A DNA stretch of 64,000 nucleotides from Bartonella krasnovii (lineage in GTDB: Bacteria; Pseudomonadota; Alphaproteobacteria; Rhizobiales; Rhizobiaceae). The stretch spans positions 1,905,001-1,969,000 of the forward strand of contig NZ_CP031844.2 of the NCBI RefSeq assembly GCF_003606345.3, read 5' to 3'. The notes beneath the pieces were generated by a model. The model saw nothing but the letters and a program-made list of their open reading frames with translations. It was not told the DNA's origin and did no database searches. Positions within the stretch are counted from its first letter, which is position 1; the number at the start of each line of letters is the position of its first letter. The position numbers were made by a program, and so were the translations under genes. This document shows, piece by piece, positions 1 to 64,000 of the stretch.

Positions 1-1158
1 AATCAAACAGAAGAAGAAAGTAAAAACGAAAAACATACTCAAAGTGAAGAACAAACCAGCACTGAACAAGAAAGTGATGCACAAGACGAAGGAAAAACAC
101 AAGCGACACAAACAAATGACATTGATCAAACTGACGGTGAGCAAAAAAATAGCTCTTGGCAAGAAAAGCCAGACAAATTCAAACGTCTTTTTTCCGATTC
201 AGAGCAAATGGAAAAACTTGGCAATTATAAAATCTTCACCCGTCAATTTGATGAAATTTTAGAAGCAACCGATTTTTGTTCTGAAAACGAGTTAGATCAC
301 TTACGCCGTTGTCTTGATAAGCAAATTAATCATCTTCAAAACATTGTTGGACGTTTAGCTAACCGCCTCCAGCGGCGCCTTATGGCACAACAAAATCGCA
401 ACTGGAATTTTGACCTTGAAGAAGGATATCTTGATACAGCAAGGCTTCCACGACTGATTATTGATCCCATGCAGCCCCTTTCTTTTAAAATGGAAAGTAA
501 CACCCAATTTCGAGATACGGTTGTTTCACTCCTCATTGATAATTCTGGTTCAATGCGCGGACGCCCCATTAGCGTTGCCGCAAGTTGTGCTGATATTTTA
601 GCACAAACGCTTGAGCGTTGTGGTGTCAAAGTTGAAATTTTAGGTTTTACCACCAAAACTTGGAAAGGGGGAAAATCACGCGAAAAATGGCTCGAACAAC
701 ATAAACCTCATCATCCTGGACGTCTGAATGATTTGTGCCATATCATCTATAAAAGTGCTGATACCCCATGGCGTCGCGCACGCCGCAATCTAGGTTTGAT
801 GATGCAAGAAGGATTACTCAAAGAAAATATCGACGGGGAAGCTTTAATTTGGGCGCATCAACGCCTTTTATCACGCCGTGAACAACGCCGTATTCTCATG
901 GTCATTTCTGATGGTGCCCCTGTTGACGACTCAACACTATCGGTCAACGCCAGCAACTACCTAGAAAAACATTTACGCGCAGTGATTCAAGAAATCCAAA
1001 CCCATTCCCCTATCGAACTCATTGCCATTGGAATTGGTCATGATGTCACCCGTTATTACCAACGTGCTGTAACAATTATGAATGCCGAAGAGCTTGCAGG
1101 TGCCATAACAAAACAATTAGAAGCACTTTTTAGTGATAAAACACCTAAAACTTTATGA
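1..1158 (+). CDS. cobT: cobaltochelatase subunit CobT, C-terminal part
   Basis: Open from the first base of the window, so the N-terminus lies outside. The first 60 or so residues are an acidic, Gln/Glu/Asp-rich linker, followed by a C-terminal von Willebrand A domain with the MIDAS motif DNSGSM (bases about 538-555) and the later MIDAS-type SDGAPVDD near base 906. This order (acidic linker then VWA) is that of CobT, which with the AAA+ protein CobS drives CobN-type cobalt insertion in aerobic cobalamin synthesis. No other cobalamin-biosynthesis gene is visible here, although a CobW-family GTPase occurs at 58726. In relatives cobT lies near rpmB; here an accessory island separates them. The family call is firm; the role in an organism that may not make cobalamin is open. 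Confidence 0.93.
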
Positions 1159-1215
1159 GAAATAAACCCGCCTTAAATCAGCAACAGTTATATTTTAAAA
1201 AAACCATTTCTATCA

Positions 1216-2115
1216 TTAAACCATAGGAATTTGATGACTAACAACCTGAGAAGATAATCCCACAAATTGAATATCAAACTTTAAGGACGCTTCTACTTTA
1301 CTAGATGCATTATGAATTCTAAAAGAAATACTCCATCCATCTTCAAAAATCATAATAAGTTTGTTTTTACTTTCTTCCTTTATTGAAACTGATAAAATTT
1401 TGCTAGGAATTCTCCATTTACAACCATATCCTAGGGTACCATTCATATTAAAATACTGAATAATTACCCGTTTTTATTTAGATCTTGTATCTATCATAAT
1501 TTTATAAAAATCATAAGAACCTATAACATACTGAAACAATAGTTTAACAAACTCATCTTGATAATCTAAACAAAGCCTTTGAAGTTCTTTCGAGAAAGAT
1601 TCTAAAATTGCTAGATAAATTCTACTTTCTTTATCACCTATGTCTCTAAAAAACATTTTCTTAATTTCTAAGCTCTATTCAATAATCAAAAATAGGCCTA
1701 ATTTCATTAAACTAAACACTGCTACAAGGATAACCTGTCCATTCTTTACCAAAATCTATTTTACTGGAAAAGCGAGGATGTTTGATAGCGCTATGATTAT
1801 GTTTTGCAGAAATACCAATAGGATTTTCAGGAACTTTTAAAATAATATCACGGACATCTCCTTTGATCCCAACAGAATCTTCTTGAAGAACAATCGTTTT
1901 CGTATTTCTAATATTTTTATCATGTAACTGTAAGAAAACAGCTGCTTCAATAGAAGCAAGATTTAAAAGTCTTCTGTCAGTGTCATTAAATAAATTATAA
2001 AAAGATTCCGCTACTTGAAAGGATGAATTAAACTCTATAGGAGCCTTTGTTGCTTTTTTTAAAACCCCATGGCCAAAGCATATTCAAAGGCTTTTCCATT
2101 TTCTACTTAATTCAT
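1216..2115 (-). pseudogene. type II restriction endonuclease relic, HaeIII-like
   Basis: Reading the minus strand from an ATG at 2115, an in-frame stop occurs at codon 3, then a recognisable protein continues through several frame changes. Pieces include NGKAFEYALAM, GDVRDIILK, ISAKHNHSAIKHPRFS, IDFGKEW, GSYDFYK and, in the open stretch 1216-1446, GWSISFRIHNASSKVE. From memory of the family, GDVRDII, a KHNH block, a DFGK-W block and a C-terminal FRIHNAS-KVE-SLKFD block are typical of HaeIII-family endonucleases. It starts 8 bases after the stop of the methyltransferase relic, so the pair was probably one operon. It cannot be functional as it stands. The family is inferred from motifs only. 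Confidence 0.68.
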
Positions 2116-2123
2116 GTGATTTC

Positions 2124-3085
2124 CTAAAGATCCTTACTCAAAACTACAAGTTCATTTGACTTTTTACTGTTTCCCATACCGTAAGTCCATTCAGGATTAA
2201 GTATTTTATGTTCTTTATAAAGTTCTCTAACTTCCACACAATCATTATAAGATAAAACCCGACTTTAACGTTTTCTTAAAAATTCAGCAAGAGCTTGATG
2301 ATCAAAAGAATGATGTTATCGCCTTTTTAACCGTAAAGTTTTTGATTAATAAGACATGGAGGATCACAATAAAGAAAATCATTAAAGTGTTTAGGAATAC
2401 TTTCTGTAAAATCTCTGTGTTCCACTGTAAAATTTTCAATCTTAAAATCTTTAAGCCGTTCAATAGAACGATAATTGAAGCGAGGATATCCTAAAGACAT
2501 ACCGCCAGAAAGTGTTGTTCCAGAAAAAGAAGAACGATTAAGAGCAAAAAACGGCAGCAATCTCTAATTGATTTTTAATACTTCCAAAAGTTTTTTGGAG
2601 ATTATAAAAGATTACAGGGGCCATATCTTCATATTCTCTCACTTTCTCTGCAAGAGCTGAAGCATCTTTCAAAAGCATCTGCCAAAAAATAACAAGCGGC
2701 TTAAAAGCATCATAAGCATAAACCTTTGTTCCTATTTTTGCTAAGGTTAATTCAATTGAACCGCCTTCCTTAGCTAGCCCCCTTTAAGTAAGATAATAAG
2801 GCCACCTGCTATACTGTTCTGATTGGGGGTGAGCTCAGCTTTATAATAAACATCAAGCTGAAATACCTATAATTCTTTCTCATCAACGATATTTAAGAAA
2901 TCCAAATCTGGAATTTTTGAAGGAAATTTCAAACGCTGTTTTATTCCAAACAAATTATTCTTATCTATCCTATCAATAAAATAATTTCACTGCTCAAAAT
3001 TAATACTTACATTGAAATCAATAATTTCACCTATTCCTATCGTTTTAATAGATTTTATTAATCCAGAATTAATAATTTTAGCCAT
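2124..3085 (-). pseudogene. D12-class N6-adenine DNA methyltransferase relic
   Basis: From about 2780 downwards three reading frames together spell a D12 (Dam-like) adenine methyltransferase: GGSIELTLAKIGTKVYAYDAF (SAM-binding motif I region), FALNRSSFSGTTLSGG, then FLYCDPPC, where DPPC stands in the place of the catalytic DPPY, and a C-terminal HQALAEFLRKR / LSYNDC / WTYGMGNSKKSNE. Stops and frame changes interrupt it near 2775, 2540, 2327 and 2255. The upstream part from an ATG at 3085 (with an in-frame TGA at about 2987 and a TAG at about 2864) is less recognisable and could belong to another gene. Together with the endonuclease relic downstream it forms a dead type II restriction-modification system. 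Confidence 0.75.
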
Positions 3086-3368
3086 TTCAACTTTTTAAAA
3101 AAATCTTCCAACCCAAAGAAATAGCTTAAAGAATTTGAAAAGTGTTTACTTTTATTTATTGATCTTTCATTTACAGATTTTATAAAATCGTCCGGCATTT
3201 CTCCGTGACTAGGTGAGAATGGCAACTCCATAGCAAAGAGCGAAATAACTTTATCCCGACCAGTAAATAAAATATCAGTGCTGTTTTTTTAACTAACACA
3301 CCAGAAGAACTATGAAAAGAATCTGATAGTTTATATTTATTGGTGTAAACTCTGATGCGTATATCCAT
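3058..3368 (-). pseudogene. unrecognised small protein, frameshifted at an A7 tract
   Basis: An ATG at 3368 opens a frame that runs to a seven-A tract (T3284-T3290 on the plus strand). Adding one A would join it to a second open frame reading DILFTGRDKVISLFAMEL, PSHGEMPDDFIK and SLSYFFGLEDFF, ending at 3058. The restored product would be about 103 residues. The start lies 3 bases after the presumed end of the second radical SAM gene, and the end overlaps the next start (3085), which is operon-like spacing. I do not recognise the family. It may be a third component of the radical SAM cluster. Confidence 0.45.
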
Positions 3369-3371
3369 ATT

Positions 3372-3947
3372 TTATCTCACAGCCAGAAAAAATCCCGTAC
3401 CATATTTAACTGAAATGTATTCTCGTATTTTTTTTATTTTCAAAATTAACTAAAATGAACTCGGGAGGTGCGATACATATTAGAGCTAACACTTCTGCCA
3501 AATCGAATCTCTCCGATAAAGTAATCGTCACACTATATAGTACGCTATCTTTTTTCATACATTCTATGTTACGCACCCACTTTTGTTTATATTTTTTACT
3601 GTCTAGATTTCTTATCTCTGAAATAACATCTGTGCCTATTTGTATCCCTAAAAAGAACGGATTACTCTTTAATAGCTTAAAATATGGTTGAATATAGATG
3701 TGCCCCCCCTGTTGCAACCCGAAAATATTTTTTAAAAATGAGACACATACAAGTATATTTATGAAGTAAACCATAATCGAGCTCAAAAGGCTCTCCACCA
3801 GAAAGAATAATAAAATCAGATTTTATGTCATTTATTGTATATAAAGATTCAGGCAAGGCGTCATTTCTCACCATATTCCATCGAATACAGACAATGATTG
3901 CAGCCCGCACTGCAATTTTCATTACAAATTACAATATTATCGCTCAT
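3372..3947 (-). pseudogene. short radical SAM protein, broken at homopolymers
   Basis: From ATG 3947 the first residues contain C12-SAG-C16-NH-C19, the CxxxCxxC [4Fe-4S] cluster motif of radical SAM enzymes, followed in another frame by ILSGGEPFE (the GGE motif that contacts SAM). Three one-base corrections would give a single protein of about 190 residues: one A fewer near 3875, one G fewer in the G7 run at 3703-3709, and one A fewer in the A8 run at about 3428-3435. It would end KYGTGFFLAVR at 3372. No C-terminal auxiliary cluster is visible, so this is a minimal-size enzyme. Its ATG overlaps the stop of the MFS-kinase gene (ATGAGCGATAA), indicating translational coupling. The substrate is unknown. 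Confidence 0.72.
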
Positions 3948-5721
3948 GAAATTTCCTATTCAAGTTCATATAATCCAATACTAATTGTTTCATGAAAATA
4001 TTTTGGTATGGAGAAAGATCAGAAATTTTTTTAGCCACAAACGCTTTTATCATTGGTAAAGCTTCATCCTTTGATATAGACAGCAAATGAGAAATATAGT
4101 CTATCCGTTCTTCTAAATTGAGAGATAACCTTGGACTGGTGAAAAATGTTAAGATATCCAATTCCGGACTGGCTTCTTGACATAAATCCCAATCCACTAC
4201 CATAAAAGAACCATCAGGAGTAACAATGATATTATCAGGATGTAAATCTCCATGTGATAAAGTTATATTCCTGCTTAATCGATCTTGAAAGATCTTATTG
4301 ATTTGATCAATAATCGCCTTTTGATGTAGCAAATCCATTCGGCTCAATACAGTACCCCGGATAAACTCCCATTCGACGACTTCATCGCAAAGTGTTATCA
4401 AATTTGGTGCAGGATAGAGACTTTGTCGAAAAGAGCCATCCTTGATGTTTTCATTAATGCACGATGCTGCCGGATAAATTTGCCCATAGCAAAACTCTTG
4501 ATGCTTGCGTTTCAAGAAATGTTGTTTTGACGATTGTGCATTTTCAGGCTGTAACCAAATGATTTCTTGTTTTCTGACAAAAATAATTAAAGCAGACACC
4601 CCAAAAATCACAGCCATAATCACTGCCAACCACAAATTAGCTTGCCAGAATGTTGAAAAAACATGACCGTATAAAAAACTGAATGCAAAGGATACAACAG
4701 CTGTAATAATGGCTGTAAATGATAAAACAGTCGCGATAGCTTTGGGATCAATCAGTGAATTTATAAGAAGAGACGACAGATAAGATCGATAAGCAGATTT
4801 AAAAACACATAGCAGTAAAAATCCTAATATAAGAGCCGCAATGATTTGAAATGACATAAGAAAAAAAGCAATGGTTACCATACAACCAATCATTAAAACG
4901 GGGAAAATAGGATTTTGAAACTTTGAAAAATACTTCTGAAACAATATATTGGAACTTGCTGAAAAAAAATTCCCAATGATAAAAATAATCGAAACCAAAA
5001 TAGCAGGTTGAAATGGCAAAAAATCAGAAAATGCGATAGAAACAGTTCGATTATTAACCAAAATAGCAAAAGCTGAAACTGCACTTAAAAAAATAAGAGT
5101 GAAGCGATAAGGATTTCTGACTTCTTTACGGCTAGCGCACATAACTGTGAAAATACTCGGATGAGCCTTGATATGAAAACTATCTAATCCCTTCGTCAGT
5201 TTTGAAAACATAAAAATAGCAAAAATTAATGAAAGGACTTGAAAAATCACAGGCAATGCAGGATGCACATAATAAAGTATTCCCCCTAAAAAAATAAGTA
5301 CCGTTGTCACACTATAGGTAACAGCAGCCACTTCGGACTTAACAGAAAACAGTGTGCGATGCTTTGGTACTACAGAAAAGAGTAAACTATCTTCCGCACC
5401 TGAGAAACAAGCGGCTGCTAATGTAATACACAACAAATAAGTGGCGTAAGCAAAATATGCATAATTCATAAAAAGAGCTAAAAAACCGCAAAGAAAGAAA
5501 AACAGCCCAGTATAAATAACACGCTTACTTCCATAAACATCTGATAACAAACCCAAGGGGACTTCTAAGACCAAAGGAAGCAATAAAAAATAACTACCGA
5601 TTAAAACAATATCCGCTTGCGAGAGATGCAATTTTTCCGACAAAAAAAGTGGTAAAACAGCAACCACTAGAGCAGTAGACTTGCTAACACTATAAATCTT
5701 AAATTGCTTAACCTTATCCAC
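3937..5721 (-). CDS. MFS transporter fused to an APH-like kinase domain
   Basis: About 594 residues. Residues 1-390 are a polytopic membrane protein with a major facilitator layout (GLLSDVYGSKRV matches the loop 2-3 motif G-x3-D-x2-G-x-[RK]). A short linker leads to a C-terminal aminoglycoside/choline phosphotransferase-like domain with HGDLHPDN (Brenner motif, about residues 490-497) and VVDWD (metal-binding Asp, about 510). The GTG at 5721 has GGAAGG six bases upstream and overlaps the stop of the upstream radical SAM gene; a GTG five codons earlier is possible. It is intact while the genes on both sides are broken. It likely moves a small substrate and phosphorylates it, or is regulated by the kinase; both are inference. 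Confidence 0.85.
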   Translation of the reverse strand: MDKVKQFKIYSVSKSTALVVAVLPLFLSEKLHLSQADIVLIGSYFLLLPLVLEVPLGLLSDVYGSKRVIYTGLFFFLCGFLALFMNYAYFAYATYLLCITLAAACFSGAEDSLLFSVVPKHRTLFSVKSEVAAVTYSVTTVLIFLGGILYYVHPALPVIFQVLSLIFAIFMFSKLTKGLDSFHIKAHPSIFTVMCASRKEVRNPYRFTLIFLSAVSAFAILVNNRTVSIAFSDFLPFQPAILVSIIFIIGNFFSASSNILFQKYFSKFQNPIFPVLMIGCMVTIAFFLMSFQIIAALILGFLLLCVFKSAYRSYLSSLLINSLIDPKAIATVLSFTAIITAVVSFAFSFLYGHVFSTFWQANLWLAVIMAVIFGVSALIIFVRKQEIIWLQPENAQSSKQHFLKRKHQEFCYGQIYPAASCINENIKDGSFRQSLYPAPNLITLCDEVVEWEFIRGTVLSRMDLLHQKAIIDQINKIFQDRLSRNITLSHGDLHPDNIIVTPDGSFMVVDWDLCQEASPELDILTFFTSPRLSLNLEERIDYISHLLSISKDEALPMIKAFVAKKISDLSPYQNIFMKQLVLDYMNLNRKFHER

Positions 5722-6246
5722 AAAATACCTTCCCACGACATCCGCTACATGCGCCAGATTCTTTCAAAGATTTTAAAACGCTTTGAGCAGACCAATCTAT
5801 TGCCTCATAATTTTGTAGATTCCTAAAAACTTCTGAATAAAAGCAATTTTTTAAATCTCCATTATAGTCCAATACCAAGGATGAAAATGGAAATAAACAC
5901 ATTAACGGCGACGAAACGTACGTAGAATTTTCGCCTAAGTAATAATTAATACAATTTACAAAATTTTGTGACGTCCATGAGATTTTTCTTTCTTGGAACT
6001 TTTTATCTATATAAATCTGGAGGGGGGATTTTTTTCTTGATAATTCATCTCTCAAATGAAAAAGTGAGGCGTTTGACGTAAGAGTTTTGTTTCTTAAAGC
6101 CTTAGATCTATCCTTTGTATTATTTTTTCTAGAAAAACTAAATGACGACGTATCGAGCGGGCTAAATCCGATATAATCAACATCTTTGCTTATACAAAAA
6201 TCGAATCTGACGCACTAATCAAGGCTTCCTTCTTTAAAAGACGCCA
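5714..6246 (-). pseudogene. radical SAM/SPASM protein, C-terminal remnant
   Basis: An ATG at 6246 is followed by a TAG at codon 11 and then an open frame to 5714. The sequence contains KDVDYIGFSPLD, then a SPASM-type C-terminus with Cys-rich auxiliary-cluster motifs: CLFPFSSLVLDYNGDLKNC and GACSGCRGKVFCG at the very end. The N-terminal CxxxCxxC half is absent. SPASM proteins usually modify peptides or maturate enzymes. The stop overlaps the start of the MFS-kinase gene by 8 bases, so the two were one transcription unit. Whether the missing N-terminus was deleted when the island joined the queuosine transporter gene cannot be seen. Confidence 0.75.
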
Positions 6247-6303
6247 TTATAGAATATAATGTACAATTGTCTTTCCCTTAGGAAAACAAGAGAACAAAAA
6301 TTA

Positions 6304-6987
6304 TCACTTGTTACAAGCAAAAGAGGAATCATCCTTTGCATGGCTTTGATAAAGAGGGAGTTTCACAATGTTAAGAATTGTTCCATAAGGAATCAACATC
6401 AACAGGCTCATAATAATTTTTACGGAGAAATCGCCAAAAGCAAGCGAAAGCCAAACGGGCATGCCTATCCCTCCCAGAACAGTGCTCTCTACCAGTGAAC
6501 TATCAGCATAGCCTGTCATCTTATCAAGAATGGCAAAAGAGCTCGAAAAAGCAAGAGCAAAAAACAACAATGTATCCAATGCCGAACCAACCAACGCCGC
6601 TGCTAAGGGTGCTTTCCACCATGTTTTCCGTCTCAAAGGCGTAAAAACAACGATATCAAGGAGTTGCCCAAATAAAAATGCTAAACTAGAAGCAAGTGCA
6701 AGCCGTGGTGTTGCCAATATCCAAGAAACAAAAACACCAGCAAAAAAACCAGCATAAACCACGCGCCGCGCAGCAGATGGACCATAAAAACGATTGGTCA
6801 AATCATTGATGAGAAAAGCAAATGGATAGGTAAAAGCCCCATAAGTCAAAAGCTCATTTAAATCAAACCAATAGACGGGATATTGAACCAAAATATTAGA
6901 AGCAGTGACCGCAAGGCACATTGCTAAAATAGAGAAAACAACATATCTTCTCTTTTGCTGTTCTAATAAAAGACCGCTTGAAAACAT
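6304..6987 (-). CDS. yhhQ: queuosine precursor transporter (YhhQ/QPTR family)
   Basis: A 227-residue, strongly hydrophobic protein with about six membrane segments and the family signature LTYGAFTYPFAFLINDLTNR near residues 45-65. The family imports preQ0/preQ1 for tRNA queuosine, which suits an organism that salvages rather than makes the base. I chose ATG 6987, with AGG 8-9 bases upstream, over a TTG nine codons earlier. I looked at the leader for a preQ1 riboswitch and saw none. It is the first clearly core gene after the accessory island and lies on the same strand as the island genes. Confidence 0.88.
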   Translation of the reverse strand: MFSSGLLLEQQKRRYVVFSILAMCLAVTASNILVQYPVYWFDLNELLTYGAFTYPFAFLINDLTNRFYGPSAARRVVYAGFFAGVFVSWILATPRLALASSLAFLFGQLLDIVVFTPLRRKTWWKAPLAAALVGSALDTLLFFALAFSSSFAILDKMTGYADSSLVESTVLGGIGMPVWLSLAFGDFSVKIIMSLLMLIPYGTILNIVKLPLYQSHAKDDSSFACNK

Positions 6988-7118
6988 TTTTTTTAACCTG
7001 GGGTATGGAACCAATAAAATAATAGAGCGATCAGAGAGAGAAAAGCCTCAAAAGCAAACTTCTAGAACAAAGATCGGTGATTAAAATGTCAATCCGCTAA
7101 AGATAATGATACGAACAA

Positions 7119-7436
7119 TCACGCTGCTTGTTCAGCCTTTTGCTCACTTTCTTGCTCAGCTTTTTTCTTAACGATTTGGCGTTTTAACAAACGCGCACGT
7201 TGTGACAACTCTTTATCGTCTGCCTTGACCAAAAAGCCATCAAGACCACCACGATGCTCAACAGAACGCAACGCACTCGCTGAAATACGCAAGCGATAAC
7301 TTTGCTGCAACACTTCTGAAATCAATGTCACATTGCAAAGATTTGGCAAAAAACGACGCCGAGTCTTATTATTCGCATGGCTAACATTATTACCATACAG
7401 AACCGTTTTCCCTGTCAATTCACATGCACGAGACAT
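7119..7436 (-). CDS. rpmB: 50S ribosomal protein L28
   Basis: Starts [10 protein letters not shown] at 7436, the usual L28 N-terminus, followed by [17 protein letters not shown], the family signature, and a Lys/Glu/Ala-rich tail typical of alphaproteobacterial L28 (105 residues). A start three codons upstream is possible but not expected for the family. It lies divergently from the SURF1 gene. In related genomes it sits close to cobT, which supports the view that 1.2-6.3 kb is an insertion. Confidence 0.97.
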
Positions 7437-7736
7437 AAACTTCACCCTTAAACTCTTAAGAAACTTTCAAATCCCTATACCCCAAAAACACAATGAACGC
7501 AAAACACGCACAATGCAACCTTGAATGGGCATCATTGGGAAGTTTCTTTCTAATAGGGGCTCGACAACAAAAGGTCAAGTCTTTTATAAAACCTTTTTCA
7601 TTTCTTGGCTGACTCATCCTTCATCTTTTTCCAAAATCAAGGCGTGCAAATTTTGCTAAAAAGCGTACAAAATACTTTTTTCAAAGTCATACCGTGTTAG
7701 AATAAAAATCTATTGTCCTGAAAGGAAGCATACATC
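7437..7736. other. divergent intergenic region rpmB / SURF1
   Basis: Exactly 300 bases between two divergent starts; it must carry both promoters. I see no gene, RNA gene or clear terminator. A GAAAGGA ribosome-binding site for the SURF1 gene lies at its right end. Confidence 0.6.
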
Positions 7737-8519
7737 ATGAGCAAAAAAGCCCCCCCCATGACAAAGCTTCAAGGAAATTCTTGCCGTTTTTCTTTTCTTT
7801 TATTTGGAACTTTATGTGTTTGTTTTTTTCTTCTCTTTAGTGCATTAGGCATATGGCAAGTACAACGGTTAAACTGGAAAACAAATCTTATCACCAGTGC
7901 CAATCAGCGCGTTCACTTAGCCCCCATAAAAGCCCCTAGGAAAGATCAATGGGCAGAGGTTACTTTTGAAAAAGATGAATATCGACCGGTTGTGATCACA
8001 GGAAATTTTTTAAAAAATAAAAATATTTTGGTCACGGCTGCTGCTCAAAACACTACGGGCTACTGGGTTTTGACTCCTTTAAAAACCGCAGACAACACAC
8101 TGATCTTTATCAACCGTGGCTTTATCCCCATGGATGAGCGTAATAACTTTCAGCACTCAGATCCATCGCATACACATGCCTCATCTCAGCAAAATTCGAC
8201 CACAAACACAGAACAAACGACAATTATCGGTTTATTACGCATGAGTGAAAAAAATGGATTTTTTCCACGCAAAAATAATCCTGACAAAAATGTATGGTAC
8301 ACGCGTGATCTTCCCGCCATGGCACAAAAACTTGGGTTATCCACTGTTGCCCCTTATTTTATTGATGCCAGAAAAACATCTCCACAAGCAAACCTTCCTG
8401 TTGCTGGTCTTACGATGATCCATTTTCGGAACAATCATCTTGTTTACGCAATCACATGGTTTATTTTAGCTGCTGGCATGTTAGGTGCTTTTTTCTTTCT
8501 GCTACGGCAAAAAGCTTAA
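7737..8519 (+). CDS. SURF1 family cytochrome oxidase assembly protein
   Basis: 260 residues with an N-terminal membrane segment (about 20-42) ending in the SURF1 motif LGIWQVQRLNWK, a periplasmic domain with ITGNFL, GYWVLTPL and FINRGFIP, and a C-terminal membrane segment after YAITWFIL. This is the full SURF1 pattern, which helps heme a3 insertion into cytochrome c oxidase subunit I. It is preceded by GAAAGGA at good distance. In most relatives it ends the cta/cox operon; here no cox gene is adjacent, so it is a stand-alone copy. Confidence 0.93.
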   Translation: MSKKAPPMTKLQGNSCRFSFLLFGTLCVCFFLLFSALGIWQVQRLNWKTNLITSANQRVHLAPIKAPRKDQWAEVTFEKDEYRPVVITGNFLKNKNILVTAAAQNTTGYWVLTPLKTADNTLIFINRGFIPMDERNNFQHSDPSHTHASSQQNSTTNTEQTTIIGLLRMSEKNGFFPRKNNPDKNVWYTRDLPAMAQKLGLSTVAPYFIDARKTSPQANLPVAGLTMIHFRNNHLVYAITWFILAAGMLGAFFFLLRQKA

Positions 8520-8704
8520 AAAATAACAAGTAAAACATCCATTCCCAATATAGTTTTCATTAAACTATCTGGCCTTTTCATAATAAAAGAGATCTTAACA
8601 TTGTTATATTGAACGTTTACACAACACAAAATTTGTTTTTTTAAGAAGCAATTATTTGATTTATAATTGTAATCTTATCATTTTCTAACTTTGAAAAAAA
8701 TCTC

Positions 8705-9080
8705 AAATATCTGTAAAACGCTCTTTTTCTTCAAATCTTCTGATCAAAACCAGCAAAATCATTCTCGTACTTCCTCCCTCCTCTCAAATACCAAATATTA
8801 TTAAAACAAACGTTATTGAAGTATAAAAAGAATGAGCGTCCCGACCTCGCACCTTTAATTACAGATCATAGATATAATGAATTTGTTATACTATTCACGA
8901 AGGATTTATACGACACTCTTCACAAGACAACTATAAGTTGATTCATTGAAAAATACTTACTTTAAAATAAACGCGCGTGAATGCACACTATAATAGTATT
9001 TTATTTTGCATGAAAAACATGATCTCATTAAAAAGGCAATCCCTAAAAATGTGGCGCAATACGTCATTTCCACTTTTACA
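8705..9080 (+). pseudogene. decayed integrase N-terminal relic, copy 1
   Basis: Heavily decayed. Its right end (about 9000-9060: TTTTATTTTGCATGAA, then CATGATCTCATTAAAAA) matches the equivalent part of the better copies at 27.1 kb (minus) and 29.5 kb (plus), which translate as the end of an integrase arm domain. The left part keeps the shared upstream block only weakly. No open frame of note. The rest of 8520-9485 shows nothing else I can support. Confidence 0.4.
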
Positions 9081-9485
9081 AAAACATAAAAATTAAAAAT
9101 GACAGAAACAATGATCACGCGTTTCGACTATTACAATTTTATATTTCTGCTGATTATTTCCCATCTCTCAAAGATAACTCAAACGGGTATGTGGAACATT
9201 CTTGCCTTTATCTCACAGACAAAAGTGAATACAATAAAAAATATATACAAATGCGTTTTGTATTTCAAACCTGCTATGAAGATAAAAGATTGAGTTAAAT
9301 GAGACTTTTATACCTATCATAACACCTCCAATGACGGCATTTTACAGTATAAGAAAAAAGGAGAGACATCGTATATTTTAAAAAGATAATTTATCCTTTC
9401 AGTGTATTTTGCTAAAGGCTTGTGTTACAAATGTATAAACTTTTTTTCTGGAATTTTAACTCTTTCATTTTTTAAGGCTTCTGTT

Positions 9486-11105
9486 ATGGGTGTCGTTGCC
9501 AAAAATTTTTCTATACCTGATCTTCATCAGGTTCGTCGTGTGCTTCTTTCTGTGTCTGATAAAACGGGTGTGGTTGCTTTTGCAAAAGCCCTTCATACAA
9601 CTTACAATATTGAATTGATTTCAACAGGAGGAACAGCCAAAACTCTCATAGCTGCTGGTTTACCTGTAAAAGATGTTGCTGAAGTTACTGGATTTCCTGA
9701 AATAATGGATGGGCGTGTAAAAACACTCCATCCTTTGATTCATGGTGCGTTGTTAGGAGTAAGAGAAGATCCTAGCCATAGGGAAGCTATGGAAAAGAAC
9801 AACATTCATGGAATTGATCTCTTGGTGGTAAATCTTTATCCTTTTGAAGAGACACTCCAATCGGGAGCTGATTCACAAACAATTCTTGAAAATATTGATA
9901 TCGGTGGACCGGCGATGATTCGCGCTGCGGCAAAAAATTATGCTTATACCGGTGTTGTAACAGCGATAAATGATTACGATTCGATTCTAGAAGAATTAAA
10001 ACAGCATAACGGATGTTTAAGCTTATCCATGCGCCATCAATTAGCAATGCGTGCGTATGCGCACACCGCTGCTTATGACACGGCAATAGCCGCATGGTTT
10101 GCACGGGATTTAAAAATTGAAACACCATCATGGCAGAGCTTTTCTGGTCGTCTTGAAAGTATTATGCGCTATGGAGAAAATCCACATCAACAGGCAGCAT
10201 TTTATCGCAATAATGAAAAACGTTTTGGCGTTGCAACAGCAAAACTTTTACAAGGTAAAGCACTCTCTTATAACAATCTGAATGACACAGATGCAGCCTT
10301 TGAGCTTGTGGCAGAATTCGATCCGCAAAAAACCGCTGCTGTTGCTCTTATTAAGCATGCCAATCCTTGTGGTGTTGCAGAAGGAAAAAATTTGAAAGAA
10401 GCTTATTTGAAAGCTCTTATGTGTGATAATGTATCAGCATTTGGTGGAATTGTCGCTTTAAATCAAACCCTTGATGAGGAATGTGCAGAGGAGATTGTTA
10501 AAGTTTTCACGGAAGTGATTATTGCGCCTGATGCAACAATGGCGGCACGTGAAATTATTTCCAAGAAAAAAAATCTTCGTTTGCTTATTACAGGTGGCGT
10601 TCCTAATCCCCGTAGTGGAGGACTGCTTGCAAAAACACTTGCAGGAGGCATTTTAGTGCAATCACGTGATAATGTGGTGGTTGATGATCTTAAATTGCAA
10701 GTGGTGACAAAACGAGCACCAACTCAAGATGAAATGCGTGATCTTCAATTTGCTTTTCGTGTAGCAAAACACGTTAAATCAAATGCTATTGTATATGCAA
10801 AAAATAGTGCAACAGTTGGTATTGGCGCTGGACAAATGAGCCGCATCGATTCAGCAAAAATTGCTGCAAATAAAGCCGCAGAAAGTGCAAGGAGAGCAGG
10901 CTTAACAGAAACTCTCACAAAAGGATCAGTGGTTGCATCCGATGCATTTTTTCCTTTTGCAGATGGTTTATTAGCAGCAGCTGAAGCCGGTGCAACGGCA
11001 GTCATTCAACCAGGAGGTTCCATGCGAGATGAAGAAGTTATCACTGCTGCGGATGCTCAAGGGTTAGCGATGGTTTTTACAGGAATACGACATTTCCGTC
11101 ATTAA
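9486..11105 (+). CDS. purH: bifunctional AICAR formyltransferase / IMP cyclohydrolase
   Basis: 539 residues from ATG 9486 (MGVVAKNF); an upstream in-frame extension lacks family similarity. The N-terminal MGS-like cyclohydrolase domain shows [18 protein letters not shown] and [13 protein letters not shown] sequence ([14 protein letters not shown]). The C-terminal transformylase domain has KHANPCG and [10 protein letters not shown], and ends TGIRHFRH. It catalyses the last two steps of IMP synthesis. It converges with the heparinase-like gene. A decayed copy of its 3' end lies about 100 bases downstream. Confidence 0.97.
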
Positions 11106-11198
11106 TATAATTGGAATGATCTCCTCTTCATATAAGACAAACGTTATATAAGACAAACATTTCAAGAAATTTTTCATAAGTCATATGTCGGCTGATAA

Positions 11199-11317
11199 CT
11201 GTTAAAATAGGAGCAGTTATTCAATCGAGAGGATTTACGCATAATAGAGAAGTTATTACCACAGAAAATGCACATAATTTAGTCATTATTTTAGGAATAA
11301 GATATCATCCTTATTAA
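11199..11317 (+). pseudogene. decayed duplicate of the purH 3' end
   Basis: The plus-strand frame reads GAVIQSRGF, then REVITTENAHNLVIILGIRYHPY and a TAA at 11315-11317. This lines up residue for residue with the purH C-terminus [33 protein letters not shown], stop. The match starts at about codon 500 of purH and includes the stop. The start is approximate. It is too short and diverged to act as an enzyme. Confidence 0.85.
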
Positions 11318-11473
11318 TAGATTTAATACATTTTCCCTTTTACATTAAACCCATATTAAAGAGGTTTTATTTTTGTATGTAGATGCATACCTGTTATGAC
11401 ATTATAGCACGAACTATTTTTAGTAATATGCTCTATCTTAAACTGAAGATGTAACAAAGTTTGAGTAGAGGAT

Positions 11474-11626
11474 ATGAATATTTTACGTTCTTATAGTAAT
11501 TGGCGCCGTTATCGCCGAACCGTTAATGCGTTGAGCCGTCTTTCAACATATGAACTTAATGATCTTGGCATTTGCCGAGGTGATATTGATTCCGTTGCGC
11601 GACGCTATTTGCGTAAATCTTTCTAA
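11474..11626 (+). CDS. DUF1127 small protein
   Basis: 50 residues from ATG 11474, with AGAGG six bases upstream. The sequence has the DUF1127 signature: Trp/Arg-rich N-terminus (NWRRYRR), LSRLSTYELNDLGICRGDI, then VARRY. In rhizobia and Brucella such short Arg-rich proteins bind RNA and influence phosphate and carbon metabolism or sRNA turnover; the specific role here is not known. It stands alone between purH and a convergent gene. Confidence 0.88.
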   Translation: MNILRSYSNWRRYRRTVNALSRLSTYELNDLGICRGDIDSVARRYLRKSF

Positions 11627-11879
11627 GAGTTGTTTGAAAAATATTTGAGAGGATACTTTACTATAAAGAAACGAACACTTTGAGGTTTGCTGTTATGACT
11701 TCGTTTTTAGTGTAATAAGGCTCTAGTGTAATCACACAAAGGTATAATAACATAAAGCAGAAGGGATTTTTCTCTGAGTGTTTTGCTGTAATGCCGTTTC
11801 TTAAATTCTCAATATTTCTATGACAGACGGTTTCCGATTTATCAAAAATGTTCATTATTTTGCGTGTTTGATGAAAGAC

Positions 11880-12130
11880 TCTACTGTAGGAGTATCTTAT
11901 TCCAAATCTATTGATATTGGATCAACTAAAGCCCTGTCTCTTGTACATGACAAGCAAGAAGAGTCTGCGTAGAATGAAATTGTAAAAAAGAAACTAAAAT
12001 ACCTATAATGAACCCTCTCAAGCGCCAAGGAGAGTATCGCAACATTAAAAGCAGACCTAGATGTATTATGATGCCAGCGTATTACGCTATAAGCGGCTAT
12101 AATGTAATCAAAACCAAGAATATTGATCAC
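11880..12130 (+). pseudogene. decayed integrase N-terminal relic, copy 2
   Basis: The stretch with GAGAGTATCGCAACATTAAAAG (about 12022-12043) and the block before it align with the plus-strand copy at 29.2-29.3 kb (GAGCTGTCGCAATATTAAAAG and its upstream block). No continuous frame. The remainder of the 11627-12468 gap shows no gene. Confidence 0.5.
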
Positions 12131-12468
12131 GGTAGTCTCCTCCAGAACTTTTTGAAGATAAGAAACCGTTTTTAATTTTCTCTTAAGACCTTTAAAGAAT
12201 GAAGATTCTTAAAACCAGTACGGATCTGTCAATAACGATCTGTTAACATCCCCATTTCCACTTGAGAATCCCCCTTCTTAGCACAACCACATGAGGACTT
12301 TATAAGCAAATTTTGCTTCAAAATATCTATCCCACACGCTTACAAAAAATACTTCCGTATAAAAATTTACACAGTTCTTAAATAGGATATACCCCCCAAT
12401 AAACGATGATGTTTTAAGACATGAAAATAAAACGTTATAGACGATAAGAACAATGTTTTGATTTTTTA

Positions 12469-14202
12469 TCAAACGGCTTTACGGATAAAACGCCAGCGAA
12501 CCTTTTCCTGAAATGCAGGGCGAAAATATAAAACGATCTGCTGTGTCCGTTGTGGACCTGCTAATTCCGCAAAATCAACCGAATCTTCAAGACAAATATC
12601 CACATCAGGCGAAATAAAATACCATACTTGCTCGCCCCTCACGTGCCCATTCTTTACCGCTAAACACACACGTTCACCATCGTAGTTAACATCAACTTGT
12701 GGATGAAGATGAAACCGAACAGCAACATGATCTTGTTCACTTTGCGCTCTTTTATGTCTCTTTCCCTCTTTATTGGGCATAAAAAAACGATCAAAGCCTT
12801 CGATCATATCTCCATTTGTCGCCAAAATAAGACCACGCTCATGAATAAGATTAAAGGGGCGCACATAACCATTATGGCTCGCAATAAAACCTGTTTTTTC
12901 TGAATCCTCTATACGGTGCACTTTAACTTCCCTGGGACCCTCAAACAAAAGAGAGGCGCCATTTTTCTTTTTTTTGTAAAAAACGCCCACCGAACAATCA
13001 TTAAGCGTCGCTGTTGAATGAGCTGCGGTAACACGCCCTAAATGTCGATAGTCTTCCCGTCCATTAGGGTTAACACCAGTATTGATAATAAAACGGTGTC
13101 CTTGTGAAGACATTTCAAAAGATAAACATCCTGAACAAGCCTGTTGCGCTACAAAGCGTGGTGGAAATTTCCCCGTATCGGCAATAATTGTTGTTTGATT
13201 GGCTTTTAAACGCTGAAACCCTGAATAACGCGCATAACTAAAAGGATGACCTCCTGTTTCATCAAGCTCCAAAAGTGTCGATAACCGTTCCGACACAAGG
13301 GGACCAACCCCATTAAAATGCGCCAATGTTTGATCCTCATGGATAAAGAATCGCAAAGCTGGTAACATACGCTCAACAGAATCAATCAAAATACGGGGTG
13401 CCGTTTCATTGCTTCGCATAAAAAAGTAACGTAAAGATAATAAATCTGATAATAAATTAAGCAAAATGATAGGGCTACGGGAAATATGCCCACCATCAAT
13501 CAAAATCTGAAGCGAAAGTTCTTCTATAAGCGTGTTTTGTACCTTTTTTTTCACGGTTGCAGAAATAGGTAAAGCAAGAGATGCGAATGTCAAAGCTATT
13601 GCTGCTTGTAACCGTTGATCATTGTGCTCCATACTGCAAATTATTACGCGCAAATAACGAAACTGCAAACCAAGCGCACGTAAAAAGTGTTTTTCAAACC
13701 GCTCGCTTGCCCCTTCTAACAACATTTTTGAGTGACAAATCCACGAGATCAAACGCCGCGCTACAACAGGACCACTCCAAGCAAGCCCTTTTACCTTTTT
13801 GCCAGCGTGGTTTAGCCAATCTTCTAAAAGAGAACGTGCATGCGCTGTAGCTAAATCACTTTCTGCTGCTTCCATATGGCGCAACCAATGAAAATCGTGC
13901 AGAGCCGCCTCCCATTCCAACGTTGGCGAAACCAATGAAAAGGGTGAAACAGCACCAGAATGAACAGTATGACCCGCAAAAGCAAAACGACCGTGATAAA
14001 ATTCATGCGCCATCACCGGATCAGCCACATGCAAATCAATGGGGTGGGCTAAAATTTTATGAGGACGAAACCCCGAAAACCGCCAACGAAACAATGGCCC
14101 AACCCATAAACGCCGCACAACATGCTGTAGCGTATCGATACAGGCCGCTATTTTTACCTGAGGAGCTTTTACCGCAACCGCCAAAATTCTATCTCCATCC
14201 AT
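12469..14202 (-). CDS. heparinase II/III family protein
   Basis: 577 residues. The N-terminal half is an all-helical toroid (DFHWLRHME, WLNHAGKKVKGLAW, ISWICHSKMLLEGAS) and the C-terminal half a beta-sandwich with VNPNGREDYRHLGRVTAAHSTATLNDCSVG, the conserved core around His/Tyr of the PF07940 family. In rhizobia this gene follows rsmB and precedes purH; here rsmB is directly upstream (46 bases) but purH faces it. The substrate in alphaproteobacteria is unproven; a polysaccharide lyase role at the envelope is the family guess. No signal peptide is obvious. Confidence 0.85.
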   Translation of the reverse strand: MDGDRILAVAVKAPQVKIAACIDTLQHVVRRLWVGPLFRWRFSGFRPHKILAHPIDLHVADPVMAHEFYHGRFAFAGHTVHSGAVSPFSLVSPTLEWEAALHDFHWLRHMEAAESDLATAHARSLLEDWLNHAGKKVKGLAWSGPVVARRLISWICHSKMLLEGASERFEKHFLRALGLQFRYLRVIICSMEHNDQRLQAAIALTFASLALPISATVKKKVQNTLIEELSLQILIDGGHISRSPIILLNLLSDLLSLRYFFMRSNETAPRILIDSVERMLPALRFFIHEDQTLAHFNGVGPLVSERLSTLLELDETGGHPFSYARYSGFQRLKANQTTIIADTGKFPPRFVAQQACSGCLSFEMSSQGHRFIINTGVNPNGREDYRHLGRVTAAHSTATLNDCSVGVFYKKKKNGASLLFEGPREVKVHRIEDSEKTGFIASHNGYVRPFNLIHERGLILATNGDMIEGFDRFFMPNKEGKRHKRAQSEQDHVAVRFHLHPQVDVNYDGERVCLAVKNGHVRGEQVWYFISPDVDICLEDSVDFAELAGPQRTQQIVLYFRPAFQEKVRWRFIRKAV

Positions 14203-14248
14203 GCTGAATCAAATACAATTTCGACCATTTTTGTAAATGAAGCGTTAA

Positions 14249-15616
14249 TTAAGCAATTTTTCGTAAGCGCGCAGCAAAAAAACCATCCATTCCTAAAAAT
14301 GCAGTTTTCTCAGCATCAAAATTTTTATAACAAAAATCCGCCGGCGTCGTGCGCAACATCCCCTCACTAAGCAAATGCGTGAGCTCTCCCATTTCTTCTG
14401 GATCAATAGGGTCTAAAACAATATCATTGCGTGTTGATAAAATTTTCTCAATAAGATCTTCACCTTCTTCTCGAGCCAATGAACAATTGGAAAAAACAAT
14501 CCGTCCCCCCTCCTTTACCAAGGCAATAGCGGCGATAAGCAAATCATATTGCAACGCCGCTAACTTGACCACATCATCCATCGATTTGGTCCATAAAATA
14601 TCTGGATGACGACGGATTGTTCCTGTAGAAGAACAAGGAGCATCAAGAAGAACCGAATCAAAAAGCTGTGTGGGATGAAAATTTCTCACATCCCCCTGCC
14701 AAATATGAACGGAAAAATTGAGCCGTTCCATATTTTCTTTTAAACGCTTGACGCGGTTAGCAGAAAGCTCAATGGCGGTCACCTCTGCCCCCTGCAAAGC
14801 CAATTGTGCTGTTTTCCCCCCAGGGCTCGCACAAAGGTCAGCAACATTTTTACCCCGAATCTCTCCGAGTAAACAAGCAGGCAACGCTGAGGCAAAGTCT
14901 TGAACCCACCACGCCCCCTCACGATAACCTGGTAAATCAGAAACAGAACACGCCAAACGATTCAATCGAACAGAACCATTGGGCAACACCACACCGCCAA
15001 GCTTCTCAGCCCATCCAACACAATCAGATTTTACTGTCAAATCAAGCGGAGGTTCCACACTTTGAATTTCTATAATTTGACGCGCCTTTTCTATTCCATA
15101 AGTTGATACTAAAAGCTCTCCAAACCACGCTGGAACACCTTCAACGGTAGGAGTTTGTGGGCGTAAAAGTACCGCCTCACGCGCAACATTGCGCAAAAGA
15201 GCATTTACCACCCCTGAAAAACGGCGCATACGAGGATCAAATTTTGCCACACGCACAGCTAAATCAATAGCCGCATGATCAGGAATATCAAGATAAAGAA
15301 TTTGCGCCACACTAATATGCAAAAGATGCTGAAGTGAAAGTGCTTGTGAGGGTAAAGAGCGCGCTAAAAAGCGTGAGAGAGCCGCCGCAATCGACCCTCG
15401 ATGACGCAATGACGTTGTCAAAATAGCCCGACACAATAAACGATCTCGTTGTGAAAGTTTTAAATATTGTGGGTGTCCGTGTTCATTATCCGTCAAACCA
15501 GAAAGAGGCGTATTCTTATCAACGACCGCCCCTAAAAGACGTACACACACCTGTCGAACAGCCAATCCTGGAACATCTTTTTCAGACACATGCCCCACCT
15601 TTTTGTGTTTCAACAT
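14249..15616 (-). CDS. rsmB: 16S rRNA m5C967 methyltransferase RsmB
   Basis: 455 residues. The N-terminal NusB-like RNA-binding domain (about 20-150) is followed by a SAM-dependent RNA m5C methyltransferase: WWVQDFASALPA, DLCASPGGKTAQLA (motif I), LLDAPCSSTGTIRRHPD (motif IV with the release Cys in PCSSTG) and VFSNCSLAREEGE (motif VI, where the usual catalytic TCS is NCS). The Cys is kept in both motifs. Same strand as the heparinase-like gene downstream. Confidence 0.94.
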   Translation of the reverse strand: MLKHKKVGHVSEKDVPGLAVRQVCVRLLGAVVDKNTPLSGLTDNEHGHPQYLKLSQRDRLLCRAILTTSLRHRGSIAAALSRFLARSLPSQALSLQHLLHISVAQILYLDIPDHAAIDLAVRVAKFDPRMRRFSGVVNALLRNVAREAVLLRPQTPTVEGVPAWFGELLVSTYGIEKARQIIEIQSVEPPLDLTVKSDCVGWAEKLGGVVLPNGSVRLNRLACSVSDLPGYREGAWWVQDFASALPACLLGEIRGKNVADLCASPGGKTAQLALQGAEVTAIELSANRVKRLKENMERLNFSVHIWQGDVRNFHPTQLFDSVLLDAPCSSTGTIRRHPDILWTKSMDDVVKLAALQYDLLIAAIALVKEGGRIVFSNCSLAREEGEDLIEKILSTRNDIVLDPIDPEEMGELTHLLSEGMLRTTPADFCYKNFDAEKTAFLGMDGFFAARLRKIA

Positions 15617-15673
15617 AACACCTTTATATCACTGCTTCCTCAAAAGATCCGTCTAAAAATCTCCTCAAAAACT

Positions 15674-16720
15674 CTATGAACGAGAACTTTTTGAATTTTC
15701 ATAACGAAGCCAAGAAGGACGTTTTGTAACCCGCTGAAAAGTGCTATCTTCTTTCTTACCTGATGCATGAGCCTGACCACTGCGAAAATCTTCATAATTC
15801 ATCCGGTTGCTTTTTTCACTTATAGCATCTTCTTTATTCCATACGCCACTTTCAGCAAGAGCCCCTTTCATCTCTTCTGCTTGCCTATAAAGAGCAGCAA
15901 TACGATTTGCCGTTGCAGGATGTGTTGAAAAAAGACTATCCGCTCCCTTACCGCTCAAAGGATTGATAATAAATAGATGCGCGGTTGCTGGATTATGCTC
16001 TGCTTCTTCATTGTAAACCCCATGCCCCCCATCAGCAATTTTACGCAATGCCGAAGCCAACCATAAAGGATTACCACATATTTCAGCTCCCCTACGATCC
16101 GCAGCATATTCACGCGTACGGCTAATAGCCATTTGTACGAGCATTGCAGCAAAAGGTGCTATGATGAGTGCAATCAATCCTCCAATTGCCCCAACACCAT
16201 GAGAATCTTCCGAAGAGCTACGCTGTCCTCCCATAAAGAAAGCAAAATTACCAAGCATTGAAATTGCCCCAGCAATCGTTGCTGTTAGAGTCATGGTTAA
16301 GGTATCACGATGCTCAATATGTGCAAGCTCATGCGCCATAACGCCAGCAACTTCTTCTGCACTTAACCGCTCTAACAAACCGCGGCTCGCAGCCACAGCG
16401 GCATTTTGAGGATTACGTCCTGTTGCAAAAGCATTCGGCTGCGCGCTATCTAGCACATACACCTTTGGTTGAGGAAGAGAAGCCTTTTTAGCTAAATCGC
16501 TTACGATTTTATAATAAACGGGTGCAGAATGCTGATCAACCTCACGCGCCCCGTACATACGCAAAACGATTTTATCTGAATTCCAATAAGAAAAAAAGTT
16601 TAAACCACTCGCCATTAAAAGAGCAATGATCATGCCACTGCCCCCTCCAACAAGATAACCAACCCCCATAAAGAGAGCTGTTAAAAAAGCCAAAAGCATG
16701 GCTGTACGCATTATGTTCAT
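15674..16720 (-). CDS. htpX: M48 zinc protease HtpX
   Basis: 348 residues. Two N-terminal membrane segments are followed by the M48 core: [11 protein letters not shown], the zinc motif HELAH (in [13 protein letters not shown]) and the downstream Glu ligand in [14 protein letters not shown], with two further membrane segments between. HtpX removes misfolded membrane proteins under stress. The C-terminal 40 residues are polar and extended as in rhizobial homologues. A second ATG three codons in is an alternative start. Divergent from the SDH assembly factor gene. Confidence 0.96.
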
Positions 16721-16803
16721 TACTCAAAAAACTCCATGATAAAAGTCTACCAATACTATATGATGGTGTTTTCTTTCTGCTTCTTCAATGGAATAGGTGT
16801 AAA

Positions 16804-17019
16804 ATGAATAAAAAAGATGAAAAAACAAGCCCAAAAAATTCAACTGCCGTTCAACAGCAATCTCTTCCTTCCGCAGCGCAACGCGCCCTTAAAGAAGCTG
16901 AAGAAAGACGAAAAGACGAAGCAAAAAAAGAACAACCGTTGGAAAACGGTGGACGCGGCGGCAAAGATCCTTCACGCTATGGAGACTGGGAAATTAAAGG
17001 CCGCGCCATCGACTTTTAA
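16804..17019 (+). CDS. DUF1674 / succinate dehydrogenase assembly factor 4-like
   Basis: 71 residues, charged and Lys/Glu-rich, ending GRGGKDPSRYGDWEIKGRAIDF, the invariant C-terminus of the DUF1674/SDHAF4 family. The eukaryotic member binds flavinylated SDHA and shields it during complex II assembly; the bacterial role is inferred from this. An overlapping frame of the same length 13 bases later is a shadow. It converges with rpsP across a hairpin terminator. Confidence 0.9.
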   Translation: MNKKDEKTSPKNSTAVQQQSLPSAAQRALKEAEERRKDEAKKEQPLENGGRGGKDPSRYGDWEIKGRAIDF

Positions 17020-17072
17020 AATTGAACTTTAAAAAACCAACACCGTTTTAAATAAACACCTTTTTAAAGAAG

Positions 17073-17099
17073 ATCCGTTTTTGCTAATCAAAAACGGAT
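17073..17099. terminator. bidirectional hairpin terminator
   Basis: Perfect 11-bp inverted repeat ATCCGTTTTTG / CAAAAACGGAT with a 5-base loop, between the convergent DUF1674 and rpsP genes. Each side is followed by an A/T-rich stretch, so it can serve both directions. Confidence 0.75.
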
Positions 17100-17154
17100 A
17101 ATATTTATTCTTTTAGAAGTTTTTTAAAAGGCATTGATTAAGCAATCATGCTTC

Positions 17155-17532
17155 TTATTCTGAAGCAGTTTCTGCCTCAGCAGCAGCTGCTGCTGCTTCT
17201 TCTGCTGCTTGCTTTGCTGCTGCTATACGTTCTTGTGCTTTTTTGCCTGGTTCACCTTTATGTGGATTATTGCGGGTTGGACGCTTTTTTAAGCCAGCCG
17301 CATCTAAGAACCGTAAAACGCGATCTGTTGGTTGAGCCCCTTGCCCAAGCCAATATTGGATACGTTCTTCATTAAGTTTCACCCTCGGTTTATCTTTAGG
17401 CAACATTGGATCCCATGCACCAACACGTTCAAGAAATCGCCCATCACGCGGACTACGCACATCCGCAACAACGATATGATAATAAGGACGTTTCTTTGAA
17501 CCTCCACGGGACAAACGAATTTTCAATGCCAT
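17155..17532 (-). CDS. rpsP: 30S ribosomal protein S16
   Basis: 125 residues starting [24 protein letters not shown], the S16 N-terminus, followed by an Ala/Glu tail (poly-Ala run near the end) typical of alphaproteobacterial S16. It follows chorismate mutase and ffh as in rhizobia, but the usual rimM-trmD-rplS genes are not downstream: the unit ends at a terminator. Confidence 0.97.
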
Positions 17533-17547
17533 ATTTTTCTCCTATTG

Positions 17548-17877
17548 TCAGCTCTGGCTTTCGTTTAAATTAACTTTTTTTGTTTTTTGCTCTTCAGCAA
17601 TAACTTCATGATGACGCACAACTTCTTTAATAATAAACTTTAAAAATCTTTCAGCAAAATCAGGATCAAGATGACTTTCCATAGCCAATTGCCGCAAACG
17701 CGCGATCTGATGCTGCTCACGCAGAGGATCTACTTTAGGCAAATCATAACGGGCTTTTAAGTGCCCAACAGCTTTGGTACAACGAAAACGCTCTGCTAAA
17801 ATATGAATCAAAGTTGCATCAAAATTATCAATAGATGCTCGTAAATGTGCCAATTCGTTTAATATTGTTTCCTGCAT
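17548..17877 (-). CDS. chorismate mutase (AroQ type)
   Basis: 109 residues, all-helical AroQ fold: LRASIDNFDATLIHILAERFRCTKAVGHLKA with the catalytic Arg/Lys pattern, then PLREQHQIARLRQLA. It makes prephenate for Tyr/Phe; the matching prephenate dehydrogenase gene is at 47745. ATG 17877 has GGAAAGGA upstream; a GTG directly before it is less likely. It sits between ffh and rpsP, an arrangement shared with rhizobia. Confidence 0.93.
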   Translation of the reverse strand: MQETILNELAHLRASIDNFDATLIHILAERFRCTKAVGHLKARYDLPKVDPLREQHQIARLRQLAMESHLDPDFAERFLKFIIKEVVRHHEVIAEEQKTKKVNLNESQS

Positions 17878-17901
17878 CACATTCCTTTCCCTCTTTGCAT
17901 C

Positions 17902-19464
17902 TTATTTTTTCTTAAAATGCTGAGGAAGTTTTCCCCTATCGGCAATGCCATTGGAAAGACCAGGAAATGTAGGATCACGTCCGGGAAGTCCGGGCAAGAT
18001 CTTCCCTCCATGCCCATTTTCAATCTGTTTTTGAAGCGTTGAAAGTTGCTTCAGATCCAATCCCGATAAATCAGGCACAGCGGAAGAATCTGCACCTCCC
18101 ATCCCTCCAAAACCCATTTTGGACCCAAGTCCTCCTAACATTTTTCCCATCAAACCACTTTTTCCTTTACCACCCATAGCTTTCATCATATCAGCCATTT
18201 GGCGATACATCTTCAAAAGTTTATTAATATCAGCCGCCGTTGTCCCAGACCCCTTAGCAATTCGTTGTTTTCGGCTATGTTTTAAAAGCTCTGGATTCGC
18301 ACGCTCTTGCGGTGTCATGGATGAAATAATAGCCAATTGACGATTAAATAAACGATCATCAAGACCCGCCGCCGCAATCTGCTCTTTGACCTTTCCCAAT
18401 CCTGGCAACATGCCCATAATACCGCCCATTCCACCGAGTTTTTTCATTTTCTGCAACTGTTCTGCAAGATCATTCAAATCAAATTTTCCGGCCTGCATTT
18501 TTTTCGCAAAAGCAGCAGCTTTCTCATGATCCATTGTTTCAGCAGCTTTTTCAACCAAAGAAACAATATCCCCCATTCCGAGAATACGATCAGCAATACG
18601 ACTGGGATGAAACTCTTCCAAAGCCTCTATTTTTTCACCAGTTCCAATTGCTTTAATTGGTTTGCCTGTCACAGCCCGCATAGAAAGAGCCGCACCCCCA
18701 CGCCCATCACTATCCATCCGTGTTAAAACAATCCCTGTAATCCCTACACGCTCATCAAAAGAACGCGCAAGATGAACAGCATCTTGCCCCGTCAAACTAT
18801 CAGCCACCAACATAATCTCGTGCGGAAGAGAACATGCTTTAATTTCAGCTAATTCAAGCATCAGAGCTTCATCGATATGATTACGTCCTGCAGTATCAAG
18901 AAGAAGCACATCATAACCACCCAATTTAGCAGCTTGCACAGCACGTGATGCAATATCAACGGGCAATTGTCCCGCAATAATAGGTAAAGTTGCAAGTTTT
19001 GCTTGTTCTCCCAATTGGCGCAATTGCTCCTGCGCAGCGGGACGACGTGTATCTAATGACGCCATGAGAACTTTTTTATTGTGCTTATCAGTGAAACGTT
19101 TTGCAAGCTTTGCTGTTGTGGTTGTTTTTCCGGAACCTTGTAAACCAATCATCATAATAACAACGGGCGCTGGTGCATTCAAATCACTCAGAACACTTTC
19201 ACTTCCAAGAATACGAACCAATTCATCATGAACAATTTTAACTACCATTTGGCCTGGTTTGATTGATTTAACAATCTCAGCCCCAACAGCTTTTTCCCGC
19301 ACCCTATCGGTAAAAGAACGAACAACATCAAGAGCAACATCAGCTTCCAATAAAGCGCGCCGAATTTCACGCAGCGCCTCTGCAACATCCTGCTCCGACA
19401 AAGCGCCACGCCCCGTCAAATGAGATAGGATAGAACCAAGTCGTTCTTGCAAGGATTCAAACAT
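17902..19464 (-). CDS. ffh: signal recognition particle protein Ffh
   Basis: 520 residues. N domain, then G domain with GLQGSGKTTTTAKLA (P-loop), DTAGR and TRMDSDGRGGAAL, then a Met/Gly-rich M domain (KKLGGMGGIMGMLPGLGK, SMTPQERANPELL) that binds SRP RNA and signal sequences. The C-terminal Gly/Met-rich extension is long, as in rhizobia. First gene of an ffh / chorismate mutase / rpsP unit. A structured leader lies upstream. Confidence 0.97.
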   Translation of the reverse strand: MFESLQERLGSILSHLTGRGALSEQDVAEALREIRRALLEADVALDVVRSFTDRVREKAVGAEIVKSIKPGQMVVKIVHDELVRILGSESVLSDLNAPAPVVIMMIGLQGSGKTTTTAKLAKRFTDKHNKKVLMASLDTRRPAAQEQLRQLGEQAKLATLPIIAGQLPVDIASRAVQAAKLGGYDVLLLDTAGRNHIDEALMLELAEIKACSLPHEIMLVADSLTGQDAVHLARSFDERVGITGIVLTRMDSDGRGGAALSMRAVTGKPIKAIGTGEKIEALEEFHPSRIADRILGMGDIVSLVEKAAETMDHEKAAAFAKKMQAGKFDLNDLAEQLQKMKKLGGMGGIMGMLPGLGKVKEQIAAAGLDDRLFNRQLAIISSMTPQERANPELLKHSRKQRIAKGSGTTAADINKLLKMYRQMADMMKAMGGKGKSGLMGKMLGGLGSKMGFGGMGGADSSAVPDLSGLDLKQLSTLQKQIENGHGGKILPGLPGRDPTFPGLSNGIADRGKLPQHFKKK

Positions 19465-19509
19465 TATTTACCTCATCGTTGCCTAACAAAGTTGCCTAAC
19501 AAACAAACC

Positions 19510-19655
19510 AAAAGAGCATCCGAGAACGCATCGCGCCGTCGAATGCTGACCTCTGAGATCTATTCATACCCTTAAACTGGGGTCTCAGTCGGTGGCTCCA
19601 AGTTAATTTTGTCACTGAAAGCTTGCTCCTTCAAACAATAAAACCCCAGCTTTGT
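19510..19655 (-). ncRNA. candidate structured leader or small RNA upstream of ffh
   Basis: On the minus strand, CTGGGGT (19643-19649 region) pairs with ACCCCAG (19576-19582 region). Between them lie further pairable blocks (TTCAGTG / CACCGACTGAG). Downstream GCATTCGA pairs with TCGGATGC in an 8-bp stem followed by a T-rich run. The segment CTGAGA can also pair with TCTCAG nearer ffh, giving two alternative folds. A TTGACA lies at 19653-19658, just upstream. I cannot assign a family; 4.5S RNA was considered and its tetraloop region is not present. Confidence 0.35.
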
Positions 19656-19707
19656 CAAGTTTTATCATAAAATGTCTTTTTATACGAAGAAATAAAAACA
19701 GCAAATA

Positions 19708-20364
19708 TTACACTTCAAAACTTTTAACTTCAACACACATAAAGCACCCTGTTTCCTGTTCCATATTCCATAATTTCCCGCTAGAGATATCAAACCAAAC
19801 CCCATGCAATGTTAAAATGCCTTGATCTTTTCGGAACTTTATCCACGGAAACGTCTCTAAATTTCTCAAAGAATGTCGAATAGAAAGCTGCTCTAAAGCC
19901 ATTTGTTTTTCTGGCCAAGACAGCGACTTATTATTCAAAACGATTTCTGCGGCTGGCGCTAAAAGACTAATCCATTGACCAATAAAATCATTTGACGATA
20001 AAGATTTACACGTCCCCCTAAGAGCCGTAAGAACGCCTCCACAATGGGCATGCCCAAAAACAACAATATGTTTTACCTCAAGCAATTGTACAGCATATTC
20101 AAGAGCCGCTGATGTTGCATGATATTGATTATCAGGAGAAAAAGGAGGAACCACATTTGCTACATTGCGCAGAGTAAAAATTTCCCCAGGTTTAGCATCA
20201 AAAATCATTTCTGGAACAGCACGCGAATCACAACAAGCAATAACCAAAACTTCGGGTTTCTGTCCCTCAATCGCCAATTGCTGATAATGTGCTGTTTTAT
20301 ATAAAAAATGATTATTTATAAAATTTTGGTAACCACTTAAAAGTCTTTCTGGTAAACGGGTCAT
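19708..20364 (-). CDS. beta-class carbonic anhydrase
   Basis: 218 residues. Zinc ligands are visible: Cys in VIACCDSRAVPE with the Asp-Arg dyad, and His/Cys in VVFGHAHCGGV. FTLRNVANVVPP is the family block after the first ligand. It interconverts CO2 and bicarbonate in the cytoplasm and supplies bicarbonate to carboxylases such as acetyl-CoA carboxylase (accA at 61465). Divergent from the glutamate dehydrogenase gene, which may share its promoter region. Confidence 0.95.
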   Translation of the reverse strand: MTRLPERLLSGYQNFINNHFLYKTAHYQQLAIEGQKPEVLVIACCDSRAVPEMIFDAKPGEIFTLRNVANVVPPFSPDNQYHATSAALEYAVQLLEVKHIVVFGHAHCGGVLTALRGTCKSLSSNDFIGQWISLLAPAAEIVLNNKSLSWPEKQMALEQLSIRHSLRNLETFPWIKFRKDQGILTLHGVWFDISSGKLWNMEQETGCFMCVEVKSFEV

Positions 20365-20639
20365 ACTCTCTTTACTTCTAATTCTTTCTTTACTTTCATT
20401 TCGTATATTTAGAAAAATAAACTATTACCATACAAAAATACTAAAAAGTCCCTTTTGGTGATGCAAAATATTTCTTTAAAATGCAAATTATTACTAAAAA
20501 AGAGCAAAAACAAAGTCATTCTTTTCAAATAAAGAGCTATTTTCTTTAGGAAGAAAGTGTTACAGTACAGAAAATTATAGTGGTCTTCTTTTAATGTGAA
20601 GACGAGAAAAGGCCTCTAAGAACAAAAGGGAGAATAAAT

Positions 20640-23600
20640 GTGTTACAACAAAAAACAATAGAAACAAAAAACACACCAGACAAAATAGAAGAAATCCTTT
20701 TTGCTCAAACTGATAAAGAAGATATTGCTTATTACGAAAATAAAGAACTTCAAAAAGCCGCAGCCATCGCAGTAAACGCTTTTAATCTCCATCAGGCAGG
20801 AAAAAATACTATCTGCTTTGAACAGAACTTGACCCGCAATAACAGACCTATAACTGTTATCACTCTTGTCAATGATAACAAACCCTTTCTTCTCGATTCT
20901 ATTTTAAATCTCGTCAATCAACACAAAAACCATATTTATTTGATTGCACACCCTATTCTTGATAGTGCTTCTGGAAGACGCATCAGTCTGATGCAAATTC
21001 ATATTGAGTCTTTAAACAAACAGCAGATACAAAAACTTGAAAATGAACTTACCTTAGTTCTTAAGCAAGTTAATGCTGCTGTACAAGACTGGAAACCTAT
21101 GCTTGAAGAAGTTGAAAAGCATATTCATGCCTATCAAACAAGCCTTCCCTCACGTTACAAACAAGAAGGCGAAAGGGCTATTGAATTTCTTCACTGGCTC
21201 ACAGATGATAATTTCATCTTCCTTGGCATGCGCACTTACAATTTCATTAAAGATCAGAAACCTATAAAATCCTTCACAGCAAGTAACGTTGAACTTGGTA
21301 TACTCGCAGATTCTTCCATTCATATTGTTGACGATGAAAGTATGAAAGAACCACCCCAGGAAGTCTTATCTTTTATGGAAAGTGATAACCTGTTTATTGT
21401 AACAAAAGCGAACAGCCGCTCCAAAATTCACCGTTCTGTTTGGCTCGATTATATTGGTCTTAAAATCTTTGATAAAGAAGACCAGCTCTGTGGAGAATTA
21501 CGCATTGTAGGACTTTTTACCTCTTCAGCTTATACGCGCTCTATTTTGCAAATTCCTTTCTTAAAAGAAAAAGCCCAAACCATCATTCAACGCCTTGGAC
21601 ATAATCACGCTGATTATTCAGGAAAAGCCCTTATCAGTGTTTTAGAAACCTATCCAAGAGATGAAATGTTTCGTGTTGATGTTGATACACTAACAGAAAA
21701 TGCCAAACTTATCCTGCAACTCGACGAACGTCCACGTTTGCGGGTACTTGTCCACACTGATTCTTTTGGACGCTTTGTTTCTATCCTTGTCTATGTACCA
21801 CGTGACCATTACAGTAGCAGCCTCCGTGAAAAAGTTGGCGAACATTTTGTTGAACTTTACAAAGGCGACTTTTTTGAATCCTATCCGCTATTTTTGGAAA
21901 GTACTCTCATCCGTGTCTATTACATTATCCATCGCAAAGTAAGCGAAACTGTTCCACTTCACGAGCGCGCCACACTTGAACAACATGTCCGTTCAATTGC
22001 ACGAAGTTGGGAAGATAGCGTTCAGGCCATCGCTCTTACCCATAAAACAACAGAACCACAAACCCGCCTCGCCAGTAAATTTCCCAACAGCTATCGTGAT
22101 TTATTCTCAGCGGAAGATGCCATTAAAGATGCCGGACATATTCTCAGTCTTCATGATAATAACCCCCTTTTCGTAACCTTTTATCACGCGCAAAACAAAG
22201 AAAAACAGAACATTTCTCTTCGTCTTTTTCACCGCCATGAAGCACTTGCTCTTTCCAAACGCGTCCCACTGCTTGAAAATATGGGGTTTCGTGTTATTGC
22301 TGAACAAACCCTTGAATTACCAGATGGCAACGGGCAATCTGTATATCTTCATGATATGCAACTAGAGAGTACTTTCCAAATCTGTCTGGATTTTGAAAAA
22401 GACGGCCAAAAGCTTGCTGAAACTTTTGAAGCCATTTGGGCACAAGATGCTGATAATGACGCCTTTAATGCGCTCACCCAAACGGCTGAGCTTGATTGGC
22501 ATGAAATTGTTATTCTGCGCCATTACGGACGCTATCTTCAACAAGCTGGAATTCCTTACTCGCAAGACCGCGTCGCCCAAACTTTAAATGCTTATCCTGA
22601 CATTACCAAAGAGCTTTATGCTTTATTTCATTTAAAATTTCATCAAAGCCATACAGAAAAGGAACGGGGGAAAAACCAACAGATTATTCAAAAGCGCATT
22701 GAAGAAAAATTACGGAAAGTAACTGGCTTAGATGATGATCTTATCTTGCGCCGGTATTGTAACCTTATCGATGCGAGTTTAAGAACAAATGCCTTTACAC
22801 CTCTTAGCGATGGCAGTCCAAGGCGTATTTTAGCTACCAAATTAAATCCGCGCCAAATTGAAGGTTTGCCTGAACCACGCCCTTATCGAGAAATTTTTGT
22901 TTATGGACCGGAAGTTGAAGGAGTCCATTTGCGTTTTGGACCTATCGCTCGTGGCGGAATTCGGTGGTCTGACCGCGCACTCGATTATCGCACTGAAGTT
23001 CTTAGCTTAGTCAAAGCCCAACAAGTTAAAAATGCAGTTATCGTTCCCGCAGGGGCAAAGGGGGGATTTTATCCTCATCGCCTTCCTCAAACAAGTGATC
23101 GTGCTGTTATCATAGAAGCAGCACGACAAGCTTATACGGACTTTATAACAGCTTTACTCTCCATCACAGACAATCTAGTTAACGGCAAAGTAAGTGCGCC
23201 CCACAATGTCATTTGTCATGATGACCCTGACCCCTATTTTGTTGTCGCAGCCGACAAAGGAACAGCAACCTTTTCTGACACAGCCAACGCCATCAGCCAA
23301 GCAAACCATTTTTGGCTCGATGATGCTTTTGCCTCTGGTGGCTCAGCAGGTTATGACCACAAAGAAATTGGAATTACAGCAAAAGGTGCATGGGAAGCCG
23401 TCAAGAGACATTTCCGAGAATCATTTAATCAGGATATTCAAACAACGCCCTTTACCTGTGTCGGTGTTGGCGACATGTCTGGTGATGTCTTTGGCAATGG
23501 AATGCTCCTTTCCAAACAAACAAAATTGGTTGCCGCTTTTGATCACCGCGATATCTTTATTGATCCAGATCCGAACATAGAGGAAAGCTATGCAGAGCGT

Positions 23601-25349
23601 GCACGTCTTTTCAAATTACCTCGCTCAAGCTGGCAGGATTACGACCAAAGCAAATTATCAAAGGGTGGCGGTATTTTCTCACGAAAAGAAAAAACCATTA
23701 CGCTCTCCCCTGAAGCAGCAGAGGCCATTGGTTTCGAAAAACAAACAGGAACCCCCTTTGAAATTATCTCTGCTCTTCTCAAAGCCCCTGTTGATCTTTT
23801 ATGGTTTGGTGGCATTGGGACTTACATCCGCGCCACAACAGAAAGTGATACCCAAGTAGGTGATCGTGCAAATGACGCAATACGTATTACCGGAGAACAA
23901 GTACGTGCAAAAATTATTGGCGAAGGAGCTAATCTTGGTGTTACGCAGCGTGGACGGATTGAATATATCTCAAATGGTGGTCGCTGCAATACGGATGCGA
24001 TTGACAATTCTGCCGGTGTGAATTGTTCTGATATTGAGGTGAATCTCAAAATTGTTCTTGCATCAGCACTTCGTGCTAAAACACTCACCCGCGAAGAACG
24101 CAATAAACTCTTGAAAAAAATGACTCCTCAAGTCGAACAACTCGTCTTACGCAACAATTATCTACAACCCCTTGCTCTTTCTTTAGCAGAAAGCCAAAGC
24201 ACAACTGATTTACCCTATCAAATACGCTTTATGCACGATTTGGAACAAAAAAAGCTTTTAGATCGCAGAGTTGAAATGCTCCCTGATGAGCAAATTTTAC
24301 GGCAAAGAATAACCCAAGGCAAAGGTCTTATCCGTCCAGAGCTTGCCGTTATTTTTGCCTATGCTAAATTAACGCTCAAAGAAGAAATTGCTCATAGCCC
24401 CATTGTTGATGATCACTATTTCAACGCAGCCTTACTGAATTATTTTCCAACCCAAATTCAAGAAAATTTTGAAAAGGAAGTCATTAACCACCAATTGCGT
24501 CGTAATATTATTGCAACACTAATTGCCAACGATATTGTCAATCGTGGAGGTCCCACTTTTGTTAAGCAACTCCACGATGCAACAGAACAAAAGACTGAAA
24601 ATATTATTCGCGTTTTTATTGCTATCCGTGATGGTTTTGAAATTCCTCACCTGTCTGATCAAATTGATAAGCTTGATAATAAAATACCTGGTCTTGTCCA
24701 AAACAAACTCTACGCAGCAATGACCCCAATGCTCTTTGAAACAACAAATTGGGGGTTACACAATATGGACATCTCGCGTCCATTAGAAGAAATTGTAAAA
24801 ACAATAAAACAAGCCCGTAATGTTATTGAAAAAGAGCTTATGCATTCTCACGATAACGATGTTAAGCAAAAGATTGAAGAAAAAGCACGACACTACGGTG
24901 AAGAAGGAGCTCCAAAAACATTAGCAAAACAATTAGCTCTCTTGGAAGCTGCTCCAATCATCTGTGACATTTCTTTAATTGCAAAACAAAGTAACAGCGA
25001 TCTTATTAAAACCGCAGGGATCTATTTCTCACTTGCGCAAATCATTCGTATAAATCGAATTAACGAAGCAAGTCGTATCATTCCTGTAGTAGATTATTAT
25101 GACAGTATGGCTTTAAACCAAGCCAAAGAAAGTATTTCCGAAAGCTTACGGAAAATCGTCATTAAGATTCTTAAAAATTATGGAAAAAAAGAGGATCCTT
25201 TTACCACTTGGAAAAAAACAGAAGAAGATCATATTCACGATGTCACAAACCGTATTAGCGCCCTTATTGAAAATGATCTCAATATTTCTCGTTTTACTTT
25301 TGCAGCAGGGTTGATTTCTCAACTGCAAAATACTGGCTTTCAAACTTAA
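20640..25349 (+). CDS. gdh2: large NAD-specific glutamate dehydrogenase (L-GDH, 180-kDa class)
   Basis: 1569 residues, the size of the giant bacterial GDH family. A long N-terminal regulatory region with ACT-like segments precedes the catalytic core: GPIARGGIRWSDRALDYRTE, VPAGAKGGF with the substrate Lys, and the nucleotide-binding region VGDMSGDVFGNGMLLS, then GEGANLGVTQRGRIEY. It deaminates glutamate to 2-oxoglutarate, important for amino-acid-fed bacteria. The start is GTG 20640 with GGGAG seven bases upstream; the ATG two bases earlier is out of frame. Confidence 0.96.
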   Translation: MLQQKTIETKNTPDKIEEILFAQTDKEDIAYYENKELQKAAAIAVNAFNLHQAGKNTICFEQNLTRNNRPITVITLVNDNKPFLLDSILNLVNQHKNHIYLIAHPILDSASGRRISLMQIHIESLNKQQIQKLENELTLVLKQVNAAVQDWKPMLEEVEKHIHAYQTSLPSRYKQEGERAIEFLHWLTDDNFIFLGMRTYNFIKDQKPIKSFTASNVELGILADSSIHIVDDESMKEPPQEVLSFMESDNLFIVTKANSRSKIHRSVWLDYIGLKIFDKEDQLCGELRIVGLFTSSAYTRSILQIPFLKEKAQTIIQRLGHNHADYSGKALISVLETYPRDEMFRVDVDTLTENAKLILQLDERPRLRVLVHTDSFGRFVSILVYVPRDHYSSSLREKVGEHFVELYKGDFFESYPLFLESTLIRVYYIIHRKVSETVPLHERATLEQHVRSIARSWEDSVQAIALTHKTTEPQTRLASKFPNSYRDLFSAEDAIKDAGHILSLHDNNPLFVTFYHAQNKEKQNISLRLFHRHEALALSKRVPLLENMGFRVIAEQTLELPDGNGQSVYLHDMQLESTFQICLDFEKDGQKLAETFEAIWAQDADNDAFNALTQTAELDWHEIVILRHYGRYLQQAGIPYSQDRVAQTLNAYPDITKELYALFHLKFHQSHTEKERGKNQQIIQKRIEEKLRKVTGLDDDLILRRYCNLIDASLRTNAFTPLSDGSPRRILATKLNPRQIEGLPEPRPYREIFVYGPEVEGVHLRFGPIARGGIRWSDRALDYRTEVLSLVKAQQVKNAVIVPAGAKGGFYPHRLPQTSDRAVIIEAARQAYTDFITALLSITDNLVNGKVSAPHNVICHDDPDPYFVVAADKGTATFSDTANAISQANHFWLDDAFASGGSAGYDHKEIGITAKGAWEAVKRHFRESFNQDIQTTPFTCVGVGDMSGDVFGNGMLLSKQTKLVAAFDHRDIFIDPDPNIEESYAERARLFKLPRSSWQDYDQSKLSKGGGIFSRKEKTITLSPEAAEAIGFEKQTGTPFEIISALLKAPVDLLWFGGIGTYIRATTESDTQVGDRANDAIRITGEQVRAKIIGEGANLGVTQRGRIEYISNGGRCNTDAIDNSAGVNCSDIEVNLKIVLASALRAKTLTREERNKLLKKMTPQVEQLVLRNNYLQPLALSLAESQSTTDLPYQIRFMHDLEQKKLLDRRVEMLPDEQILRQRITQGKGLIRPELAVIFAYAKLTLKEEIAHSPIVDDHYFNAALLNYFPTQIQENFEKEVINHQLRRNIIATLIANDIVNRGGPTFVKQLHDATEQKTENIIRVFIAIRDGFEIPHLSDQIDKLDNKIPGLVQNKLYAAMTPMLFETTNWGLHNMDISRPLEEIVKTIKQARNVIEKELMHSHDNDVKQKIEEKARHYGEEGAPKTLAKQLALLEAAPIICDISLIAKQSNSDLIKTAGIYFSLAQIIRINRINEASRIIPVVDYYDSMALNQAKESISESLRKIVIKILKNYGKKEDPFTTWKKTEEDHIHDVTNRISALIENDLNISRFTFAAGLISQLQNTGFQT

Positions 25350-25378
25350 AATGAATATAAAACGACCAGTTTAAAAAT

Positions 25379-25423
25379 TTCCGTTCCATCCCACCAGAGC
25401 AAATCAGTAAAGATGGAGCGGAA
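25379..25423 (+). terminator. hairpin after the GDH gene
   Basis: A 12-bp stem TTCCGTTCCATC / GATGGAGCGGAA with one G-U pair and a 21-base loop, 30 bases after the stop. The downstream T run is weak (GTATTCGTTTT), so it may be a terminator or an RNA-stabilising hairpin. Confidence 0.5.
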
Positions 25424-26079
25424 GTATTCGTTTTGAGATACAGCACCCAAAATAAAAATACTGCTCCTTATCACAACAGAATTACTTGTAACAATTTCAA
25501 AACGATAACATGAATAGACTTAAACAATTAATTTCTCAACGTAAAAACATCAACATTCAGATTTAAAAGCAAGACAAAACGACTAAGATTTTATCCCTGT
25601 TCTCTCCATCCATGACCAATGTCGTTTGACAGTAGATTTTATACCACGTAAAATTAGATAGGAATACGTAATAACTTATTGTTTTTTTACTGTTTCTTAC
25701 CATTAAATACGCGTTTCGAAAAAATGATAAAAATGGCAAAAATCGAAATTTAATAGCAAAAAGGGTGATAGGCTTTGAAAGCTCTTTCAAGCCCCTTGGA
25801 GAGCCCCTAAAAAATCATTTAAAAATAAAATGAATTAGTACAAAGTTAAGTCAAAATACATAAAGTTTTCTGGCAGGCTACAATCAGCAAAGAGAAAACG
25901 GAGGCACTCTCCCGCATTTTTAGATAAAGCATCCCCTAAAATAACGCTTAAAGATTATTAAGCTTGCGCACGCAATAAACGCTACAGAATGTCAAGAATC
26001 CCTATGGATTGAACCAAAAACAAATTCAAATTCTGCTATTAAATATCCTTCATCATAAAAATATAATACCTTGATTTAC
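25424..26079. other. gene-poor stretch
   Basis: No supported gene. A 75-codon minus-strand frame (25563-25790) has no ribosome-binding site or recognisable family and is probably non-coding. Confidence 0.5.
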
Positions 26080-26680
26080 AATCATAACTTTATCATTTGA
26101 CCTATTAAAAGAGAACTGCAGTATCTCAAGTTTCTCTCATTTCAAATCTGTTTATATTAAAACAATCAAAATCCTCTCCCCCTTGTATGTTGCGCATGGG
26201 GAAAACCATATAGATTACTGATAAAGAAGGAGCTAAAATGCTTCTTATGAACCGTCTCAATGGCTTAAGAGCTTGTCACAACCACACACGAGCTGACAAA
26301 TAGTAATCGTATGATGCTGCTGACTTGTGTCTCCATAAGTATAAAGATGCTAGTGCTTAATAGCCTTATCATTATACCATTTCCGGGGCATTATAAAATA
26401 GGAAGCACTAGAAATATTTTTTTAACAATGCAGGAATATGTGATCAAATACATTTTACGTAGAAAACATGATTCCATTAAAGAGCAAGAAAATAAGAGAG
26501 CACGCATCATCCATTATTTAAAAGACATGGCTGTAAATAGTTTTGGAAAGCGTATAATCAAATTAAAAAATAACCGTAAAATGAACGTCGATTTTCACCT
26601 TTATGACTTCATATCCCCCTCCAGCTAGACTTTTTACCTGTTTTAGAGATTACCCAAAAAGATATACGCAATATGCTTTT
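26080..26680 (+). pseudogene. decayed integrase relic, copy 3 (extended)
   Basis: Begins with the shared upstream block (TTTCTCATTTCAAATCTG), followed by GGGGAAAACCATATAGAT and GCTAAAATGCTTCTTATGA as in copy 4. Later frames read RRKHDSIKEQENKRA (cf. the arm-domain end KERDKQKREA) and VDFHLYDFISP, then FYLF*RLPKKIYA, which fits the start of the integrase core-binding region. Stops and frame changes throughout. Confidence 0.65.
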
Positions 26681-26689
26681 TTTCTCATA

Positions 26690-26790
26690 AAAAAAGTCCA
26701 CTAATACGCATCCTACCACCTATGTAAAAAACAATTCACCTTGTTTTAAAAGTCTACTTTTTCCTAAGAGAGTGCGTTCTTTTTCTATTG
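26690..26790 (-). pseudogene. decayed duplicate of an internal DUF2125 gene segment
   Basis: On the minus strand the sequence corresponds to AAAGTAGACTTTTAAAACAAGG through to TTAGTGGAC and aligns with bases about 27835-27925 of the DUF2125 gene (protein GKSGILKHGKLTFHTGGG...). Frames and several bases differ. It joins directly to the 3' end of integrase relic copy 4. Confidence 0.75.
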
Positions 26791-26799
26791 CGTGCAAAC

Positions 26800-27520
26800 C
26801 AACATTCAATCCTAATGCAGTAGCATGTTTTAAACAAATATTAAAAGATTCAGTGCTTTACGAGCTGTATCAGCTTTTATATGCTAAACTGGAGCAGAGA
26901 AAATGCGTATCTCTATTTGCGTAACCTCTAAAACAGGTAGACAAGCTAATTGAGGGAAAATATGAAGTTTCAAAGGTATAAATCTGTTCCCATCCTTAGC
27001 ATCATTTTTTTTAATTCAGCTTTACAGATTTCAAAAATATCTAGAGCAATATTTTTTTATAATGGAGACTTTTGATTGCCTCACGCTTTTGTTTATCACG
27101 TTCTTTAAGAGAAACATGACTTTCATGTAAAACAAAGCGCCCCAAACAAAATCCATTGCATAGCATGTTTATAAGCTTGTTTTAAAGAGACATCTCTCAA
27201 AGCTCACCAAGCACATTTCACGGTGTTGACCATGAATAGTATAATGATAAAGCCCCTATGGAATAATATAAAATCTATAGAGCACCACCACTTTTACACT
27301 TGTGAAGAAGTAAAGTAGCATCCATCACACACTTTCCCAGCCTCTATGTGTGCAATACCTTTAAACTATTAAAACGGCTCATAAGAAGCATCTTATGCCC
27401 TTTCTTGATCAGAGATCTATATGGCTTTCCCCATTTGTGATGTGCAAAGGAAGATTTTGTTTGATTCAAATATAAATAGGATCGAAATGGGAGAATCTTA
27501 CGATATTCAAGATCTCATTC
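26800..27520 (-). pseudogene. decayed integrase relic, copy 4 (best preserved)
   Basis: Minus strand from about 27520: upstream block GAATATCGTAAGATTCTCCC, then in shifting frames GKVCDG / LLLHKCKSGGALWIF, IHGQHREMCL, RDVSLKQAYKHAMQW and KERDKQKREAI, the arm-type DNA-binding domain of P4-like tyrosine integrases. It continues as PVLEVTQIEIR, KADTARKALN and EKERTLLGK, part of the core-binding domain. Many stops. No catalytic Arg/His/Tyr region remains. Confidence 0.8.
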
Positions 27521-27597
27521 AACATGTAAAACAATGAACACTTTTTATAAAACAATACCTCACCATTACAGATGCTCTTACTAATTTCTTCTCAAAC

Positions 27598-28745
27598 CTA
27601 AAGTGGATCAAGACGACCAAGCTTTAAAAATCCTAAGCTTACCCAGCCATGGCTAATCGTTAAGGGAAGAACGGGAGAGCCATCTGCATTTTTAGGGAGT
27701 GTACTCAAAATAAAAAATAACGCTTGAAAATTATCCGCTTCTTCAGGAAACAGATGTTGCAAAACCTCAAGAAACTTCACGTGCTGTATACAAACAAGTT
27801 CAAATGTTGCTGACAAATATCCTTCATCATCAAAAGAAAAAGGTCCACTAATATGTACCCCACCACCTGTATGAAAAGTCAATTTACCATGCTTTAAAAT
27901 ACCACTTTTCCCATACAGACGCTGTTTCCAATTTTTTCCTTCATTTTCAGAAAGAAGAGAAGCATCATTTAAAATCCATTCCAAATTGCCATCAATTTTC
28001 GGAATTTCAACAGAAGAGGATATAAAAATTTGAGAAACATCAAAACCATCAAAAGTCATATTTCCTGAGAAATGATTCTTTTCTCGTTTAAAATCAAGAC
28101 GCAAAAATTCTGCCGTTATTTTTTGAGAGACATCTTTTGGCTCCAATGGCTGTGAAACCCCATCAGGAGTATCTTGCAACAATGCTGGGTCTTCAACATT
28201 TTGTTGTGTTTCCTTTTTGTCTGTCGCTTTTGATCCCAATGCTTCTTGAAGTTTTTTATCCTCAAGAGGAGAGAATTCAAGCCCTTCAGCGATCAACTTC
28301 AATGTCTGACTTTTTTTCGAATAAGGCTCTGTTTCAATCACCAACTTACGCCAATGGGATACTATGGAAGTTTCACCAGAGAAAATAATTGATGCAGGAG
28401 AATCAACATTAAACTCGACCAAATGAGGAGCATAAATTGGTGCACCAGCCGTCAAACGCCCCGTCGATAAAGAAACCTCGTATAAAGGCCAAGAAAATTG
28501 AAATTTGTCACAAATAACACCGATACGCAAAGGATAACCATTCTTGCGCACATTCTCACACACCACGGTCATATTACCGGAAGATGCTTTTGTGGATATA
28601 TCAGAAACATAATTTTCTATTTTATGTGAAAAAAAAACCAGAAAGCGCTATAAATGAGGATCAGAGCAAGACAAAACAGTCCACATAATAAATAGCGCAA
28701 AGAAAAACTTTTTTGTGATGATGGTATTTGAGAGGACGTAGACAA
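27598..28745 (-). pseudogene. DUF2125 family envelope protein, frameshifted at a T9 tract
   Basis: The main frame (27598-28572) carries GYPLRIGVICDKFQFSWP, the DUF2125 hallmark (a Cys and Gly-Tyr-Pro motif), a variable acidic middle and a C-terminal beta-rich part ending in GRLDPL. The expected N-terminal membrane anchor is in another frame upstream: YLLCGLFCLALILIYSAFWFFF, preceded by a Ser/Gln-rich lead. The two frames meet at nine T (28629-28637); one more T would join them. No ATG is seen for the N-terminal part (a TTG at 28745 is possible). Either a recent pseudogene, a slippage-controlled gene or a sequencing error. Function unknown. Confidence 0.72.
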
Positions 28746-29084
28746 CTTTAAAACTTTCTTTATCTTTTGATTTTCACCCCACCCTAAAAAGGATAAAGTT
28801 TCTTAAACATTCACCAAGTTCACAAACAACCCCGCTTCTTAATCTCACTGGCTTTATCTGCTGATCACATTATGGAGGTCATAATTCACCGTCCTAAAGT
28901 ACAGCATTCCATACACTCAAGAAGCAAAAAATTCTTAAGAAAACCCTTTACACCTTTTAACAAAAAATACCTTATATGTAAAGCTTTACATGCACTGTCC
29001 ATCTTTAGCCTTAAACAACATTACTTTACAGTACAATAAGAATGACAATAGCAAGGTATTGATTTACAATGATAACTCACTGTT

Positions 29085-29515
29085 TTTTTTATATTGAATT
29101 GAGAGTTCCGAATATCGTAAGATTTTCTCATTTCAAACCTATTTCAGGTTGAATTAATCAGAAACCATTTTCTTACACGCCAAAAGCGGAGCTGACGTAG
29201 AGGTAAAACGGTACAAGAAAGAACAAAAATACCTTTTCATCAATTGTCGAGAAAGACCAAGAGCTGTCGCAATATTAAAAGCTGGAAAAGTACGTGATCG
29301 CTACCTTACTCCTTCACAAGTATAAAGATTGCAGTGCTCTATAGATTTTATATTATTCCATGGGAGCTTTATTATTATACTATTCATGGTCGGCACTGTA
29401 AAATTTTCTTGAATACGCTTTGAGAGATATCTCTTTAAACCAAGCCTTTAACTCTGAAATCAAATGACGCTTTATTTTACATGAAGATCATGAGCCCACT
29501 AAAAATAAGCACACC
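29085..29515 (+). pseudogene. decayed integrase N-terminal relic, copy 5
   Basis: Plus-strand copy with the shared upstream block AATATCGTAAGATTTTCTC, then sequence matching copy 4 almost base for base at GTGCTCTATAGATTTTATAT and ATTATACTATTCATGG. It translates in pieces as ILKAGKVRD, IHG and RDISLNQAF. It ends one base before the stop of the amidotransferase gene. Confidence 0.75.
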
Positions 29516-29516
29516 C

Positions 29517-30263
29517 TTACACAAGTGCTGGCGATGTACAAAAGATCTGCCGTAATGCACCTTCAAACCATTGGCTTAAAGCTCGATCATAGATTAAACG
29601 CCCTTTTAAATGAGCACAAGCAGGCTGAGCACCTTTTTCAGTCAATTTATGCGCTGAACGTGCAACCAAACGCCGCATCATAGCGCGCGTAAATTCAGCA
29701 TGAAATTGCAAACCCCATGCATTATTCCCATAGCGGAAAGCTTGTGTAGGATATGTATGCCCTGTTGCCAAAAGCATCGCCTCTTTTGGTAAATCATAAA
29801 TCCCTTCATCATGAAAATGATAGACCATTTCTGGCCAATTCATCAATTCCTTTCCTTGTGGGGTTACTTCAAGTGGATACCAGCCCACTTCAACAGTACC
29901 ATCACTTCTTGTACCAACGCGCGCCCCTAAATTTCGCGCTAACATTTGTGCTCCAAGACAAATACCCAAAAAAGGCTTATTTTCCTTTAGCGATAATGAA
30001 ATCCAATCAATTTCCTCACTAATATAGGCTTCACCATCATTCACACTCATTGGTCCCCCTAAAATAACAACACCGGCATAATGCTCTAGTGTATCAGGGA
30101 GTTTTTGTCCAAAAATAGGACGATAAACATCAAGAACAAAACCATTTTGTTGTAAAAATTTTCCTAAACGACCAGTATAGGGAGAGCGCCGATGAATAAC
30201 GACAGCAATCCTTGGTTTGCTATTTTTTTGCTTTTTATCAAGACATCTCTGATTTAAAAACAT
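29517..30263 (-). CDS. class I glutamine amidotransferase-like protein
   Basis: 248 residues, GATase1 fold: nucleophile Cys in FLGICLGAQML, oxyanion block VVILGGPMSVND, and the His-Glu pair in LQFHAEFT. Related stand-alone proteins are annotated as GMP synthase-like amidotransferases, but the substrate is not known. RBS GAGGTGG lies about 11 bases upstream of ATG 30263. About 150 bases separate it from hemY upstream. Confidence 0.88.
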   Translation of the reverse strand: MFLNQRCLDKKQKNSKPRIAVVIHRRSPYTGRLGKFLQQNGFVLDVYRPIFGQKLPDTLEHYAGVVILGGPMSVNDGEAYISEEIDWISLSLKENKPFLGICLGAQMLARNLGARVGTRSDGTVEVGWYPLEVTPQGKELMNWPEMVYHFHDEGIYDLPKEAMLLATGHTYPTQAFRYGNNAWGLQFHAEFTRAMMRRLVARSAHKLTEKGAQPACAHLKGRLIYDRALSQWFEGALRQIFCTSPALV

Positions 30264-30412
30264 TTTTCAACTAACCACCTCTGTAACCGAGCAAAACCTC
30301 ATTTTTTAAGCATAAGAGAATAATTTTATTGGACAAAATTAACGATAAATTTTTTCTTCTACATTCATTGTTTCTTCTGAGAAGACATTCCAATCCCCCC
30401 TATTGAGGCGAT

Positions 30413-31975
30413 TTAAAATAAACGAAATTTTTTCCCCGATAAAGACGTGCCTTCTTCTTCTGTTTTAACCCCTGGATCATCAACGTTTAAACGAATTTGG
30501 CTGAATGTTTTTGCATCTTTTTCTTTTATATCTTGTTTCTCCACCTGCATATTATGCAAAAAAGAATCGTCTATAGGTGTTGATTCTTCAAGCTTCTTAT
30601 CCTCAATCTCTTCAGTTTTTTCCTCAACATCCTTTTTATCTTGCTTTTTTGGCACAATATTGACCGCCTCTAATGTAAGAGAAGGTACACGGGGAGGCGC
30701 TTTCCATTCAAAACAACCCAAACGTCCACTGATTGGAGAAACAGCTGACCAAGAAGAAAAAATGGACCCCTCACACATCCATACTGGATCACGTTCAGCA
30801 CGAAGAGCTAAAGAAAGCCAGTGACGCACAGCACCTTGATTGTTTCCCTGTGCTTCTTCAATATCTGCCAATAATAAATAAACGCTTTCCCGTGGATGAT
30901 ACTGCAATGCTTTTTGTGCCTGCTCTCTTGCTAATGTCGTTTCACCAGCATCTAAAGCAGCTTTGGCAATAAGGAAAGCCGACTCAAATGTATCTTTATT
31001 ATAAGAAGCAAGTGTTTTAGCCCTTTTCAATCGTCCAATGGCTCCTTCTTCTTTTTCAAGATAAAGGATTCCCAAATCAGGATGAGGTTCTTTCTGCCAA
31101 GCGGCTATAATCATTTTATCCGCTTTACGCGTTTCATTTAATTTATAGAGAATATCAGCAGCTATAATTGTTATTGGAACAAAATCAGGCGCTAATTTAT
31201 GAGCTTTCAAAATAGCTTCACGTGCTTGTACTGGATGTGTATCAAATAGATGAAGAGCCTGCCCACTTAACAGTAAAACCTGTATATGCTGGCGCTCTGG
31301 AGTAGCGCGAACAGAACGCGGGAGAGCTTTTTGGGCTCTTTCAAAAACAGCAAGTGCCCGATCCCATTTACCCTCAGCACCCAACCGATCAAGCACCGCT
31401 TGATGTGCCCACAAAAGTGCTGGCGATAAAGTCAGTGCCTCTTCTGCATATTGTTGCGCTGCCTCATAAGCTTTACTCTTCATCGCCTCACGAAACAAAC
31501 CGTAAAGTCCAACCAGTTTTGTCGAATCTTCCTTTCTCATCTCCTCAAAAAGACCGATAGCCCGAACAGAGTTATTTTGTAAAGACAAGGTTTGTGCTTG
31601 TAAAAGCTTTACCAATGGCTCTTTTTTTCCTGCAAGATATTTAGCAACCTGTGCTTCCATTTTTTGCGCAATCATACCATCACCCGCAAAAGTTGCAAGA
31701 ATCCCCTTTGAGAGAGCTTCATAACCGCGCTTTCTATGGCGTTTATAAAAATAATTGGAAAGAGCACTCGGTATGGAAAAAAAGAAAGAGAATAACCACC
31801 ACAAAAGCGTCAGCATTACAAAAAGCAAAGTCAGCACACTTAACACTGTAAGCAATGAAGCAGAAAATCTGAAATTCAAAAATGTGAGGACAAAAATACC
31901 ATTGTGATTAGCAACCCACCCAAAAGCTAATCCAAGGACACAAACCACAAAAATATAAATAAAAACACGTATCAT
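30413..31975 (-). CDS. hemY: HemY-like membrane TPR protein
   Basis: 520 residues. Two N-terminal membrane segments (VFIYIFVVCVLGLAFGWVAN and the next about residues 40-65) precede a TPR array (ALSKGILATFAGDG, AEEALTLSPALLWAHQA, ALQYHPRESVYLLLADIEEAQGNN). The C-terminal 100 residues are low-complexity Lys/Glu. HemY_N family proteins normally follow hemC-hemD; those genes are not here, and Bartonella needs external heme. Downstream of the mitofilin-like gene by 11 bases, one transcription unit. The retained role is probably at the membrane rather than in heme synthesis. Confidence 0.88.
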   Translation of the reverse strand: MIRVFIYIFVVCVLGLAFGWVANHNGIFVLTFLNFRFSASLLTVLSVLTLLFVMLTLLWWLFSFFFSIPSALSNYFYKRHRKRGYEALSKGILATFAGDGMIAQKMEAQVAKYLAGKKEPLVKLLQAQTLSLQNNSVRAIGLFEEMRKEDSTKLVGLYGLFREAMKSKAYEAAQQYAEEALTLSPALLWAHQAVLDRLGAEGKWDRALAVFERAQKALPRSVRATPERQHIQVLLLSGQALHLFDTHPVQAREAILKAHKLAPDFVPITIIAADILYKLNETRKADKMIIAAWQKEPHPDLGILYLEKEEGAIGRLKRAKTLASYNKDTFESAFLIAKAALDAGETTLAREQAQKALQYHPRESVYLLLADIEEAQGNNQGAVRHWLSLALRAERDPVWMCEGSIFSSWSAVSPISGRLGCFEWKAPPRVPSLTLEAVNIVPKKQDKKDVEEKTEEIEDKKLEESTPIDDSFLHNMQVEKQDIKEKDAKTFSQIRLNVDDPGVKTEEEGTSLSGKKFRLF

Positions 31976-31986
31976 CTGGAGCCTAT

Positions 31987-33303
31987 TTACATCTTTGTTG
32001 CCTTAAAAGACCCTTGTTGCACAGACAACAGCAACTGCTGCAGCAACTGTTGAACAGCAATATGTCTTTCAAGCTGCTGAACAAAATCCTTTGAAACATC
32101 TTTTGCATTTTGAGGTAATGATTGCCATTCGCTCAAAGCTTTTTCATAATCACCCGCTTGAATGGCAACTTCCATGCGTGCTGTAATAGCCCCTAGCGTC
32201 ATCCCTTCAACATTTCCAATTGGTCGCGAAACAACAAGCCCTTTTATCCACGCTAAAATTCGGTCAAAAAAACCAGCATCTGACGTAACAATATTTTGTG
32301 TACCAACAATTGCATCAGCAACACGCGCAAAATCAACAGAGAGTTGTGCTGAACTTGGAAGACCTATAGTAGCTGTCTTTTGCAACACATCAAGTCCATC
32401 AATCGAAGGTGATAATTGCTCTAACAGCTTTAATTCATTATTATAAGATCCACCCCGTTCTACAGCATTTTTTAACGAACTGATTGCTGTAAAAAGAGCT
32501 GTATTTATTTCTTTTTTTTCATTATTTTTAACAATAATTTCTTGTTGTAGTGCTTCCAACTGTTTTTTTAATAAAGCAAGATCACTCGCATTGCTCTGCC
32601 CGACAGACAAAGCCATTTCTATTTTTTTTAACTCTCCAACAAAAGCTTGTACAGCCTCTTCAAGAGCTTTTACTTTTTCTTCTAAATTCGCAAAAGCTTT
32701 TTTGCTTTCTTTTTGCAAGAGTTCATCGTTTTTCATCGTTTGAAACTGTTGTGATGAAAAAGAAGAAAACGCTGTTTTTAACGCATCGATCTCCTGAAAT
32801 ACCTGCTCCAATTGTTCTCTTGTTTCTTCACCTTGGCTTTTTGCAGCTTCAGCAATCTGCAAAACTTTTTCCCCTACAACAGAATTTTCTTCAGAAGAAA
32901 ACGCTGTTTTTAACGCATCAATCTCTTGAAGCACCCGCTCCAATTGTTCTCTTGTTTCTTCACTTTGGCCTTTTGCAGCTTCAGCAATCTGTAAAATTCT
33001 TTTCTCTTCAACAAAATTGTTCACAAAAGGAGATGAAAACAACCCCACCCATTGAAGCCCCAGAAAAATTCCCAAAGCAATGAGTCCCCCTAAAATCCCT
33101 GAAAGAGACAACCAAAGCCAACCTGTACGAGAATTAGTTTGATCCTGATTTTGCATATTCTGTTTTTCTTGGACATGAGATTCTACAGAATTTTGTATTT
33201 TTTCTTCTGAATCATGGGCAACAGCTTCATGTTCAATAACTGGCTTCTTACGGCGCGTACCAGCATAATGTGATTTAACTTTTTGTTTTGAAGAATCGAC
33301 CAT
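31987..33303 (-). CDS. mitofilin-like membrane protein (COG4223)
   Basis: 438 residues from ATG 33303 (MVDSSKQKVKSHYAG); an upstream extension is not family-like. A Ser/Lys/Glu-rich cytoplasmic segment, one membrane helix (LSLSGILGGLIALGIFLGLQW), then a long coiled coil and a C-terminal mitofilin-like signature (MTLGAITARMEVAIQAGDYEKALSEWQSLP). Bacterial members may shape inner membranes. The coiled coil contains a 44-residue duplication (32761-33024). Operon with hemY. Confidence 0.85.
   Translation of the reverse strand: MVDSSKQKVKSHYAGTRRKKPVIEHEAVAHDSEEKIQNSVESHVQEKQNMQNQDQTNSRTGWLWLSLSGILGGLIALGIFLGLQWVGLFSSPFVNNFVEEKRILQIAEAAKGQSEETREQLERVLQEIDALKTAFSSEENSVVGEKVLQIAEAAKSQGEETREQLEQVFQEIDALKTAFSSFSSQQFQTMKNDELLQKESKKAFANLEEKVKALEEAVQAFVGELKKIEMALSVGQSNASDLALLKKQLEALQQEIIVKNNEKKEINTALFTAISSLKNAVERGGSYNNELKLLEQLSPSIDGLDVLQKTATIGLPSSAQLSVDFARVADAIVGTQNIVTSDAGFFDRILAWIKGLVVSRPIGNVEGMTLGAITARMEVAIQAGDYEKALSEWQSLPQNAKDVSKDFVQQLERHIAVQQLLQQLLLSVQQGSFKATKM
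32761..33024. repeat. 132-bp tandem duplication inside the mitofilin-like gene
   Basis: Two units, 32761-32892 and 32893-33024, 132 bases (44 codons) each. Both encode LQIAEAAK-x-Q-x-EETREQLE, QEIDALKTAFSS. The units are nearly identical and in frame, lengthening the coiled coil by six heptads plus two residues. A recent event, likely variable between strains. Confidence 0.9.
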
Positions 33304-33688
33304 TTTTGTCACTTTTTGTGCACACTTTTCTCTAATGATAAAATAATAAAATGAAAAAAGTTTTAAAAATGAAGCTATTCTCAAATATCTCTGTTTTTTA
33401 CATGCTGTTCATAAAGTGTATAACTTTATAAAAAAATTTTCAAAACGCCTTTTTCTCAAGAATATTTACAATGATAAACTTTAATAGACAAGTTTTTAAA
33501 AACATATCTTCATTTTATACTCAAAAATACAGCTTCAGTTTTTAATCAACAATGCCATAAAATTCAAAAAAGTGCCAAGCAAAATCATTCTCTCATAGAA
33601 AAATCAATTCTTAAGAGAAATACTTTGCATCTTTTTCTGTTCATGATACGCACGCAGGAAAGATGGTTCAAATAAGGTTTTGTTTAAA
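33304..33688. other. divergent intergenic region, site of absent hemC/hemD
   Basis: In related non-auxotrophic alphaproteobacteria hemC and hemD stand between tsaD and the mitofilin-like gene. Here 385 bases remain. I see no hemC or hemD remnant and no RNA gene; it presumably carries the two divergent promoters. Confidence 0.5.
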
Positions 33689-34783
33689 ATGCGTCTGTTG
33701 GGAATAGAAACAAGTTGTGATGAAACGGCAGCAGCTGTCATTGAATACAACAATAAATCAAATAGCAAAATTCTTTCCAATATTGTTTGGAGTCAAGTTG
33801 ATCATCATGCGCCTTACGGCGGTGTTGTTCCTGAAATTGCCGCTCGTGCCCATGTTGAAGTTCTTGATCATTTAATTCTGCAAGCCCTCACAGAAGCAAA
33901 CACAAAACTAAAAGATATTGATGGCATTGCAGCCACCAGTGGACCTGGTTTGATAGGAGGGTTATTGGTAGGTGTTATGAGCGCAAAAGCACTCTCTCTT
34001 GCCACTGGAAAACCATTTATTGCTGTAAATCACTTAGAGGGACATGCTTTAACAGCTGTATTAACGCACAATATCAAGTTTCCTTATTTATTACTTTTAG
34101 TTTCAGGGGGACATACACAAACAATCCTTGTTCATGGAGTAGGAAACTATCAGCGTTTGGGAACCACCATTGATGATGCATTAGGAGAAGCTTTTGATAA
34201 AACCGCAAAACTTTTAGGTCTTCCTTATCCTGGTGGACCAGCACTTGAAAAAGCAGCTTTATTGGGCGATAAAAATCGCATCCCTCTTCCACGACCTTTA
34301 AAAGGTGAAAAACGGTTAGATTTTTCTTTTTCAGGCCTCAAAACAGCTGTTCGACAAGCCGCAACAGCGATAGCTCCTCTTACAGAAATGGATGTTGCTG
34401 ACATTGCAGCAAGTTTTCAAGCCGCTGTAACTGATACGGTGCGTGATCGCGTTCAGTTGGCTTTACAACACTTTACAAACCAATACCCTCTCTCTCATGA
34501 TCAAGAAAAGCATCCTCCTGCTTTAGTTGTTGCGGGCGGGGTTGCTGCAAACCAAGCACTTCGCTTAACATTGCAAAAACTTGCTCATCAACATGGTTTT
34601 GAATTTATCGCACCTCCTCTTTCCTTGTGTACGGATAATGCAGCAATGATTGCTTTTGCCGGTGCACAAAAGCTCGCACGTGGAGAAACAAGCCCGCTCG
34701 ATATCGCCCCTCGCTCACGTTGGCCCTTAGATGAAAAAGCCTCCCCCTTAATCGGGACGGGACGCCGTGGAACAAAAGCATAA
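33689..34783 (+). CDS. tsaD: tRNA t6A synthesis protein TsaD
   Basis: 364 residues from ATG 33689. [17 protein letters not shown] is the family N-terminus; metal-binding His residues lie in VNHLEGHAL; the ATPase blocks VSGGHTQ and [11 protein letters not shown] follow. It transfers the threonylcarbamoyl group to A37 of ANN-decoding tRNAs with TsaB/TsaE. A TTG three codons upstream is less likely. gpsA, the usual next gene in rhizobia, is not downstream. Confidence 0.96.
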
Positions 34784-35475
34784 GAAAATTGCTTTCCCTC
34801 ACCTTTTTAAAGAACAAAGCTTTTCACTCAATCCGGTCTGTAAACAATCCAGATAGTTGTTGAATCAATTTCCCACCCGCGAATGATTCCATCTGTTTCT
34901 CATTTCACACGATTCACTTAACCAAAAGCTTGATACACAAACTTAAATATTCATCACATATCCTAAAAACACTTGATATTTCAAAGAAAACTGCCTTATA
35001 TCACCCTACCTTAAACAAAAGTATTTTACGATATAAACATAATAAGAACACCATAAACCACCGAAGTATATAATATGAAACCATCCTTTGATATCTTTGC
35101 CTTTGACCATCTATTTGTTTCACGACCATTATCATTACTTTTCAAAATCAATTTTCTTACCCAATTTTTTTCTAATACAATGCTTCCACAGTGAGCGCAT
35201 TTCAAACCATAGCCGAAAAGATGATTGAACATCCCCATGGTTGAGTAGTTTTCAGTCTATTTCTCGATACATTACTGTATTTTTCCGCTAAAAAATAAAC
35301 AAAGGATAAAGTATCTTTATACTTTATTATCAATGAAGCGTATTTCTCTACGAGACGTTATTTCGGAATAAAAAACAGATAATGCTCATTCTTTACGCCA
35401 TTTTAAAAATCATCATTGATGATATTAGTAAAATGCTTATAAAAATGTATAACAGTCTATGAAAAAGGTACACAC
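34784..35475. other. gap after tsaD
   Basis: 692 bases. Only one small open frame is worth recording (35026-35238). Nothing recognisable of gpsA or other expected neighbours. Confidence 0.45.
35026..35238 (-). CDS. possible small zinc-ribbon membrane protein
   Basis: 70 residues. N-terminal LKCAHCGSIVLEK looks like half a zinc ribbon (CxxC). A charged middle follows, then a hydrophobic C-terminus (YTSVVYGVLIMFIS). No second Cys pair and only a weak ribosome-binding site (no clear SD). It may be a real small protein or a relic. Confidence 0.35.
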   Translation of the reverse strand: MGMFNHLFGYGLKCAHCGSIVLEKNWVRKLILKSNDNGRETNRWSKAKISKDGFILYTSVVYGVLIMFIS

Positions 35476-35910
35476 ATGGCTTATTGGCTTTTTAAATCTG
35501 AACCTCATAAATGGTCATGGGAGATGCAAAAGAAAAAAGGTGCTGATGGAGAACAATGGGATGGTGTCCGTAATTATCAAGCCCGTAATAATATGCGTGC
35601 TATGAAATATGGCGATAAAGGCTTTTTTTATCACTCAAATAAAGGCTTAGAAATTGTAGGAATCGTAGAAATATGTGCTGAAGCACACCCTGATTCTACA
35701 ACCTCTGATGCCCGCTGGGAATGTGTGGATATCCGCGCACTTTGCGACATGCCAACACCTGTTTCACTAAAACAAATTAAAGCCAATCCCAAATTAGCAA
35801 ATATGGTGCTGGTCAATGCCAGCCGCTTATCAGTACAACCCGTGACAGAAGAGGAATGGAAAGAAGTGTGTTTGATGGGCAACCTTAAGAAGGAAATGCT
35901 TTTATCTTAA
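35476..35910 (+). CDS. EVE domain protein
   Basis: 144 residues starting MAYWLFKSEPHKWSWE, the EVE family N-terminus, with WDGVRNYQARNNMRAMKYGDKGFFYHSN, the conserved core. EVE/PUA-like folds bind modified nucleobases. In rhizobia it lies downstream of tsaD-gpsA, so this is a conserved neighbourhood with gpsA missing. RBS AAAAGG lies close to the ATG. Confidence 0.94.
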   Translation: MAYWLFKSEPHKWSWEMQKKKGADGEQWDGVRNYQARNNMRAMKYGDKGFFYHSNKGLEIVGIVEICAEAHPDSTTSDARWECVDIRALCDMPTPVSLKQIKANPKLANMVLVNASRLSVQPVTEEEWKEVCLMGNLKKEMLLS

Positions 35911-36264
35911 AATACTATTTTTTATTCATCAACTCATATGGAAAAGTGCTTGATCACACAGAAGGACAAGCGCAACACATCCCTTACGGGTTTTCACGCT
36001 AATCTCCCTCGTTATTTTTTTATTCTGCGCCCTTTCTCAAGACGGTCTCCCCAATTACACAAACACTCTCTTCATGAGGCATCCTTTCAGAATACTCAAC
36101 AATTATAGTGGACAACACCACAAGCACTAAACCGACCACTTCGCATACAAATACGCCGAAAAAACAACAAAAATGACCGTGAAAGCCTCCTAGACAGTGC
36201 ATCTGTACTTTTAGAATGTTGTGTAGTTCTCTTCAGACTTAAAAACGCATCACATGTTAGATGA

Positions 36265-36440
36265 AAGCCCCTCATACCATAGAATTCTCTCCTTCCAAAC
36301 CTATTTTAGGTTGAATCAATCAAAATCATATCTTTCATATTGGTAAAAACAGAAAAGACTACGTAGATAAAAACACACTTCTGATGAAGAATCTCAAATA
36401 CCAAGGATAAGCAATATTGGGAGTAAACTCAAATATAATG
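36265..36440 (+). pseudogene. decayed integrase upstream/N-terminal relic, copy 6
   Basis: AATTCTCTCCTTCCAAACC through GGTTGAATCAATCAAAATC matches the shared upstream block, followed by a weak match ending in GCAATATTGGGAG. The rest of 35911-36713 holds no supported gene; a 60-codon minus frame at 36020-36202 lacks support. Confidence 0.55.
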
Positions 36441-36713
36441 GCACCAGCTTTTTGCTCTATGAACGTAACGATGATGATCTCCCATGGAAAAAACACCCTA
36501 AAGTATAAAATAACGCTTCCAATCAATGTATAAGTATTCTGTACACGAAAGATATATCTTCTTTTTAGCAAGCAACCATAGAAATTATAAAAGTTTATTT
36601 TTTCAAGACTTTCTTTTTTAACTTTCCTCTTTTAATTTTTCTTGCATGAAATCTCATTTTTCATGAAAATGTCTTTTACCAATAAGTGCATCAACATGCC
36701 TATAAGGAAAAAT

Positions 36714-37394
36714 ATGAACTACCATACTCTTTTAATCGTTGAAGATGATGATCTACGCCCCATTTTGGTAAAACAATTGCAGATGCATCAAGAGTTCGAA
36801 ATTTTTCAAGCAAAAACAGCTGAAGCAGGAATGAAAATAATTCAAGCAGAAAATATTGATCTCACCATTTTTGGACTTGAACTTCCTGATCTTGAAGGTC
36901 GAAAAGCCATTAAACAATTACGCACCCAAGGATTTCGTGCCCCCATTATTATGATAACGAATGATGATACAGACTGCGATAGTATCCTAGATCTTGAAAC
37001 AGGTGCCAATGATTATGTGACAAAACCCTTTCGCTTTGCGGTGTTATTAGCGCGAATTCGAGCACAGTTGCGCCAATATGAACAAAATGAAGATGCAACC
37101 CTTCATATTGGCCCCTATACTTTTAAAATAAGACAAAAACTTCTTCTTGATCAATGCAACAATAAAATCTACCTCACAGAAAAAGAAGCAGCGATTATCA
37201 AATGCCTCTATTATGCTAACGATAAAATTGTCAGCCGAGAAACATTGTTAGAACAAGTTTGGGGTTATAATGAAAATGTTATCACCCATACTTTAGAAAC
37301 CCATATCTATCGTCTACGACAGAAAATCGAAAATGATCCCTCCAATGCACAAATTCTCATGACCGATCAAAATGGTTATCGTTTAAACCTCTAA
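36714..37394 (+). CDS. OmpR/PhoB-type response regulator lacking the phospho-Asp
   Basis: 226 residues from ATG 36714 with AAGGA six bases upstream. Receiver domain 1-120 has the acidic cluster LIVEDDD, the conserved Thr in IIMITND and Lys in YVTKPF. At the phosphoacceptor site, where relatives read LDVxLPD, the codons give IFGLELPD: the Asp is Gly (GGA, bases 36873-36875). The winged-helix domain (YLTEKEAAIIKCLY, LLEQVWGYN, THTLETHIYRLRQKIE) is complete. Probably an aspartate-less regulator acting without phosphorylation. No histidine kinase is adjacent. Confidence 0.9.
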   Translation: MNYHTLLIVEDDDLRPILVKQLQMHQEFEIFQAKTAEAGMKIIQAENIDLTIFGLELPDLEGRKAIKQLRTQGFRAPIIMITNDDTDCDSILDLETGANDYVTKPFRFAVLLARIRAQLRQYEQNEDATLHIGPYTFKIRQKLLLDQCNNKIYLTEKEAAIIKCLYYANDKIVSRETLLEQVWGYNENVITHTLETHIYRLRQKIENDPSNAQILMTDQNGYRLNL

Positions 37395-37869
37395 TTTGAT
37401 ATGGATTGTTTTAAAAATAATTTTAATATCTTCAGCCTTTTTTGCATTAAAACAACAACGATATGAAAAAACGCTTACATGCAATTTGGGTGGTACCGTA
37501 TAGAGTTTTCCCCTATCAGCACTCTTATGACAAAATACAAAAAACTATTCTGAAAATATCCCAACATGAAAATCCACAATAGAAATGCTTTCCACCCTCA
37601 CGATATATTGAGCAACTTCTGCTTCATATGCTTTTACTCTCTTTAAAATTTTAATATGTTTCAAATATAAACAATCATACTATCTTTTAGCAACATTCTT
37701 TATCATAACCATCTTCTTTAGAAGGTTGATATTTATAATTACTTTTAAAGATACCACTCCCCTTCACTGCTTTACCATATATTTTTGAGCCTAAATTGAG
37801 AGGTATTTTTCCTCCATCCCTTACTTATCTCTTCTTAAAAGAGAGGATAATGAATTATAAAATGCTAAA

Positions 37870-38130
37870 TATTTATCCTAACGATAAAGAAAACCATTAA
37901 ACACCACTCTTTTTACGCTTAATAAAAGAGAAAGCCAGCACCACCATCATACCCTTGAACCTACTCTAAAATGTTGTAATAACCCTACAATCCTTGAGGC
38001 AAGTCCATATGAAGCATGTCCTTTCTTATCTAACTTTAATCTACATGAACCACTCGCTTATGACGTACAAGCAAATGATTTTATTTGATACAATATGAAG
38101 GAAATTTGAAATGAAAGAAGCCCATATATT
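37870..38130 (-). pseudogene. decayed integrase N-terminal relic, copy 7
   Basis: Minus strand: the block CTTTCATTTCAAATTTCC, then TATGATGGTGGTGCTGGC and, in another frame, KRKKSG, matching GKVCDGGG and HKxKSGG of copy 4. The remaining part of 37395-38158 shows no gene. Confidence 0.6.
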
Positions 38131-38158
38131 TGCAGTTCTTATGTCAGTGACAAAATGA

Positions 38159-38929
38159 TTAATGATCTTTATAAATTAAAATATTTCTTGTCTGTGGGGA
38201 TAAAGCAGGAATAAAAACACGTCGTGACTGACGACGCTGTACGAGTAATCCCTGATAGATACGCTTTTGCGCCTGACAGATTAAGAGACCACCAAAATAA
38301 GGAAAAAGATGGCGTGCAAATGGCTCATAAAAAAATGAGAACAATCGCGAAACATAACCTGTAGAGGGCATATAATGGACAATTTCTTGTATTGGCCCAG
38401 AGACAAAATTTGTTTTTTCAAACAAACGCGTAATCTGTTGTCGAGTATAAGGTTCACCGTAACCAAAAGGTGTGGTCGTATTACGTGCCCAAAAGCCAGA
38501 GCGATTAGGAACAATGACAATCAAATGACCATTGGGAGCTAAAACACGCCATATTTCATTCAACGTTTCAAATGAATTCTCTGTATATTCCAAGGCATGG
38601 ACCAATAAAATACAATCAACCGATGCATCAGAAAGCGGCAAATCTTCTTCAAAAACAAGCGCTGTAGCAACTTTCTCAACACAAGGCCAAGACGAAGCAC
38701 CTTGTCTTGCTGGCATAAAAGCAAAACATTGTTGAGTACGTTCACACAATGCAGAAAGATAAGGAGGTGCATAACCCAACCCCATAACCCGTTTATCCGA
38801 AAGATCGGGCCACCATAAATTCAATTGGTCACACAGCGTCTTTTGCACACGCAATCCAAGTACAGAAGCATAAAAATCTTTCAGTGTAACGATATCCAAC
38901 TCAACATACCATGTAGAAATAAATTTCAA
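38159..38929 (-). CDS. class I SAM-dependent methyltransferase
   Basis: 256 residues. The motif I region is diverged (RVMGLGYAPPYL); SDASVDCILLVHALEYTEN and IWRVLAPNGHLIVIVPN are the motif II/III blocks of the Methyltransf_11 family. The C-terminal 60 residues are basic. In rhizobia this gene stands beside gloB (glyoxalase II), which is missing here. The substrate is unknown. Confidence 0.85.
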   Translation of the reverse strand: MKFISTWYVELDIVTLKDFYASVLGLRVQKTLCDQLNLWWPDLSDKRVMGLGYAPPYLSALCERTQQCFAFMPARQGASSWPCVEKVATALVFEEDLPLSDASVDCILLVHALEYTENSFETLNEIWRVLAPNGHLIVIVPNRSGFWARNTTTPFGYGEPYTRQQITRLFEKTNFVSGPIQEIVHYMPSTGYVSRLFSFFYEPFARHLFPYFGGLLICQAQKRIYQGLLVQRRQSRRVFIPALSPQTRNILIYKDH

Positions 38930-39098
38930 AATATTACAGTTTCTATCTATTCAACCTATATGGACTTCTACGCTTTCTCCACAATAGTGAACATTTTAAT
39001 ATTTCACATTTTAAACTTAAATGACCCTAAAAAAAACCGTACAATAGGTGATTATCGTACTACAAACGCTTTAATTAAGAAAAAAGCCAACAATTCTG

Positions 39099-41534
39099 TT
39101 AATTAAAATGCAGCAACCTTTCAAGATAGTTTTTTTCTACTTCTGGAAGATGTTCTTTACCCAAACGTTTGCGAATTTCATCCAAGATTTGCCGCGTACG
39201 CATTTGATCACTTTCTTGTGGGAGTGCCTCACCTTCTTGTCCTTTATCTGTTTGTGAAGAAAGTGGACGCCCTAACGGATCTTTTGGACCAGAATCAGCG
39301 TTTTGAGCATTTCCTGTTTCTTTAAGTGTTTCACGCATTTTTTTCAAAACACTTTGGGCACCTTGTCGCAAAGATTCCAAAGCATCAGACTGATTTTGTA
39401 TAGATGCCTGATGATTTTCATGATCAAGAGCATCTTCTGCAGAATTCATTTTTTCTTCTGCTTTTTTCAATGCACCGCCTGTTTCAAATCCCTGTTCTGA
39501 CAATTCTTTTTCTAATGTTGATAATTCAGACTGCAATTCAGCCTGACGTTTTTTTAAAGATTTTTTTTGTTTTTCCAGTACATTTTCCCCGCGTTTTTGT
39601 TTCATCTCTAACTGATGTGTTTCATTGAGAATTTCTTGCTGACGACGCATTAAATCACCAAGTTTGTCCATCTTTTCTTTCATTTGCGCAGATTGACTTT
39701 TTTCTCCCTCATTTTTATTGCCTTTTTGCACATGCAAGTGGTCAAGCGTCTGTTCAATTTCCGCCAAGAGCTGTTCCGCTGCTAAGGAAGAGCCCATTTT
39801 AGCCATTTCTTCAATGAGATTCAATTTTTCTTGTAATGTATCTTCAGAAAGATTAGGGCGTTTTGAACTTTTAGAGTTTTTAGAATTTTTAGAAACTTGA
39901 CTATCTGGCTCTTTTTCAGCCAAAGCTTGAATATATGCATCCATAGCTTGACGTAAATCTGCCATAAGCCGTTCAATTTCTGCTGGTGGAGCACCATATC
40001 GCAGTGCATCGCGTAAAGCAGCTTGTGCTTGTTTTAAATTTTTTTGCGCAGATTCAAGCTGATTGCCTTCAAGGCCTAAAGCAATCTGCCATAAATAATC
40101 CACCACACCACGCAAATCCTCTTCTGTTTGTGCCAAAGAAAGCCTTGTCCACGCACTCTGTAAAACAAGGAAATGCGTTACATTTTGAAGCCCCTTTTCT
40201 GGACGCACCAGCAAAGCAGAAAGCATATCCAATACACGTTCTCTCGCAGCAGTATCAAGAGCAAGTAAACGGCGCAATTCACTAACCGCACGCGCAACAG
40301 GATTTGAGAAAACACGCTGCGGTAATATCATAACAAAAGTTTTACTACGCCCTTTCTGCCCCGCACCATCTTCTGCCACCAAAGTAATTTTGACTTGCGA
40401 ACCCGCCCATGGATGCGCTGAGACATCATGCACTGTTCGCATTTTGCCTTTTCCACCCCGTGGAAGAAGAAGCTTTATTTCTGGTGCTTGATAAAGAGAA
40501 GGAGCATTTTTATGCTGAAAAAGAGGTTCTATTTCAACAAAAGCCTTTGTCACACCATAATCATCATCCAACACATACTGCAACTCTAACGATCCCGTTA
40601 AAATCCGCCCTGGTTTTTCCAACCAATCAATTGTTGGTTGCTTATCTTTCATCACCTGCAGATGCCACTGCTGTTTTTTACGACGTGATGAGATAAACAA
40701 ATCCATTGAATGCTCTAAATGGGTTTCAAAATGAACGATTGGATCATTGAAAGCTGTTTGTTCCATTTTTTCTGAAAACAAAACTTTCTGCCCATTTTCT
40801 ACATTTTTTGCTTTAACTTTAACACCAGCCCCATTGACAACACGCACAACCACATCACTCCCTTCAGGAATTTCTAGTTGTGTCTTCTCATCTTTTGTTA
40901 AATAAATTGGTGCCACGCCGGTATAAGCAGGTGGTGTTATCCATGCATCAATCCGCATAAATTTTTCATCAATCACAGGACGAAAATCAAAAGCATCAGC
41001 CAAACGTCCTCCACGTGAACCAAAAGAAAAGCTAAAGGCACACACAAAAAGGAGAACACACAAAGCCCTTAAAGCCAAAGGATCATAAGCTGCACTATTA
41101 AGAGAAATAAATCCCGTTTTTAAATGGTATAATTGTTTTGCCATTCGGCGTTGATGCTCACGCCAAATAACAGTACTAAAACCTTCTTCAATTTCAGAAC
41201 ATATGTGATCTTTTTGAACATTCAAAGGCTTGTGTTTAAGATTATTAACACGTTCAAGACGGTGATCCACTTCCCGCATTGTAGGAAACCGAAAACCAAT
41301 AAGAAAAAATAAACTCGCCCCAGTACAAACAAGTAAAACCCCAAGTAAGAGCCAATGGGACCAATAGCCTAAAACACCAAAAAGCCCCAACCAGCTAAAC
41401 GAACAAAAGAGACTGAGAACAAGGAAAAATGGCAACAACCGTACCCATACCCGTTCAAATGAAAGAATCCCCCACATCAAAATGCGCACACACAAAAGCT
41501 TTATTTCAAAGCTCCTGATGTTTTTATTTTTCAT
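39099..41534 (-). CDS. DUF4175 / TIGR02302 large membrane protein
   Basis: About 811 residues. Three N-terminal membrane segments in the first 200, a beta-rich periplasmic region with ITPPAYTGVAPIYL, then long Gln/Glu/Lys coiled-coil low-complexity sequence (QAMDAYIQALAEKE, QEILNETHQLEMKQ) ending in a conserved tail with ILDEIRKRLGKEHLPE. This matches the alphaproteobacterial family TIGR02302, always next to lysA. Function unknown. ATG 41534 is chosen over a TTG two codons earlier. Confidence 0.9.
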   Translation of the reverse strand: MKNKNIRSFEIKLLCVRILMWGILSFERVWVRLLPFFLVLSLFCSFSWLGLFGVLGYWSHWLLLGVLLVCTGASLFFLIGFRFPTMREVDHRLERVNNLKHKPLNVQKDHICSEIEEGFSTVIWREHQRRMAKQLYHLKTGFISLNSAAYDPLALRALCVLLFVCAFSFSFGSRGGRLADAFDFRPVIDEKFMRIDAWITPPAYTGVAPIYLTKDEKTQLEIPEGSDVVVRVVNGAGVKVKAKNVENGQKVLFSEKMEQTAFNDPIVHFETHLEHSMDLFISSRRKKQQWHLQVMKDKQPTIDWLEKPGRILTGSLELQYVLDDDYGVTKAFVEIEPLFQHKNAPSLYQAPEIKLLLPRGGKGKMRTVHDVSAHPWAGSQVKITLVAEDGAGQKGRSKTFVMILPQRVFSNPVARAVSELRRLLALDTAARERVLDMLSALLVRPEKGLQNVTHFLVLQSAWTRLSLAQTEEDLRGVVDYLWQIALGLEGNQLESAQKNLKQAQAALRDALRYGAPPAEIERLMADLRQAMDAYIQALAEKEPDSQVSKNSKNSKSSKRPNLSEDTLQEKLNLIEEMAKMGSSLAAEQLLAEIEQTLDHLHVQKGNKNEGEKSQSAQMKEKMDKLGDLMRRQQEILNETHQLEMKQKRGENVLEKQKKSLKKRQAELQSELSTLEKELSEQGFETGGALKKAEEKMNSAEDALDHENHQASIQNQSDALESLRQGAQSVLKKMRETLKETGNAQNADSGPKDPLGRPLSSQTDKGQEGEALPQESDQMRTRQILDEIRKRLGKEHLPEVEKNYLERLLHFN

Positions 41535-41650
41535 AAACAAGCATTTTTCCCCTTTTACCGTGATGTATTAAGATCATAAAACCCATATAAGACAATTTCC
41601 AGAAAATAAATTGTTTCATCAAAGTTTAGTAAAAATAAGACCAAAAACAT

Positions 41651-42925
41651 TTAAGAATTTTCGATCCAACTAGGAATATGATCACATTCCATCAATTGTG
41701 CATAATCAAGACGCGGACGAATAACCGCATAACGCGTATCTTGAACGAGAATTTCAGGAATCAAAAGTCGACTATTATAAGTACTTGCCATCACAGCACC
41801 GTAAGCCCCAGCCTGCGTAATTGCCAAAAGATCACCGGACTCCAAAATCGGCAAATGGCGATCTAATGCTAAATAATCACCAGTCTCACAAACGGAACCC
41901 ACAATATCTGCACGAATAAGAGGAGCGTCTTTTACTGCTTGCTTCACAAGGACGACATTCTGCCAAGCATCATAAAGCGTTGGACGCATCAGGTCATTCA
42001 TCGCCGCATCCACAATAACAAAATTTCGCCCTTGTCCCTTTTTTAAATAGAGAACAGAGGTTACCAACACACCAGCTTGACCCACAATACTGCGCCCAGG
42101 CTCCATAACAATATTAATCCCTAAAGGAGCAATATGCTTCTTTACCAGCGCAGCATAATCAAAAGGAGAGGGTACACTATGTTGTTCACAACCATAGGCA
42201 ATACCAAGCCCACCACCAATATCTATATGCGTTATTGCATAACCATCGCTCCACAATTGACGCACACAATCTGCAATAAGAAGGAATGCCTCCTCAAACG
42301 GCTTTAAATCACAAATTTGACTGCCAATATGCATATCGATACCGCAAACATGCAATCCAGGTAAAGAGACAGCCTTTTTGTAAGCCTCTCTCGCCAACAC
42401 CAATGGAATACCAAACTTATTTTCAGATTTTCCTGTTGTAATTTTCTTATGAGTCTTTGCATCAATATCTGGATTAATGCGCAATGAAACACGCGCTGTC
42501 TTTGATAATGCAACAGCACGTTGTGACAACTGTTCAAGCTCTGGTTCTGATTCAACATTAAAACAATAAATATTCTGAGCAAGGGCAAAATCTATCTCTC
42601 TCACGGTTTTACCAACACCAGAATAAACAATACGATGTGCCGGAATACCAACAGCAAGGGCGCGCCGTAATTCACCTTCTGAGACCACATCAGCGCCCGC
42701 CTCATTTGCCGCTAAAAGCCGTAAAATTGCTTGATTAGAATTGGCTTTAACCGCATAAGCAATCAGATTGGGCATCCCTTGAAATGCCTTTTGATAGTCC
42801 TTAAAACGTGTAACCAATGCATTAGCCGAGTAACAATAAAAAGGGGTTTCCACCTCCTGCGCAAGAGCAGCAATCGAGCACCCTTCAGCATGAAGCATAC
42901 CTTGATGGTAGGGGAAAAAATTCAT
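41651..42925 (-). CDS. lysA: diaminopimelate decarboxylase
   Basis: 424 residues. The PLP Lys lies in AYAVKANSN near residue 58, the Gly loop in DIGGGLGIAYG, the phosphate-binding EPGRSIVGQAG block and the catalytic Cys in GSVCETGDYLA. It makes lysine from meso-DAP in the cytoplasm. Part of an argH / lptM-like / lysA / DUF4175 run on one strand; its ATG is 10 bases after the lipoprotein stop. Confidence 0.97.
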   Translation of the reverse strand: MNFFPYHQGMLHAEGCSIAALAQEVETPFYCYSANALVTRFKDYQKAFQGMPNLIAYAVKANSNQAILRLLAANEAGADVVSEGELRRALAVGIPAHRIVYSGVGKTVREIDFALAQNIYCFNVESEPELEQLSQRAVALSKTARVSLRINPDIDAKTHKKITTGKSENKFGIPLVLAREAYKKAVSLPGLHVCGIDMHIGSQICDLKPFEEAFLLIADCVRQLWSDGYAITHIDIGGGLGIAYGCEQHSVPSPFDYAALVKKHIAPLGINIVMEPGRSIVGQAGVLVTSVLYLKKGQGRNFVIVDAAMNDLMRPTLYDAWQNVVLVKQAVKDAPLIRADIVGSVCETGDYLALDRHLPILESGDLLAITQAGAYGAVMASTYNSRLLIPEILVQDTRYAVIRPRLDYAQLMECDHIPSWIENS

Positions 42926-42934
42926 ATTTTCCTC

Positions 42935-43114
42935 CTACTTTATCAAACGATCAAGAATAAACGGTTTATCATCTTCACTTTTAGCAGCAGATGTCCCCTG
43001 CACAGACTTTTCCACACTTGCAGGAGGTGCCTCTAATGATCCTTTACGCCCACACCCAACAACACCAACGCCCCCCAAAAGGACAATCATCAACCCCTTT
43101 ATTATAATTTTCAT
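42935..43114 (-). CDS. lptM: LptM-like small lipoprotein
   Basis: 59 residues from ATG 43114 with GAAAGAGG upstream. Signal peptide MKIIIKGLMIVLLGGVG with lipobox VVGC, followed by GRKGSLEAPP, the YifL/LptM pattern (CGxKG-LxxPP). In E. coli LptM helps LptD folding. The alphaproteobacterial homologue stands between argH and lysA as here. The symbol is by family similarity. Confidence 0.82.
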   Translation of the reverse strand: MKIIIKGLMIVLLGGVGVVGCGRKGSLEAPPASVEKSVQGTSAAKSEDDKPFILDRLIK

Positions 43115-43167
43115 CTGTCCTCTTTCCTTATCTTCATCTCTTTTTTTTACCTTTAAAATACAATCAC

Positions 43168-44568
43168 TCAAGCGTTCACAAGGCGTTTTTTCCAATAGGC
43201 AATTTGCCGAAGAATCTCTAAAGGCGCTGTTCCTCCAAAGCTTTTGCGACTTTCAACAGATTTTTCAACAGTCAAAACATCAAAAAGTGTCGCATTGATA
43301 TCAGGACATATTGTTTGAAGCTCATCCAATGATAAATCCTGAAGACGACACTGTTTTTTTTCTGCCAATGCCACAGCTTGCCCTGTCACGTGATGTGCTT
43401 CACGAAAAGGAATTCCTAATTCGCGAACAAGCCAATCAGCAAAATCTGTCGCTGTTGCATATCCCAAATCTGCAGCTTGTTTCATAGCTTCTTTATTCAC
43501 ATTCAAATCAGCAATCATTCCTGTCATTGCCGCCAGTGATAATTCTAAACTCAAAGCCCCATCAAACACATATTGTTTATCTTCTTGCATATCCTTTGAA
43601 TAAGCAAGCGGTAATCCTTTCATTACCGTTAACAGTCCCATAAGCGCACCATTTAATCGACCTGCTTTTGCTCGTACTAACTCGGCCGCATCAGGATTTC
43701 TCTTTTGTGGCATAATAGACGAACCTGTTGAAAAAGCATCTGACAAACGAATAAAACAAAATTGTTGACTTGACCAAAGAATGATTTCTTCTGCTAAACG
43801 CGAAAGATGCATGGCACAAAGAGCACCAGCACTTAAAAATTCCAATGCAAAGTCACGATCAGAAACACTATCTATTGAATTACGTGTAGGTTCTCGAAAA
43901 CCTAGCGCTTGTGCTGTCATAAAGCGATCAATCGGAAAACTTGTTCCTGCCAAAGCCGCAGCGCCCAAAGGTGATTCATTCATTCGCTCAATAGCATCAC
44001 GCATCCGCGATAAATCGCGACCAAACATTTCAACATAAGCCATCATATAATGACCAAATGTAACAGGCTGTGCCGATTGTAAATGTGTAAATCCAGGCAT
44101 AAAGGTATTGACATGTTTTTCTGCAAGAGCAAGTAATTGCTTTATCAACTCTTTTAAAGCTTGTGCTATTTTCTGTAACGCCTCACGAACCCACAATCGA
44201 AAATCAACAGCCACTTGATCATTGCGTGAACGCGCCGTATGCAAACGCCCAGCAACAGGACCAATCAACGCACTCAGCCGCGCTTCAATATTCATATGAA
44301 TATCTTCAAGCTTTCGTGAAAAAACAAATGTACCTTCTTCAATTTCTTGAAGAATAATTTTTAAACCATGAGAAATTTTTTCATAATCAGACTGTAAAAT
44401 AATCTTTGTTTGCGCTAACATCTCAGCATGAGAGAGCGAACCTTGAATATCTTGCCGATAGAGTTTTTGATCAACATCAATTAAGGTGTTAATTTCTTCC
44501 ATAACTGTAGCAGGTCCTGCGATAAACCGTCCCCCCCACATTGGATTCTTTAAATTCTCATCTGTCAT
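43168..44568 (-). CDS. argH: argininosuccinate lyase
   Basis: 466 residues. Signature [12 protein letters not shown] with the catalytic Ser, plus [15 protein letters not shown] and [10 protein letters not shown] blocks of the fumarase/aspartase superfamily. Last step of arginine synthesis. It starts only 33 bases from the divergent thioredoxin gene, an arrangement conserved in rhizobia. Confidence 0.97.
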
Positions 44569-44601
44569 ATTCTAAAAACACCCATAAAAAGGACAAAAAC
44601 C

Positions 44602-45300
44602 ATGATTCTTCAAAATTGTAATAGTCCAAAAAAGAAAAACAAAAAGAGGCAAATTTTCATAGCATCCTTTTTTGTTGCCATTATCTTAGTTGGTATCAGT
44701 TTATACGCAATAAAAAATCATCATGACAAGACAGTCTCCTCTTTTGCCAACGCCATTTCAAAAGAAAAGACAGAAAAAATACAAGACAAAAAAATGATGA
44801 CAATCCAAAAAGCTGCAACAGGCTTTTTTGCTCACATGCGATTTATGGACACACCCTTAGATATGAATACCCTCTCTTTTAAGGATATTCAAGGAAAAGA
44901 CCACACTCTCGCTGAATTTAACGGAAAACCGATACTCATCAATCTATGGGCTATCTGGTGCGTGCCCTGTCGCACAGAAATGCCTGAACTCGCAGCATTA
45001 AAACGCGAATTGGGTGGAGAAAACTTTGATGTTATAGCGATTAATATCGATAAAGCCGCTTCTGTGGAAAAAATTCAGCAATTTTTGCAAGATATTCATG
45101 CAGATAATTTAGTCTACTATCGCGATGAAACCATGAATATCTTCAACGATATGAGAAAACAAGGACTTGCTTTAGGACTTCCCATCACATTTCTCATTGA
45201 TAAAAAGGGGTATCTCATTGCTTCCTATAATGGAGCAGCGCCATGGGCCAATGATGAAGCCAAAACACTCATAAAAGCTGTCATGAAAGAAGCACAATAA
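44602..45300 (+). CDS. membrane-anchored TlpA-like thiol:disulfide oxidoreductase
   Basis: 232 residues. One N-terminal membrane helix (IFIASFFVAIILVGISLYA), then a thioredoxin-fold domain with active site WAIWCVPCRTEMPEL and a cis-Pro in GLPITFLID. Probably reduces cytochrome c or CuA-site thiols in the periplasm, as TlpA does. RBS AAAAGGA lies eight bases upstream. Ends one base before the convergent DUF188 gene's stop. Confidence 0.92.
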   Translation: MILQNCNSPKKKNKKRQIFIASFFVAIILVGISLYAIKNHHDKTVSSFANAISKEKTEKIQDKKMMTIQKAATGFFAHMRFMDTPLDMNTLSFKDIQGKDHTLAEFNGKPILINLWAIWCVPCRTEMPELAALKRELGGENFDVIAINIDKAASVEKIQQFLQDIHADNLVYYRDETMNIFNDMRKQGLALGLPITFLIDKKGYLIASYNGAAPWANDEAKTLIKAVMKEAQ

Positions 45301-45301
45301 T

Positions 45302-45778
45302 CTAATAACCACGTCTTTTTAAACGTTGGATTTGACAATCCAACGCTGACAAAAAAGCAGAGCGATCTTTTCCACAAAAAGGACGAGGTCCTCCTGTGAT
45401 ATGCCCCTGCTCTCGCAAATCTTCCATCAAAGTGCGCATGACGAGAGCTTGACCAATTGAATTGGTATCAAAAATACGCCCCGTTGGCGAAAGACAAAGC
45501 CCACCAGACCGTACAACGCGTTCTGCTAAAAGGATATCACTGGTAATAACGATACTCGCCTCATGTACATGTTCTACAATCCAATCATCAGCCCTATCAA
45601 GCCCATCAGAAACAACGATTCTTTCAATGAGTTCTTCTTGGGGAAGAGAAAGAAAACGGTTTGCGACAATAAATGTTTTAAGCTGATAACGATTCATAAC
45701 ACGATAAATTTCAGCTTTTACAGGACAGGAATCTGCATCAACCAATAAAGTAATAGCTGGTCTTATTCCTTGCCCCAT
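45302..45778 (-). CDS. YaiI/YqxD (DUF188) family protein
   Basis: 158 residues. LLVDADSCPVKAEIYRV is the family N-terminus (PIN-like Asp pair), followed by ADDWIVEHVH and VITSDILLAERVV. The family has a PIN-like fold and no established activity. Convergent with the TlpA-like gene. Confidence 0.93.
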   Translation of the reverse strand: MGQGIRPAITLLVDADSCPVKAEIYRVMNRYQLKTFIVANRFLSLPQEELIERIVVSDGLDRADDWIVEHVHEASIVITSDILLAERVVRSGGLCLSPTGRIFDTNSIGQALVMRTLMEDLREQGHITGGPRPFCGKDRSAFLSALDCQIQRLKRRGY

Positions 45779-45812
45779 CTTTTAGCTTTCATATGATCTA
45801 CAATTTTTTCAT

Positions 45813-46664
45813 TCATTGAGGCGATTGCCAACAATTGCGATAAAACATTATTGCAGCATTTATTTCACCCCCGAAAATAAAAATTGCGCTTAATATGTAA
45901 AGAAAAATAATGGCAACCATAATAGATGCTAACCCCGCATAGGTTGAAATATAATCAAACATCGTTAAATATTGCGCAAAAGTAAGAGAAGCCATAAACC
46001 ATACAAACATTGTCACCACGATTCCTGGTAAAATATCTATAAATTTCCGCTCTCCTGCTGGAAGCCATTTATGAACAATCAAAAGACTGATAAACAAAAT
46101 AACGACAGCAATTGTATAACGCCATACACGAATAACCCCAATATATTCAGTCATAAAAAAAGAATGATTTTGCATAATTTTGATCAGCAAAGGCGCTAAA
46201 ATCAATAAAAAACTCATTACAACAAGACCAAAAGCTCCAAGGATTACAAAAAACAAACTTTGAAAACGACAAAACAACAAACTCCGTCGATCAGTCACAC
46301 GGTACGCTTTATTCAAAGCTGTACGCAAAGCCTCTATTCCATTAGAAGCAAAATAAGCCGCTCCAATGACAGAAAGCGTCAACACGCCTCCTTGATGAAG
46401 GGTTAAAACATTGACAATTTCCTGAGATAAAGGCTCAGCAATGACATCAGGCAATAGCTGTACGAGCGCTTTAATTTTTTGCGGTGTATAGGTAAAAGCC
46501 CCAAGAAAACGAGCAAAAGATGTTCCAAAAATAAAAAAAGGAAAAAATGCTAAAAGACCTGACAGCGCAACATGGCTTGCAAAAGCACTTCCATTATCAC
46601 GCCAATAATGACTTATTGCGTCACCAAAAATACGATAGCCATACCAAAAGATACTTCTTAACAA
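45813..46664 (-). CDS. YihY/BrkB family membrane protein
   Basis: 283 residues with about six membrane segments and the family blocks GSAFASHVALSGLLAFFPF and ALNKAYRVTDRRS. Once called RNase BN, the family is now considered an uncharacterised membrane protein. The start is TTG 46664 with TGAGG just upstream; no ATG occurs before residue 150, so an alternative start is unlikely. Confidence 0.9.
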   Translation of the reverse strand: MLRSIFWYGYRIFGDAISHYWRDNGSAFASHVALSGLLAFFPFFIFGTSFARFLGAFTYTPQKIKALVQLLPDVIAEPLSQEIVNVLTLHQGGVLTLSVIGAAYFASNGIEALRTALNKAYRVTDRRSLLFCRFQSLFFVILGAFGLVVMSFLLILAPLLIKIMQNHSFFMTEYIGVIRVWRYTIAVVILFISLLIVHKWLPAGERKFIDILPGIVVTMFVWFMASLTFAQYLTMFDYISTYAGLASIMVAIIFLYILSAIFIFGGEINAAIMFYRNCWQSPQ

Positions 46665-46739
46665 ACCTCAATACTTTCTGGTAACATATTTTTTTTCAGT
46701 TATCTCATACTGTATAAAAACACCAAGACTTTAAAAATA

Positions 46740-46915
46740 AACGCTTTTGAGTATAAAGGGCAATAATGCATGTGGTCAAGCCTCATCCTATCCAAAAACT
46801 AGAAAAGCCAACAAATTTTACTAAACAAATTGTCTCCTGTTTGAGGCTTTTTATTTTATATTGAAAACTACTCTCCATTAAAGAACGCAAAAAATAAAAT
46901 CTGAGGCAAAGATAT
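46740..46915 (+). pseudogene. decayed integrase arm-domain relic, copy 8
   Basis: The right end CTCCATTAAAGAACGCAAAAAAT matches the KERDKQKREA-coding end of copy 4 (TTAAAGAACGTGATAAACAAAA). Preceded by TTTTTATTTTATATTGAA as in other copies. The remainder of 46916-47744 has no gene I can support; a 69-codon minus frame at 47516-47725 looks non-coding. Confidence 0.5.
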
Positions 46916-47744
46916 TTCCATGAGTGCTTCTTCACGTTTTAACGCTTAAATTAAAAGAGGATAGGTAGAAATGAGTTTTTATATTTATGCCTATATTGAT
47001 ATATTGTTCTCAAATAAAGTTTTTTCCCGATTTAAAAGACCAATAATCAATCAAATAGAATACTCCCGCTCTAAACGAGCACATAAAAGCTAAAAAACGA
47101 ATATACTGAATCATAAGAATATTTTTTTTAAAACATGTTGCTCCATGAGAATTGAAGAACGCGCCTCTGTTTTTTTATAAAACATTTTACGAGACAACAC
47201 CCATAATACAACCTAGCTTTGCATTGATTTACAAGCATTCATACAAAATCCCTCTCCCTGAAAAATCCTTCACAAATCTCTTGGTTATATTCGTAAAAGT
47301 CAAATTTATAGGGCTATAATTCTTGGCTCGATAATGTGAAGAATAACACCATAAAAGCATTTTATAGGTCTTTACCATCAGCAATACAAAAAATTATTGA
47401 ACAAAGCTTTTATCTTTTAAAAAACGATTTCTTTCCTTTTACAGATGTGACTAATACGAATTATATGTCCGTTGATATGAAATAAATTGCATTTGAAGCA
47501 TATCCCTTTTCTCTCTCATTTATGCGAATTGACTAACCAAAACAACAAGCCCCCTCTGAGAGTGCAAAAACCTTTTTGGAGCACAGGGTTAGAGATATAA
47601 AGGTAAGCACCGCCGCTTATCGTCACACAAACGACTGAAAACAGTACCGTATCCTCATTACAACAAACAATTGAACAGAACAGATACCTAAAAGCATGAT
47701 AAGAATAAGCAAAACAATAGCACAAAATTCAAAAATCTTTTACT

Positions 47745-48677
47745 CTACATTCCCTCTTTAGAAACGCTATGACGCCCAAAATCAGGGGCATCAATTTCCT
47801 GACCCGCGGCAATGATATTACGGCGCACAGCACGCGTACGCGTAAAAAAATTAAACAGTGTTTCACTATCACCTATACGAATTGCCTGTTCTAAAAAAGC
47901 AAGCCCTTCACTAAAACGACCCAACATCTCTAAAATAGCCTCTTTATTATGCAAACAAATGTCCCGCCACATAACGGGATCAGAAGATGCCAAACGCGTA
48001 AAATCACGAAAACCGGAAGCAGAATAAGCAATCACTTCCGAATTTGTTACTTTTTCTAAGTCACTCGCTGTCCCAACAGTATTATAGGCAATCAAATGTG
48101 GCAAATGTGAAACAATCGCCAACACAAGATCATGATGCTTCGGCTCCATCCTTTCAACACGCGCCCCACAAGCTTCCCAAAACGCTGTCAACCGTGCGAC
48201 TGCCGCCGCATCACTCTCCGCAAAAGGCGTTAAAATACACCAGCGATTCATAAATAAATCAGCAAAACCAGCATCTGGACCCGAATATTCTGTTCCAGCA
48301 ATAGGGTGTCCCGGAATAAAATGAACCGTTTTTGGCAATAAAGGCGCCATTTCTGTGATAACCAATTCTTTTGTAGAACCAACATCACTCACAATCGCCC
48401 CTGGCTTTAAATGATTATGAATGTCTTTTGCCACCTCTGCACTCGCTCCAACAGGAACAGAAATAATAACGAGATCAGCACCTTCGACAGCCTTTGCATT
48501 ATCCGTTGTATAAAAATCTCCAAGTTCTAATTCACGCGCTCTTTCCAGTGTTTCTTGTCGACGCGTTGCAATAAAAATCTGAGCTGAAAGATTTTTCTTT
48601 TTAATCACTCTTGCTAAAGAAGATCCAATTAGACCAATCCCAATGAGTGCTATTTTTTCAAATTGAATAGGGGGCAT
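47745..48677 (-). CDS. tyrC: prephenate/arogenate dehydrogenase
   Basis: 310 residues. Rossmann motif IGIGLIGSSLARV at the N-terminus, DVGSTKELVI, then FIPGHPIAGTEYSGP and VSHLPHLIAYNTV, the TyrA dehydrogenase blocks. It makes the tyrosine precursor; the chorismate mutase at 17548 supplies prephenate. No fused chorismate mutase domain. Confidence 0.94.
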   Translation of the reverse strand: MPPIQFEKIALIGIGLIGSSLARVIKKKNLSAQIFIATRRQETLERARELELGDFYTTDNAKAVEGADLVIISVPVGASAEVAKDIHNHLKPGAIVSDVGSTKELVITEMAPLLPKTVHFIPGHPIAGTEYSGPDAGFADLFMNRWCILTPFAESDAAAVARLTAFWEACGARVERMEPKHHDLVLAIVSHLPHLIAYNTVGTASDLEKVTNSEVIAYSASGFRDFTRLASSDPVMWRDICLHNKEAILEMLGRFSEGLAFLEQAIRIGDSETLFNFFTRTRAVRRNIIAAGQEIDAPDFGRHSVSKEGM

Positions 48678-48908
48678 CTTTCACCTTTAAAGATTCTTTG
48701 CAAATGGCAACAAAGATAGTTGTAAAAAATCATAACTTTTCTGTTTGTTCGTTCAAGAGTTATGCACAAAATATTAAAAAACTACAACGAGAGAATAACA
48801 CTATTTACTCGGCGTAAATAAACAACAGATCATTTTATCTAGAAAATGCAAAAAATACGTAACGAAAAATTTAAAACCAAACTTCTAAATTCTTATTTCA
48901 TTGCTTAA

Positions 48909-49022
48909 GAGAATGCACTTGAAAAATCACCGTAAAAGGCGATTTACCTTCAACCTCTACCTAATAACACAAGAGCTGTAATTGCTAAAAATGCGCTTGC
49001 ACTATACGCAAAATAAAAAAAA
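48909..49022 (-). pseudogene. decayed duplicate of an internal holA segment
   Basis: Aligns with holA bases about 49239-49355 without gaps apart from point changes: shared runs include GTAAAAGGCG, CTTCAACCTCTACCT, AGCTGTAATTGCT and AAAATAAAAAAAA. The parent gene starts 20 bases further on, so the fragment lies just downstream of the gene's stop, in the same orientation. Not coding. Confidence 0.85.
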
Positions 49023-49042
49023 TTAACATATTTTAAAACATG

Positions 49043-50083
49043 TTAAGCCGCCATTTGGCGTCGTGCAATAATTGTAAGCCCCAACAAAGCTTGGCGGATG
49101 ATAGCTTCACTCAAAAGCGGGTTTTTACGGCTTTCTAAAACAGCAGTTTGAATTTTTTCCATAGCATAGGCAATATGTTCTAACTTCCAATATTTTAAAG
49201 CTTGTTCAACATTTTTTTTCCGTTGAAAAAAAATAGGAGGACGCGCTTGAGAAACCACTGTAAAAGGCGTTTTTCCTTCAACCTCTACCTGATAACGCAA
49301 AAGCTGTAATTGCTGAAAATGCCTTTGTGCTGTACTTAAAATAAAAAAAAGCGCCCCTTGCAATGCTATATGTCGATTAAAATGCGCTTCAAAACCTGAT
49401 ATATCGCCCAATAAAAGAGCATCAATGATTTCATCTTGAGAAAGAGCACTTACATCGCTTACAACAGCTTTCACATCTTCAAGAGTAATATGAACATTTG
49501 AAGCATAAAGACAAAGCTTTTCTAATTCACCTCGTGATACAAGACGATCTACCCCTAAACTTTCATGCAACCATCTACGTGCATCTAAGGAAAGAGTCTT
49601 CTTAAACTGTTCTAAAACCTTATCAATCAAACCGTCAAGAGAACGCATATCATCAGCAAAACAAGGCAAAGCCATTGCATTTTCTGCTGTTTCAATAGCA
49701 TTGCGCAATCCTGTTCCTTTTTTTAAATCCCCTGCCTCAATAAGGATAAAACTTTTCTCTGGTGGTTTTTCAATTAAAAGTTTCAAGGCCGCAAGAAAAC
49801 CCTTTTGATTAGCAGCATTAGAAATCCATATCAAACGGTCTCCCCCAAAAAGCGAGAAAGTACGCGCTTCATTTTCCAAACGTGCGGGATCTTTATCAAT
49901 TTCAGCAGCATCCAAACGGATTGTCGAAAATGGATCTTCTATTGCGACCTTTGTAAGCCTAGCAAAACGTTGGGCACGTTCACAAATAAGACCACGATCT
50001 GGTCCATAAATGAGAACAATAGGAAAAGCACGTGAGAAGCGCGTTAGAAATTGATCAACCTCATGTGCTTTTTTCTGAGCCAC
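49043..50083 (-). CDS. holA: DNA polymerase III subunit delta
   Basis: 346 residues. IVLIYGPDRGLICERAQRF near the N-terminus is the Walker-like start of HolA, followed by RLIWISNAAN and DEIIDALLLGD. The clamp-loader subunit that opens the beta clamp. ATG 50083 lies four bases downstream of the stop of the ABC ATPase gene. Confidence 0.93.
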   Translation of the reverse strand: MAQKKAHEVDQFLTRFSRAFPIVLIYGPDRGLICERAQRFARLTKVAIEDPFSTIRLDAAEIDKDPARLENEARTFSLFGGDRLIWISNAANQKGFLAALKLLIEKPPEKSFILIEAGDLKKGTGLRNAIETAENAMALPCFADDMRSLDGLIDKVLEQFKKTLSLDARRWLHESLGVDRLVSRGELEKLCLYASNVHITLEDVKAVVSDVSALSQDEIIDALLLGDISGFEAHFNRHIALQGALFFILSTAQRHFQQLQLLRYQVEVEGKTPFTVVSQARPPIFFQRKKNVEQALKYWKLEHIAYAMEKIQTAVLESRKNPLLSEAIIRQALLGLTIIARRQMAA

Positions 50084-50087
50084 ACTA

Positions 50088-50882
50088 TTAATCCATTAAC
50101 AGTTCATCATTATCAAGAACTTCCCCGCGAACTTTCTGAAACATATGAATTAAATCATTAACATTCAAGCCCTTACGTTCTTCATGACAGACATCCAAAA
50201 TCACTTTTCCACCATGCAACATCAGTGTGCGATCACCATAATCAAGAGCTTGACGCATAGAATGGGTTACCATAATAGTTGTTAATTTTTTCTCTTCAAC
50301 GATTTTTTCAGTCAACCGCATCACAAAATCAGCCATTCCAGGATCAAGTGCTGAGGTATGTTCATCAAGTAATAAAACATCTGCATGGGCTAACGTTGCC
50401 ATCACAAGACAAACGGCTTGGCGTTGTCCACCAGATAAACTGTCCATAGGATTTTGAATATATGTTTCAAGACCAATACCTAATTGAGCAATTTTCTCTC
50501 GAAAAAATTGTCTTTTGTCATGGTTTAAAGCTGAACGCAAACCACGACGATTTCCTCGAAGAGCGGCAAGAGCCAAATTTTCTTCAATTGTTAAAGAACC
50601 ACAACTTCCCTTTAAAGAATCTTGAAAAACACAGGCGACCTTCCCAGCGCGTTCGCTGACTGATTGCCTAGAAACATTTTGTCCATTGATAACCACTTTT
50701 CCTGTCGAGGGAAGTGTTGCTCCCGCCAAAACACTGAGCAACGTTGATTTACCTGCACCATTTGAACCGATAACCGTAACAAAGCTACCCTGATCAATTT
50801 TGAGGTTAATATCAATGAGAGCCTGTTTTTCCAAAGGTGTTTGCGGTTTAAATGTGACCCCAACATGAAAAAGCTCAATCAC
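50088..50882 (-). CDS. ABC transporter ATP-binding protein (COG1101)
   Basis: 264 residues. Walker A GSNGAGKSTLL, signature LSGGQRQAV, Walker B VLLLDEHTSALDP and the H-loop in MVTHSMRQAL are all intact. The start is GTG 50882 with GGAGGAGG nine bases upstream; it overlaps the permease stop (GTGATTGA). Forms a complete importer with the permease and the binding protein. Substrate unknown; Streptococcus relatives transport tryptophan. Confidence 0.92.
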   Translation of the reverse strand: MIELFHVGVTFKPQTPLEKQALIDINLKIDQGSFVTVIGSNGAGKSTLLSVLAGATLPSTGKVVINGQNVSRQSVSERAGKVACVFQDSLKGSCGSLTIEENLALAALRGNRRGLRSALNHDKRQFFREKIAQLGIGLETYIQNPMDSLSGGQRQAVCLVMATLAHADVLLLDEHTSALDPGMADFVMRLTEKIVEEKKLTTIMVTHSMRQALDYGDRTLMLHGGKVILDVCHEERKGLNVNDLIHMFQKVRGEVLDNDELLMD

Positions 50883-51771
50883 GTTTACGCCTCCTCCAAT
50901 AGCGTGGCACAATAAGGGTTAACACAACCAACAGTGACGTAATCAACTGAAGATCTGTCGACGTATCAATACCAATTCCATTAGCCTCAAATGCAAATTG
51001 CACGGCCACACGATAAAGCACAGACCCCACAATACAGCTGATGATAATCCAAAAAATATTGCGCGTACGAAAGAGCGTTTCCCCAATAATCACAGCAGCC
51101 AACCCAAAAACAATTGTACCAATTCCACCGGTAATATCTGTTGCAATTGCAGTTTGAATATAAAGAGAACCACCAAGCGCAACACAAGCATTAGAAAGCC
51201 CCATACCAAAATAAATCAATGCTGAAGTATGAACGCCTTGCGCCGTCGCCATCTGTGGATTAGCGCCCATTGCACGCATAGCAAGACCTATTTCACTTTC
51301 CAAAAAGCGCCAGATCAAGAATGCCACCACCAGCAATACAGCACCAATGAAAAGAGGACGCACAAAGATATCAGGTAACCCAAAAAAATTATAAAAGGGT
51401 GTTAAAGCCGTATCAGAAAGCGCCAAATTAATATTAGAGCCTCCCATAATCCCCATAATACGGAGATTCACTGTATAAAGTGCTGACATTGTCAAGATAG
51501 AAGCCAAAAGATTCAAAATGCCAAAACGCAAATTCAACAGAGCTGTAACCAAACCTGCTACCATACCCGCACAAAAAGCACATGCCATAGCTATCCATGC
51601 ATTAAAACCTAAAAGAATCAAGACGCCACAGACACAGGATCCAAGAAGAAACGAGCCATCAACTGTCAAATCCGGAAAATCCAAAACACGAAATGAGAGA
51701 TAAACTCCTATAGCCACAAACGCATAAATAAGACCTAATTCCACAGCGCCAGAAAAGGCAAATATATTCAT
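50875..51771 (-). CDS. ABC transporter permease (COG4120)
   Basis: 298 residues, about eight to nine membrane segments, with LSFRVLDFPDLTVDGSFLLG, the typical N-terminal block of this permease family, and ESEIGLAMRAMGANPQMA, the cytoplasmic loop that meets the ATPase. Overlaps the ATPase gene. It follows the binding-protein gene by 71 bases. Confidence 0.9.
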   Translation of the reverse strand: MNIFAFSGAVELGLIYAFVAIGVYLSFRVLDFPDLTVDGSFLLGSCVCGVLILLGFNAWIAMACAFCAGMVAGLVTALLNLRFGILNLLASILTMSALYTVNLRIMGIMGGSNINLALSDTALTPFYNFFGLPDIFVRPLFIGAVLLVVAFLIWRFLESEIGLAMRAMGANPQMATAQGVHTSALIYFGMGLSNACVALGGSLYIQTAIATDITGGIGTIVFGLAAVIIGETLFRTRNIFWIIISCIVGSVLYRVAVQFAFEANGIGIDTSTDLQLITSLLVVLTLIVPRYWRRRKRD

Positions 51772-51842
51772 GTAAAGACAGTCCTCATGAAAACGTAACG
51801 TACTTTATGTATTAAATTGTATTAACACCCTATCAACAAAAG

Positions 51843-52820
51843 TTACTGAATCACTTTTGTTGCACGGTCAATAACGGCCTGCGGGATAACAATCCCTGCC
51901 TTTTTTGCTGCTTTCAGATCAATTCGAATGTCATTATTAGCTGCCTGCACAATATCAATATCACCAGGCTTTTCACCCTTTAGAATACGCACAACCAACT
52001 TCCCAGCATCAACCCCAACATCATAGAAATTCACACCTTGCGTCATAAAAGGCCCACGTCCTATCGTATTCGCATCAACAGTAAATACAGGCATATTGGC
52101 TTCCTGGGCGACCTTTATGGCTCCCTCTAAAACAGACAGAATCGTATTATCAGCAGGAACAAAAATAACATCGACCTTCCCGATTAAAGCGCGTGTTGCT
52201 GCTTGAACATCTGAAGGTTTTGGTGCCGATGAAGGAATGATTTCAATTCCAGTTTTTTTTGCGACATCCTTTAACGTCTTAAGGGTTGAAACAGAATTTG
52301 CTTCAGAAGCATTATAAAGATAACCAATTTTTTTCAAGTCTGGTTTTACTTCCTGCAAAAGTTTAACACTTTCAGCAACATCAATACGATCAGAACTCCC
52401 TGTCATATTGCCGCCAGGCTTGGTCAGCGAAGAAACGATTTTAGCTCCGATAGGATCAGAAATCGCTGCAAAGACGATAGGTATTGTTTTTGTTGCTGCA
52501 AGCATTGTTTGTGCTGAGGGCGTGGTAATCGCTACAATAACATCGGGTTTATCACCAACAAATTTACGTGCAATTTGCGTTGCTGTTGAAATATTTCCCT
52601 GCGCTGATAAAAAGGTCAGTTGAAAATTTTCACCTTGCTTATAACCATTTTCTGCAAGAACATCTTCCACACCTTTACGAACAGCATCCGCCGCAGGATG
52701 GATCATAATTTGTGTTAAAGCAACTTTAACATGTTTAACTTGGTCATCTGCTTTTACAGCACTGTTCATCATAAAAACAGCTGCAACGACAACCCCTAAT
52801 ATACTTATTCTCTTCAACAT
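51843..52820 (-). CDS. ABC transporter substrate-binding protein (PF04392)
   Basis: 325 residues from ATG 52820 with GGAGAGGGG upstream. Signal peptide MLKRISILGVVVAAVFMMNSAVKADD, then VALTQIMIHPAADAVRKGVED, KPDVIVAITTPSAQTMLAATK and PVFTVDANTIGRGP, the ABC_sub_bind family blocks. First gene of the importer unit. Binds an unknown small molecule in the periplasm. Confidence 0.92.
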   Translation of the reverse strand: MLKRISILGVVVAAVFMMNSAVKADDQVKHVKVALTQIMIHPAADAVRKGVEDVLAENGYKQGENFQLTFLSAQGNISTATQIARKFVGDKPDVIVAITTPSAQTMLAATKTIPIVFAAISDPIGAKIVSSLTKPGGNMTGSSDRIDVAESVKLLQEVKPDLKKIGYLYNASEANSVSTLKTLKDVAKKTGIEIIPSSAPKPSDVQAATRALIGKVDVIFVPADNTILSVLEGAIKVAQEANMPVFTVDANTIGRGPFMTQGVNFYDVGVDAGKLVVRILKGEKPGDIDIVQAANNDIRIDLKAAKKAGIVIPQAVIDRATKVIQ

Positions 52821-52998
52821 TATATTCCACCCCTCTCCATGCAAAAATTAAAAAGGGAATAGTTTATTACTAAAAAATCTTCTAAAATCAATCTTTATTT
52901 TATTATATAGACAAAATAAATCAAACTGAGATGATATTTTTTTGTTGCAATTCATAGAAGCCTAAGCCATACAAGCAAAGTATGTATCGAATCGGTGA

Positions 52999-53073
52999 GC
53001 GGGTGTAGCTCAGGGGTAGAGCACAACCTTGCCAAGGTTGGGGTCGTGGGTTCGAATCCCATCGCCCGCTCCA
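52999..53073 (+). tRNA. tRNA-Gly (anticodon GCC)
   Basis: The 7-bp acceptor stem GCGGGTG / CGCCCGC closes with one G-T pair, the D arm carries AGCTCAGGGGTAGAGC, the anticodon arm AACCTTGCCAAGGTT places GCC in the loop, and the T arm is GTGGGTTCGAATCCCAT. The discriminator is T and CCA is encoded. Phage relics follow directly downstream. Confidence 0.97.
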
Positions 53074-53265
53074 TTGAATTTTGATTTATTCGTTCTTGTT
53101 GCATGTAACTTGCCAGCAGGTTTTGTATATTTTGACACTGGCTTTTGTAGCAGTTTATTTTCTTTCACATGATTTTTAAGGGGTTCTCAAAGGATCTTCA
53201 AAGACCTTCCAAAGATCATTTTTTAGATTCGTACTTTTTTCTGAAAAGCTATAGAGCGTTGTTCT

Positions 53266-53457
53266 TCAATCATCGGATAATAATTTTTTAGCCCCAAAAC
53301 AATGGTCATTATTTATATGAAAGTGATTTAAGCGATTTTCTGAGAGATGAGTATGATCGGCTAAGTCACTAAAGCGTGTAAAGTCGGATCGGAAAGCCAG
53401 AGAGACGATTCCTGTTGGTCCGTGACGTTATTTGGCAACGATAACTTGTAACTTTGC
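53266..53457 (-). pseudogene. phage-type DnaB helicase C-terminal relic
   Basis: The minus strand reads KLQVIVAK, a stop, then RHGPTGIVSLAFRSDFTRFSDLADH, the C-terminal KxRHGPTG-x-V block of replicative DnaB helicases. About 60 codons, interrupted. It lies some 200 bases from the tRNA-Gly 3' end, the usual kind of phage integration site. Similarity may extend to about 53540. A separate 84-codon minus frame at 53641-53895 is of uncertain meaning. Confidence 0.65.
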
Positions 53458-53892
53458 TAGGATTATTTTCCCAAAGGCATTTTCCCAACAGTATTTTGTA
53501 TTGCCTCTTACCATCCTGAAGATAGTTTTTTAGTATTGGCGGCAGATCTTTTGCTGTCTTGTATGTTATAGAGGCTTATGCAAAAGAATTTGCGATTGCC
53601 TTTAAGCCAACGGACTTTTTACAGCCCCGGTATTAACAGATCAATGTACAACGACAAAGGAAACAAATGTTAAACAAATCAAAAATTGACTTATCATTAG
53701 AGAATAATTTTTATTCAAAGGTACGTTTTTACCAAAATTGTACCCTAAAATGACAGTTATTGATTTTTCAAATGGCGTATCTTCTGTCAATTCAACATTT
53801 GCTTCAGACACATTCAATATTGTCTCTGCTAAAAAATTACAAGAAACTGTACCTGTAGGCCAAGCAAAATCTATAATAGATTCCTTGTAATG

Positions 53893-54476
53893 CACAAAAG
53901 CTACCTTTAGCTTGGTGGGTTGGACCTCATTCGTCTCATTATAAAGTCGATAAAGTTCTCTTATCTATTGGTTTAGAGCATATTGAAACAGAGGTAGGAA
54001 TAGCGGCTTTAGCGCAAGATATAGACTCACATGTTACTTCTATGCCGGATAACTTAAAAATCAAGGAAGTTGAATCACTTCAAGATTTCAGAGATTACGG
54101 AAATATTATGGCATCCGTCTTCGAGCCTTTTGATGAAGAGGCAGTAAGATTTTATGAAACCATAGGTCATTTTTATAAAAAAGATCCCGATGTAGAGATG
54201 TTTGTTGGGTATATAAATAACAATCCTGTAGCCATATGTTTTTGTATGAAAGCGGATGGCATTGGTGGTGTGTATGATATTGTCACCAATCCAGATTTTC
54301 AAAAAAGAGGCATTGGGACATTCATGACAAAAATTGCTATTAAGCATTTAAAAAGAAAAAAATGTCATGTTATTGGTCTGCAAGCCTCTCACGAGGGAAT
54401 TAGCATTTATAAAAAATGAGGTTTTATAAACTTTGGTGAATTTAAAGTTTATTCCAATAAACACATGGTCATTTAA
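53893..54476 (+). pseudogene. GNAT acetyltransferase pseudogene
   Basis: The plus frame reads LPLAWWVGPHSS, GLEHIETEVG, then FEPFDEEAVRFYETIGH and a GNAT core GGVYDIVTNPDFQKRGIGTFMTKIAI (acetyl-CoA-binding QKRGIGT). After SIYKK a TGA (54417-54419) stands where relatives have Leu in YKKLGF; the rest, GFINFGEFKVYSNKHMVI, continues to 54476. No N-terminal start is seen, and stops lie upstream. If translated, the first ATG (54042) would give a shortened protein. Confidence 0.75.
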
Positions 54477-54806
54477 CGGAAAACTCTTTTTTACTCATCA
54501 CTTAAGAAAATTTATTACTTTCAGCAGAAACCAAATATAACCAACCAATCGATCAATAGCAAATATGATAGGATGAACGAGCTCTCTTTTTTTCACTTAA
54601 GATTGCCTTTTACACACGATATATTAATCGTAAAAATATGTATAAAAGCAATAAATTATAACTTTTCTCTCTCTTCTCTCATTTTTCTTAAATATAAAAC
54701 AACTGTTAAGCTACAATGCGTTAACACTTATCAATCATCAATCCCAAACAGTATATAATAACGAAATAAATCTAAAGAGTGAAAATTTTCATAATAAACT
54801 GTTGTA
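54477..54806. other. intergenic, no feature
   Basis: 330 bases between the GNAT relic and thiD. No gene or RNA recognised. Confidence 0.4.
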
Positions 54807-55661
54807 TCAATCTTTCCACAATGCATAAAAATGGTGAAGTGGACCTCGTCCTTTCCCTACTTTTAAAGCATTTGAGGCCGTTAAAGCGCCATGTAAATAG
54901 TTCTTTGCTTGTTTCACAGCGCAGTCTAAAGGCTGTGTAGGCAATAAAGCTGCAATGGCAGCAGAAATGGTACACCCTGTCCCATGATCATGGGTGGTTG
55001 AAAGACGAGAAGCTTCAAGCATAACAAGATTTTCACGATCACAATAAAGATCTGGACTAGAATAATCATAATTTTCTGTCCTATTTCTGGCAAGCGTATT
55101 CAAATGTCCACCTTTTAACAAAACTGCATGACACCCTAGCGCCAAGAGTCGTGGAGCATATTGATACATAGCCTCTAAAGACCATTGCACGTCACATCCC
55201 AATAACAGTGCAGCTTCAGGCAAATTTGGCGTGATCAAAGTTGACATCGGCACAAGAATATCACGCATAATTTCAATGGCATCAGAGTTTAAAAGAACAT
55301 CACCACTTTTTGCAACCATAACCGGATCAAAAACAATAAAACGCGCTTTATGATAAGCAAGACGTTCTGCAATAACCTTTGCAATTTGGGCATTTGCAAC
55401 CATACCAACTTTAACGGCATCAACGTGGATATCTTCAAAAACAGAATCAATTTGATCTGCAACAAAAGAAGCATCTAATGCCTGAAAAGAACGCACACCC
55501 TGAGTATTTTGTGCAACAACAGCTGTAACCACACTCATACCATAAGTTTTCATGGCTGAAAAAACCTTCAAATCCGCCTGCATTCCAGCGCCACCAGAAG
55601 GATCTGTTCCCGCAATAGATAAAATCCGTGGAATGAAAAGTTCACCTTTTTGTAATTCCAT
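54807..55661 (-). CDS. thiD: hydroxymethylpyrimidine (phosphate) kinase
   Basis: 284 residues from ATG 55661 (MELQKGELFIPRIL). SIAGTDPSGGAGMQADLKVFS is the family N-terminus, AQNTQGVRSFQ the next block, and DHGTGCTISAAIAALL the anion-hole/catalytic Asp block near the end. Phosphorylates HMP(-P) for thiamine. Divergent from the plsC-like gene with 130 bases between starts. Confidence 0.95.
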   Translation of the reverse strand: MELQKGELFIPRILSIAGTDPSGGAGMQADLKVFSAMKTYGMSVVTAVVAQNTQGVRSFQALDASFVADQIDSVFEDIHVDAVKVGMVANAQIAKVIAERLAYHKARFIVFDPVMVAKSGDVLLNSDAIEIMRDILVPMSTLITPNLPEAALLLGCDVQWSLEAMYQYAPRLLALGCHAVLLKGGHLNTLARNRTENYDYSSPDLYCDRENLVMLEASRLSTTHDHGTGCTISAAIAALLPTQPLDCAVKQAKNYLHGALTASNALKVGKGRGPLHHFYALWKD

Positions 55662-55791
55662 CAACCTCTTTCCTTCTGTTTTTAAATATCAGAAAATGAA
55701 TTACTGAAAAAATAGATGCTCGAAAAAAACATAAAGAAGATGTTTTCTTCTGTAAATTATATTATATACGAAGTCTTCTTATAGATATAAA

Positions 55792-56601
55792 ATGGAAAAT
55801 ATAGTGCTTATCCTTCGTTCTATTCTTTTTACATTCGCTTTTTATACCACAACTTTCATACAAATGATTCTTTACGCTCCCGTTTATTTTCTCATGCCCC
55901 GAAAAAAGGCATGGATTGTTCCTAAAACATGGGCGCGCGTTACACTCTTTTTGCAAAAATACATCGCGGGTACACGTTATGAAATCGAAGGATTAGAAAA
56001 TCTTCCCCAAGGGGCCTATATCATTGCTCCAAAGCATCAATCTGCATGGGAAACTTTCAGCCTTGTTCCCTATTTTGATGATCCCACTCTTATTTTAAAA
56101 CGTGAATTGATGTGGATTCCATTGTTTGGCTGGTATATGGCAAAAACACAAATTATTCCCATTAACCGCACAACGCCCATCAAAGCCTTAAAAACAGTTA
56201 TACAAAAAGCAAAAGAAAAAGTAAAACAAGGGCGTCAAATCCTCATTTTTCCCGAAGGGACACGCCGACAACCCGGTCAGGAACCAGATTATAAGTCAGG
56301 AATTGTCGCACTCTATAATGAATTAGAACTTCAAGTGGTTCCGATTGCGCATAATGCCGGCCTATATTGGCCCCGCAATAATTTCCGCCGCTATCCTGGA
56401 ACAATTCGTGTTCGTATTCTTCCTCCAATAGAAGCTGGTTTAAGTAAACGTGACTTTCTAAATCAACTGATCCAAAAAACTGAAGAAGCGTGTGATGAAC
56501 TGCTTCTCTTAGCAGCTCAAGATTCTAATCCTCCACCGTTACCCGCTTGTGCTATTAAAAGGCTTCAAGCACTAAAATATCACGATCAAAATATTGATTG
56601 A
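55792..56601 (+). CDS. plsC: 1-acyl-glycerol-3-phosphate acyltransferase
   Basis: 269 residues. An N-terminal membrane segment, then acyltransferase motif I as KHQSAWET (the usual HX4D with Glu in place of Asp), motif II PLFGWYMAKTQIIPINR and motif III FPEGTRR. Makes phosphatidic acid at the inner membrane. The Glu variant is seen in relatives, as far as I recall. Start ATG 55792. Confidence 0.9.
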   Translation: MENIVLILRSILFTFAFYTTTFIQMILYAPVYFLMPRKKAWIVPKTWARVTLFLQKYIAGTRYEIEGLENLPQGAYIIAPKHQSAWETFSLVPYFDDPTLILKRELMWIPLFGWYMAKTQIIPINRTTPIKALKTVIQKAKEKVKQGRQILIFPEGTRRQPGQEPDYKSGIVALYNELELQVVPIAHNAGLYWPRNNFRRYPGTIRVRILPPIEAGLSKRDFLNQLIQKTEEACDELLLLAAQDSNPPPLPACAIKRLQALKYHDQNID

Positions 56602-56769
56602 TAAAATAATAGTCTCTTTTTAGATGAAACTCAAAGTAACAAATACAGGAGCATCTTTCCATCTTACTTAACCTCTAAGGAAACACCAAAAGTTTGCTTG
56701 CAGCTTATTCCAGAAAAAGAAAGTAATGTGTGAAACACAAAATTTTGTTAAATATACTGATTATAAACC

Positions 56770-57020
56770 GTATCAAGAGAAGAGCAGTTGCAATATTAGA
56801 AGTTAATCAGTAGAATACGGTGGTTGTCTATACATCTATAAGCATAAATATAAGCACAAAAATTGTAATACCTAATGGACTATAGATGATATATTACAAA
56901 CTGTGCAAAGATATGGGGTGGGAGATAAAATAAGGAAATCTCTTTAAAAGAAATGCGTAGATAAACAGCACAATAGCATGCTCTTTTTCAATGAAGAACA
57001 TGATCAACGAATAAGGCATA
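56770..57020 (+). pseudogene. decayed integrase N-terminal relic, copy 9
   Basis: GAGCAGTTGCAATATTAGAAG (about 56782-56802) matches GAGCTGTCGCAATATTAAAAG of copy 5, and CTTTTTCAATGAAGAACATGATCAACGAATAAGGC matches its right end. Between them the match is weak. The remainder of 56602-57239 has no gene; a 90-codon minus frame at 56894-57166 looks spurious. Confidence 0.5.
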
Positions 57021-57239
57021 GCGCAATATCCATGATTGAAAAGATATTGCATGAGGGGCTTTTGCAAGCCACGAAGTTGAACACAAAGGGGAAAATTAAA
57101 GAATGATAGTCTTTTTATCTCAGCAAAAAACGCATACGGCATTAACCATTTCCCCTCTTCTATCATAGACTTAAAAGCTTTTTGTACTAAATTAAAACAG
57201 TTCTAAATCACTGATAAGAAGATATTGGATTTAAACTTA

Positions 57240-58331
57240 ATGCAACGACTCTTTATTAATCTTTTTTTGTCTCTTATTTTGATCTTGACAAGCACTTTTG
57301 CTCTGTCTCAGCCTTTTATTTCTGTTGATGTTACAACTGGAAATATCTTAAAACATCATCAAGCTTTTGAGCGTTGGTATCCTGCTTCCTTAACAAAGTT
57401 AATGACCGCTTATGTTATTTTTCGTGCCATGAGCCACGGAGAAATTTCACCCAACAAACCTATTACCATCAGCGAATATGCCGCAAAAGCACCAGCATAT
57501 CGTTCAGGCTATAAAGCTGGTTCTGTTCTCACACTTGATACAGCCTTAAGTATCACCATGGTTAAATCGACCAATGATTTGGCCATTGCCATGAGTGAAG
57601 CCGTTGCTGGTTCACAGAAAGCTTTTGTGCGCAAAATGAATAGCGAAGCTAAACGTTTAGGCATGTTTGGCACCCATTTTGCGAACGCAAGTGGTTTACC
57701 AGATCCTCAAAACTACTCCACCGCACGTGATATTGCTCTTTTAGCCGTCCAAATACGTCGGGAATTTCCACAATATGCTCATTATTTTTCTATTCCAGCC
57801 ATTGATTTTGGTAATAACCGAAAAATCCAGCATAATTCAAACAACCTCATTGGTCGTTTTTATGGAATAGACGGTATGAAAACAGGCTTTATTTGCGCCT
57901 CTGGTTTTAATCTTGTTGCCTCAGCCACCCGCAATAAACGTACAATTATTGCTGTCATTCTAGGGGCAAACAACATAAGTGAAAGGGAAGAAAAAGCGGC
58001 ACAACTTCTTGAAATAGGATTTTTACATCAAGGAAGCCCCCAACTAACACTCGCAACATTAAAACCTTATGGAAACAACATAACACAAGCCAACAATATG
58101 AGACAACAAACATGCACGCCTGAAGCCATAAAAATGCATGCCAATTCATATGATGATCAAGGAAATATTATTCTCACCTCACCTTTTATCACTGCTCCCT
58201 CTTCTTTTTCTCATCCTTTAGTGGTACATCTCATTCGTAGCCCACAGACACCTAAAATAACAGTAAAACCACTAAGAAAACCCCATAATCCGTATAAAAG
58301 ACGCACAAACTATCCTATAAAAAAGCCGTAA
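57240..58331 (+). CDS. D-alanyl-D-alanine carboxypeptidase (PBP5/6-like)
   Basis: 363 residues from ATG 57240. Signal peptide MQRLFINLFLSLILILTSTFALS, then the three active-site motifs SxxK (PASLTKLM), SxN (KSTNDLA) and KTG (DGMKTGF). The C-terminus is basic (KPHNPYKRRTNYPIKKP) in place of an amphipathic anchor. Trims peptidoglycan pentapeptides in the periplasm. An in-frame TTG start five codons earlier is not expected. Confidence 0.94.
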   Translation: MQRLFINLFLSLILILTSTFALSQPFISVDVTTGNILKHHQAFERWYPASLTKLMTAYVIFRAMSHGEISPNKPITISEYAAKAPAYRSGYKAGSVLTLDTALSITMVKSTNDLAIAMSEAVAGSQKAFVRKMNSEAKRLGMFGTHFANASGLPDPQNYSTARDIALLAVQIRREFPQYAHYFSIPAIDFGNNRKIQHNSNNLIGRFYGIDGMKTGFICASGFNLVASATRNKRTIIAVILGANNISEREEKAAQLLEIGFLHQGSPQLTLATLKPYGNNITQANNMRQQTCTPEAIKMHANSYDDQGNIILTSPFITAPSSFSHPLVVHLIRSPQTPKITVKPLRKPHNPYKRRTNYPIKKP

Positions 58332-58379
58332 GCCACACTTCACAATTTATGATTAATCATTTTGCCCCGTTTCTCCAAA

Positions 58380-58640
58380 ACCACAAATATCGTAAAATTC
58401 TCTCATTTCAAATCCATATCTATTGATATCAATTAAAATCAATCTCTTTCACGTCACAAGGTGGATGAGAATATAGATAAAATAATCAAAGTAAGGAATT
58501 AAAACTCTTTCTATAAGGCCTTTCAAGTGCGAAGAATTATCATAAACATGAATACTAAAAAGTAACATGATTGCACCCGCACTTATCTTTATAAACTTAA
58601 AAGTAGCAATAAAATGGATTTCGTAGGCAATTATCCATCA
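58380..58640 (+). pseudogene. decayed integrase upstream-block relic, copy 10
   Basis: AAATATCGTAAAATTCTCTC followed by ATTTCAAATCCATATC and CAATTAAAATCAATC matches the upstream blocks of copies 4 and 5 closely; the distal part fades (CACTTATCTTTATAAACTTAAAAG). Confidence 0.6.
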
Positions 58641-58725
58641 CATCTTCCTCATGGGCCCCCATTGTGAATGGGGTTGACGTCATAAGATATGTTTCTTTAA
58701 AATACAACCACGGTTGATGATTAAA

Positions 58726-59787
58726 ATGAAAATAAAGCGCATTCCTCTCACGCTTATTACTGGTTTTTTAGGCTCTGGCAAAACAACTTTGCTCAACCGT
58801 ATGCTACAAGATCCTCTCTTAACGGAATGTGCTGTTATCATCAATGAATTCGGCGAAATCAGTATTGACCACCTTCTGGTTGAAAAGACGACAGAAGGAA
58901 TTATTGAGCTTGCCAATGGTTGCTTATGCTGCAATTTACGCAGTGATCTCGTTGATACATTAACGGATTTAATCAATCGCATCCAGACAGGACAGATCAA
59001 ACAACTCAATCACATTATCATTGAAACAACAGGGATGGCTGATCCCGCCCCTATTTTACAAATACTTTTAAGCCACCCGTTGTTTATTCAAACACTGTCC
59101 ATAAATGCTGTTCTTGCAACATTTGATACATTAAGCACACTTTCCATATGTGAGCGCTATCCTGAAATATATAAACAATTAATCCTTGCTGATAAAATTA
59201 TTCTCACCAAAACAGATCTTATGGGCCCACAATCCCTTTCAAATACGCTCCTTAACACACTCAAAAGAATGAATCCCACAGCACAAATCATTGATGCCTA
59301 TTCTGAAGATTTCTGCTCAAATCTATTAATAAATCACACATTATGGAATGAAAAAGGAGAAAATACACATCTTAAGAAAAATCTTACGACGGCTTTACAT
59401 GATCATCCCTCTCATAAAACCATTCGCACCTTTTCACTAGACTGTGAGGATCTTGTTGATTATGCTACAATTGAAGCTTTTTTAGATCTCTTACAAGACC
59501 GTTATGGTGCAAAATTACTCCGTATTAAAGCAATAATCGCATTACGTGATGATCCTTATCGCCCCCTTGTATTACACGGCGTACAAACATTTTTTCACCC
59601 CCCCATAAGACTGCCATCATGGCCAAAAGGAGTAAAACAAACACGTTTTGTCATCATTGCTGATGGTGTTGAAAAAGAAGCGATACAAAAACTTCTCAAT
59701 GCTTTTTTTAATAAACCAGCCATAGATACTGCAGACAAAACAGCTCTCTTAGAAAACCCTCTCATCATTCCAGGAATAAAATTTTAA
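58726..59787 (+). CDS. CobW/COG0523 family GTPase
   Basis: 353 residues. Walker A LITGFLGSGKTTLLNRM, the metal motif CLCC in ANGCLCCNLRSDL, and the guanine motif ILTKTDL; the C-terminal CobW_C domain carries a His in RPLVLHGVQ. A metallochaperone; zinc is the commonest metal for this group, cobalt only in cobalamin operons, and no cobalamin gene is adjacent. ATG 58726 chosen; 58717 is an alternative, and neither has a clear ribosome-binding site. Confidence 0.92.
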   Translation: MKIKRIPLTLITGFLGSGKTTLLNRMLQDPLLTECAVIINEFGEISIDHLLVEKTTEGIIELANGCLCCNLRSDLVDTLTDLINRIQTGQIKQLNHIIIETTGMADPAPILQILLSHPLFIQTLSINAVLATFDTLSTLSICERYPEIYKQLILADKIILTKTDLMGPQSLSNTLLNTLKRMNPTAQIIDAYSEDFCSNLLINHTLWNEKGENTHLKKNLTTALHDHPSHKTIRTFSLDCEDLVDYATIEAFLDLLQDRYGAKLLRIKAIIALRDDPYRPLVLHGVQTFFHPPIRLPSWPKGVKQTRFVIIADGVEKEAIQKLLNAFFNKPAIDTADKTALLENPLIIPGIKF

Positions 59788-59879
59788 TTCACCCCTATAA
59801 CGTTAAATCCGTTGATCCATAACTTCTTTACGCTTAAAAAAAACAAAAAAGCTTCACCATAGATTTTCTAGCCCCCAAT

Positions 59880-60045
59880 GTTTAGTAGCTCTTGGTACGT
59901 GAGACAATTTCACTAGAAACATTTTTATTGTACAGTTTTATCTATGCAGCATTTTCTGCTTGTAATGTACAAGCGAATAATTTTGATTGATTCAAGATAA
60001 ACAGATTTTCAGATAAAAGACCTCATGAATTTAAGCTCTTATTCA
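59880..60045 (-). pseudogene. decayed integrase upstream-block relic, copy 11
   Basis: On the minus strand CTGTTTATCTTGAATCAATC through AAAATTATTCGCTTGTAC and GCATAGATAAAACTGTACAA matches the upstream block and following segment of copies 4, 5 and 7. Confidence 0.55.
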
Positions 60046-60675
60046 AATGGAAAAAAGTTATAAATTACCATTATAAATTAAATTATTATGATAAAATTTT
60101 TTAATACTTACTAATCTGTAATTAGGTTATTTTCTCTCAATATACGCTTCATCTGCAAATAACTTCATGTGATTCATTTCACAATCCTATTGGACACATT
60201 TTTGGTTTTAAATATTCCGCTCAACTCTATATTTCCCGAACTGATTGAAATAAAATCTGCTTAAGTTTAGGCAAAAAACTAATATCAGACAGAAGCAATA
60301 TCGTCTTTTTAGATGTATGCATATATCTTATCACCCAAGCAGGATAAGATAATATTTTACAGCATGAAACAATAAAATCCTAAAATATTATCTTATTGAA
60401 AATAAAAAGAGAGGTGCATTTTATATTAACCTAATCTCCACTAAAAAACCAAAATTGCCACACTTATTGGTCTGCAAAGAACCCAACTTCTCTGAGCCAA
60501 TTGCTCTTAGTCTTCCTACACTTTATTTAATGTACTGACATAAAGCTCTATGAAAAAACTCAACGCTTTAAAATATGGACGCACCCTTAAACATCCCATA
60601 TTAAAGTTTTTGCATATCCTGTCCCGCCATCATCATAAGCAATGGCATTTCACGATGTAGCAGAATAAAATAATA
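60046..60675. other. gene-free stretch before the L,D-transpeptidase gene's end
   Basis: About 630 bases without a supported gene, RNA or clear repeat. Confidence 0.4.
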
Positions 60676-61425
60676 CTACTTCATTAAAGAAACTGAAGTT
60701 TTATCAATATCGCGATTAAAAATGTAACGTTTTTCATACACTTCAACGACTGGAGGTTGACGATTTTCTTCAAAAAAATCATAACCTTTCTTAAGCATAA
60801 CCCAAAATGAGTAATGAGGATCATTGCTATGACGTAACATGTTATCCTTGGTCATGCGGAAAGGAAAAGCCTGCAACTGGAATGCTCTTTGTCCTCCTTT
60901 AAAAGCATCCCGCGCAAAAGCATAAATTTGAGCCATATTCTTATCACTCATAGAATAACAACCGGCAGAAAAGCAAGAGCCATGCACCATAAGATTGCTC
61001 CCTGTACGACCATTTTCCTGATCATAAAGGTTAGGAAACCCTATATTAAAAGAAAGATAATATTTTGAATAAGGATTCATTTGCTTTGCTGTAATCGTAT
61101 AAAAACCTTCCGGTGTCTGAAGATCCCCTTCTTTATATTTAGGTCCAAGCTTACCAGACCATTTACAAATACCATAGCGTGCAACCAAGATAAAAGGACC
61201 GGAACGAGATTGCTTCCAAACTTCAGCAAGATTTTCTTCCTTGAAAAAGCGCATCACAATTGGTGCATAAGGATCAATATCATACAAAGCCATTCTATTC
61301 TGGATTTCTTGCGGAAGAGGCTGCTCAACTTTAGCGCGAATAGAAGCTGGTAATCTCCCTTTACAGGCTGTCAATATTCCCATTACACACAACACACACA
61401 AAGCAAGGAATCTGTTAAATGTCAT
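60676..61425 (-). CDS. L,D-transpeptidase (YkuD family) lipoprotein
   Basis: 249 residues. Lipoprotein signal MTFNRFLALCVLCVMGILTAC, then the YkuD catalytic domain with GPFILVARYGICKWSGKLG, TPEGFYTI and VHGSCFSAGCYSMSD, the HG-x-x-SxGC motif with the nucleophile Cys. Resembles the YafK/ErfK type, which anchors or cross-links peptidoglycan or releases Braun-type linkages. Downstream of accA by 39 bases. Confidence 0.92.
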   Translation of the reverse strand: MTFNRFLALCVLCVMGILTACKGRLPASIRAKVEQPLPQEIQNRMALYDIDPYAPIVMRFFKEENLAEVWKQSRSGPFILVARYGICKWSGKLGPKYKEGDLQTPEGFYTITAKQMNPYSKYYLSFNIGFPNLYDQENGRTGSNLMVHGSCFSAGCYSMSDKNMAQIYAFARDAFKGGQRAFQLQAFPFRMTKDNMLRHSNDPHYSFWVMLKKGYDFFEENRQPPVVEVYEKRYIFNRDIDKTSVSLMK

Positions 61426-61464
61426 CGAAAAAACTCCAATCCAACAACCCTCATAAAAAACAAC

Positions 61465-62421
61465 TTATGTTAATGACCGACCAATTTGAAGATATTTTTC
61501 CCTTCGTTCCTGTTTAAGAACTTCACCATCTTTTCCAGCCATAGCTTTTAAAGCCTCTGAAATAATTTCACCCGTTGCATCAATGGCAATCTCTTTATCA
61601 CGATGTGCTCCTCCTAAAGGCTCTGAAATAATGCCATCAATAATCTTTAAGCGAAGCAAATCTTGAGCGGTAATACGCATATTCATTGCAGCATCTTTTG
61701 CACGCGCTGGATCACGCCATAAAATAGAAGCAGCTCCTTCTGGAGAAATAACCGAGTAAATGGCATGTTCCAACATATAAACTTTATTGGCAGCCGCAAT
61801 TGCTATTGCCCCCCCAGAACCACCTTCTCCAATAACAACAGATACAACAGGAACCTTTAGGCGCAAAGTTGCGGCTGTTGATTGAGCAATGGCTTCTGCT
61901 TGCCCACGTTCTTCAGCGCTTACCCCAGGATAAGCACCCGCCGTATCGACAAAAGTAAGGAGTGGCAAACCAAATCGGTCAGCCATTTCCATAATACGAA
62001 CAGCTTTACGATATCCTTCTGGACGTGCAGAACCAAAATTATAGCGCAAACGTGTTTGCGTATCGTGACCTTTCTCTTGACCAATGTAAGCTACTGCTTC
62101 CCCCTTAAAGCGCGCGAACCCAGCTTGAACAGCCTCATCTTCAGCAAACTTTCGATCGCCTGCCAAAGGTGTAACATCACTCAATAGGCGTTTAGAATAG
62201 TCCATAAAATGCGGACGGTCAGGATGACGAGCAACTTGTGTTTTTTGCCACGGAGATAATTTTTTATAGAGATCGCGCAATGCCGTTTTGGAACGTGTTT
62301 CAAGACGTGCAATCTCGTCACTCATATCAAGACTGTCTTTTTCCTGAGAAATTTTTTTTAATTCAAGAATTTTTCCATCAAGATCAGCAACTGGTTTTTC
62401 AAAATCAAGATAATTATGCAT
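61465..62421 (-). CDS. accA: acetyl-CoA carboxylase carboxyltransferase subunit alpha
   Basis: 318 residues from ATG 62421 (MHNYLDFEKPVADLDGKI), the family N-terminus; five extra codons upstream are unlikely. FVDTAGAYPGVSAEERGQAEAIA and GEGGSGGAIAI are the carboxyltransferase core. First committed step of fatty acid synthesis with AccBCD. Follows xerD. Confidence 0.96.
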   Translation of the reverse strand: MHNYLDFEKPVADLDGKILELKKISQEKDSLDMSDEIARLETRSKTALRDLYKKLSPWQKTQVARHPDRPHFMDYSKRLLSDVTPLAGDRKFAEDEAVQAGFARFKGEAVAYIGQEKGHDTQTRLRYNFGSARPEGYRKAVRIMEMADRFGLPLLTFVDTAGAYPGVSAEERGQAEAIAQSTAATLRLKVPVVSVVIGEGGSGGAIAIAAANKVYMLEHAIYSVISPEGAASILWRDPARAKDAAMNMRITAQDLLRLKIIDGIISEPLGGAHRDKEIAIDATGEIISEALKAMAGKDGEVLKQERREKYLQIGRSLT

Positions 62422-62499
62422 TCTGTACCAACTCATTCAGTGTCACTTATACACTTATAATTTTCTTTATAAAGTCTTTTCTAAAACATCACCTTTTCT

Positions 62500-63438
62500 T
62501 TAGCGAGCCTTTTGCTCATCGGCAAGTGGATGATGCTCATTAACGAGACGATAAAGTCCTTCTTCCAACACATGGGTATAAATCTGAGTGGTAGAAATAT
62601 CAGAATGGCCTAACAAATGTTGAACGGCACGCAAATCAGCACCATTTTGCAAAAGATGGCTAGCAAAAGCATGACGCAATACATGGGGAGAAAAGCTTTC
62701 ACTTTTTATTCCAGCCCTTTTAGCAAGATTTTTTAATTCCCGCGCAACAACTTGACGTGCAATATAGCCTGTTTCTGAATGGGCCGGAAAAAGATAAAGG
62801 CTTTTCGCATCTTCTCCCTGATCACGTAAATCCAACCACTGCAAAAGAACTTGATAGGCTTTTTTTGATAACAGCACCATTCGTTCTTTTTTTCCCTTAC
62901 CGCGAACCAAAATACTGTATGCTTTCCCTCGAACAGCCTGCACAGGCAGACTCACCAACTCACTAATGCGTAATCCTGTTGCATAAAGCATTTCGCTCAA
63001 CAGCTGAAGACGCAATGCGCGCAGATAATCCTTAGATCCATAATCTGCTTGATTAACCTCCACCTGCGCCAAATCAAGAAATTTTATCACCGCATCTTCA
63101 CTGATAATTTTGGGCAAAGGACGCCCTTGGCGAGGGGCATCAATATCATTGGAAGGATCATCTACTCTTAATCCCTCTGCATAAAGAAACTGATAAAATT
63201 GACGCAATGTTGATAAACGGCGCGCTTGTGACGTTGCTGCAAAACCAAATGTATGCATGAGCGACAAAAGACCAATGAGGTCCCCTTTTTGTGCTGAAAG
63301 GAGCGAAACCGAATGCGAAGACAATTCCTCTTGCGCCCACTGTAAATCATGCTGATAAGCCGCAAGTGTATGAGCAGAAGCGCCTCGCTCAGCACTCATC
63401 ATTTCAAGAAAACGCTCTATCACAATATTACTTTTCAT
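62500..63438 (-). CDS. xerD: site-specific tyrosine recombinase XerD
   Basis: 312 residues. N-terminal SAM-like core-binding domain, then the catalytic set: Arg in TGLRISELVSL, Lys in GKGKKERMV, HVLRHAFASHLL, His in LGHSDIST and Tyr in TQIYTH. Resolves chromosome dimers at dif with XerC. The full size and position beside accA and aroK match rhizobia, and the protein is not a mobile integrase. Start overlaps the stop of the small gene upstream. Confidence 0.95.
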   Translation of the reverse strand: MKSNIVIERFLEMMSAERGASAHTLAAYQHDLQWAQEELSSHSVSLLSAQKGDLIGLLSLMHTFGFAATSQARRLSTLRQFYQFLYAEGLRVDDPSNDIDAPRQGRPLPKIISEDAVIKFLDLAQVEVNQADYGSKDYLRALRLQLLSEMLYATGLRISELVSLPVQAVRGKAYSILVRGKGKKERMVLLSKKAYQVLLQWLDLRDQGEDAKSLYLFPAHSETGYIARQVVARELKNLAKRAGIKSESFSPHVLRHAFASHLLQNGADLRAVQHLLGHSDISTTQIYTHVLEEGLYRLVNEHHPLADEQKAR

Positions 63439-63596
63439 TGATTCATTCTCAAAGAAAGAGCCTGCGAATCTAAAGGGACATCAACAGACATATCCACAGT
63501 TACAGGTTCAACAAAAACGACAAGAATGATCATTATACTAAAAAGAATAGCAAACAAAATGAAAAGAATCATCAAAAGTCTGGTTAATGTTGGCAT
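63435..63596 (-). CDS. small conserved membrane protein upstream of xerD
   Basis: 53 residues: MPTLTRLLMILFILFAILFS forms one membrane helix continuing to about residue 29, then FVEPVTVDMSVDVPLDSQ. From memory, rhizobia have a similar short protein with a helix followed by FVEP before xerD. Its stop overlaps the xerD start (ATGA), which supports real translation. Function unknown. Confidence 0.75.
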   Translation of the reverse strand: MPTLTRLLMILFILFAILFSIMIILVVFVEPVTVDMSVDVPLDSQALSLRMNQ

Positions 63597-63691
63597 AAAA
63601 TAATAAACTTCCCCAAATACTCTATCTCTTATTTTATCTTATAAAGATTAACAGGAATTGACTTTAAAACAGATAAATGCCGAAATAAGCT

Positions 63692-64000
63692 ATGAAAAGT
63701 AACCGACCCCAACATCCGTCTCTCTTACAAATAAAAAGACAAATCTTATCATCTCTTGATAAACGCGCTCTTGTGTTTGTTGGTCTTATGGGAGCAGGAA
63801 AATCAGTCATCGGAAAACGCGTTGCCACCATGCTTGATTTACCCTTTTATGATTCTGATCAAGAAATTGAAAAAGCTTCAAAAATGACCATCACCGAACT
63901 CTTTAAAATTTATGGTGAATCAGAATTCCGCGCTCTTGAACAGCGTGTTATTCTCAATCTTATAAAAAAAAGTCCTCTCATTTTAGCAACGGGTGGCGGT
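63692..64000 (+). CDS. aroK: shikimate kinase, N-terminal part
   Basis: 103 codons to the window end. [18 protein letters not shown] is the P-loop of shikimate kinase, followed by [12 protein letters not shown] and the start of ATGGG. The N-terminal 30 residues before the core are typical of alphaproteobacterial AroK. aroB is usually next. Divergent from the xerD unit. Confidence 0.96.

Follow-up and report, generated by a model that had tools for sequence, protein, structure and literature searches.

A 64,000-nucleotide stretch of DNA from Bartonella krasnovii (the window; genome G000) holds what, judged by sequence, looks like the relic of an operon, in which a single gene, B, coding for a transporter fused to a kinase, alone still looks functional. 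Across the Bartonella genomes that carry the locus, a short precursor ORF and genes A, C and D have decayed in many while B has been preserved in nearly all. The best explanation, to which we assign a rough probability of 0.55, is that the locus is the relic of a mobile operon for a ribosomally made, modified peptide (RiPP), and that B protects against the product and has been kept as orphan immunity, a reading for which we infer target, direction of transport and product alike. In their order along the minus strand, the features of the window are:

6304-7014, minus strand: flanking gene of the Vut_1 family, outside the system (Pfam PF02592, 2e-24)
5714..6250, minus strand: remnant of gene A, the C-terminal 179 codons of a 412-aa radical SAM protein (tblastn with the intact G013 protein)
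3937..5736, minus strand: gene B, MFS fused to an APH-type phosphotransferase, 599 aa, intact (Pfam MFS_1 and APH)
3340..3947, minus strand: remnant of gene C, a short radical SAM gene with an intact form of 204 aa (tblastn pieces in three frames)
2879..3368, minus strand: remnant of gene D, pieces of a 330-aa enolase-superfamily-like gene, to about residue 200 (tblastn)
2769..2900, minus strand: strip at and behind a 70-aa ORF that lies downstream of D in the intact operon (blastn)

An earlier, sequence-only reading of this DNA had described a minus-strand SPASM-type radical SAM remnant, an MFS-phosphotransferase fusion and a short radical SAM gene, and the ORFs (5714-6055, 3937-5736 and one starting at 3947, respectively) and domain matches bear out all three. 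The overlaps it gave, 8 and 11 bases, are right for a B start at the GTG at 5721 and a C start at the ATG at 3947; from the GTG at 5736, which gives the 599-aa protein, B overlaps A by 23 bases. C, described there as a short gene, is broken as well, with four frameshift indels relative to the intact copy, and the proposed cluster of three genes, all of them present, is followed by a fourth, D, whose fragments (in three frames, with two stops) lie outside 3372..6246. B is the sole gene of the set still open in the window. The A remnant corresponds to residues 234-412 of 412, is 89% identical to the G013 protein with one stop, and is scored by the A-family profile at 9.6e-63; its open stretch (ORF 5714-6055, minus strand) matches TIGR04085 at 18.1 bits, under the 27-bit cut-off. 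More than half of A is missing from the window, as are the precursor and its hairpin stretch, and at the other end the strip at 2769..2900, equivalent to G013 operon positions 5043-5174 at 96% identity, remains after the deletion. The Vut_1 gene, about 50 bases upstream of the A remnant, adjoins the upstream break and, among the 16 loci, also stands beside the locus in G455. Elsewhere in the window, an Rfam match to the ffh sRNA family was seen at 19509-19560 on the minus strand (42 bits, gathering score 35).

The nature of the complete operon emerged from a search of 71 Bartonella genomes, in which A was matched in 16 (E 1e-15 or better), B in the same 16 (E 1e-20 or better) and D in eight genomes of the genus (E 1e-3 or better). 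Two of the 16 carriers, G013 and G001, have the whole operon at full length, in the order 29-residue peptide ORF, hairpin, A (412 aa), B, C and D (330 aa), a gene set and order that, by predicted function, is the layout of a RiPP cluster. The proposal that a biosynthetic operon had existed here, whose product B handles, thus gained two relatives with the same genes in the same order, a precursor-like ORF and an enolase-superfamily protein. Individually, A is full length in three carriers (G001, G013, G450), C in four (G001, G013, G027, G437) and D in four (G001, G011, G013, G027), so the suggested hunt for intact radical SAM genes in Bartonella was rewarded for both of them, and B is open in 15, the exception being G439. 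G011, G027 and G437 have in common a frameshift early in A, where there is a homopolymer run; since several of the carrier genomes are drafts, single frameshifts may be errors, and G001 is listed with 7% contamination. In G013 the intact operon is flanked by near-identical ORF blocks (about 2500-6900 and 13000-16900 of locus L063), one ORF of which is integrase-like by eye, and there is a tRNA-Met gene at 17991-18067; the blocks and the tRNA gene may be a clue to how the operon moved.

Beyond Bartonella the families are sparse. The search for the fusion, so productive within the genus, gave nothing beyond G000 among 397 genomes of the order for B (E 1e-20) or for A (E 1e-30), and no A family member was present in 385 genomes of the class (E 1e-30) or 398 of the phylum (E 1e-40). 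Five genomes outside the genus had weak partial matches to B, the best at 5.8e-7. IMG/VR, 72,556 plasmid records and 50,697 phage records contained no member of either family, only distant radical SAM matches of about 24-36% over part of the protein. Homologues of A are known by name from an uncultured Roseibium, Vibrio, Nicoletella, Parachlamydia, Bacillus paramycoides, Ancillula and others.

The candidate precursor is a 29-codon ORF before A, MSYKKPQVIGTVNSATLTCYKPLVRDRKK, with a 12-bp GC-rich hairpin between the two; the ORF is a short one beside a maturase, as in RiPP clusters, and its identification is from sequence. The sequence-only reading had seen no precursor peptide and had advised looking for a conserved short peptide gene in the same operon; the former is correct for the window, where the ORF is deleted, and the latter led to the ORF in seven of the 16 loci (G001, G011, G013, G027, G035, G437 and G450). 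Five of the seven loci encode the same peptide; the G437 version has a single residue changed, and that of G035 a single residue plus a Val codon at the start. The peptide has no Glu and one Cys, the residue whose thioether to an alpha-carbon would mark a sactipeptide. GAGGAGG stands before the start in four of the six copies with DNA compared, with one-base variants in the other two, and promoter-like sites upstream were not in excess (3, versus a shuffle mean of 2.8, on both strands). A folding energy of -25.5 kcal/mol (z -4.0) was calculated for the hairpin region; the hairpin scores terminator-like on both strands and may be an attenuator that allows more precursor than enzyme to be made.

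The radical SAM CxxxCxxC and the C-terminal auxiliary-cluster cysteines of A are invariant in all 19 aligned members of its family, which Pfam recognizes as Radical_SAM in 19/19 and, weakly, as SPASM in 8/19. A PqqD match was obtained for 12 of the 19 at E up to 0.1 (best 4.1e-10) and not for the Bartonella protein itself, which, judged by its family, may have a PqqD-like N-terminus. None of the best 25 of 57 NCBIfam matches to A reached its cut-off (best 67.1 of 380 bits). Viperin, i.e., a pVip defence role, was considered for A and rejected, NF038283 giving 47.7 bits against a curated cut-off of 180; the PADLOC pVip models, for which no cut-off is shown, give 57.9 and 55.6 bits, scores comparable to those of MoaA (60.9-61.9).

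An intact copy of C matches Radical_SAM at 1.6e-5 (25.6 bits, cut-off 29.5). In G450 (L062, 10650-12359) a 569-aa ORF, phage-like by eye, begins in frame with the first 50 codons of C, which was therefore apparently cut there by an insertion. D appears to be a remote enolase-superfamily protein, with 11.2 of the 29.4 bits required by Pfam MR_MLE_C, and is nearest to the dipeptide epimerases and muconate-lactonizing subgroup by profile and by Foldseek rank. The motif set of that subgroup (KxK, three acidic metal ligands and a distal Lys) is found in D, where K128/K130, D154, E180, D199 and K221 are invariant in an alignment that includes one non-Bartonella sequence (P0012), the acidic residues presumably acting as the metal ligands. 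The 70-aa ORF that overlaps the stop of D (L063, 11964-12176) was seen in six carrier genomes, in one of which, G001, it is split. It had no convincing family match, a phage holin model (E 0.076, 13.3 of 39.7 bits) and COX3 (E 0.2) being taken for chance, and a suspicion by eye that it was a sugar-isomerase remnant found no support.

The contrast between B and its neighbors is clearest in counts of disabling changes, i.e., frameshifts and stops relative to the intact G013 copy, in the 14 other loci, G001 being left out and missing stretches excluded. There were 20 such changes in 13,434 aligned bp of A, 18 in 5,760 bp of C, 8 in 4,369 bp of D and 2 in 466 bp of the precursor, and 2 in 24,656 bp of B, both in G439. 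Gross damage has come about in more than one way, e.g., a deletion common to G458, G462 and G019 begins just before the precursor and ends inside A, and another, common to G017 and G443, begins just inside the precursor; both leave the upstream leader and B in place. The flanks form several groups, and the locus is therefore at different places in different genomes; some movement of loci or alleles has also taken place, since G458 groups with G011 on the B tree, yet has the flanks of G019 and G462. G017 also carries, close to the main copy, another, degenerate stretch resembling the MFS half of B (C2:318120-318374 in L027; L007 1941-2039). It could be argued that the whole locus is a neutral relic in which B has by chance not yet been hit, as the B alleles are close (mean dS 0.047) and the B of G439 is broken. 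We consider this very improbable in the face of 46 disabling changes in 23.6 kb of A, C and D versus 2 in 24.7 kb of B, even though the events, through shared ancestry, are not all independent (on the B tree, parsimony explains the state of A or the precursor with only two to four changes), and of a dN/dS for B well below 1, with a mean of about 0.26 over 15 alleles and 0.29 among the seven genomes in which A or the precursor is grossly damaged.

B itself matches Pfam MFS_1 (4.2e-14) and APH (1.7e-7), both over the gathering score. Copies 95-98% identical occur in B. grahamii, B. tribocorum, B. elizabethae, B. florencae, B. massiliensis, B. gabonensis and other Bartonella strains. Its AlphaFold2 model (pLDDT 88.3, pTM 0.84) has a well-predicted MFS domain, the MFS fold occupying the N-terminal half, and a kinase-like domain with N-lobe-like strands. 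The APH catalytic motifs HGDLHPDN (HGDxHxxN) and DWD (DxD) are invariant in eight aligned sequences, as are the charged residues E58, E115, R230, K313 and R317 in predicted MFS helices. Nine homologous proteins were found at E 1e-3 or better, seven of them (P0001-P0007) with both domains, counts that are lower bounds among the 8000 candidates scored.

These homologues permitted an estimate of the age of the operon arrangement, since the stop of A falls within the start of B and their adjacency leaves a trace in the N-terminus of B. In P0003, P0004 and P0005, which are 49, 46 and 41% identical to B, the N-terminal codons are able to encode the last eight codons of A (overlapping-frame pattern R-G-K/N-V/I/L-F-C-G/E-stop), whereas 1 of 50,156 control windows fitted the eight-codon pattern and 6 fitted a six-codon one. 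The fit of the three proteins extends to the cysteine before the R; the first cysteine of the CxxC fails in P0003. No long trace was present in P0002, P0006 or P0007: the start of P0006 is compatible with the last two codons alone, and the others have none. As three diverged N-termini can encode the C-terminus of A, the adjacency of A and B is probably old and predates Bartonella, a strong but indirect argument. The sequence-only reading had left room for the genes never occurring together elsewhere; they do so within Bartonella, in G013 and G001, and probably outside it too. The same trace bears on whether B is a general detoxification or efflux protein, unrelated to the operon product, that for this reason outlives the decay of the operon. 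In favor of such a role, the solved relatives of its halves include NorA and a spectinomycin phosphotransferase, but a general pump would be expected alone more often than the three distant homologues with the A overlap suggest, two-domain homologues are few (at least seven among the 8000 candidates), and the plasmid and phage records hold none, making this role improbable.

Taken together, the operon probably made a chemically modified peptide. In the mechanism we propose, the PqqD-like N-terminus of A would bind the leader of the precursor, and its radical SAM/SPASM part would form a bond or carry out a rearrangement within the core (...NSATLTCYKP...). C, as a second radical SAM enzyme, and D, as an enolase-superfamily epimerase or cycloisomerase, would process the peptide further, and host peptidases would trim it. 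B would export the product, its fused kinase would phosphorylate, and thereby disarm, product that re-enters, and non-producers would keep B against strains still making the product. Retention of B alone would be expected if it gave non-producers immunity to the producers around them, or if it served scavengers for uptake. The latter is the main rival, in which B imports and traps a cofactor-like or nutrient-like product of neighboring strains, phosphorylation retaining it inside the cell. A kinase-transporter fusion would fit vectorial uptake, the MFS half is closest by VIA Z to the SLC19 thiamine/folate carriers (SLC19A3/SLC19A1), then LacY, the invariant charged residues in the helices suggest a polar substrate, B persists without the biosynthetic genes, and, at 20.3 of 299 bits, a thiamine-kinase profile is among several that match the kinase half equally weakly; among VIA's best 50 matches to B, filled by the MFS half, there was no kinase chain. 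On the other hand, by sequence profile and Foldseek E-value the MFS half is nearest to the NorA exporters, and uptake would leave the operon with no other evident exporter for its product. We therefore prefer immunity, as B is the only evident membrane protein of the operon and its profile leans to exporters, and regard uptake, on account of the fused kinase and SLC19-like fold, as a possible but distinctly less likely role.

Whether immunity or uptake explains its retention, a broader and more tentative suggestion, which we hold to be less likely than not, is that the locus represents an undescribed RiPP family, in which A, C and D build a peptide-derived product and the transporter-kinase is kept by non-producers that share hosts with producers. 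If true, a natural experiment has taken place in one genus, the producing genes being lost in more than one way and one membrane protein kept, which would mark the protein that meets the product and point to Bartonella strains competing through, or sharing, peptides. It would also supply a single-chain transporter-kinase from nature and a class of RiPPs that uses an enolase-superfamily enzyme, a type for which no placement in a RiPP pathway was found in the parts of the literature searched. Passages of one paper (PMC5808125) treat enolase-superfamily L-Ala-D/L-Glu epimerases apart from radical SAM and other ribosomal-peptide machinery.

Family, structure and literature searches (the last covering titles and abstract openings, mostly outside subscription journals) revealed no characterised pathway or described system with this gene set, in agreement with the earlier statement that none was known, and its novelty is provisional. 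The closest likeness is to the radical SAM/SPASM RiPP clusters, represented by 5v1q, which we take to be SuiB, of the streptide type. As in those clusters, a short precursor-like ORF precedes a protein with a radical SAM core and Cys-rich C-terminus, in a family with PqqD matches in most members; unlike them, the operon also encodes a second, short radical SAM protein, an MFS-kinase and a protein like those of the enolase superfamily, and A stays below the cut-off in the best NCBIfam matches. PQQ biosynthesis offers a precursor of similar size, which by eye seems to resemble PqqA in KP...T.Y, and PqqD-like and radical SAM/SPASM parts (PqqD/PqqE) that are here in one chain. Glu and Tyr are cross-linked in PqqA, whereas the Bartonella precursor lacks Glu and gave no PqqA family match, and membership in PQQ was rejected on that basis; in addition, no pqqB/C-like gene was noticed by eye among the ORFs of the G013 locus, and D and B have no known counterpart in that pathway. 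Mycofactocin was also considered and dropped. D shares with the dipeptide epimerases and muconate-lactonizing subgroup its Lys pair and acidic positions in the expected order, but is very remote in sequence and belongs to an operon with radical SAM genes. Lastly, B is akin to the NorA-type exporters or SLC19 carriers in one half and to the APH-family kinases in the other, each half being over the Pfam cut-off of its superfamily, and differs in fusing both in one chain, in a small family of its own.
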